From a virus, in IMG/VR virus record IMGVR_UViG_3300027842_000017, positions 1 to 28,879 of that record: a DNA stretch of 28,879 bases; one strand, 5' to 3'. Both the position numbers and the translations under genes were made by a program. Below are positions 1 through 28,879 of the stretch, in pieces (position 1 is the first letter of the stretch; every line of letters begins with the position of its first letter). The notes under the pieces are model-generated. The model ran no database searches and was not told the DNA's origin. It saw nothing but the letters and a program-made list of their open reading frames with translations.

Positions 1-1
1 C

Positions 2-1375
2 ACCTTTCTTGCGGCTCCCAACGGATCGAGCGGCGCGGCGACATTTCGCGCGATGGTCGCGGCAGATGTGCCTACGCTCAACCAGAACACATCGGGCAGC
101 GCGGGATCGGTTGCGGTCGGCGGCGTGACTGGCCTCGGCACCGGCGTAGCGACGTGGCTAGCCACGCCAACCGGAGCGAACCTCACCACAGCCCTATCCA
201 GCGGTGGCGGGACCGCGAACTTCTTGCGTGCGGATGGAGCGTTTGCGGCTCCGGCAGGAAGTGGCACCGTTACGAGCATCGCCACTACCAGCCCGATCAC
301 TGGTGGGACTATCACCACGACCGGCACGATAGCGTGCGCAACCTGCGTAACCAGTGCAGTGCCATTGACCAGCACCGCGTTAATGACAGGTGCGGCTCTG
401 CAAGCCAGTCAGACCCCCTCTGCAACGTCAACGCTGGATTCGAGCGGCAACGCCAACTTTGCGGGCACGGTCACAACAGCCTCCCTGAAAGTAGGCGCTA
501 GCTCGCCTACTTGCACCTCAGGCACGGGAGGAGTCGTTTGCCTCAAGGAGGGAACAGCGGCGACCGCTGAGGCCAACGCCGATAACTGCTATGGAGACTC
601 CACGCTTCACGGCATCAAATGTGCGTTCAACAATGGGTCGTTCCTGAACCTGCCGCTTGAAACCGGCACGATGACATCGGGCCACTTGATCTCGGTGAAT
701 GCCACTACCAATCTAATCGCGGATGCGGGTGTGTCCCTGCAGGGAACAGATTCCAATGTCCTCACGTCTGGCACAATCAGCGGCACGGCGGCAACACTAT
801 GCACCGATGCCAATGGGGGAGCGACTACCTCGGGATGCTCAGGCGGGGGCACAACGTCACCCGCCTTTTGGTATGTCTTGGGCTATCCGGGATATAACGG
901 CTCATCCCAGACTTTTTTCTCGAACACGACGGCGAACCTCGGCGGAAGAATAGCCTTTACCATTCAAGGCACCGTTAGTTCGGTATATATCTATGTCTAC
1001 ATAAGCACTGCGGATGCCGGAAAAGTTGCGGCACTCGGCGTGTACAACAACGCAATGAACTCGCTGTTGTGCTCGGTTGCTCCCTTCTCCACGACTTCCA
1101 CGGGGGCACAGAAACTCTCCTGGCTGAGCACCTGCACGCTATCGCCGGGTAGCTATTACCTGGTAACCACGTCTGATAGCACCATTGCCCAGTACTCTTC
1201 CTATTACGACAATTCCGCCGTACCGGACATTTCGTACAATGTCTTCGGACGCGCCGGGAGCGCGGTTAGCACCGGTTCGGGGGCTGGCTTAGCTTTTAAC
1301 GCTAATCTCAGCGCGATAGTATGGTCGGCCTTCGGTTCAACACCTGGAGTTGCCATATTTGCGCTTGGGAATTAG
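2..1375 (+). CDS. Tail fibre protein, 5' partial
   Basis: The reading frame is open from base 2 (TFLAAPNGS...) through the first internal ATG at 53, so the gene starts left of the window and ends at TAG 1373-1375. The product is very rich in Gly, Ser, Thr and Ala. It contains the motif PTLNQNTSGSAG and a FLRADGAFAAP-type segment, both common in the repetitive shafts of phage tail fibres. The C-terminal ~150 residues (from about base 900) are more varied, with Tyr and Phe, and may form a receptor-binding tip. The same LNQNT motif occurs in the fibre gene at 25901. Role (host binding) is inferred from composition and location; no enzymatic motif is seen. The next gene follows 6 bases after the stop. 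Confidence 0.7.
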   Translation, partial: TFLAAPNGSSGAATFRAMVAADVPTLNQNTSGSAGSVAVGGVTGLGTGVATWLATPTGANLTTALSSGGGTANFLRADGAFAAPAGSGTVTSIATTSPITGGTITTTGTIACATCVTSAVPLTSTALMTGAALQASQTPSATSTLDSSGNANFAGTVTTASLKVGASSPTCTSGTGGVVCLKEGTAATAEANADNCYGDSTLHGIKCAFNNGSFLNLPLETGTMTSGHLISVNATTNLIADAGVSLQGTDSNVLTSGTISGTAATLCTDANGGATTSGCSGGGTTSPAFWYVLGYPGYNGSSQTFFSNTTANLGGRIAFTIQGTVSSVYIYVYISTADAGKVAALGVYNNAMNSLLCSVAPFSTTSTGAQKLSWLSTCTLSPGSYYLVTTSDSTIAQYSSYYDNSAVPDISYNVFGRAGSAVSTGSGAGLAFNANLSAIVWSAFGSTPGVAIFALGN

Positions 1376-1381
1376 AATCGC

Positions 1382-4120
1382 ATGAGATTTCTCGTCTTAC
1401 TTCTTTGGCCCCTTAGCCTGTCCGCTCAAGCTACCGTCACCTTGAACGGAAGCACGTACACGCTCCGCACCCATCCTCGCGTCTGGCTTGACGGTTCATC
1501 CGGTACCCTAGCGACCGCATTGCAAAACACCGGAGACAGATCGCAGTCGGCTAATCCGGCTTACGCGGCATTGACAAGCGTGGCCAACGCATACGTTGCA
1601 GCGAACTACTGTTCCACAGGAGCGAACACCTACAGTGGCTATCAGTGTCATTTCAGTGGCAATCCGAATGCCTACACGTGGGTTCAGGCGACCGATGCTG
1701 CCTTTCTGTGGTGGGCTCAGGGCGCGAATCCAGCGGACCCTAACGGCTACCTCGCTGCCGCCAAATACGCCATCAATCACATTGAGGATCTGGATGGAGT
1801 CACGACGGCCTGCGATGAAACCCAGACATATTGCGGCCGGCAGAATTCACAGTACTTCACGAATGTGGCTATATATGAATACCTCTGGACCACGTACTCG
1901 ATTATAAGAAGCCAGCTGACTGCTGGCGAAATAACCACATTCGCTAACAAGGTCCTCAACGACAACGGGTCTGACCACAACGGCCTGAATCCGATGGGCA
2001 GTCCTTGCACCAAGCGGACCTTCACCGCCGGGGCTGGCACGATCACATATTCAGGCTCCAGCAATGTGGTCACCGGAAGCGGCACGAGTTTCACGACGGC
2101 GTTCTCGGTCGGGGATGTCATAACATCTCAGTACTACGCCATCGGCGTGGTTTACAGTATTACCAGTAACACACAGTTGGTCTTGACGGCCAACGCATTC
2201 ATTTCGGGCACGGCCCAGACATACTCGCAATCGGCGGCATGGCAGACCGGAGACTGCGGTATTCTGTGGAACTACAAGCATGGGCAATTTGCCCCGCCTG
2301 TCTTTGGGCAGCCAAGCAACTACCAGACTGACTATCCAACCACGGGCGGCACGACCATATCTTACGACCACAACCTCCCCACAGACAGCCTCTACTTCTA
2401 CATCGAGATCGGTCTTGCCTTGGCGGATGACGACTCCCGCGCCGGGACACTCTTGACGGATGCCTACAACTACTACTACGCGCATCATTATCCACTGCTA
2501 AAATCTGGCTGGACGGGGGTGACGCAGGGAGGCGAGGTCTACACCACCGGCATTTGGTTTGACGCCGTTGCCGGAATTGCAATATCCATTAAGAACTCTG
2601 TCATCTCTGGTCCGGATCTTGCGAGCGGCCTATACATCTCCAGGATGCCGCAATACACTTACTATCTGTCTCTCCCTGTCGGAGGAGGTGCCTACCACAC
2701 ATGGGGGGACGTTTTCAACAATCCTCAAAACATCGCTTCTCTGTTTGGCGGCCTTGGGGCCTGCTTCATAAACTTTTCCACGGAGTGTCAGTCTCTCTAC
2801 AACTTTGTAAAGACTGTTCGTGGGGACTATACCTCTGCTGGTTGGGCCTACGACTCAGGAACCTACCTGCCATGGCTCTACACCTTTTGGGATTATAACG
2901 GAACCAGCAGCGCGCCCGGTCCGCCGCAGTACGTGTTCAAAGATCCTGATTTGACATATTCCCAATGTTCCAGCCAATTCGGTGCGCCTGCGTGTATCCA
3001 GAACCAAGTCTGGCAGGATGCCATCAGCAACAGCGATTGGACGACGACCGCCACGCAAGTACTGATGCAGGCGGGGTGGGACGAAGCCGGACAGGATCAC
3101 ACGGACAATGTGCAGCAGGGGGCCTTCCACGTCTATCGGAACGCGTATCTTTTGGCCGGGGACACGTCTAGCGCGAATGGGACGTATGGTTATGGGACTG
3201 TGACCGGGAACATGATCGACCTTAATAATACCGCAGTAACCACCGGATCGTTTGCTCCATTCTCGCGATGGGCTGGAGCAGACCCAACCGGAGACCCTAG
3301 TGGCCGTTATGCCTATGCCATGATCGACCTGACCACCACGTACTCCGGGGCTAGCAACGCAACTCGCGTGCAGCGCCACATCGCGCACTTCAAGAAAGCC
3401 AGCGGCCAGGATTATGTGGTGGTCTATGACGACATCGCGCTCTCTGCCGCAATCTCGGTTGCCCCCAAGTCTTACTTTCATTATTTTTTGAACAGCATCG
3501 CTCCGGCCACGGCGATCAGTTACAGCGGCGTGGGGCTTACGGTCAGCAATACGCAGGCATCCTCCAAACTGAACAGCGCCTTTATTCCTGTCGGCGGATC
3601 GAATAGCGCGGCGCTGGTCGTGGACAACGCGAACGGAACCTACACTGGCGGAAACGGCTTTACCTTCCGCGCCTATATGTGTCCATCCTCGAATGGAACC
3701 ACGTGCGACGCTGCCAAGACATCCGGGGAGTGGGTCGGAGTGTTTGAGCCAATCAACGCCACCACCGGGTCAATGCCGACCATCACCCAGTTGACCTCGA
3801 CGAGCTTCAGGACTGTGCAGATCGCGGATGCCACCGCACCCAAGGTTGCCTCGTTTGCCGAGGGAGGAACAACGTATGGAGCCCTCAGTTTCACGAGTAC
3901 CTTCACCGGAACTGGGCAATACCTGATTGCCGGAATGTCGCCTGGAACTTATGCCGTGAAGGTAGGAGGTGCCCCTGTGAGTGGCTCACCCTTCACAGTT
4001 GCATCGGGCGACAACACTATCTATTTTGAGGCTGCCTCCGGCGTGGTGGCTGTCACTTCAACCATGGGGTCTGCAATCTCAGGGGGCGTTACACTCAATG
4101 GTGGGGTGGTAATTCACTAA
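1382..4120 (+). CDS. Secreted heparinase II/III-like polysaccharide lyase, candidate depolymerase
   Basis: This 912-aa protein starts with a clear signal peptide (MRFLVLLLWPLSLSAQA). Residues 31-36 (HPRVWL) match the segment that opens many alginate-lyase/heparinase-type alpha/alpha-toroid domains. A central region rich in Trp and Tyr follows. Residues ~571-590 (QDHTDN...GAFHVYRNAYLL) resemble the heparinase II/III segment in which a His/Asp-rich motif precedes a beta-sandwich, and ~667-686 (HFKKASGQDYVVVYDDI) fits the following beta-strands. I infer a lyase acting on capsule or exopolysaccharide, placed beside the tail fibres. A signal peptide is unusual for a virion depolymerase, so it may instead be exported by the infected cell. 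No strong Shine-Dalgarno is seen before the ATG. Family assignment is from motif memory only. Confidence 0.55.
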   Translation: MRFLVLLLWPLSLSAQATVTLNGSTYTLRTHPRVWLDGSSGTLATALQNTGDRSQSANPAYAALTSVANAYVAANYCSTGANTYSGYQCHFSGNPNAYTWVQATDAAFLWWAQGANPADPNGYLAAAKYAINHIEDLDGVTTACDETQTYCGRQNSQYFTNVAIYEYLWTTYSIIRSQLTAGEITTFANKVLNDNGSDHNGLNPMGSPCTKRTFTAGAGTITYSGSSNVVTGSGTSFTTAFSVGDVITSQYYAIGVVYSITSNTQLVLTANAFISGTAQTYSQSAAWQTGDCGILWNYKHGQFAPPVFGQPSNYQTDYPTTGGTTISYDHNLPTDSLYFYIEIGLALADDDSRAGTLLTDAYNYYYAHHYPLLKSGWTGVTQGGEVYTTGIWFDAVAGIAISIKNSVISGPDLASGLYISRMPQYTYYLSLPVGGGAYHTWGDVFNNPQNIASLFGGLGACFINFSTECQSLYNFVKTVRGDYTSAGWAYDSGTYLPWLYTFWDYNGTSSAPGPPQYVFKDPDLTYSQCSSQFGAPACIQNQVWQDAISNSDWTTTATQVLMQAGWDEAGQDHTDNVQQGAFHVYRNAYLLAGDTSSANGTYGYGTVTGNMIDLNNTAVTTGSFAPFSRWAGADPTGDPSGRYAYAMIDLTTTYSGASNATRVQRHIAHFKKASGQDYVVVYDDIALSAAISVAPKSYFHYFLNSIAPATAISYSGVGLTVSNTQASSKLNSAFIPVGGSNSAALVVDNANGTYTGGNGFTFRAYMCPSSNGTTCDAAKTSGEWVGVFEPINATTGSMPTITQLTSTSFRTVQIADATAPKVASFAEGGTTYGALSFTSTFTGTGQYLIAGMSPGTYAVKVGGAPVSGSPFTVASGDNTIYFEAASGVVAVTSTMGSAISGGVTLNGGVVIH

Positions 4121-4464
4121 TGGCTCCGACTAACACCATGAAACCTCTTCTCCTCTTCTCCCTCGCGCTCGGATGCTGGGCGCAAGAATCGCAGCCAGTG
4201 GATATTGCGTGTCACGATCCAGGCGGGTGCGCGATCTCGCCACAAGAGATCATCGACCGGCTCCGCGCAGATAACGCCCTGCTTCGCGCCCAACTTGAGC
4301 AGCTACAGAAAGAGGCAGCGGTTGCGGCCCAGGTGTGCGCGATACCGGATCTGGTGATTGCTCGCGCGAAGACGATTCAGGCGCAGCAGGCGGTAGAAGC
4401 GATGAAGCCTGGCTGGCTTTTGGTGGCCTGTGCTTTTGTTGGAATAGCAAGGGCCATGATTTAG
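4120..4464 (+). CDS. Small exported coiled-coil protein
   Basis: The ATG at 4120 overlaps the stop of the lyase gene (TAATG), suggesting translational coupling; a second ATG at 4138 would start exactly at the signal peptide (MKPLLLFSLALGCWAQ). The mature part has two Cys-containing stretches, then a heptad-like helix (IIDRLRADNALLRAQLEQLQ) predicted to be a coiled coil, and a hydrophobic C-terminal segment (WLLVACAFVGIA). A signal or anchor plus coiled coil recalls inner-membrane spanins (Rz type), and a second signal-plus-coiled-coil gene follows directly, but I cannot confirm this. The leader GCWAQ closely resembles SCWAQ in the fibre gene at 25901. Function unknown. Confidence 0.6.
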   Translation: MAPTNTMKPLLLFSLALGCWAQESQPVDIACHDPGGCAISPQEIIDRLRADNALLRAQLEQLQKEAAVAAQVCAIPDLVIARAKTIQAQQAVEAMKPGWLLVACAFVGIARAMI

Positions 4465-4484
4465 GCGATTACTAAGGAGAAACC

Positions 4485-4811
4485 GTGAAACTCCCTGCCA
4501 TCCTGATCCTGCTCGCTATGTCCTCTCTCGCGCAAGGTCCGCCCTTCGCGCTCTCCCGCGAAGAGGCCGCCGAACTCGCCGCCCTCCAAACGCGCCGCGC
4601 CCAGCTCGACCAGGAACAGGCGCAGGCCCGGAAGCAAGCCGACATGCTGGCCCTCAGGCGCGACGTGCTCGACCGCGACATCCAGATATATCAGCTTCGG
4701 GTGAGCCTCGCCCACAAGCCAGCGCCCGATACGGTGTTCGATTCGCGCTCGCTCACGTGGATTCCGCGCCCGGTACAGCCCAGCGCTCCCAGCGCGCCAG
4801 CGAAGCCATGA
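4485..4811 (+). CDS. Small exported coiled-coil, proline-tailed protein
   Basis: GTG start at 4485 with a good Shine-Dalgarno (AAGGAG, 5-base spacer). The 108-aa product begins with a signal peptide (MKLPAILILLAMSSLAQ). It continues with a long charged helix rich in Glu, Gln, Arg and Ala (about residues 24-75), very likely a coiled coil, and ends in a Pro/Ser/Ala-rich tail. Its stop overlaps the next ATG (ATGA). Together with the preceding gene it could be a periplasmic pair, possibly lysis-related, but no family is recognised. Confidence 0.6.
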   Translation: MKLPAILILLAMSSLAQGPPFALSREEAAELAALQTRRAQLDQEQAQARKQADMLALRRDVLDRDIQIYQLRVSLAHKPAPDTVFDSRSLTWIPRPVQPSAPSAPAKP

Positions 4812-4999
4812 CCCTCCCCGTGCAGCAAGCCGTGGCTCGACTCGCCCAGGATCTCCATGCATCGCCCTACCAGGTCCACCACGCCGCTGGCCGCGAGCTG
4901 GAGGCCGTCGCGCAAAGCGCCAGCCCCGATGTGCAGAAGTACACCACCAAGGCGCTCCTGCGATGCTTTGACGGGATGGCGCCGAGTATGAGCCGGTGA
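4808..4999 (+). CDS. Small hypothetical protein
   Basis: ATG at 4808 overlaps the TGA of the preceding gene (ATGA), which supports this start over an in-frame ATG at 4757 that lies deep inside that gene. The 63-aa product (MTLPVQQAVARLAQDLHASP...) is helical in composition, soluble, with one Cys and no signal peptide. It sits between two exported proteins in the same transcription unit. I do not recognise a family. Confidence 0.55.
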   Translation: MTLPVQQAVARLAQDLHASPYQVHHAAGRELEAVAQSASPDVQKYTTKALLRCFDGMAPSMSR

Positions 5000-5009
5000 A
5001 AGGAGTAAG

Positions 5010-5222
5010 ATGAAATTCATATCAGCATTGTTCGTGATCGCAGTATTGGTGTTCGCGTCTAAAGGCGGGTTTCCCACGATTACGCTGGCTTCGTCTAGTT
5101 GGCAGGACTTCGGAAATACCAACTTAAATCCGCCGCTCTCTAACCAATCTGGAGCACTGACATTGGTACACTCCAGACGGGTACGGCTGGTGCGCTGGCG
5201 TTTGCGTTTTCACAATGAGTAA
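5010..5222 (+). CDS. Small exported hypothetical protein
   Basis: A strong Shine-Dalgarno (GAAAGGAG, 4-5 base spacer) precedes ATG 5010. The 70-aa product has an N-terminal hydrophobic segment (MKFISALFVIAVLVFASKGG) acting as a signal peptide or membrane anchor. A short Ser/Asn-rich stretch and a basic C-terminus (HSRRVRLVRWRLRF) follow. Its stop TAA at 5220-5222 lies within the start of the next gene (ATGAGTAA), an 8-base overlap. Function unknown. Confidence 0.5.
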   Translation: MKFISALFVIAVLVFASKGGFPTITLASSSWQDFGNTNLNPPLSNQSGALTLVHSRRVRLVRWRLRFHNE

Positions 5223-5877
5223 GACTGTAGGCCTTCTCGTTCTACTGACGGCATACGCCCATGCCCAAGTAACCGTCACGTTTTCCCCACAGGGACAGGC
5301 CGCGCTTCAGGCCCTCACAGGAAAACGCATCCACGGGTTTCAGATTGTTTCGGTTCTCGCATGTTCCCAGGCGACCGCAGTGTCGGTTTCAGGTGGGGCT
5401 CTATATGAGTTGGCCGCCCAGGGAGGTTATCAGTGGATCGATCCTGGGGCCGCTGCGGTCATCATCAACCGGACAGTGCAGTTCAACGTCTTCAACGTCA
5501 CGGCCAACGCTCTTGTGGATGGCAGTTCCTTTGCGTCTCTTTTGGTGGCCGGTGGGGTGATTAAGGCGGGGGCTACGATCTTGACGGCGCTCATCGCTGG
5601 GCATGGGTTCCTGGATCAGGTTCAGGGGCGTCTCAATGCTTACGCGCCCGATCCAACTCCGGTTTTGAGCAAACTGCTTCAGGCCGATACGGTCATCTCG
5701 CTACAACCGCTCCAGTGCGTTGACCGATACCTGGGGGCGCAGTACGACAAGAAATACAGGCCCGCGACACTTCATTTAGACGCCGCTCTTACTTCCGAAG
5801 TGGTGAACATGGAGGTGCAGCAAAAGATTGTACGGGCGCACCTGGAGGGCCTACGGGCATGGGAGGAAAGCCAGTGA
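5215..5877 (+). CDS. Exported hypothetical protein
   Basis: 220-aa protein with a signal peptide (MSKTVGLLVLLTAYAHAQ), beginning inside the end of the preceding gene. The mature part starts with beta-rich sequence (VTVTFSPQGQAALQALTG), and has a Gly/Ala/Ile/Leu-rich hydrophobic stretch at about residues 105-130 (FASLLVAGGVIKAGATILTA) that could cross a membrane or pack in a core. It ends in a charged helical tail. Two Cys residues (about 50 and 169) could form a disulfide after export. The GTG of the following gene overlaps its stop. No family recognised; a virion or envelope-associated role is only inferred from context. Confidence 0.55.
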   Translation: MSKTVGLLVLLTAYAHAQVTVTFSPQGQAALQALTGKRIHGFQIVSVLACSQATAVSVSGGALYELAAQGGYQWIDPGAAAVIINRTVQFNVFNVTANALVDGSSFASLLVAGGVIKAGATILTALIAGHGFLDQVQGRLNAYAPDPTPVLSKLLQADTVISLQPLQCVDRYLGAQYDKKYRPATLHLDAALTSEVVNMEVQQKIVRAHLEGLRAWEESQ

Positions 5878-6206
5878 GACCTTTGGCGGTGGTTGCGTTT
5901 ATGTGTCCGCTGCTTTCTGCTCAGGCGTGGGACATCAGTTTCTCGGCCCTGGTGGCCGCGCGCAGTGCGGACCTCTACAGCAGCCGGGGGCTATACGAGT
6001 CCAATCCGCTCCTGAGATCCCCAGACGGGCGCTTCAGCATGGCCAGAGGGGTGGCTGTTGCGGTGCCCTCGTTGGTTTTTGTGCAGGTTGTACAGAAGTG
6101 GGCCATACGGAAGTGGCCCCAAGCGAGGAAGCCATTCACCATCGTCAACTTCGCGGTGGCGGGTGCCACGGTGGGTGTGGTGGCCCACAACGAAAGGCTA
6201 CGGTGA
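5874..6206 (+). CDS. Exported or membrane hypothetical protein
   Basis: I choose GTG 5874 because GGAGG at 5862-5866 lies 7 bases upstream and the GTG overlaps the previous TGA (GTGA); the in-frame ATG at 5859 sits before that Shine-Dalgarno. From 5874 the protein (110 aa) opens with a signal-like segment (MRPLAVVAFMCPLLSAQA). Later it has two hydrophobic stretches (GVAVAVPSLVFVQVVQ and FAVAGATVGVVA) around a basic segment, suggesting a small membrane protein. The pattern -YESNPLL- followed by two helices recalls small host-like membrane proteins, but I cannot name the family. Its stop overlaps the next start (TGATG). Confidence 0.55.
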   Translation: MRPLAVVAFMCPLLSAQAWDISFSALVAARSADLYSSRGLYESNPLLRSPDGRFSMARGVAVAVPSLVFVQVVQKWAIRKWPQARKPFTIVNFAVAGATVGVVAHNERLR

Positions 6207-6859
6207 TGGCTATATCCGAGTTTGGGCTGTGTGCAATACATCAGGTTCGCCTGAGCAAAGGACCCCGTTGTTATGTCTGTGAATGGCTTGAGCATGTTCA
6301 CCATGCAGCGGCCTACAGGCAATTGGGGATTGAAATTCGTCTCGACGAAGAAGCCGATGCGTGGGTCGGTACGTGGCGTGGACTGATCTCGCAGGGAGAA
6401 ACGGAAGAAGAGGCAATAGCAGCCGTAATAGAGGCTTGTTTTCTGCGCTTTGGAACCGGCATAGGATTGCTGGAAGATCGGCTGTCCAAGGCCGAGGTAG
6501 AGATTTCCGAGTGGCGAAAATTAGGTGCTGAGACTCCTGGAGCTATGGCCCTTGTGCTTGAATTATCCCTGGACACATCAAGGCGACTAAGGGAAGCCAT
6601 GGCTGAAAATCGACGCCTACGGCTGGCCCTTCGCAATAAGGTCGGGGATGACCTGTGTTGGCTGTCAGATCCAGAAATGGGGAAGGCACTCCCCGAAGCG
6701 GAGGCCATGGAATCCTGTCGTCGTTTTCAGGTACAGATGCGGGGCGAACGTGGCGTTGTCAAGGGCTGCATGACCATAGCCCAACTGGAGGCGCGGGTAG
6801 CCGAGTTGGAAGCTGAAAAATCCAACTTGGATTTTTCGGGAGGAGAGAATGCAGAATAA
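6206..6859 (+). CDS. HicB-like domain protein with zinc-knuckle-like N-terminus and coiled coil
   Basis: Start ATG 6206 overlaps the previous stop (TGATG) and has GAAAGG about 8 bases upstream. The 217-aa product has three parts. The N-terminus carries CAIH and CYVC pairs (about residues 8-24), a possible zinc site. Residues ~38-76 (EIRLDEEADAWVGTWRG, SQGETEEEAIAAVIEA) match the pattern of HicB-type antitoxin partial RNase H folds (acidic strand, G, Q-G-x-T-x-E-E-A). The remainder is charged helix, with a final coiled coil. No DNA-binding domain or HicA toxin is evident nearby. A 21-bp palindrome lies in the last codons (6816-6836). Role unknown; a regulatory or binding function is inference. 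Confidence 0.5.
   Translation: MAISEFGLCAIHQVRLSKGPRCYVCEWLEHVHHAAAYRQLGIEIRLDEEADAWVGTWRGLISQGETEEEAIAAVIEACFLRFGTGIGLLEDRLSKAEVEISEWRKLGAETPGAMALVLELSLDTSRRLREAMAENRRLRLALRNKVGDDLCWLSDPEMGKALPEAEAMESCRRFQVQMRGERGVVKGCMTIAQLEARVAELEAEKSNLDFSGGENAE
6816..6836. repeat. TCCAASTTGGA palindrome, copy 1
   Basis: A perfect 21-bp palindrome with half-site AAAAATCCAA around a central C. It overlaps the 3' end of the preceding gene and ends 12 bases before ATG 6849, with the Shine-Dalgarno (GGGAGGAG) between. Three sister sites occur at 11784, 13484 and 24265. The AT-rich arms make a weak RNA stem, so a protein-binding site is more likely than a terminator. Confidence 0.8.
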
Positions 6860-7361
6860 CCCCACCCTGGACGCCATCCTTGATCTTGCTCGCCGCGTGA
6901 CATTGGCCATGATCCGCGAGGAGGGGCAGGCGCTCGGCTATTCAAACCCACTCAACCTGCGCGACTGCCCATGGTTTGCGGTGGCCTTCCCAACCGAATT
7001 GTGGCCCGATAAGATCCCCAAGAGAATCTATCCGGGTGGGCAGGTGGTGCAGCGCACTGAGAGGTTCCGCAGCGGAGTGAGCGTGGGATGGTTCTGGGAC
7101 CCGGCCCCAGGTGGGGTGATCCCAATCATCGGAGGCGAGAAGTCGATCACGGTTCCCGACGCACTTGGCATGGCGGGTGCCCTTCATGACGTGGTGCTCC
7201 ACATCGCGGAAGGTCAGTCCCTAGCCCGCTTCATTGAGGGGTTTGCTCCCGCCACCGAGAACGCGACCTCCCAGTATGTGGCCAACGTGGCCCAGTGGGC
7301 TGGCATCCTGGACGCATACGCGCCCATGTTATCGACCATCAAACCTGCGGTGGTAACGTGA
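6849..7361 (+). CDS. Lysozyme-like muralytic protein, candidate endolysin
   Basis: ATG 6849 follows a strong Shine-Dalgarno (GGGAGGAG) and overlaps the previous gene by 11 bases. The 170-aa protein has features of the phage lysozyme-like fold often found as endolysins or virion transglycosylases. These are an early helix with a possible catalytic acid (IREEGQ, about residues 19-24), then SNPLNL, the counterpart of the usual N-N-P-G-N-L/I segment, and near the C-terminus a conserved-looking block (LARFIEGFAPATEN then TSQYVANVAQWAGI) typical of this group. It has no signal peptide, so release would need a holin; the two-helix protein at 7840 is a candidate. NPGN is altered to NPLN, so activity is not certain. 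Confidence 0.55.
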   Translation: MQNNPTLDAILDLARRVTLAMIREEGQALGYSNPLNLRDCPWFAVAFPTELWPDKIPKRIYPGGQVVQRTERFRSGVSVGWFWDPAPGGVIPIIGGEKSITVPDALGMAGALHDVVLHIAEGQSLARFIEGFAPATENATSQYVANVAQWAGILDAYAPMLSTIKPAVVT

Positions 7362-7386
7362 TACTATTCAGACTGAAAGGAAAACA

Positions 7387-7830
7387 ATGAAACTAGCCCC
7401 CTTCCGTGTGGACGCTACCAAATGGCCAGCCTTCGCAGACCGGATTAACCGCTTTCTCGCCGCTTCGGATGGCGAAACCATCGAGGAACTATACAACGGC
7501 ATGCGAACCGCTTACGGTGTTGGCGGCAGCGCCGATCCGTTGGCCGGAACCACCATCCCGGACACTAACGTGCGCTGGAACGCTTCCACCGAGCCTCAGG
7601 GAGAGATCGCGAACGTCTACGCGGAACTCCAACTCGACCGGAGCACGCTCCAGGCGGCCCTCGATGCGAACGTGGGTCCGATTGACCCGCGCTATATGTC
7701 ATACGAGCAATGGTGGCTCGTGGCCGGGGTAGACGGTGACCCGAGCGTTAAGCCCGGAGTGTTCATCGCCACCACAGATGCCAAAGCGGGTGGCCGCGCC
7801 CAAGGATTCAGCGTCCCAGACGGCTGGTAG
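7387..7830 (+). CDS. Hypothetical protein in lysis region
   Basis: A good Shine-Dalgarno (GAAAGGAAAA) precedes ATG 7387. The 147-aa product is soluble and acidic, with a helical N-terminal half (RVDATKWPAFADRINRF) and a middle rich in Pro, Thr and Asn. It contains a W-W pair (YEQWWLVAG) but no cysteine, signal peptide or recognised motif. It lies between the lysozyme-like and holin-like genes. No function can be assigned. Confidence 0.6.
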   Translation: MKLAPFRVDATKWPAFADRINRFLAASDGETIEELYNGMRTAYGVGGSADPLAGTTIPDTNVRWNASTEPQGEIANVYAELQLDRSTLQAALDANVGPIDPRYMSYEQWWLVAGVDGDPSVKPGVFIATTDAKAGGRAQGFSVPDGW

Positions 7831-7839
7831 GTCTCAGAC

Positions 7840-8199
7840 ATGACCGTAGGACTCCCATTTGGCTTTGGAAACCTGGACTTCTCGGACTGGGTTCGCGGCT
7901 TGGTTGCGGCTGCGGTCAGCGGGGGGTCCAGTGCGGTAATCAGCGGTTTCGTGGTGGCAAGTAACGATCCCAACCACTACGGCATTGGCTCCCCGATGTT
8001 CTACCAACTCGTGTGGAGGGTATTCGCGGGAGCCGCCACGCTTGGGTTCTTTGGCTACTTGGCCCAAAAGCCGGTGCCAGAGTTAAAGCAGGTGACGACG
8101 ACCGTAAAGACCACTGAGCAGGAAGACAAGCCGCCCGTTGTTGTAAAGACGGTGCAAGAGGTTCACACGGAGCCGCTGGAGCCAAAGCAGGGAGGTTGA
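7840..8199 (+). CDS. Two-helix membrane protein, holin-like
   Basis: 119-aa protein with two hydrophobic segments: about residues 17-40 (WVRGLVAAAVSGGSSAVISG) and 57-78 (VFAGAATLGFFGYLA). A charged, Thr/Val/Lys-rich cytoplasmic-type tail follows, ending PKQGG. Small two-TM proteins beginning W-x-R-G-L-V-A-A-A-x-S-G are common in phage lysis or structural modules and are often annotated as holin-like. Its position close to the lysozyme-like gene supports a membrane-permeabilising role, which remains inference. The next ATG follows three bases after the stop. Confidence 0.5.
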   Translation: MTVGLPFGFGNLDFSDWVRGLVAAAVSGGSSAVISGFVVASNDPNHYGIGSPMFYQLVWRVFAGAATLGFFGYLAQKPVPELKQVTTTVKTTEQEDKPPVVVKTVQEVHTEPLEPKQGG

Positions 8200-8202
8200 T
8201 CC

Positions 8203-8406
8203 ATGAGCCAGATGCACGACATGGCGGGGGCCAAGAAGAAGAAGTGGATCGGCGGGGCGGTGAAGAGGCCGGGGCAACTTCATCGAGACCTTCACGTGCC
8301 CCAAAATGAAAAAATTCCAGCGGCCAAACTCCATGCGGCGGCAGAGCGCGGAGGGAAGGTTGGACAGCGGGCACGGCTTGCTGAGACCCTGAAAGGAATG
8401 CACTAG
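8203..8406 (+). CDS. Small basic phage protein
   Basis: ATG 8203 has a strong Shine-Dalgarno (GGGAGGT). The 67-aa product is Lys/Arg-rich, with the arrangement KKKKWIGGAVKRPGQLHRDL...LAETLKGMH, a pattern I know from many small hypothetical phage proteins encoded near terminase or head genes. Its function is not established. The TAG stop (8404-8406) overlaps by two bases the stop of the minus-strand endonuclease (8403-8405). Its last bases, ATGCACTA, recur at 8973, on the far side of the inserted endonuclease gene. Confidence 0.6.
   Translation: MSQMHDMAGAKKKKWIGGAVKRPGQLHRDLHVPQNEKIPAAKLHAAAERGGKVGQRARLAETLKGMH
8398..8405. repeat. ATGCACTA direct repeat, left copy
   Basis: Eight bases at the end of the small basic gene, repeated exactly at 8973-8980. 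The pair flanks the minus-strand LAGLIDADG gene and looks like the boundary of an insertion (target duplication or microhomology). Confidence 0.55.
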
Positions 8407-8948
8407 CTGCATGGACAACGCTTACGTCCTTTCCCAAACGGAGGAACGTTCACGCCAGCATTCTGAAGTGCTATTTTGAGTCTTGAATGATGCCCAGGCC
8501 GCAGCCCCATTTTCTTGGTTATGCACCTCAAGCTATGTCCCTCACTCCAGAGGCGAGAGGCTTCTGGAACGCGGGACTGCTCTACCGGTGGGCGCAGTGT
8601 CCAAGCAATTATTCGCTGGAGCGTAGCGGCTTTGACAGGGGCACCAAAGCCAATCTTTTCGGAGAAGGCGCAAATGCTGACCGCGCGGCTGATGTGAAGA
8701 GTCCTGACTGGCTTTCTGTTTTTACGTCTGCGCACATTCCACTCACGCCATTCTATGCCAAGTGCGGAGAGATACTGTTGGCATGTGTCCATCAGGGCAA
8801 AATCAGTATTGGAAACCGAAAGGCAGTACGTTGCATGCTTGTAGTTCTTGTTGCCGGACCTAAGACTGGCAGATCCTTCTCCGTCAAAGAACCCCCTGAG
8901 CCAGCCAGCCATGAAAGGAATGGATTCAGAATGCTGCACGCCTTTCAT
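8403..8948 (-). CDS. LAGLIDADG-family homing endonuclease
   Basis: Minus-strand gene, 181 aa from ATG 8948; alternative starts are ATG 8912 (169 aa) or GTG 8977, and none has a convincing Shine-Dalgarno. Near the N-terminus of the 8948 form is the motif MAGWLRGFFDGEGSASL, the single-motif LAGLIDADG signature (W-L-x-G-F-F-D-G-E-G), with the acidic catalytic residue in DGEG. An alpha-beta-beta pattern follows (YCLSVSNTDFALMDTCQQYL, then RTLHIS), as in monomers that act as homodimers. The C-terminal part (SEGHSLRCITKKMGL) looks like a helix-turn-helix DNA-binding tail. It stands alone against the direction of all neighbours between the small basic gene and the gene before terminase, and is flanked by an 8-bp direct repeat, so it is probably a mobile insertion. 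The open frame extending upstream to 9236 is a shadow of the + strand gene. Confidence 0.8.
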   Translation of the reverse strand: MKGVQHSESIPFMAGWLRGFFDGEGSASLRSGNKNYKHATYCLSVSNTDFALMDTCQQYLSALGIEWREWNVRRRKNRKPVRTLHISRAVSICAFSEKIGFGAPVKAATLQRIIAWTLRPPVEQSRVPEASRLWSEGHSLRCITKKMGLRPGHHSRLKIALQNAGVNVPPFGKGRKRCPCS

Positions 8949-8980
8949 AATATCATAAATGATCCAGTTGAGATGCACTA
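8406..8980. mobile_element. Inserted homing-endonuclease segment
   Basis: A 575-bp segment carrying only the minus-strand LAGLIDADG gene. Removing it with one ATGCACTA copy would join the end of the small basic gene directly to AGGGAGCAACCACG and GTG 8995, restoring the tight + strand spacing seen elsewhere. This is inferred from the direct repeats and the strand switch; no uninserted allele is available here. Confidence 0.5.
8973..8980. repeat. ATGCACTA direct repeat, right copy
   Basis: Exact copy of bases 8398-8405, located just before the Shine-Dalgarno of the gene at 8995. Confidence 0.55.
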
Positions 8981-8994
8981 AGGGAGCAACCACG

Positions 8995-9252
8995 GTGGCC
9001 ATCATTGGCCTAGATCCAGATAGCGACGAATCCGCTTGGGTGCGGGAGTTATTTGCGTCTATCGATATGAGCGAGCGTGTCAGGCTGTACATCCTTTGCA
9101 AGCAACTAATGGGAAAGGAAGCTCGAATCAACAGCGGAACGTGGGCGGATGACGCTCCCGATGGAAACATCAAGTCTTCTCCGCACGGACCCGTTCCCAT
9201 AGATTTTATAGCCTCCATGCAGGCAATGGCAGCCAAGAACGGGAAGCGGTAG
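8995..9252 (+). CDS. Small protein upstream of terminase (possible small terminase)
   Basis: GTG 8995 is chosen because AGGGAG at 8981-8986 gives an ideal 8-base spacer; an in-frame ATG at 8959 lies in the inserted endonuclease segment. The 85-aa product (start V-A-I-I-G-L-D-P-D-S-D-E) is acidic then helical (ERVRLYILCKQLMGKEARI). Its stop is followed after one base by the terminase TTG start. Position fits a small terminase subunit, but it is shorter than usual and I see no clear helix-turn-helix, so the role is unassigned. Confidence 0.55.
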   Translation: MAIIGLDPDSDESAWVRELFASIDMSERVRLYILCKQLMGKEARINSGTWADDAPDGNIKSSPHGPVPIDFIASMQAMAAKNGKR

Positions 9253-9253
9253 T

Positions 9254-11782
9254 TTGAGCACGGTTGCAGACCTACTCCTGGAAGAGAAGATAAAGCGCCG
9301 AGAGGCCAAACCCCAGTCCCTCGCCCGTTTCAGGGAAGACCCCCTTGGGTTCACGATGTGGGATTTCCCTTGGGGCAGGGCGGGCACTCCACTTGAGCAC
9401 TTCGACGGCCCGGATACGTGGCAAAAGGAGTTCCTTGCCGAACTAGGGGAGCAGGTCCGGTCCCGCCACTTCGATGGGCACACCCCGGTAGCCCCCATCA
9501 AAATGACCAGAAGCGCGGGAAAGGGGGTCGGGAAGTCGGTCCTTGTAGCGATCCTATGTAACTACATCATAAAGACTTGGCCATTCTCTCAAGGAACCAT
9601 TACCGCGAACACTTTTTCGCAACTTGAGACGAAAACATGGGCCGCCATCCAGCACTGGTTTGGTTTGTCGCGATCCTCGAACGATTTTATAGTCAGTGGG
9701 GCCGGGGTTCAACACAAAATACACAAGAAGTCATGGCAGTGCCACCCGGAAACGTGCCGGGAGGAGAACGCAGAAGCCTTCGCTGGCCAACACGCGGCTA
9801 ACTCGGTGGGATTTTTCATTCTTGACGAGAGTTCGGCTGTCCCTGAGAAGATTTTTGAGACTGCCGAATCACAACTTGTCGATGGGATGCCCATGATCTT
9901 CGCTTTTGGGAACCCTACGCGATCAAGCGGTAAGTTTTTCAAGATCAACTTCGGAATCGAGAAAAACCGTTGGAACAATGGCTTCAATAACGGAGTCGTA
10001 GACGCCCGCGACTGCAAAGTTCCTAACAAAAAGACAATTGCAGAGGAGATCGAGTACCGGGGTGGGGAAGAAGACGATTACGTTCGGGTGTACATCCGGG
10101 GACTCCCCCCCAACGCCTCGGACATGCAGTACATCGATTCAGGGCGTGTTTTTGCGTCCCAGGTGCGGGTTGTGGAGGTGCTTTCAGATGAACCGGTGGT
10201 TGCGGGGGTAGATTTGGCGCGTGGCGGGGGGGATAAAGCCGTGATCCGGTTCCGGCAGGGCGACGATGCCCGGAGCATCCCCCCAATCAAGATCCCCGCA
10301 GAGCAGACGCGAGACTCGATGCTCCTGGTGGCCAAATTGGCGGATCTGGCCACGCGGACAATCAACGGAAAGAAAGTGGCAGCGTGGTTTGTGGACGGGG
10401 GCGGCATAGGTGGCCCGATCATTGACCGGCTTCAGCAGTTGGGCCACAAGAATTTCTTCGAGATTCAGTTCGGGGCGGCGTGCCCCGACCCAAGGCACTT
10501 CGCCAACATGCGGGCTTGGATGTGGTCCAGAATGCGGGACGCCCTTGGGAGCCGGTTGGCCATCGACAAGGACCGGGAACTGGAGATGGATCTGACCTCG
10601 GTGGGGCTGGGTCGCCCGGATAAGACGGATCGGATTATACTTGAGAGCAAGGAAGACATGAGGAAACGAGGATTGGCCTCTCCTGACGACGCCGACGCCC
10701 TCTGCTTCGTGAAAAATACGATGATCCGAACAGCCAAAGGTTTAATCCCGATCCAGGATGTACGAGAAGGGGATATGGTCCTCACTCCGTTCGGATACTC
10801 AGATGTCGTTATGGCGCACGTAAGCGATACGTGCAGCCTCACGACGGTGGGATTTTCCAACGGAGCGGCCTTGTCCGGGAAGGGGAGCCACGAAGTATTC
10901 ACCTTCCAATCTGGACGTACCCGCCTAGACGCGCTATCATTGACTAGTGAGGTTGATACCTACAGTCAATGGAGGCGGATGCTATGGCAACTCGTGAGTT
11001 TGTCATTTACAGGGGCGAGAAGTTTTGGATTCAAACAAGCGGCGCATACTTTCAATCTGGGCGAAAGGACGCACCGGAGAGACTTCTTCACCGCAGGGTT
11101 TACGAGGAGCATCACGGACATATCCCAGAGGGGTTTGAGGTTCATCACAAGGATGACGACTGGCGCAACAACGATCCTGGAAACCTCGAACTTCGCCCTG
11201 GTGGAACCCATCAACGAGAGCATATGCGAAAACGGTTCTCCGATCCAGCGGCAGTCGCCAAGAACCATGAGTATCTTGAGAAGGCTAGGGCCGCAGCAGC
11301 CGAATGGCACGGATCTCCAGAGGGAGTCGCTTGGCACAGCGAACTCGGCAAGAAAACATGGGAGAATCGGCAGACCACTACCCTTGTTTGCCAAAAATGC
11401 GGAAAGAACTTCGAGACCTACTTTGCCAGCCGAAAGGGAGAGAAGAAGCCAAAGTACTGCTCCTCCGCATGCCTACAAGCCGTTCAGTTCAGGACGTATT
11501 TCACAGATCCTCGAATTTGTGGTTTCTGCGGCATACGGTTTATGGCGAATCGTCATCGGAAGACGGCCTGTTGTTCCACTGTCTGTTCAAACCGAAAGCG
11601 TGTCGCCGACGCCAACCTACAACCTAACGCTAAGGGAGCATAACGCCTACTACGCGAATGGTATCTTGGTGTTCAATTGCCTGACGTGGGCGCGGCCAGT
11701 GTTGGCCCCGGAACCTCCCCGCAAGAAGAGGGAGGAACCGTTTTCGAGTTCGCGGGCGAGTGCGACTTCATGGATGGGCTAG
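9254..11782 (+). CDS. terL: Large terminase subunit containing an intein
   Basis: The 842-aa precursor starts at TTG 9254, one base after the previous stop, with GGGAAG upstream. ATPase domain: Walker A AGKGVGKS (88-95), Walker B FFILDE (D191, E192), motif III FAFGNPTRSSG (~217-226). Nuclease domain: VAGVDLARGGGD (D320) and AWFVDGGGIGG (D381). The third acidic motif SPDDADAL (476-483) is cut after Leu483 by an intein of 325 residues (Cys484-Asn808). The C-extein resumes at Cys809 (CLTWARPV), giving a spliced enzyme of about 517 aa, a normal TerL size. It packages phage DNA into the prohead through the portal. Without splicing, the conserved motif would be separated from its C-terminal flank and packaging should fail. 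Confidence 0.9.
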   Translation: MSTVADLLLEEKIKRREAKPQSLARFREDPLGFTMWDFPWGRAGTPLEHFDGPDTWQKEFLAELGEQVRSRHFDGHTPVAPIKMTRSAGKGVGKSVLVAILCNYIIKTWPFSQGTITANTFSQLETKTWAAIQHWFGLSRSSNDFIVSGAGVQHKIHKKSWQCHPETCREENAEAFAGQHAANSVGFFILDESSAVPEKIFETAESQLVDGMPMIFAFGNPTRSSGKFFKINFGIEKNRWNNGFNNGVVDARDCKVPNKKTIAEEIEYRGGEEDDYVRVYIRGLPPNASDMQYIDSGRVFASQVRVVEVLSDEPVVAGVDLARGGGDKAVIRFRQGDDARSIPPIKIPAEQTRDSMLLVAKLADLATRTINGKKVAAWFVDGGGIGGPIIDRLQQLGHKNFFEIQFGAACPDPRHFANMRAWMWSRMRDALGSRLAIDKDRELEMDLTSVGLGRPDKTDRIILESKEDMRKRGLASPDDADALCFVKNTMIRTAKGLIPIQDVREGDMVLTPFGYSDVVMAHVSDTCSLTTVGFSNGAALSGKGSHEVFTFQSGRTRLDALSLTSEVDTYSQWRRMLWQLVSLSFTGARSFGFKQAAHTFNLGERTHRRDFFTAGFTRSITDISQRGLRFITRMTTGATTILETSNFALVEPINESICENGSPIQRQSPRTMSILRRLGPQQPNGTDLQRESLGTANSARKHGRIGRPLPLFAKNAERTSRPTLPAERERRSQSTAPPHAYKPFSSGRISQILEFVVSAAYGLWRIVIGRRPVVPLSVQTESVSPTPTYNLTLREHNAYYANGILVFNCLTWARPVLAPEPPRKKREEPFSSSRASATSWMG
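10971..10975 (+). promoter_or_regulatory. Internal Shine-Dalgarno for nested HNH ORF
   Basis: GGAGG lies 8 bases before ATG 10984, inside the intein coding sequence. It favours ATG 10984 over the upstream in-frame ATG 10969, which precedes it, and suggests independent translation of the nested endonuclease from terminase mRNA. Confidence 0.6.
10984..11643 (+). CDS. HNH homing endonuclease nested out of frame inside the terminase intein
   Basis: This 219-aa ORF lies wholly inside the intein, in the -1 frame relative to terminase, with its own Shine-Dalgarno. It is the more protein-like of the two frames here. A basic-aromatic N-terminus (FVIYRGEKFWIQ) is followed by the HNH core: VHHKDD (residues 53-58), NNDPGNLE (~62-69) and THQREH with H76 and H80. 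After a helical linker come two Cys clusters (CQKCG...YCSSAC and CGFCG...CCSTVC), two likely zinc fingers for DNA binding. This order matches phage HNH endonucleases that spread introns and inteins. It should cut intein-free terL near the insertion site. The stop TAA 11641-11643 falls within intein block F. Confidence 0.8.
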   Translation: MATREFVIYRGEKFWIQTSGAYFQSGRKDAPERLLHRRVYEEHHGHIPEGFEVHHKDDDWRNNDPGNLELRPGGTHQREHMRKRFSDPAAVAKNHEYLEKARAAAAEWHGSPEGVAWHSELGKKTWENRQTTTLVCQKCGKNFETYFASRKGEKKPKYCSSACLQAVQFRTYFTDPRICGFCGIRFMANRHRKTACCSTVCSNRKRVADANLQPNAKGA

Positions 11783-11783
11783 A

Positions 11784-11802
11784 TTTATCCAACTTGGATA
11801 AA
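11784..11802. repeat. TCCAASTTGGA palindrome, copy 2
   Basis: A perfect 19-bp palindrome (half-site TTTATCCAA, central C) starting one base after the terminase stop and ending 17 bases before ATG 11820, with Shine-Dalgarno GGGGAGG between. It occupies most of the intergenic gap. Confidence 0.8.
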
Positions 11803-11819
11803 AAGGGGAGGCAACTAAA

Positions 11820-12104
11820 ATGGCGAAGGCGACGGGCACGATGCCCAAAAAGGCACCCGGAAAGCGCAAGGTGGCCAACATTAACATCGAGCGGGCGGGA
11901 AACGGTTTCACGGTGCATCACCGCATGGAGCCGAACATGAACCGCAAACCGGGCGGCGGCCTGATGCCGATGGATGGAGACGAATCACCGGCCCCCAGCG
12001 TGTTCAACAAGCGAAGTGCCATGATGGCCCACGTTGGAAACCTCGCGGGCCAGATGCAGGAGCCCGAACCAGGAGAAGCCGGGGAGACTGGCGAGCCAGC
12101 GTGA
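11820..12104 (+). CDS. Small hypothetical protein after terminase
   Basis: 94-aa protein from ATG 11820 with Shine-Dalgarno GGGGAGG. It has a basic N-terminal third (KKAPGKRKVANINIERAG), a Met/Pro/Gly-rich middle and an acidic Glu/Gly/Pro tail. The N-terminal part (ERAGNGFTVHHRME) resembles small phage proteins encoded between terminase and portal, whose role is unknown. A palindrome lies immediately upstream, so it may be the first gene of a regulated unit. The next GTG overlaps its stop (GTGA). Confidence 0.6.
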   Translation: MAKATGTMPKKAPGKRKVANINIERAGNGFTVHHRMEPNMNRKPGGGLMPMDGDESPAPSVFNKRSAMMAHVGNLAGQMQEPEPGEAGETGEPA

Positions 12105-12400
12105 AACTAGGCAGCACATCTCCGTCCGCGCTGAAGGCCCCCACCTTAAAGGCCCCCAAGTTAACAACGAAGGTGCCCCTTGCGAACCCTCCCAAGGCTA
12201 TGTCGATCTCATCTTCTGGGGTGCCCAAGGTGTCTGATCGATGGGGGACGGAGATAAAGCAGGAGGAGCGCAGGGTGACCGGGGTGACGCCCAAATTGTT
12301 GGGGGCCTATCAGGAGTCCCCGGCGAGATTCATTCCGAGGACGCACAGTTTGAGGGCGATGGCCACACAGAAGCGCGTGGGACCGAGGGGGACACTGTGA
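12101..12400 (+). CDS. Small basic hypothetical protein
   Basis: GTG 12101 overlaps the previous TGA. The 99-aa product is basic and low in complexity at the N-terminus (Lys/Pro/Ala/Thr repeats such as LKAPTLKAPKL). It then has a charged middle (DRWGTEIKQEERRV) and a C-terminus rich in Arg and Thr. No signal peptide or domain is recognised. Its stop overlaps the next GTG (GTGA), continuing the chain of coupled genes between terminase and portal. Confidence 0.5.
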   Translation: MKLGSTSPSALKAPTLKAPKLTTKVPLANPPKAMSISSSGVPKVSDRWGTEIKQEERRVTGVTPKLLGAYQESPARFIPRTHSLRAMATQKRVGPRGTL

Positions 12401-12672
12401 AACGACGTTCGTTGCTGCTTAGCCTGTTTGCTCCGCTTCTACCGCGCCCCAAGATGGGCCGTCAATATCGGGCGATTGACCGGCTTAGCCCAATCCTGCA
12501 AGAATCCGACATTCTCCTAGCGACGCGCAGGATGATTGATAGCCAAAACGTCTTTCAGGCAAGAATACTGTCCGAGTTCCTGAAGGATGAAGCGTTTGTA
12601 GGGGGTTTCAGGATCGGAGACACGATCCGAGTACGCAGGCCAGCGCGATTCATAGGAGGTCCCCACGCCTAA
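12397..12672 (+). CDS. Small protein with a coat-arm-like segment
   Basis: GTG 12397 overlaps the previous stop (GTGA); an open frame extending to ATG 12241 is a shadow of the preceding gene. The 91-aa product starts MKRRSLLLSLFAPLLPRPKM, hydrophobic but Pro-rich. It continues with helical sequence and ends FRIGDTIRVRRPARFIGG. That last stretch resembles the N-terminal arm of P22-family coat proteins (K-I-G-D-T-I-x-I-R-x-P), also seen as KIGQQVQIRKPPLY in the coat gene at 17232. It could be a coat-gene remnant or a separate small protein; I cannot tell. Confidence 0.5.
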   Translation: MKRRSLLLSLFAPLLPRPKMGRQYRAIDRLSPILQESDILLATRRMIDSQNVFQARILSEFLKDEAFVGGFRIGDTIRVRRPARFIGGPHA

Positions 12673-12871
12673 GTTTCTGGAAAACATCCTGAAGAAAGCC
12701 GCCTCCAAGAAGGGTTTCACGGGCAAGCGTGCCGACAGGTACATTTTCGGAGCGATGAATAACATGGGCGCACTTCGAGGGAACCAACCGACCGCCAAGG
12801 GAGAGGCTATGCAGGCCAAGCACGACAGCCACATGCACGCGATGGCGAGCGCCCGAAAGAGGAAAAAGTAA
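12665..12871 (+). CDS. Small basic phage protein with apparent ACG start
   Basis: No ATG, GTG or TTG opens this 68-codon frame, but a perfect AGGAGGT (12654-12660) stands 4 bases before ACG 12665, and the frame runs to TAA 12869-12871. Read as Met, the start is MPKFLENILKKAASKKG. The sequence FGAMNNMGALRGN...TAKGEAMQAKH matches a common small phage protein pattern (Y-G-x-x-N-x-x-G-x-x-x-G-N-x-x-T-x-K-G). It overlaps the previous gene by 8 bases, and its stop overlaps the next start (TAATG). Either ACG is used, or a T-to-C change or sequence error altered an ATG. The first internal ATG, at 12758, would lose the N-terminal 31 residues. Confidence 0.6.
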   Translation, partial: TPKFLENILKKAASKKGFTGKRADRYIFGAMNNMGALRGNQPTAKGEAMQAKHDSHMHAMASARKRKK

Positions 12872-13263
12872 TGTCCGATCCAGTGAAGGGCCTCCCCGAA
12901 GGCGTTGAGTTCATCGACTTCCAGCAGGCAGGCCCCAACGATTTCGAGTTGATATTCGACAATGGCCCCCACATTTACAGGGGCGTTCGCTTGGGAGCCG
13001 CTGCGGGAGTGCGTGTCAAGCCAGCGGAAGGCTGGACCTTCGTGCAGGTCGGCTTCGAGGAGATTTTCGACATCAAGGCTTATGAGACCAAGCAGGGACG
13101 ACCGGACTTCAAGCCTGCCAAGGTGATTCCCCAGAAGACGATCACGATCACGGCCACATTCTCGGTGTCGAACCAAGTGATGCTCGACACCCTGGAATCG
13201 GAGATTACGGAAGTCCCCAAGATGCCGGGGTTCGTGGGGATGAAACGCTCCGATGAAGTTTAA
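12871..13263 (+). CDS. Hypothetical protein upstream of portal
   Basis: 130-aa protein starting at ATG 12871 in a TAATG overlap. Composition suggests a beta-rich fold (FELIFDNGPHIYRGVRLG, TITITATFSVSN), without signal peptide, Cys or recognised motif. It overlaps the next gene by 11 bases. It belongs to the terminase-to-portal gene chain, but nothing in the sequence fixes a role. Confidence 0.6.
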   Translation: MSDPVKGLPEGVEFIDFQQAGPNDFELIFDNGPHIYRGVRLGAAAGVRVKPAEGWTFVQVGFEEIFDIKAYETKQGRPDFKPAKVIPQKTITITATFSVSNQVMLDTLESEITEVPKMPGFVGMKRSDEV

Positions 13264-13552
13264 GCGGCCCAAGGAATACGTCCACATGGGCAACGGTAGC
13301 GCCCGCCTGCGGAAGGCCATACGGGCCACCATACGCACGCAGGCCGACCTGGACGTGTTTCTAGGTGGCCTGCCGGAGCAGATGCGCCCTGGGGCGCTCG
13401 AAAGGGCACGTCCCCACCTGAGTTTTGAGCCACGGCAGTTCCCAACGGGAGCCAGAGAAGATGAGGGGCTAGCGCCGGAGGATTTTATCCAAGTTGGACA
13501 AATTGAGGATGAGCAGAAGTCGCATGAAGCCTCAGCAACATGCGTGGATTGA
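13253..13552 (+). CDS. Hypothetical protein upstream of portal
   Basis: 99-aa protein from ATG 13253. The N-terminus is basic (MKFKRPKEYVHMGNGSARLRKAIRATI), followed by a segment with Leu and Pro (FLGGLPEQMRPGALERARPHL) and an acidic tail. A near-palindrome related to the other TCCAASTTGGA sites lies within its last codons (13484-13502). No family recognised. The 51-base gap after it contains no clear promoter. Confidence 0.55.
   Translation: MKFKRPKEYVHMGNGSARLRKAIRATIRTQADLDVFLGGLPEQMRPGALERARPHLSFEPRQFPTGAREDEGLAPEDFIQVGQIEDEQKSHEASATCVD
13484..13502. repeat. TCCAASTTGGA palindrome, copy 3 (one mismatch)
   Basis: A 19-bp site with half-site TTTATCCAA, central G, and one mismatched pair in the arms (A opposite C). 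It lies inside the 3' end of the 13253 gene, 101 bases before the portal start, farther from a start codon than the other copies. Confidence 0.65.
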
Positions 13553-13603
13553 AACGTAGTACAGTGTAAGGCAGAAGAAGAAAAGACAGACCAAGCACCC
13601 GTC

Positions 13604-15964
13604 GTGATGACGGACGCAAGGTGCGCTGGGGCTATAGACCCGGCGCGAGTCTGGAAGATGGCGAGCGCACAATTTCAGGCATTAACGCCGCAACAGGTCA
13701 ATTCGTGGCCAGAGGCCACGCCGCAGACCACACTTGCCGGTACGCCCCTCCGCTATTTCGGCGCTTCCTCTAAAGAGGGCTTCCTAGAACTCGCCCGCGA
13801 GCGCTTCAAGTTGTGTGTCGATGCGCTAGGCCCCCAGCGCCGGGAGATGTTGGAGGACTTGAACTTCGCGGCTGGAATCCAGTGGGACAAGGCCGTCGAG
13901 AATAGCCGCCATGCCCAAAAGCGCCCCTGCCTGACCATCAACCGCGTCGATGGATTCTTGGCCCATGCGGTCAACAGCATGCGGCAGACGCGCCCGGCCA
14001 TCAAGATCATCGCAGCGGCGGATGGGGCAGATGAGTCCATAGCCGAAATCAAGCAGGGCCTACTTCAGCACATCCAAACCAACAGCAACAGCGACATAGC
14101 CTCCGATCAGTCTTTCGGGGACATGACCACCATGGGGTTGGGATGGATGCGCGTGGTAGACGATTGGGCCTCCCCTGAGAGCCTAGATCAGGAGTTGTTT
14201 ATCCGCTGGGTCCCCAACGTCTTCAGCGTCTACTACGATCCCTTCTGCAAGCAGCCCGACTGGTCGGACATGCGGTACTGCTTCATCGTGGAGGACCTGA
14301 CGCGGGCGGAGTTCAAGGCGCGGTTTGGGGGCGACACGGAGACCGCCAGCCTGAACAACTTCCAGGGGATTGGGGATCAGGTCCAATACTGGTTCCCGGA
14401 TGAGCGCATCCGCATAGCCGAGTACTTCCACGTAGAGTATGACGACGACTACGTTTGCGAGCTGGAAGACAAGTCCACGCGGCTCCTGTCGAAGCTCCCC
14501 AAGGGGATGTACTCGATCCACCGGGACGATGACGGAGAACTGGCGTGTTTCCTGAACGATACGGAGGATGAGTGGTCCAAAGGGGAACGCATCGGGCGTG
14601 CCCGCGAGTGCAAGGTCCCCAAAGTCTACTGGGCTCTCATCAGCGCCCTCGATGTTCTGAAGGAGCGCAAGTGGAAGGGCCGTTACATCCCCATGATCCC
14701 GGTCATTGGGAACCAGATCAAACTTAACGGGGAAAACATCCTGGTGGGGATGACCCGATACGCCCGCGAGCCGCAGCGCATGTACAACTATATGTACACG
14801 TCGTTCGTGGAGACGGTCGCCCTGATGCCACGCGCCCCCTTTGTGGCAGAGGTCAACCAGATCCCGGATGGGGCCATGAAAGAGATGTGGGAGCGGGCTA
14901 ACACCGATCCACAGGCGGTTCTGCTTTACAAGCAGTTTGTTGACGATCAGGGCCACATGGCCCCTCCACCACAGAGGAACCCAGCCACCCCGGACATCGC
15001 GGCCTTTGTGCAGGGCCTCCAGATGGCCGATCAAAACTTGAAGTCCATCTTCAGGATCTTCGATGCTTCGCTTGGCCAACGCGGTCCCCAGGAAAGCGGG
15101 TTGGCCATCAATGCCCGCAAGGTGGAGTCGGACACCGGGATTTACAACTGGGCCGACAATTTCGTAAGGGCGCTCCGGTTCCTTGGAACCGTCCTGGATG
15201 ACCTGCTGCCGGCCTACTACAACACCCCAGGGCGCGTGTTCCAGATCACGAGCGATGAGGACACTTCTCGCCTGATCGTGATGAACCAGCAGTTCAAAGA
15301 CCCCGCCGATGGTGTTGTGAAGCAGTTCGATCTGAGCAAGGGCGGCAAGTACGCCATTGTGGTTTCGACCGGCCCCAGCTATCAGACCAAGCGGCAAGAA
15401 TCCGCGCAGAACATGCTGGAGTTCTTCAAGTTGAATCCGGCTGGCTTGCAGGGGTGTGCCGACATATTGGTAGGTGAGTTCGACTTCCCCGGCAAGGATA
15501 GGCTCAGGGCGCGGCTGGAGAAGATGCTGCCCCCGCAACTTCAGGAGCCAGATCCGAATGCCCCGCCGATGCCGCCTGAGGTAAGAACCCAAATGGATCA
15601 GGCCATGGCCCAGATCCAGCAGTTGACGCAGTTGCTACATGCGGCGACCGACAAGCAGAACGAGATCCGCATGAAGGAAGAGTACGAGACCTTCCGGGCC
15701 AAGTTGAAGGAGGACGGGAACACACTACGCGCCCAAATGATGGCCGAGGTTAACCTAGCAGCCGCAGACCTGAAGGCTGGCAATCAGGCGGCCCAGTTGT
15801 TGACGCAGAAGATTTTTGATCGGTTGGAACACATGGAAGCGCAGATGTTGCAGAAGCAGGCGGAAGATCACGCTATTGCACTGGCCCAGATTCCAACCCC
15901 GGCAGCACCGAGTTCAGCAGGACCGCAAACGGTGGGCGGACAACCATCGGTCGGGGGCGCATAG
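13604..15964 (+). CDS. P22-like portal protein
   Basis: A 786-aa protein with the hallmarks of P22-type portals. Residues ~100-125 read RPCLTINRVDGFLAHAVNSMRQTRPAIKI, followed by a segment where a long helix and a WMRVVDDW strand fit the clip and stem region. Later come ESGLAINARK and a Gln/Glu/Lys-rich helical C-terminus (last ~150 residues) resembling the barrel. The portal forms the dodecameric DNA entry vertex and docks terminase. Start is uncertain: GTG 13604 and ATG 13607 adjoin with poor Shine-Dalgarno, and ATG 13658 is possible. It is followed by scaffold and coat genes, the usual order. Confidence 0.85.
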   Translation: MMTDARCAGAIDPARVWKMASAQFQALTPQQVNSWPEATPQTTLAGTPLRYFGASSKEGFLELARERFKLCVDALGPQRREMLEDLNFAAGIQWDKAVENSRHAQKRPCLTINRVDGFLAHAVNSMRQTRPAIKIIAAADGADESIAEIKQGLLQHIQTNSNSDIASDQSFGDMTTMGLGWMRVVDDWASPESLDQELFIRWVPNVFSVYYDPFCKQPDWSDMRYCFIVEDLTRAEFKARFGGDTETASLNNFQGIGDQVQYWFPDERIRIAEYFHVEYDDDYVCELEDKSTRLLSKLPKGMYSIHRDDDGELACFLNDTEDEWSKGERIGRARECKVPKVYWALISALDVLKERKWKGRYIPMIPVIGNQIKLNGENILVGMTRYAREPQRMYNYMYTSFVETVALMPRAPFVAEVNQIPDGAMKEMWERANTDPQAVLLYKQFVDDQGHMAPPPQRNPATPDIAAFVQGLQMADQNLKSIFRIFDASLGQRGPQESGLAINARKVESDTGIYNWADNFVRALRFLGTVLDDLLPAYYNTPGRVFQITSDEDTSRLIVMNQQFKDPADGVVKQFDLSKGGKYAIVVSTGPSYQTKRQESAQNMLEFFKLNPAGLQGCADILVGEFDFPGKDRLRARLEKMLPPQLQEPDPNAPPMPPEVRTQMDQAMAQIQQLTQLLHAATDKQNEIRMKEEYETFRAKLKEDGNTLRAQMMAEVNLAAADLKAGNQAAQLLTQKIFDRLEHMEAQMLQKQAEDHAIALAQIPTPAAPSSAGPQTVGGQPSVGGA

Positions 15965-15985
15965 CACCCGGAAATGAGGACGTAA

Positions 15986-17203
15986 ATGGTAACCATCGAG
16001 CAAAACTTCGGGACTGACGAAGAGGTAAAGGAAGCACTCGCATCGTTGGGATTTGAACCCGCAGTGGAAGTGCCACCAGCCTCAACGGAAGTTCCAAAGC
16101 CAGAAACATCCGAGCAACCAGGAAAGCCTGGCGGGAAAACCGCTGCGGAGCCTGATGGCAAAATCGCGCCCGGTACGGAAACGGGCGAACCAAAACCGCA
16201 GGAGGTTCCCCCAGGGGAATCCGAAGAGGAGAGGAAAAAGTCAAAGGGCGGGTTCCAGAAGAAGATCGAGACCCTGACGGCAAAGACCGAACGGCTCCGC
16301 GAGGAGTTGGAAGACGAGCGCGGCGATAAGACACGGTTGCAGGAACGGCTCGCGGAAGCCGAGCGGCAACTGGCGGAACATCAGGTATCGAAACCAGAAG
16401 CAGACAAGAAGGACGAGGGGCCGGTACGTCCTAAACGGCCCTCACTGCCGGAACTGTCTGAATTTGAATACGATGCCGAGAAGTTCGCGGCGGCCATGAA
16501 GAAGTACCGCACCGAAGAGGCCAAATACGACGAAGAGTTGATGGCCTATGTTGAGGCGGTAGCAGACAAGAAGGCCGAGTCCAAGATCGCAGCGGACCAG
16601 GAGCGTCAGCGTAGCGAGCATGTCGAAGCGAAAAGGATCGAAGCGGAGAACGCTTTCGTGGAGCGCCGGATTGCCGATCCGGCCAACGAGGAACTCCAGG
16701 AGACGGTTGCATTGCTCCCCAAGGACTATAAAGGGTTCTTGGAGTTTGAGAAGGAAGCCGAGGCGGCGCGGGTGTACATCAAGTTCAAGTCCAAGACGCC
16801 AGCGGCACTAATGCTCCATTTCGCCAAAGACCACCTGGAAAACGACGGCAAGGAAACCGAACGGTTTCTCGCTATGGACCCCATTGACCACGTTTTCGAG
16901 CTTCGCGAGATCGAAAAGAAGATCCTCGCGGATCGAGAGGCCGCCAAGGCACCCACTCCCACAAAGGAGAAAGAGCCAAAGCCAGCCGAAGCCCGAAGGG
17001 AAACACCTCCTGCAAAACCTCAACAAGCAAAGGTGCCGGATGCCCCCATTGAACCTGTGGGTGGCCGCGTAAGCACGTCTGACCCTGGAAATCTCCAGGA
17101 CCAGCTTGCTGCTGCCGCCGAGAGGGGAGATCCCAGGGAAGTTCGGAGAATACGCGACCTCATGCGAGTAGCCGAGGCAAGACGAGCCGGGAGAATCGCC
17201 TAA
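15986..17203 (+). CDS. Scaffolding protein
   Basis: 405-aa protein dominated by Glu, Lys, Ala and Pro, with a Pro-rich N-terminal region and a long coiled coil (about residues 90-135, KKIETLTAKTERLREELEDE). Further helical segments and a C-terminal basic tail (RRIRDLMRVAEARRAGRIA) follow. Composition, length and location between portal and coat fit a head-assembly scaffold whose C-terminus binds coat. ATG 15986 has AGGA about 8 bases upstream. A small hairpin (CCCTG-GCT-CAGGG, 17205-17217) follows the stop. Confidence 0.65.
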   Translation: MVTIEQNFGTDEEVKEALASLGFEPAVEVPPASTEVPKPETSEQPGKPGGKTAAEPDGKIAPGTETGEPKPQEVPPGESEEERKKSKGGFQKKIETLTAKTERLREELEDERGDKTRLQERLAEAERQLAEHQVSKPEADKKDEGPVRPKRPSLPELSEFEYDAEKFAAAMKKYRTEEAKYDEELMAYVEAVADKKAESKIAADQERQRSEHVEAKRIEAENAFVERRIADPANEELQETVALLPKDYKGFLEFEKEAEAARVYIKFKSKTPAALMLHFAKDHLENDGKETERFLAMDPIDHVFELREIEKKILADREAAKAPTPTKEKEPKPAEARRETPPAKPQQAKVPDAPIEPVGGRVSTSDPGNLQDQLAAAAERGDPREVRRIRDLMRVAEARRAGRIA

Positions 17204-17231
17204 ACCCTGGCTCAGGGAGAGAAGAAGCAGA

Positions 17232-18479
17232 ATGGCCAATACGTACCTGACGATAGCCATGATTACCTACGAGATGCTGGCGGTCCTGCACAACATGACC
17301 GTGGCAGCGAAGAAGGTGAATCGTGACTATCAGGCTCAGTTCGCCAAAACGGGGGCTAAGATCGGGCAACAAGTCCAGATCCGCAAGCCACCGCTCTACA
17401 CCGTGTCGGATGGTGCCACATTCCAGGCGCAGGACTACACGGAAACGATGACCCCCCTGATTGTCGATCACCACAAGCAGATTGGCGTCGAGTTCCTGAA
17501 CGACGACATGACGCTTTCGATGGACGACTTTTCGGGGCGCTTCCTTCAACCGGCCTTGGTGCCGCTCGCCAACCAAGTCGATGTGGACATCCTGGCCAAC
17601 TATTTCCTGGCCTGGGATGCAACCGGCGTTCCCGGAACGATTGCCGCCACCGACACCCCGTTCCTCGACGCAAAGACCCTGCTCTTGGCAAACGCCGCCC
17701 CCGGAAAGATGTGGCCTCAACTGGTTACGCCTTCCGTGAGCGCCCGCCTGTCGAGCGGCTTGGCTGGACGCTTCAATCCCCAGAAGGACATCTCGGGGTT
17801 GTACATCGAGGGTTCGATGGGGCCTGCCCTTGGGTGGGACTTCTACGAAACCCAGAACATGCCGACCCACACGACTGGCGCGTGGGCAGCCAGCACGCCC
17901 GCCACCGGCATTCAGGTGGATGGCGCCAACCAGACCGGATCTTCGATCCTGTTCAAGGGTGCGGCCACCACGATCACCAACATGGCCCTCAAGGGAGATG
18001 TGATTCAGATCCAGGGTGTGTACATGGTGAACCCCATCACGTACCAGAACACCGGTCTGCTCCAGAACTTCGTCATCACGGCAAACGCCAATTCGAGCGG
18101 CGGCGGTGCGCTGACGCTCCAGATCAGCCCCCTACTGAATCCGGCCCCCGGAAAGACCCAGAACGTGACCGCTTCGCCAGCAGATTCGGCGCAGTTGTAC
18201 GTGTGGGGCACGGCAACGGTTGCCAACGTGGCCAACATGACCAGCCCGCAGTGCATGGGTTGGGCGCGTGAAGCCATCACCTTGGCCTGCGTGGATCTGG
18301 CGATGCCCGGAAAGAACCAGGGCGTCGAGGCCAGTCGCGTTTCGGACCCCGACCTGGGGCTTTCGATCCTCTTCATGAGAGGCTTCGACATCCGCGAGTA
18401 CTCGAACATCTCGCGCCTGGACATCCTGTACGGGACCACATTCCCTCGCCCGGAGCACGTTTGCCGGATTGCAAGTTGA
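17232..18479 (+). CDS. P22-like major capsid protein
   Basis: 415-aa protein. Residues 10-60 follow the P22 gp5 coat pattern: MITYEMLAVLHNMTVAAKKVNRDY, then FAKTGAKIGQQVQIRKPP. The mid-region (ITVDHHKQIGVEF-like, then MTLSMDDFSGRFLQPAL and VDVDILANY) matches the HK97-fold core of that family. The C-terminal part ends in beta-rich sequence (GFDIREYSNISRLDILYG), also typical. It builds the icosahedral head with the scaffold. Spacing to the exported decoration-like gene is 32 bases, without terminator. Confidence 0.8.
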   Translation: MANTYLTIAMITYEMLAVLHNMTVAAKKVNRDYQAQFAKTGAKIGQQVQIRKPPLYTVSDGATFQAQDYTETMTPLIVDHHKQIGVEFLNDDMTLSMDDFSGRFLQPALVPLANQVDVDILANYFLAWDATGVPGTIAATDTPFLDAKTLLLANAAPGKMWPQLVTPSVSARLSSGLAGRFNPQKDISGLYIEGSMGPALGWDFYETQNMPTHTTGAWAASTPATGIQVDGANQTGSSILFKGAATTITNMALKGDVIQIQGVYMVNPITYQNTGLLQNFVITANANSSGGGALTLQISPLLNPAPGKTQNVTASPADSAQLYVWGTATVANVANMTSPQCMGWAREAITLACVDLAMPGKNQGVEASRVSDPDLGLSILFMRGFDIREYSNISRLDILYGTTFPRPEHVCRIAS

Positions 18480-18511
18480 GCAAGTTACTGAAAAAGGAGA
18501 ACTTAAACACC

Positions 18512-19291
18512 ATGAAAACCTTCACCAAATTGCCCATCGCCATCGCGGCACTCGCTGGCCTGTCCTTCGGGCAGACCATCCTCTCGACCACCTCACTCGG
18601 CGCGGCGGTCACGAACACCACCTGCAACAATCAGGTGCTCACGCTCGCCTCGACCAGCACCATGCTGAGCCAAGGCACGCAGAACAACCCAGCCACGCTT
18701 CTCTACATAGACAAGGAACTCTACTGGGTCGTCACGGTCCAGGACAGCACTCACGTGCTCGTGGCGGCCTGTAAGGGAATCGGAGCCGGAGGGGTTCCAA
18801 GGGCGCATGTCAATGGGGCAACCGTATGGTTCGCCAACTCGACCGGGACTCCCGGAACGACAGGCTCCATATCGGCTGCGTCTGCGTTCAAGAACCGGCA
18901 GTCTGACACAGAGCCAACTGGGGCTTGCACGGCCAGTCAGGAGTTGTTTCTTCCGCTGGTTTTTGTATTCTCCGGGAGGAAATACACTTGCTTTGCCGGG
19001 GGCTGGGGAAGCGTAACCGATTCCTTTCTTCCGGTGCTGGGTACGGTGTACACGGTCCCAGCGGGGGTGATTGTTCCTACCGGAACGATCTTCCTCACGG
19101 ACACAGGGACCTCCGCCGCCACCGGCATTACAAACCCACCTGGGTGGGGTGTAGGCATGTGCCTGAAAATCATTCCAGGAGGCGCGTTCACCTGGACGAC
19201 TGCTGGGAACATCCGCACCGCTGGCACCGCCGTAGCAGGGAAGGTTATCTTTTTTTGCTGGGATGGGGCGAAGTTCGACGCCAACATCTGA
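18512..19291 (+). CDS. Exported head-decoration-like protein
   Basis: ATG 18512 begins MKTFTKLPIAIAALAGLSFGQ, a clear signal peptide; AAGGAG lies about 12 bases upstream, rather far, and the frame open to 18461 overlaps the coat gene end. The 259-aa product is Thr/Gly/Ser-rich and beta-prone: TILSTTSLGAAVTNTT, LLYIDKELYWVVTV, then AHVNGATVWFANS and GACTASQELFLPLVFV. I know this arrangement from phage proteins directly downstream of coat genes, usually regarded as capsid decoration. Six or more Cys residues fit disulfides. Why a head protein would carry a signal peptide is unclear. A strong terminator follows. Confidence 0.6.
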   Translation: MKTFTKLPIAIAALAGLSFGQTILSTTSLGAAVTNTTCNNQVLTLASTSTMLSQGTQNNPATLLYIDKELYWVVTVQDSTHVLVAACKGIGAGGVPRAHVNGATVWFANSTGTPGTTGSISAASAFKNRQSDTEPTGACTASQELFLPLVFVFSGRKYTCFAGGWGSVTDSFLPVLGTVYTVPAGVIVPTGTIFLTDTGTSAATGITNPPGWGVGMCLKIIPGGAFTWTTAGNIRTAGTAVAGKVIFFCWDGAKFDANI

Positions 19292-19315
19292 CGACCTGTA
19301 TTCCTCCGTCACTCC

Positions 19316-19348
19316 GCTGGGAGGCCCACAAAGCCTCCCAGCATTTTT
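19316..19348 (+). terminator. Rho-independent terminator
   Basis: Perfect 10-bp stem GCTGGGAGGC / GCCTCCCAGC (19316-19325, 19333-19342) with a 7-base loop CCACAAA, followed by ATTTTT. It lies between the coat/decoration genes and ATG 19357 and probably limits transcription from the head operon. Confidence 0.85.
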
Positions 19349-19356
19349 CGGGAGAC

Positions 19357-19791
19357 ATGATGCTCAAACGACTTTCGATTATCGCCGCGCTGGTTTTGCT
19401 GACAGTCATGAAGGCAGCGCCAGATCCGCAGATTGGGGCACCTGTCGGGAACCCGGTCACGATGACTGGCTCCGCAATTCGGCTTGTCCCGAATCCGAAT
19501 GTATCCGCTCCGATCATGTGCGCCTCGATTCTGATCGAGCCTTTGGCGGGAGGGTCGAACGTGGTCTACGTTCTGAACGCCCCGCCCAGCATCACGATGA
19601 CGTACAACACGGCGGGCACCACTACGGTAGCCCAGTTGGCCGCCGCGACAATGACCGCCCCAGGGCAGGCATTCACTTATCCCAGCAACGGAACTGACGC
19701 CACACAGCAGGGCGGGACCGATCTCCGCTATTGGGGGCTGATGGGGAGCGCTTCCGATCAGGTCTTGGCTACCTGTGCGCTAAAACAATGA
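19357..19791 (+). CDS. Exported decoration-like beta-sandwich protein
   Basis: ATG 19357 follows GGGAGAC; the open frame extending upstream to 18925 is a shadow. The 144-aa product begins with a signal-like segment (MMLKRLSIIAALVLLTVMKA). The mature part is beta-rich: VTMTGSAIRLVPNPNVSAPI, SILIEPLAGGSNVVYVLNA, and ends LRYWGLMGSASDQVLATC. The G-x-A-x-R-L...C...I-L-I...V-Y-V pattern resembles small phage proteins near the capsid genes, often assumed to be decoration. It is the first gene after the terminator and the last before the minus-strand HNH gene. Confidence 0.6.
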   Translation: MMLKRLSIIAALVLLTVMKAAPDPQIGAPVGNPVTMTGSAIRLVPNPNVSAPIMCASILIEPLAGGSNVVYVLNAPPSITMTYNTAGTTTVAQLAAATMTAPGQAFTYPSNGTDATQQGGTDLRYWGLMGSASDQVLATCALKQ

Positions 19792-19793
19792 AT

Positions 19794-20669
19794 TTAGCAG
19801 AACAACAGGCCGTTCTCTTTAGCCCATTGCTCGGCGTCTTTCTGGCCTTTGCTAAGATTGCATTTTGGACACAGCAATTGAATGTTGTCCGGCCAGTTGG
19901 AACCGCCCTTTATAAGTGGATGTACATGGTCAACGTGATATCGAGACTTGCCGGTCTTGATGAGTTTTACCTTGCAAGTAGCGCAAAGTCCACGCTGCTT
20001 ATTGAAAAGCTCGGAAATGTCCTTCATCGTGTGCTTGCCATCCGCACCCTTGCTCCGCGCTTTTCGGTTACGGGAATATTCAAGGTACAATTCCTTGTTG
20101 TCTTTGTAGTGCTTCTTGAGGTACTCACGATGAGTGGACCTAATCCGCTCTTTGTTGGCCTCGTCGTATGCGCGTCTCTTGGTGTCCTTTGTGCGCAGGT
20201 AATATTGTCTGTTTTTCTCGCGAAAGCGTTCGCGGTTGGCCTCCCTCCAGAGTTGCGCCTTGAGTTTTATTTCATCCTTGTGATCTTGGTAATACTGTTT
20301 GCCGTAGCGCTTGATGTAATCTTGGTGTTTCCGTGCGTACTCTGGCCTACGCTCCCGTCTTTTAGCCAGGACTTCGTCTCTGTGCTCCATGACGTAAGCC
20401 TTCGAGTAGGCTCTTCGCTTGTCTCTGTTGCGCGCGTAATTGGCTTTGTTTTCTGCTGCCGTTTCATCCTTGTTATTTCGTCTCCGCTCTCTTCTACGAG
20501 CATTGATCTCCTCCCTGTGGGCTTCTCGATAACGCTCCCAGGAACATCGCCTGGATTCCGTAGGGCCATACTGGCGCGCCTTTTCTCTGCTTTTGGCGTT
20601 AAGCTCGTCACGGTTCCTTTCGCGATACTTCGTCTTGGCGCGCTTGACGGCTTCAGGATCTCTTGCCAT
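19794..20669 (-). CDS. HNH endonuclease with repeat-rich N-terminus
   Basis: Minus-strand, 291 aa from ATG 20669. Residues 1-~205 are tandem charged helical repeats of about 15-20 residues (Y-R-E-x-N-R-D-E-L-N-A-K-x-R-E and similar), as in many phage HNH enzymes. The C-terminal ~75 residues are a canonical HNH/McrA-like domain: LCATC, then YHVDHVHPLIKGG, NIQLLCPKCNLSKG, with four zinc-binding Cys in two CxxC pairs. It is likely a free-standing homing endonuclease or nuclease, in the opposite orientation to neighbours and only 2 bases from the end of the 19357 gene. A 44-aa zinc-finger ORF overlaps its start by 17 bases. Confidence 0.85.
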   Translation of the reverse strand: MARDPEAVKRAKTKYRERNRDELNAKSREKARQYGPTESRRCSWERYREAHREEINARRRERRRNNKDETAAENKANYARNRDKRRAYSKAYVMEHRDEVLAKRRERRPEYARKHQDYIKRYGKQYYQDHKDEIKLKAQLWREANRERFREKNRQYYLRTKDTKRRAYDEANKERIRSTHREYLKKHYKDNKELYLEYSRNRKARSKGADGKHTMKDISELFNKQRGLCATCKVKLIKTGKSRYHVDHVHPLIKGGSNWPDNIQLLCPKCNLSKGQKDAEQWAKENGLLFC

Positions 20670-20787
20670 GCGGTCTCTTTTCGCAGCGCGGCGCGTGATC
20701 GCGGCACTCGCGTACTCCCATTTTCTTTCGGCACCAAGGGCACGGTACCATCAATTTGGGCCTGCCCATCTTTGAGTTTTTAGACAT
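20653..20787 (-). CDS. Zinc-finger micro-protein upstream of HNH endonuclease
   Basis: 44-aa minus-strand ORF from ATG 20787, stop TGA at 20653-20655, overlapping the HNH start by 17 bases in another frame. It reads MSKNSKMGRPKL, then CPWC, ECRDH and C35, giving Cys16, Cys19, His31, Cys35 as likely zinc ligands (C-x2-C-x11-H-x3-C). A GRPK-type basic patch (AT-hook-like) precedes it. It may be a separate DNA-binding partner or the N-terminal part of the endonuclease joined by frameshift. TACAAT lies just upstream, with no Shine-Dalgarno, so a leaderless start is possible. Confidence 0.5.
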   Translation of the reverse strand: MSKNSKMGRPKLMVPCPWCRKKMGVRECRDHAPRCEKRPHGKRS

Positions 20788-20822
20788 GACATATTGTACC
20801 ACAAAGTAAAGGAGAAACTACA

Positions 20823-21470
20823 ATGGAAATCAAACCCGCAAAATCAGTGAAACTAAGGATTGGAGCGACCAGTGTTGACAACGCCCCCATTCCTCTTACC
20901 ATCGCAAAGCAACCCCTGACGCGCGTGCAGACGGCAACCATCAGGCATCACGACTCGCTCGTGGACCTTCTGGACGCCCACAAACTGCCCACCGATGGGA
21001 GTCAGGTCATCCTCAAGCCGGGCACTGCCGAGCCGTTCGATTGGAAGGACGACATCTACAGCGCGGTCGATCACGGAACGGAACTGCTGGTTGTCCCGAA
21101 TCGCCCGGACCAACTCGGCAAGGATGCCGTGCAGGCACCGCACATTCCGTCGAAGGTGGCCCCGGCGCTCGCTCGCCCGCAATTTCCGAAACTGTTGCGC
21201 GACTCCACGCCCGCCAAGCGCGACGATGTTCTGGTTCACAACGCAAGCGAAGAGGCTGACGCACGCTCGAAGGGCTTCACTGTCGAGATTCCGGCTCCGC
21301 AACCCAAGGTGATTCCGGCACATCCGCCTCTGTTGGCTCCTTCAAACTACCCGAAGACTCTGAAGGACACAACCGGGGCCGGTCGTCAAAACGTCGTGGT
21401 ATACAACGAGCATCAGGAGGGCACCGCCAAGTCCATGGGATTCACCGAAGAGGTCCCCGTAGCGGCGTAA
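20823..21470 (+). CDS. Hypothetical protein with an internal duplication
   Basis: ATG 20823 has a strong Shine-Dalgarno (AAAGGAG). The 215-aa protein has an N-terminal region (1-110) of mixed type and then two copies of a 44-residue unit (116-159 and 171-214) at a constant 55-residue offset without gaps. Each reads A-x-x-x-F/Y-P-K-x-L-R/K-D-S/T-T-x-A-x-R-x-x-V-x-V-x-N...S-x-G-F-T-x-E. The Y-P-K-x-L...V-x-V-N...E-E...G-F/W pattern occurs in small phage proteins near head-tail genes. Role unknown. A transcription start between the HNH gene and here is likely but no promoter is recognised. Confidence 0.6.
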   Translation: MEIKPAKSVKLRIGATSVDNAPIPLTIAKQPLTRVQTATIRHHDSLVDLLDAHKLPTDGSQVILKPGTAEPFDWKDDIYSAVDHGTELLVVPNRPDQLGKDAVQAPHIPSKVAPALARPQFPKLLRDSTPAKRDDVLVHNASEEADARSKGFTVEIPAPQPKVIPAHPPLLAPSNYPKTLKDTTGAGRQNVVVYNEHQEGTAKSMGFTEEVPVAA

Positions 21471-21529
21471 GGCGATTCGTACAAGTTGCATAAATGAACA
21501 CTTTCCTGACGAACGCGAAGGAGGCCCCC

Positions 21530-21892
21530 ATGGGCAGAGTTGTTGACGTTAAACCGCAGCAGGTGGCAACGTCTCAAGCCAAGGTGGCGTATCCACGTTG
21601 GATTCCGAATCCCAACGCCCCCACCATGGAGGAGTTGCTACAAGAGCAATTAAGGCAGGGCGTTAAAGCCGAAATCGCGGCGCAGAACGCCGCGCGCCTT
21701 TACGAGCAGCGTCGGCGGGTGCTGGTGCAGAACCACCAGCAGCACAGCGAGCTGACGGGGATCAACTACGGCCCCGATGGCAAGCCGGTAACCGAATGGG
21801 CAGAGGCCGAGCCTGCGCCCACAGCCGATCCACCGAAGGAAGTTGAGCCTCAGCCACCCGGCCCGCAGTTGACCGATCTCGCCGGGTTCTGA
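21530..21892 (+). CDS. Hypothetical protein, head-tail region
   Basis: I choose ATG 21530 because AAGGAGG lies 5 bases upstream; ATG 21494 lacks a Shine-Dalgarno. The 120-aa product has a helical middle (MEELLQEQLRQGVKAEIAAQNAARLYEQRRRVL) and a Pro/Glu-rich tail ending LTDLAGF. It overlaps the next gene (TGATG). The Y-P-R-W-I-P-N segment resembles the Y-P-K-x-L motif of the preceding gene, but the rest is unrelated. Role unknown. Confidence 0.55.
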   Translation: MGRVVDVKPQQVATSQAKVAYPRWIPNPNAPTMEELLQEQLRQGVKAEIAAQNAARLYEQRRRVLVQNHQQHSELTGINYGPDGKPVTEWAEAEPAPTADPPKEVEPQPPGPQLTDLAGF

Positions 21893-22104
21893 TGGCCGAG
21901 GACACCATAGCGTGGTCCATCGACAACGCGAGGACGATGGAATTGAGGGTGGGCGACGCCGTGGTGGTTGGTGGGGTGGAGGGAGTGGTGACGGGGATAT
22001 GTGGAGACACGGCTTACCCGGTAAAGGTTCGGCTCAATGGGGGCGACCGGGACACGCGCCCCATCTGGAACTCGATTTGGACTGCCTATAAGGCTAAACG
22101 ATGA
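21892..22104 (+). CDS. Small beta-rich hypothetical protein
   Basis: 70-aa protein from ATG 21892, overlapping the previous stop (TGATG) and the next start by 4 bases (ATGA). The sequence MELRVGDAVVVGGVEGVVTGI followed by YPVKVRL is like an SH3/KOW-type small beta-barrel. It is in a tightly coupled chain leading to the head-completion genes. Function unknown. Confidence 0.55.
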   Translation: MAEDTIAWSIDNARTMELRVGDAVVVGGVEGVVTGICGDTAYPVKVRLNGGDRDTRPIWNSIWTAYKAKR

Positions 22105-22841
22105 GCACCCTATTGGACATTGGGACGGACGCTTTGACCTCGATTGGACAGCTTGGCATCGGGCAATCACCGAGCGCCGAGCAAGTGGCCCAAGTTCTGC
22201 GCGTGTCGAACCGGATGTTAGGTAAGTGGTCCACCAGCCGGTTCATGCTGTTCGTCATCAACACGCGCCCGTTCGTGCTTGTTCCGGGAACCCAGGACTA
22301 CACGGTGGGGCCAACGGGGGCCACCTTCACGGGCACGCGCCCGACATTCGTTGAGGCCGCCCAGATTGTTGGGCCGGGGTCCGCGATGGACCTCCCCATG
22401 AACATCTTGGACAAACTCAAGTGGGGAGCCATCCGGGACAAGGGAGCGACATGCAGCGCCGATGGCCTGCCGCAAGACGTGTGGCCCGAGTACACAAACC
22501 CCAATCTGGCGTTTCATGTTTGGCCGATCCCGTCGAATGCCTGCACCATCAAGTTGGGAACGTGGGAGCAGTTACAGGTGTTCCTGACGGCATTCGACCT
22601 CTTGAATTTCCCTCCGGGGTACGAGGAAGCGATTCAGCACAATTTGGCCATGGAACTTTGTCCTTGGTATGACATGCCGGTGCCCCCAACCATAGCGGCC
22701 CTCGCGCAGGACGGCCTGTCTCAGATTCAGCGGATCAACGCCCAGAGCTTTGGTGGGTCGCTCGAAGCCAGCCAGACGCTAAGCGCTCCAAATCTCTCCG
22801 CTCCTCCGCAGGGACCGCCACCACAAGGAACGGGAGCATAG
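22101..22841 (+). CDS. P22 gp4-like head-completion protein, copy 1
   Basis: 246-aa protein starting in a 4-base overlap. Early helices (ALTSIGQLGIGQSPSAEQVAQVLRVSNRML) and the segment FVLVPGTQDYTVGP (~58-71) are typical of the P22 gp4 family of head-to-tail adaptors, which bind the portal and seal packaged DNA. The later part has PPGYEEAIQHNLAMELC, also typical. The C-terminus is Pro/Gln-rich. The following gene is a related copy. Confidence 0.65.
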   Translation: MSTLLDIGTDALTSIGQLGIGQSPSAEQVAQVLRVSNRMLGKWSTSRFMLFVINTRPFVLVPGTQDYTVGPTGATFTGTRPTFVEAAQIVGPGSAMDLPMNILDKLKWGAIRDKGATCSADGLPQDVWPEYTNPNLAFHVWPIPSNACTIKLGTWEQLQVFLTAFDLLNFPPGYEEAIQHNLAMELCPWYDMPVPPTIAALAQDGLSQIQRINAQSFGGSLEASQTLSAPNLSAPPQGPPPQGTGA

Positions 22842-23636
22842 ATGGGCAATTTTGTCAGCCCGAGCGCCGTAAGCCCCACGAGCTATGTGGTGAACCAGTA
22901 CACCCTGCTCGACTTGATCGACCAAGCCTACCGGATGGCGCAGGCCATGAAGCATCCAGGACAGGGCCTAAGCCCAAGCGAGCAGCAAGAGGGCCTGGAC
23001 CTTACCAACCACATGCTGGACGGGCTAAAGATTGAGAACCTTCTTATTGTCTTCTACATACGAACATTGGTTCAACTCGTTACCGGCAAGAAAGACTACG
23101 GAGTCGGGCCTGGGCAGGACTGGGACATTGAGCGCCCAGAGAAGATCCACACGGCTGGGTTTGTTCTTCAGGCGGGCACCCCCAGCGAGTCCGAGTTGCC
23201 CATGTGGATCGCAACCACCCATGAGCAGTACGCCGAGATCGTGGCCAAGAACGTGGGATCTTCGATCCCCATGGCGCTCTATTACAGGGCCACGCTACCC
23301 TACGGGACGGCAACCATTTGGCCGGTTGCGAACGCGGATCAGACACAGATTGCCCTCTACACCCAGGGGAACGTGCAAGAGTTCCTGACTGTTGACGACC
23401 CGGTGATAACCCCCAAGGGATGGCGGGAACTGATTATGTACAACTTGGCCGTCCGGGTTCACCAGCGCTATCCCCAGAAACCGATGGACCCCAGTGTTGC
23501 CACGATGGCGGCAGCGTACAAAACGCGGGTGATGGACCAGCAGTTGACGCCCATGTATGTGGGGTCCGATCCGGCTGTGTTGGGAGAGGGGCGGCCTTGG
23601 CTGAGCGGTCTCCCGAAAGCGTGGACTCCATACTAG
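22842..23636 (+). CDS. P22 gp4-like head-completion protein, copy 2
   Basis: 264-aa protein beginning directly after the stop of the first copy (GGGAG upstream). The segment from LTNHMLDG through TGKKDYGVGP (~54-90) aligns with VSNRMLGK...GTQDYTVGP of the first copy. Downstream, GWRELIMYNLAVRVHQRYP matches PPGYEEAIQHNLAMELCP. Overall identity looks low, so the duplication is old or the two have distinct jobs, for example adaptor and tail-tube-proximal factor. Ends with an aromatic tail (WLSGLPKAWTPY). Confidence 0.6.
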   Translation: MGNFVSPSAVSPTSYVVNQYTLLDLIDQAYRMAQAMKHPGQGLSPSEQQEGLDLTNHMLDGLKIENLLIVFYIRTLVQLVTGKKDYGVGPGQDWDIERPEKIHTAGFVLQAGTPSESELPMWIATTHEQYAEIVAKNVGSSIPMALYYRATLPYGTATIWPVANADQTQIALYTQGNVQEFLTVDDPVITPKGWRELIMYNLAVRVHQRYPQKPMDPSVATMAAAYKTRVMDQQLTPMYVGSDPAVLGEGRPWLSGLPKAWTPY

Positions 23637-23646
23637 GAGGGAAATA

Positions 23647-24000
23647 ATGAAACATCCGATATACCTTGGCGAAGAAGGGACCGAGCAGTTCACGGTAACA
23701 ACCACACGAGATGGCAAACTTATCCGTGAGCAGAAGATCCACGATCCACTGATTACTTCCACGACCGTGATTCGGATCAGCCGGTGGGATCTCTTCAAGG
23801 CTCTGTTCAAGCGTCAATTCGAGACGCGCATTCAGGTCCATGTATGGGCGACCGAGGGCGCGCAGAGGGCAATCATGACCATGAATCCGCTTGAGTTGGC
23901 CAAAGAAACGGACCAGATATACGCCGACCGGAAGGCATCCCGCGAAGCCCACTCGCGCGGAGAGAGCAACGGATGCTTTGTATCTCAGGAGAGTGCGTAA
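23647..24000 (+). CDS. Hypothetical protein, head-tail region
   Basis: ATG 23647 has a strong Shine-Dalgarno (GGAGGGAAATA). The 117-aa product starts with beta-rich sequence (EQFTVTTTRDGKLIREQKI), then a basic aromatic segment (RWDLFKALFKRQFETRIQVHVW), and a charged tail. The stop overlaps the next start (TAATG). No family recognised. Confidence 0.55.
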   Translation: MKHPIYLGEEGTEQFTVTTTRDGKLIREQKIHDPLITSTTVIRISRWDLFKALFKRQFETRIQVHVWATEGAQRAIMTMNPLELAKETDQIYADRKASREAHSRGESNGCFVSQESA

Positions 24001-24263
24001 TGGCTTGGCTTTTACTTGAAAACGGGCATCTCCTGAACACCGACCTCGTGAGCAACGTGGAGTTCAGGGAGCAGGGCGAGCACGCGGGCAAGGCCGTTTG
24101 CTGGGGCTACGGAGTCATCTTGGCAGCGGAGAGCGCAGTGGCGGGGCAGTTCTTCAGGCCCATCCTGGAGGGCCTGCTTCCAGACCGGGACGCACGGCTC
24201 GCAGCACACAGGGACGAGAAGGAAGCGGAGGCCGCACGCCTAGCACCCAAAGAGGCGGCGTAG
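24000..24263 (+). CDS. Small hypothetical protein
   Basis: ATG 24000 overlaps the previous stop (TAATG), with AGGAG about 9 bases upstream; an in-frame ATG at 23973 is less likely. The 87-aa product has a short beta-type N-terminus (MAWLLLENGHLLNTDLVSNVEF) and a helical Glu/Ala/Arg-rich tail. A palindrome lies one base after its stop codon. Function unknown. Confidence 0.5.
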   Translation: MAWLLLENGHLLNTDLVSNVEFREQGEHAGKAVCWGYGVILAAESAVAGQFFRPILEGLLPDRDARLAAHRDEKEAEAARLAPKEAA

Positions 24264-24264
24264 G

Positions 24265-24285
24265 AAAAATCCAAGTTGGATTTTT
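24265..24285. repeat. TCCAASTTGGA palindrome, copy 4
   Basis: Perfect 21-bp palindrome, half-site AAAAATCCAA around a central G; it is the reverse-complement form of copy 1. It starts one base after a stop codon and ends 10 bases before ATG 24296, filling the intergenic gap. The following gene has no clear Shine-Dalgarno. Confidence 0.8.
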
Positions 24286-24295
24286 GTGGTGACCG

Positions 24296-25750
24296 ATGGA
24301 ATGGCCCTTGTTCACAGCCCCGAGCTACAAGTTGGAGACGCCCAACGCAGAATGCAGCGATCTCATCAACTACTACCTTGAGGCCGTGGAACAAGGCCCC
24401 CGCGCGGGCAGGATGCGCCTCCGGCAGATCCCCGGCCTGAGAGTCTTCAAGCAACTCCCACAGCATCCCATCCGGGCGCTGTGGTCCAACGCCTTCGATC
24501 TCTTCGCCATCGCGGGAGGCCGTCTCTGGCAAATCTTCGCGGACAACACTCCCAACTTGGATCTCGGGAATGTCCCCGTGGGGACCAATCCGGCCATCAT
24601 CGCCTCGAATGGGTTCCAGTTGGCCATTGCAAGTGCAGGGAGGGCCTACATCAGTCCCGGAGGTGGAACTCCCGCAGTGCCCATCGTGGACACCACGGGG
24701 GCCGATGTAAACGCCGCCAGCATTGCCTTCATCGACCAGTACTTCATCGCGGCCATTCAGAACTCCAAGTTGGTGCAAATCTCCGGGCTGGCCCCCAACG
24801 GAGGAACGTGGGACCCAGGCGATGCGGCCATCAAGGAAGGCTACTCAGATAACATCGTTAGGGTCTGGGTGGACCAACCGGGTGGCGAACTTGTCTGGCT
24901 GTTTGGGGAGGAAACCTACGAGGTCTGGCAGGACACCGGTGGGCTATTCCCATTCAGTCGCGTGGCCGGAGCGGTCTATCCCATCGGATGTGACTCGGCG
25001 TGGGCTGTGGCTGGCTTGCTGGGGTTCAGATTCTGGCCATGGCGCGGGTCGATCTACGGGGCCTCTGGCATCCTGGCCCAGCGCGTGAGCGACTACGGGG
25101 TCGAGCAGGCCATCAAGTCGTATTCCCTGTACGACCAGCAGAATGCAGAAGCGTTCTGCTACGTCGAGGGAGGCCATCTGTTCTATGTGATCTCCTATCC
25201 GCAGGCTGGGGCAACGTGGGCCTACGACAACACCACGAAGTCATGGGCAAAGCGCCTGTACTGGAACAACAACCAGTGGGGCCGGTATCGCCCCCGTGTT
25301 TATGCCAAGGCGTTTGGGATGCACATTGTCGGTGACTACGAAACGGGCACGCTGTATGTCATGGACCCCACGGTGTTCACGGACGCCAACGGCGTGCCCC
25401 TTCGGAGAGACCATGTGGCCCCATACATCACGAACGGGATGAAGAATGTCCGCTACGACCGCTTCACGCCCGACATTGACACGGGCGTGGGGTTGAGTGT
25501 GGGCCAGAATGGGCTAGGGTGGGACCCCCAGATAGGGGCGCGGTTCTCGTTTGATCGTGGAAAGACGTGGACGAACTGGAGAAACCAGAGTTTGGGGAAG
25601 GTCGGGGAAACGCTGCGTCGCCCGTTCTTCACTCAGGTGGGAAGTTCGCGCATCGGGTTGACGGTCCATCACTCGATCACCGATCCGATAGACGCCTCGA
25701 TCAACGGGGCAGACATTGATTTGAGTCCAGGAACATGGCCGAGACAGTAG
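24296..25750 (+). CDS. P22 gp10-like packaged-DNA stabilisation / tail-hub protein
   Basis: 484-aa protein. The N-terminal PSYKLETPNAECSDLINYYLEAVE followed by LRQIPGLRVF matches the P22 gp10-type tail hub start. The middle has repeated W-x-D and Gly-rich beta-strand turns (LVWLFGEETYEVWQDTG, WAYDNTTKSWAKRLYWNN), a propeller-like pattern. The C-terminus (SRIGLTVHHSITDPIDASINGADIDL) also fits. gp10 joins gp4 to the tail needle and spikes. It follows the gp4-like pair, the usual order. ATG 24296 sits just after the palindrome and has only a weak ribosome-binding site. Confidence 0.7.
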   Translation: MEWPLFTAPSYKLETPNAECSDLINYYLEAVEQGPRAGRMRLRQIPGLRVFKQLPQHPIRALWSNAFDLFAIAGGRLWQIFADNTPNLDLGNVPVGTNPAIIASNGFQLAIASAGRAYISPGGGTPAVPIVDTTGADVNAASIAFIDQYFIAAIQNSKLVQISGLAPNGGTWDPGDAAIKEGYSDNIVRVWVDQPGGELVWLFGEETYEVWQDTGGLFPFSRVAGAVYPIGCDSAWAVAGLLGFRFWPWRGSIYGASGILAQRVSDYGVEQAIKSYSLYDQQNAEAFCYVEGGHLFYVISYPQAGATWAYDNTTKSWAKRLYWNNNQWGRYRPRVYAKAFGMHIVGDYETGTLYVMDPTVFTDANGVPLRRDHVAPYITNGMKNVRYDRFTPDIDTGVGLSVGQNGLGWDPQIGARFSFDRGKTWTNWRNQSLGKVGETLRRPFFTQVGSSRIGLTVHHSITDPIDASINGADIDLSPGTWPRQ

Positions 25751-25893
25751 AGAACGAAATGGGGATCTGGTGGTATCGAGTCTACAAGGCTGGCTACCCG
25801 ACCTGCTGTGAGCACCACGCCCGGTTCTATTGGATTGTGATGTACGACATCGGGAAAAAGGGCGAGACCACCTACACGATGTCTCTAAATTGA
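25735..25893 (+). CDS. Small hypothetical protein
   Basis: A 52-aa gene from ATG 25735, overlapping the tail-hub gene end by 16 bases and ending TGA 25891-25893. It begins MAETVENEMGIWWYRVYKAG and contains a CC pair followed by HH (TCCEHH), with several Trp and Tyr. The reading frame spans the whole gap to the next gene, and its stop TGA is the start of the next gene's Shine-Dalgarno (TGAGGAG). No family known. Confidence 0.5.
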   Translation: MAETVENEMGIWWYRVYKAGYPTCCEHHARFYWIVMYDIGKKGETTYTMSLN

Positions 25894-25900
25894 GGAGAAC

Positions 25901-26608
25901 ATGAAACTAGCTTTTCTATTTGCTTTGGTCACTTCCTGCTGGGCGCAATCTAGTCCAGCAGTCACCAATACGACCGGCAGCGAGTTGCCCAACTCAGGCA
26001 TTTGCTCCAGTCAGGCCAACGTCGGCTCACAATACCTAAGAAGCAATGACCCGGCCAACGCTCCCTCTGGGTTGTATATGTGCCAGCGCACAGGTCCGGG
26101 CGTGGGTGGCTTCGGATGGGTTCTGGTGGGCGGCGGCAGCACCGGAAATTGTTCGACCCTCGGTGGAGACGTTACCGGAACCTGCGCGGCCAGCGTGGTG
26201 CAGAGGATCAACGGGACGGCTCTCAGCGGACTCGCTACCGGAATCCTCAAGAACACAACCTCAACGGGGGTGCCTAGTATCGCCATAGCTGCCGATTTCC
26301 CAACGCTTAACCAAAACACAACCGGGTCGGCGGCGGCGGCACCGTTCTCAGGGATAACCTCAGGCACGAATGCCGCTGCGGCTATGGTCATAAACACTGG
26401 TGCCTCGCTCTCACTCAGCGGAACGGGAACGGTCACATCAAACCGCGCCCAATCAGTGGCCTTTGCTTCGCTTGGCACGCCAAGTAATAGCCAGACGGCG
26501 TATTGCTCGGACTGTACCGTGACGAGCAGCATCGACAATACTTGCGCTGGCTCAGGGACCGGCGCGTGGGCGGTCAGAATCAACGGAGCATGGAAATGTC
26601 AGGATTGA
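25901..26608 (+). CDS. Exported tail-fibre-type protein
   Basis: ATG 25901 follows AGGAGAAC. The 235-aa product opens with a signal peptide (MKLAFLFALVTSCWAQ, with VTSC close to a lipobox) and then Ser/Gly/Thr/Asn-rich sequence. It includes PTLNQNTTGSAA, the motif also found in the fibre at the left edge. Near the C-terminus there are CSDCTVTSSIDNTC and GAWAVRINGAWKC, with a Trp/Cys arrangement that may form a disulfide-stabilised tip. The next gene overlaps its end. Role in host binding is inferred. Confidence 0.65.
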   Translation: MKLAFLFALVTSCWAQSSPAVTNTTGSELPNSGICSSQANVGSQYLRSNDPANAPSGLYMCQRTGPGVGGFGWVLVGGGSTGNCSTLGGDVTGTCAASVVQRINGTALSGLATGILKNTTSTGVPSIAIAADFPTLNQNTTGSAAAAPFSGITSGTNAAAAMVINTGASLSLSGTGTVTSNRAQSVAFASLGTPSNSQTAYCSDCTVTSSIDNTCAGSGTGAWAVRINGAWKCQD

Positions 26609-28590
26609 AGACGGCGGTTATATTTGCGCTTTCCGCACTCGCCTGCATGGGGCAGACGGGTGGCCTGAGCATCGTTAACGGGGTGATTGACTTTCATGGG
26701 GCCGCGCACACGGCCAGCGTGTCCGTAGTGGCTAACGTAGGGTCTCTGCCTTCTTCTGGCTGCACGGTAGGGGAACTTGCAATCGTCACGTCAGCCCCCC
26801 TTGGCCAGCAGATTTTTCAGAATAGTTCGGCGGGATGCCTCTGGACGCAACAGGTCACGAGCTCGATCAGTCCTGGATATCCAGCCAACCAACAACTGAG
26901 CGGCTGCGGAATCGAGTACGTGAGCGGTCTTACCTTCACGGTTGGACAATGCACCTACACGATCAACGGGAACACTTACACAAGCCCCCAGGCGAACGTG
27001 ACCCTGATGGCAGCCGACGCTACCAATCCCCGGATTGACTCCATCATTGTGGACATCACGAGCACGGCTTCTGTTCTGACCGGAGTGGCCGCCACGCCCG
27101 CTCTGGCACCCAACACGGACCCCTCTACCCAACTGGAACTCACAGAGATCACGGTGAACGCCTTGGCGACCACGCCCACCGGAATCGTTTCGACGCTACT
27201 CTACGACGAAGGGACTGGTTCTGGCGGTGGAGAGTGGACGGCGGCTGTAACGGCCAACCTGAACGCTACCTCGACTAACAATCCCTACAGCCTGACCCAT
27301 GACGTGGAAGCCTCGGCAGCGGTCCTAGGGAATGATCTGACGCTGACTAAGCCATCATCCGGGACGGTCGATCTGGCTACGGTAAACAACGTCGTATTTT
27401 ATATCCGGTCCAAGGCTCAGTGGCCAACCGGCGCGAGCGGAGGGAACGCGGCGCGCTCCCTGGCGATCTTCTGGAAGAACGGATCAGCCGTCAAGGGCGC
27501 TACGGTGATGTTGCGCGACGGGGCTTTTGGTTTCATCTCTAGCAATACGAGCAGCTACCAGCAAGTGAGCATCCCAGCGGGTCTATTCGGCATCAACGGA
27601 GTTTTGGTGACCACCCTGGAGATTCAAGTTGCTGGTCCCACCGGGACCTCATCCATTGGGTTCTACATCGATAAGGTGACACTCCAGAGCGGCTTTGGGA
27701 CGTTCACGTTGCCAAACACGTTGATGAACTTCCGAGGGACATGGAACTCCTCGACGGCCTATCGTCCGAACGACACGGTGGTCAGCGGTGGGGTTGGCTA
27801 TGTCGCCCTGGCAGCCAATACAAACGTGGCGGTAAGCACCACAAGCACGTGGGCCATTCTGGCTACGGTTACGGGGGGCGCCTGCACTAACCAGGCGGTT
27901 ACAGCCGTGAGTTCCTCTGGCGTGCCAACCTGCACCACCATCACATCGGCCTACGTGAACAGTTCTATCGCGCCGACCGCCAGCCCCACCTTCACGGGCG
28001 TGCCAGCCGCGCCCACTGCGGCAGCCAGCACGAACACAACGCAACTCGCCACCACGCAGTTCGTCACCACGGCGATTGGCAACTCTGGCGGGGGCACGAC
28101 GCTTTGCAAATCGGTGGGAGATCCGGCTGTTGATGTAACCAATACGACCACCAAGACCGCCATCCTCAACTGCTCCATCTCCGCGAACACGATGGGGGCG
28201 AACGGGATCTTGCGGTTTATCATCACCGGGGATGTGCTTTCCGATGGCACGGCCTTCACCCTGGAGATGGACTTTGGTGGGATGTCCTTCATTTCTGGTT
28301 CGATCAACAACGGAAATTCGGCAAATAAAAACGCTCTCGAAATCACGGGCGATATCACCAACGCCGCCGCAACGAATATCCAGTACATGCAGATCAACTA
28401 TTCCCAGAACGCCGGGGTCGCGGCTGGCTCGCTTGGCTCGAATGCGACTGGCCTGAACTTCCGTGGCTACAACGCGGGGGCAATCGACACGACCTCGACG
28501 CAATCGCTTACCGTCTACGTCACGTGGGTAGCAGCTCACATGGCCTGTGATTTCAGGGCTTTTAGCGCAGCCGTAGCTTTGACGCCCTAA
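26596..28590 (+). CDS. Exported tail-fibre protein with carbohydrate-binding-like segment
   Basis: ATG 26596 has GGAG 7 bases upstream and lies in the previous gene's 3' end; ATG 26590 lacks spacing. The 664-aa product begins with a signal peptide (MSGLKTAVIFALSALACMGQ). It is beta-rich and repetitive, with many Thr, Ser, Val and Asn. About two-thirds along, MNFRGTWNSSTAYRPNDTVV then GVGYVALAANTNV resembles chitin-binding-like (CBM5/12) modules. Next comes the tail-fibre signature PTASPTFTGVPAAPTAAAST...ATTQFVTTAI. The C-terminal ~140 residues (TTLCKSVGDPAVDVTN onwards) look like a compact beta tip. Probably a receptor-binding fibre. Confidence 0.7.
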   Translation: MSGLKTAVIFALSALACMGQTGGLSIVNGVIDFHGAAHTASVSVVANVGSLPSSGCTVGELAIVTSAPLGQQIFQNSSAGCLWTQQVTSSISPGYPANQQLSGCGIEYVSGLTFTVGQCTYTINGNTYTSPQANVTLMAADATNPRIDSIIVDITSTASVLTGVAATPALAPNTDPSTQLELTEITVNALATTPTGIVSTLLYDEGTGSGGGEWTAAVTANLNATSTNNPYSLTHDVEASAAVLGNDLTLTKPSSGTVDLATVNNVVFYIRSKAQWPTGASGGNAARSLAIFWKNGSAVKGATVMLRDGAFGFISSNTSSYQQVSIPAGLFGINGVLVTTLEIQVAGPTGTSSIGFYIDKVTLQSGFGTFTLPNTLMNFRGTWNSSTAYRPNDTVVSGGVGYVALAANTNVAVSTTSTWAILATVTGGACTNQAVTAVSSSGVPTCTTITSAYVNSSIAPTASPTFTGVPAAPTAAASTNTTQLATTQFVTTAIGNSGGGTTLCKSVGDPAVDVTNTTTKTAILNCSISANTMGANGILRFIITGDVLSDGTAFTLEMDFGGMSFISGSINNGNSANKNALEITGDITNAAATNIQYMQINYSQNAGVAAGSLGSNATGLNFRGYNAGAIDTTSTQSLTVYVTWVAAHMACDFRAFSAAVALTP

Positions 28591-28657
28591 TCATAATGTG
28601 ACAAGGCGATGGTTTCTAGCGACATTTGCATGGCTGTGGAGGAGGAAGCGTAAACGC

Positions 28658-28879
28658 ATGGGTGCAGGACCAGTCATCAATCCGTACAACCTGAGACCGC
28701 CCTACACTGGCCTGATTACCAGGCCGGATGGAACCGGGGTGGCGAGCGACGAGTTTAACCGCTATCTGCGGAACCTGACCACGGTGATCCAGAACATCGC
28801 AGGAATCAACGTCAACCAGTACGGGGTGCGCGGGAATGGGGTGGCGGACGACGGGCCAGCATTCCAGACGGCCATCAAC
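28658..28879 (+). CDS. Pectate-lyase-fold tailspike, 3' partial
   Basis: From ATG 28658 to the window end; the frame is open at the edge. Residues ~52-74 (NVNQYGVRGNGVADDGPAFQTAI) match the start of the pectate-lyase-3 right-handed beta-helix domain of tailspikes (N-V-x-x-Y-G-A-x-G-D-G-x-x-D-D). The short N-terminal domain (MGAGPVINPYNLRPPY) would join it to the tail. GGAGGAGG lies about 12 bases upstream, rather far. An in-frame GTG at 28598 would add MTRRWFLATFAWLWRRKRKR, with an RRxFL twin-arginine-like motif, so the start is unsettled. Confidence 0.7.
   Translation, partial: MGAGPVINPYNLRPPYTGLITRPDGTGVASDEFNRYLRNLTTVIQNIAGINVNQYGVRGNGVADDGPAFQTAIN

Follow-up and report, generated by a model that had tools for sequence, protein, structure and literature searches.

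An HNH endonuclease gene within a terminase intein, in the −1 frame, recurs in phage and prophage genomes

In textbook inteins, mobility comes from an endonuclease that is fused into the splicing protein. A second arrangement, reportedly described by Dassa et al. in 2009, is that of the split inteins of “fractured genes,” in which a homing endonuclease is said to lie between the intein halves. Inteins of the terminase large subunit (TerL) of mycobacteriophages lie in the ATPase domain and carry in-frame LAGLIDADG endonucleases (Kelley et al. 2016, PMC5050341). The closest published case to the locus described here is the ShiLan domain, an insertion in actinophage DNA methylases with an out-of-frame, “hidden” HNH endonuclease (Arsenault, Gosselin, and Gogarten 2025, PMC11855218). 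On the subject of reading frames that overlap in actinobacteriophages, that paper cites Gosselin et al. (bioRxiv 2025.01.02.630785). Here, we describe a TerL intein across which an HNH endonuclease gene runs in a different frame.

The intein is located in a 28,879-base virus record, analyzed at its full length (the window). Since terL is followed by portal, scaffold-like, and major head protein genes, the window represents a phage packaging/head module. The terL open reading frame (ORF) (positions 9254 to 11782, plus strand; 842 amino acids) matched phrog_2 (E = 1e-28) and phrog_5902 (E = 2e-37) and scored 43% against phage TerL by tblastn. Directly upstream, on the minus strand, is an LAGLIDADG_3 homing-endonuclease-like ORF (8406 to 9236; PF14528, E = 9e-13), which overlaps plus-strand ORFs at 8487 to 8981 and 8959 to 9252 and is a second homing-type gene adjoining the terL target.

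Intein-free relatives mark the end of the TerL N-extein. In two of these, L021 and L024, terL is uninterrupted and reads SPDLADALCLTF and SCDIADALCLTF, respectively, over the insertion point; in the window, the N-extein comprises residues 1 to 483 (9254 to 10702, plus strand) and ends in SPDDADAL. The C-extein (11678 to 11782, plus strand) begins with CLTWARP. Between them are the 325 residues of the intein (10703 to 11677, plus strand), which run from Cys1 (Cys484 of the terL product; codon at 10703) to Asn325 (Asn808; 11675 to 11677) and are followed by Cys809 as the +1 residue; the intein frame is continuous with both exteins and has no stops. The Hint-N half (10703 to 10957, plus strand) contains blocks A and B, with the block-B histidine at intein residue 63 (His546 of the terL product). 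Residues C1, T10, T28, G31, and H63 were invariant in the Hint-N alignments (A4/A5), and the Hint-N profile matched PDB inteins 2lwy and 6qaz (gp41-1). Blocks F and G of the Hint-C half (11618 to 11677, plus strand), identified by profile, read YNLTLREHNAYYANGILVFN and are overlapped by the C terminus of the HNH protein. C1, H63, N325, and the +1 cysteine are all present in the window and were invariant across the alignments. Pfam Hint_2 matched the region from 10703 to 11677 (E = 3e-6) with a score of 28.1, slightly below the gathering threshold of 28.4, and NCBIfam intein_Cterm matched with 22.3 bits (cutoff, 15.6). In the AF2 model of the intein, residues 1 to 100 and 290 to 325 were at pLDDT values of 78 to 98; the two halves together formed a Hint fold, and Foldseek matched it to solved inteins at E values of 1.9e-6 to 7.6e-4. 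The part of the intein frame between the halves that overlaps the HNH gene (11057 to 11506, plus strand) has no conserved sequence, and disorder was predicted for residues 119 to 268 (pLDDT of <50). Because the window intein lacks the block-B threonine (GKGSH) and has phenylalanine instead of histidine at the penultimate position, the rate at which it would splice is uncertain.

The nested HNH ORF is in the −1 (equivalently, +2) frame relative to terL. It begins at 10969 or 10984, the latter being an ATG, and ends at 11643 (plus strand), encoding 219 amino acids from the ATG with an HNH_3 core (E = 1.1e-13) and two Cys4 clusters; it also matched phrog_15471, annotated as HNH endonuclease (E = 1.7e-22). 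Catalytic-motif residues H54, H55, N67, H76, and H80 were invariant, as was the first Cys4 cluster (C136/C139/C159/C163), and the second cluster (C179/C182/C197/C201) was conserved at a level of at least 90%. The AF2 model of the protein had a pLDDT of 91.8; a Foldseek search with it gave no significant match, the best being I-HmuI (E = 0.25). A GGAGG Shine-Dalgarno (SD) sequence (10971 to 10975, plus strand) is spaced 8 nt from the ATG, and the TAA stop codon (11641 to 11643, plus strand) arises from a −1 reading of the block-F codons for His-Asn, CAT AAC. A preliminary description of this DNA, made from the sequence, had called both the terL intein with its Hint ends and a full −1-frame HNH ORF with two Cys4-type zinc fingers and a GGAGG 8 nt ahead of its ATG; the analysis bore out each of these elements.

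The same description held that the intein frame would be expected to gather stops across the HNH gene if it were not selected. For the window alone, synonymous-codon shuffles of the HNH predicted 1.2 intein-frame stops, with a probability of finding none of 0.155; this is too weak, and homologues were therefore needed for significance. Three annotated phages, namely, Tetrasphaera phage TJE1, Acinetobacter phage Highwayman, and Rhodobacteraceae phage LS06, have a nested HNH gene inside their annotated terL, in all cases at the −1 offset and with complete Hint ends. The records of these three phages annotate terL alone; gene callers miss the nested HNH genes. A search of viral contigs with the HNH alignment yielded 80 loci, and among these and others, 68 carried the HNH at −1, the intein being open in what is the +1 frame relative to the HNH. 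Hint-N and Hint-C profiles, applied independently of stops, identified 72 flanked loci, 68 of them contiguous. When Hint-N alone was used for searching, with no use of the HNH, 75 inteins with both halves were recovered; the HNH was at −1 in 71, the remaining 4 (L185, L215, L216, and L229) were mini-inteins of 125 to 150 amino acids, and in no case was an HNH encoded in the intein frame or in the third frame. Bacterial and archaeal genomes added further loci, including isolates of Rhizobium lusitanum P1-7, Piscinibacter sakaiensis, and Beijerinckia mobilis. Pooling gave 123 nonredundant viral and prophage loci, defined by Hint-N and Hint-C profiles in one frame flanking the HNH with no stop criterion, and the HNH was at −1 in all 123, which are related to one another and hence do not represent 123 independent events. 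Of the 123 HNH genes, 105 terminated within the splicing block at the C terminus of the intein, most commonly at the Tyr-Asn (28 loci) or Tyr-Asp (10 loci) codons of the block, where a −1 reading of TAT AAC and TAT GAT gives TAA and TGA. Most insertions in TerL were in the nuclease motif, but the same intein type was sometimes found at a Walker-B-like site (L195, L141, L210, and similar loci), where the C-extein has the form CDELA.WR...TTTP. In one locus (L089, 2650 to 4200), the gene that carries such an intein with its nested HNH encodes a DegT/DnrJ aminotransferase (PF01041, E = 2.4e-18) and not a terminase.

Over the HNH genes of the 123 loci, not one intein-frame stop was found, versus 197 ± 8 expected from synonymous shuffles. 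The corresponding count for 22 HNH relatives lacking an open intein frame (free-standing or split) was 122 stops versus 117 expected, and these HNHs had 338 stops in the third frame. Thus, the expectation that an unselected frame would gather stops carried little weight for the window itself but was supported by the homologues, with the linker open in all 123 loci. Shared descent, the block-F stop, and the lower stop load of the intein-type frame are plausible contributors to the constancy of the −1 offset. Distances between Hint sequences were correlated with those between HNH sequences (Mantel correlation, 0.31; permutation maximum, 0.09), and the correlation of TerL extein with HNH distances was lower (0.19).

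Selection on the two frames was compared as observed/expected N/S in seven close, nonoverlapping, de-duplicated pairs. The N/S value was 0.34 for the HNH frame and 0.26 for Hint-N, and the third codon position of the HNH was the fastest evolving at every distance; purifying selection acts on the HNH protein, and the Hint half is strongly conserved. For the intein linker, N/S was 1.55, or 0.95 among HNH-nonsynonymous changes. Since the linker is near-neutral and predicted to be disordered, we regard it as tolerated read-through and not as a second conserved protein. The earlier term “dual-coded” is therefore apt insofar as the intein frame is kept open but not with respect to the amino acids of the linker. 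In L020, the HNH is broken and the intein frame is still open; relative to L183, L182 has lost 100 codons in frame within the HNH region, and the intein ends are retained.

We consider it very probable that the window intein, inserted in the nuclease motif of TerL, is a mobile element and that its homing endonuclease is encoded by an HNH gene of its own, which overlaps the intein in the −1 frame, rather than by an in-frame domain. A ribosome reading terL would cross the HNH region out of frame and produce an unstructured linker between the Hint halves, and the Hint domain would then excise itself to leave a working TerL. A second ribosome would initiate at the internal SD sequence and the ATG at 10984 and terminate at the stop formed from the intein's own block-F codons, releasing a free HNH nuclease. 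This nuclease would cut intein-free terL alleles, and repair would copy in the intein together with the HNH gene.

An HNH at −1 in every locus could also reflect programmed −1 ribosomal frameshifting within Hint-N, which would give a TerL–Hint-N–HNH fusion with no independent initiation. Slippery heptamers near the HNH entry point were indeed enriched approximately threefold (19 of 123 loci versus 5.8 expected), but this excess may come from A-rich starts, and no slippery heptamer was found in the window. Moreover, the HNH frame is open upstream for only ~36 nt (median), and SD-start pairs were strongly enriched: an SD sequence of at least 5 nt was located ahead of the HNH start codon in 41% of the nested loci versus 9.5% in a null of matched extein windows. 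The 40% of loci without a recognizable SD sequence of at least 4 nt count against our preferred explanation. Given the number of heptamers and their absence from the window, we treat frameshifting as a minor rival, with a slim probability of being the correct explanation; it may serve as a route in a minority of loci.

The window derives from only one metagenomic record, and one or two indels introduced by sequencing or assembly could disguise an ordinary in-frame HNH intein. The preliminary description had named such an error, or homologues with the HNH in frame with terL, as grounds for rejecting the arrangement. The same offset recurred, however, in 123 loci that include independent contigs, the GenBank phages TJE1, Highwayman, and LS06, and bacterial genomes, and no in-frame case was found among the contiguous loci, so an artifact of this kind is excluded for practical purposes. 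Removal of the insertion as an RNA intron, with an open intein frame that is incidental, has next to no probability either. Group I introns commonly carry HNH genes, but no Rfam intron matched the window, the Hint halves are complete in the terL frame and evolve at an N/S of 0.26, and the absence of stops extends over all 123 loci. A further alternative concerns the function of the HNH protein, which might be a packaging nuclease that aids TerL, in the manner of HK97 gp74, and is parked in the intein. Terminase-adjacent HNH proteins act in packaging in some phages (PMC10448857, PMC12613952), and the HNH family of the window often adjoins terL. Its patchy occurrence, its residence in a splicing element, and the mini-intein or decayed versions (L020, L182, L185, L215, L216, and L229) fit homing instead, and the copy in the aminotransferase gene resides in a host gene that is not involved in packaging; we judge a packaging role in place of homing to be unlikely.

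The HNH family also occurs outside contiguous inteins. Free-standing members immediately follow an uninterrupted terL in L009, L011, L021, and L024, and the L021 protein falls in the window's own clade of the HNH tree. In L005, L013, L087, L097, L101, and L105, the HNH lies between the halves of apparently split terL inteins. The order in Lactobacillus phage CL2 (L013, 506 to 2690) is TerL-N plus Hint-N, then HNH, and then a Hint-C plus TerL-C ORF; terL also appears to be split in L005, L047, L051, L067, L071, L087, L097, L101, L105, L119, L125, and L126, and the Hint-C plus TerL-C ORF of such loci is often unannotated. From their sequences, L013 and the other split terL loci are candidate natural split inteins. 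Brevundimonas phage Poludnitsa (L007, 2911 to 3426) has an unannotated HNH gene in the terL-portal interval. The terL gene of Exiguobacterium phage EauM-23 (L012, 1755 to 2700) is apparently interrupted by an HNH at the same motif (EDKNNH / CDATRYAM); neither a Hint domain nor an Rfam intron was detected in this insertion, and an intron origin, which we had suspected, was dropped since Rfam gave no match. Architecture changed 16 times on the HNH tree, a figure that is only suggestive because the FastTree topology is poorly supported. These relatives fit a cycle of homing: an HNH associated with terL would have entered a mini-intein in a different frame, where it can decay, and splitting may follow, with the direction of the steps being inferred.

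In the nested design, the splicing and endonuclease functions share DNA but not protein, and so Hint and HNH can fold and evolve separately; the sole cost of the nested HNH to the intein is that of remaining stop-free. The loci represent a pair of genes with a long overlap that nature has replicated many times, accompanied by mini-intein, decayed, free-standing, and split relatives, and therefore make the invasion of inteins by endonucleases and the origin of split inteins directly testable. In the literature searched, we found no description of an out-of-frame endonuclease inside an intein. A preprint by Gosselin et al. on actinobacteriophage inteins with noncanonical architecture may describe such endonucleases and may thus overlap with the present work; its topic is actinobacteriophages, and only one actinophage (TJE1) is among the loci here.

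Like the ShiLan domain, the insertion in the window combines an HNH and zinc fingers in an ORF that is out of frame with the host gene, while the host frame stays open; the two also share a stop codon at the extreme end of the insertion and a patchy distribution. Unlike ShiLan, which lacks a Hint or splicing domain, is thought to remain in the methylase, and has no SD sequence found, the type described here has its HNH within an intein, flanked by Hint halves, in TerL, with an SD sequence in many cases and a fixed −1 offset. The TerL inteins of mycobacteriophages share the Hint domain, insertion at a conserved TerL motif, and an endonuclease between blocks B and F, but their LAGLIDADG endonuclease is in frame, whereas the HNH here is in another frame. 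With the split inteins of fractured genes, the window shares a separate endonuclease gene between intein halves and a Hint-N profile that matches gp41-1, and phage CL2 looks split and has the same HNH family; the window intein differs in being one continuous ORF that overlaps the endonuclease. We would give an even chance to the proposal that these loci constitute a distinct class of inteins that is widespread in phages, with a homing endonuclease that is without exception encoded by a separate −1-nested gene rather than fused in as a domain and with an endonuclease stop codon supplied by the splicing motif itself. On this proposal, the class would also connect, in evolutionary terms, free-standing endonucleases next to inteins, composite mobile inteins, and the split inteins of fractured genes.
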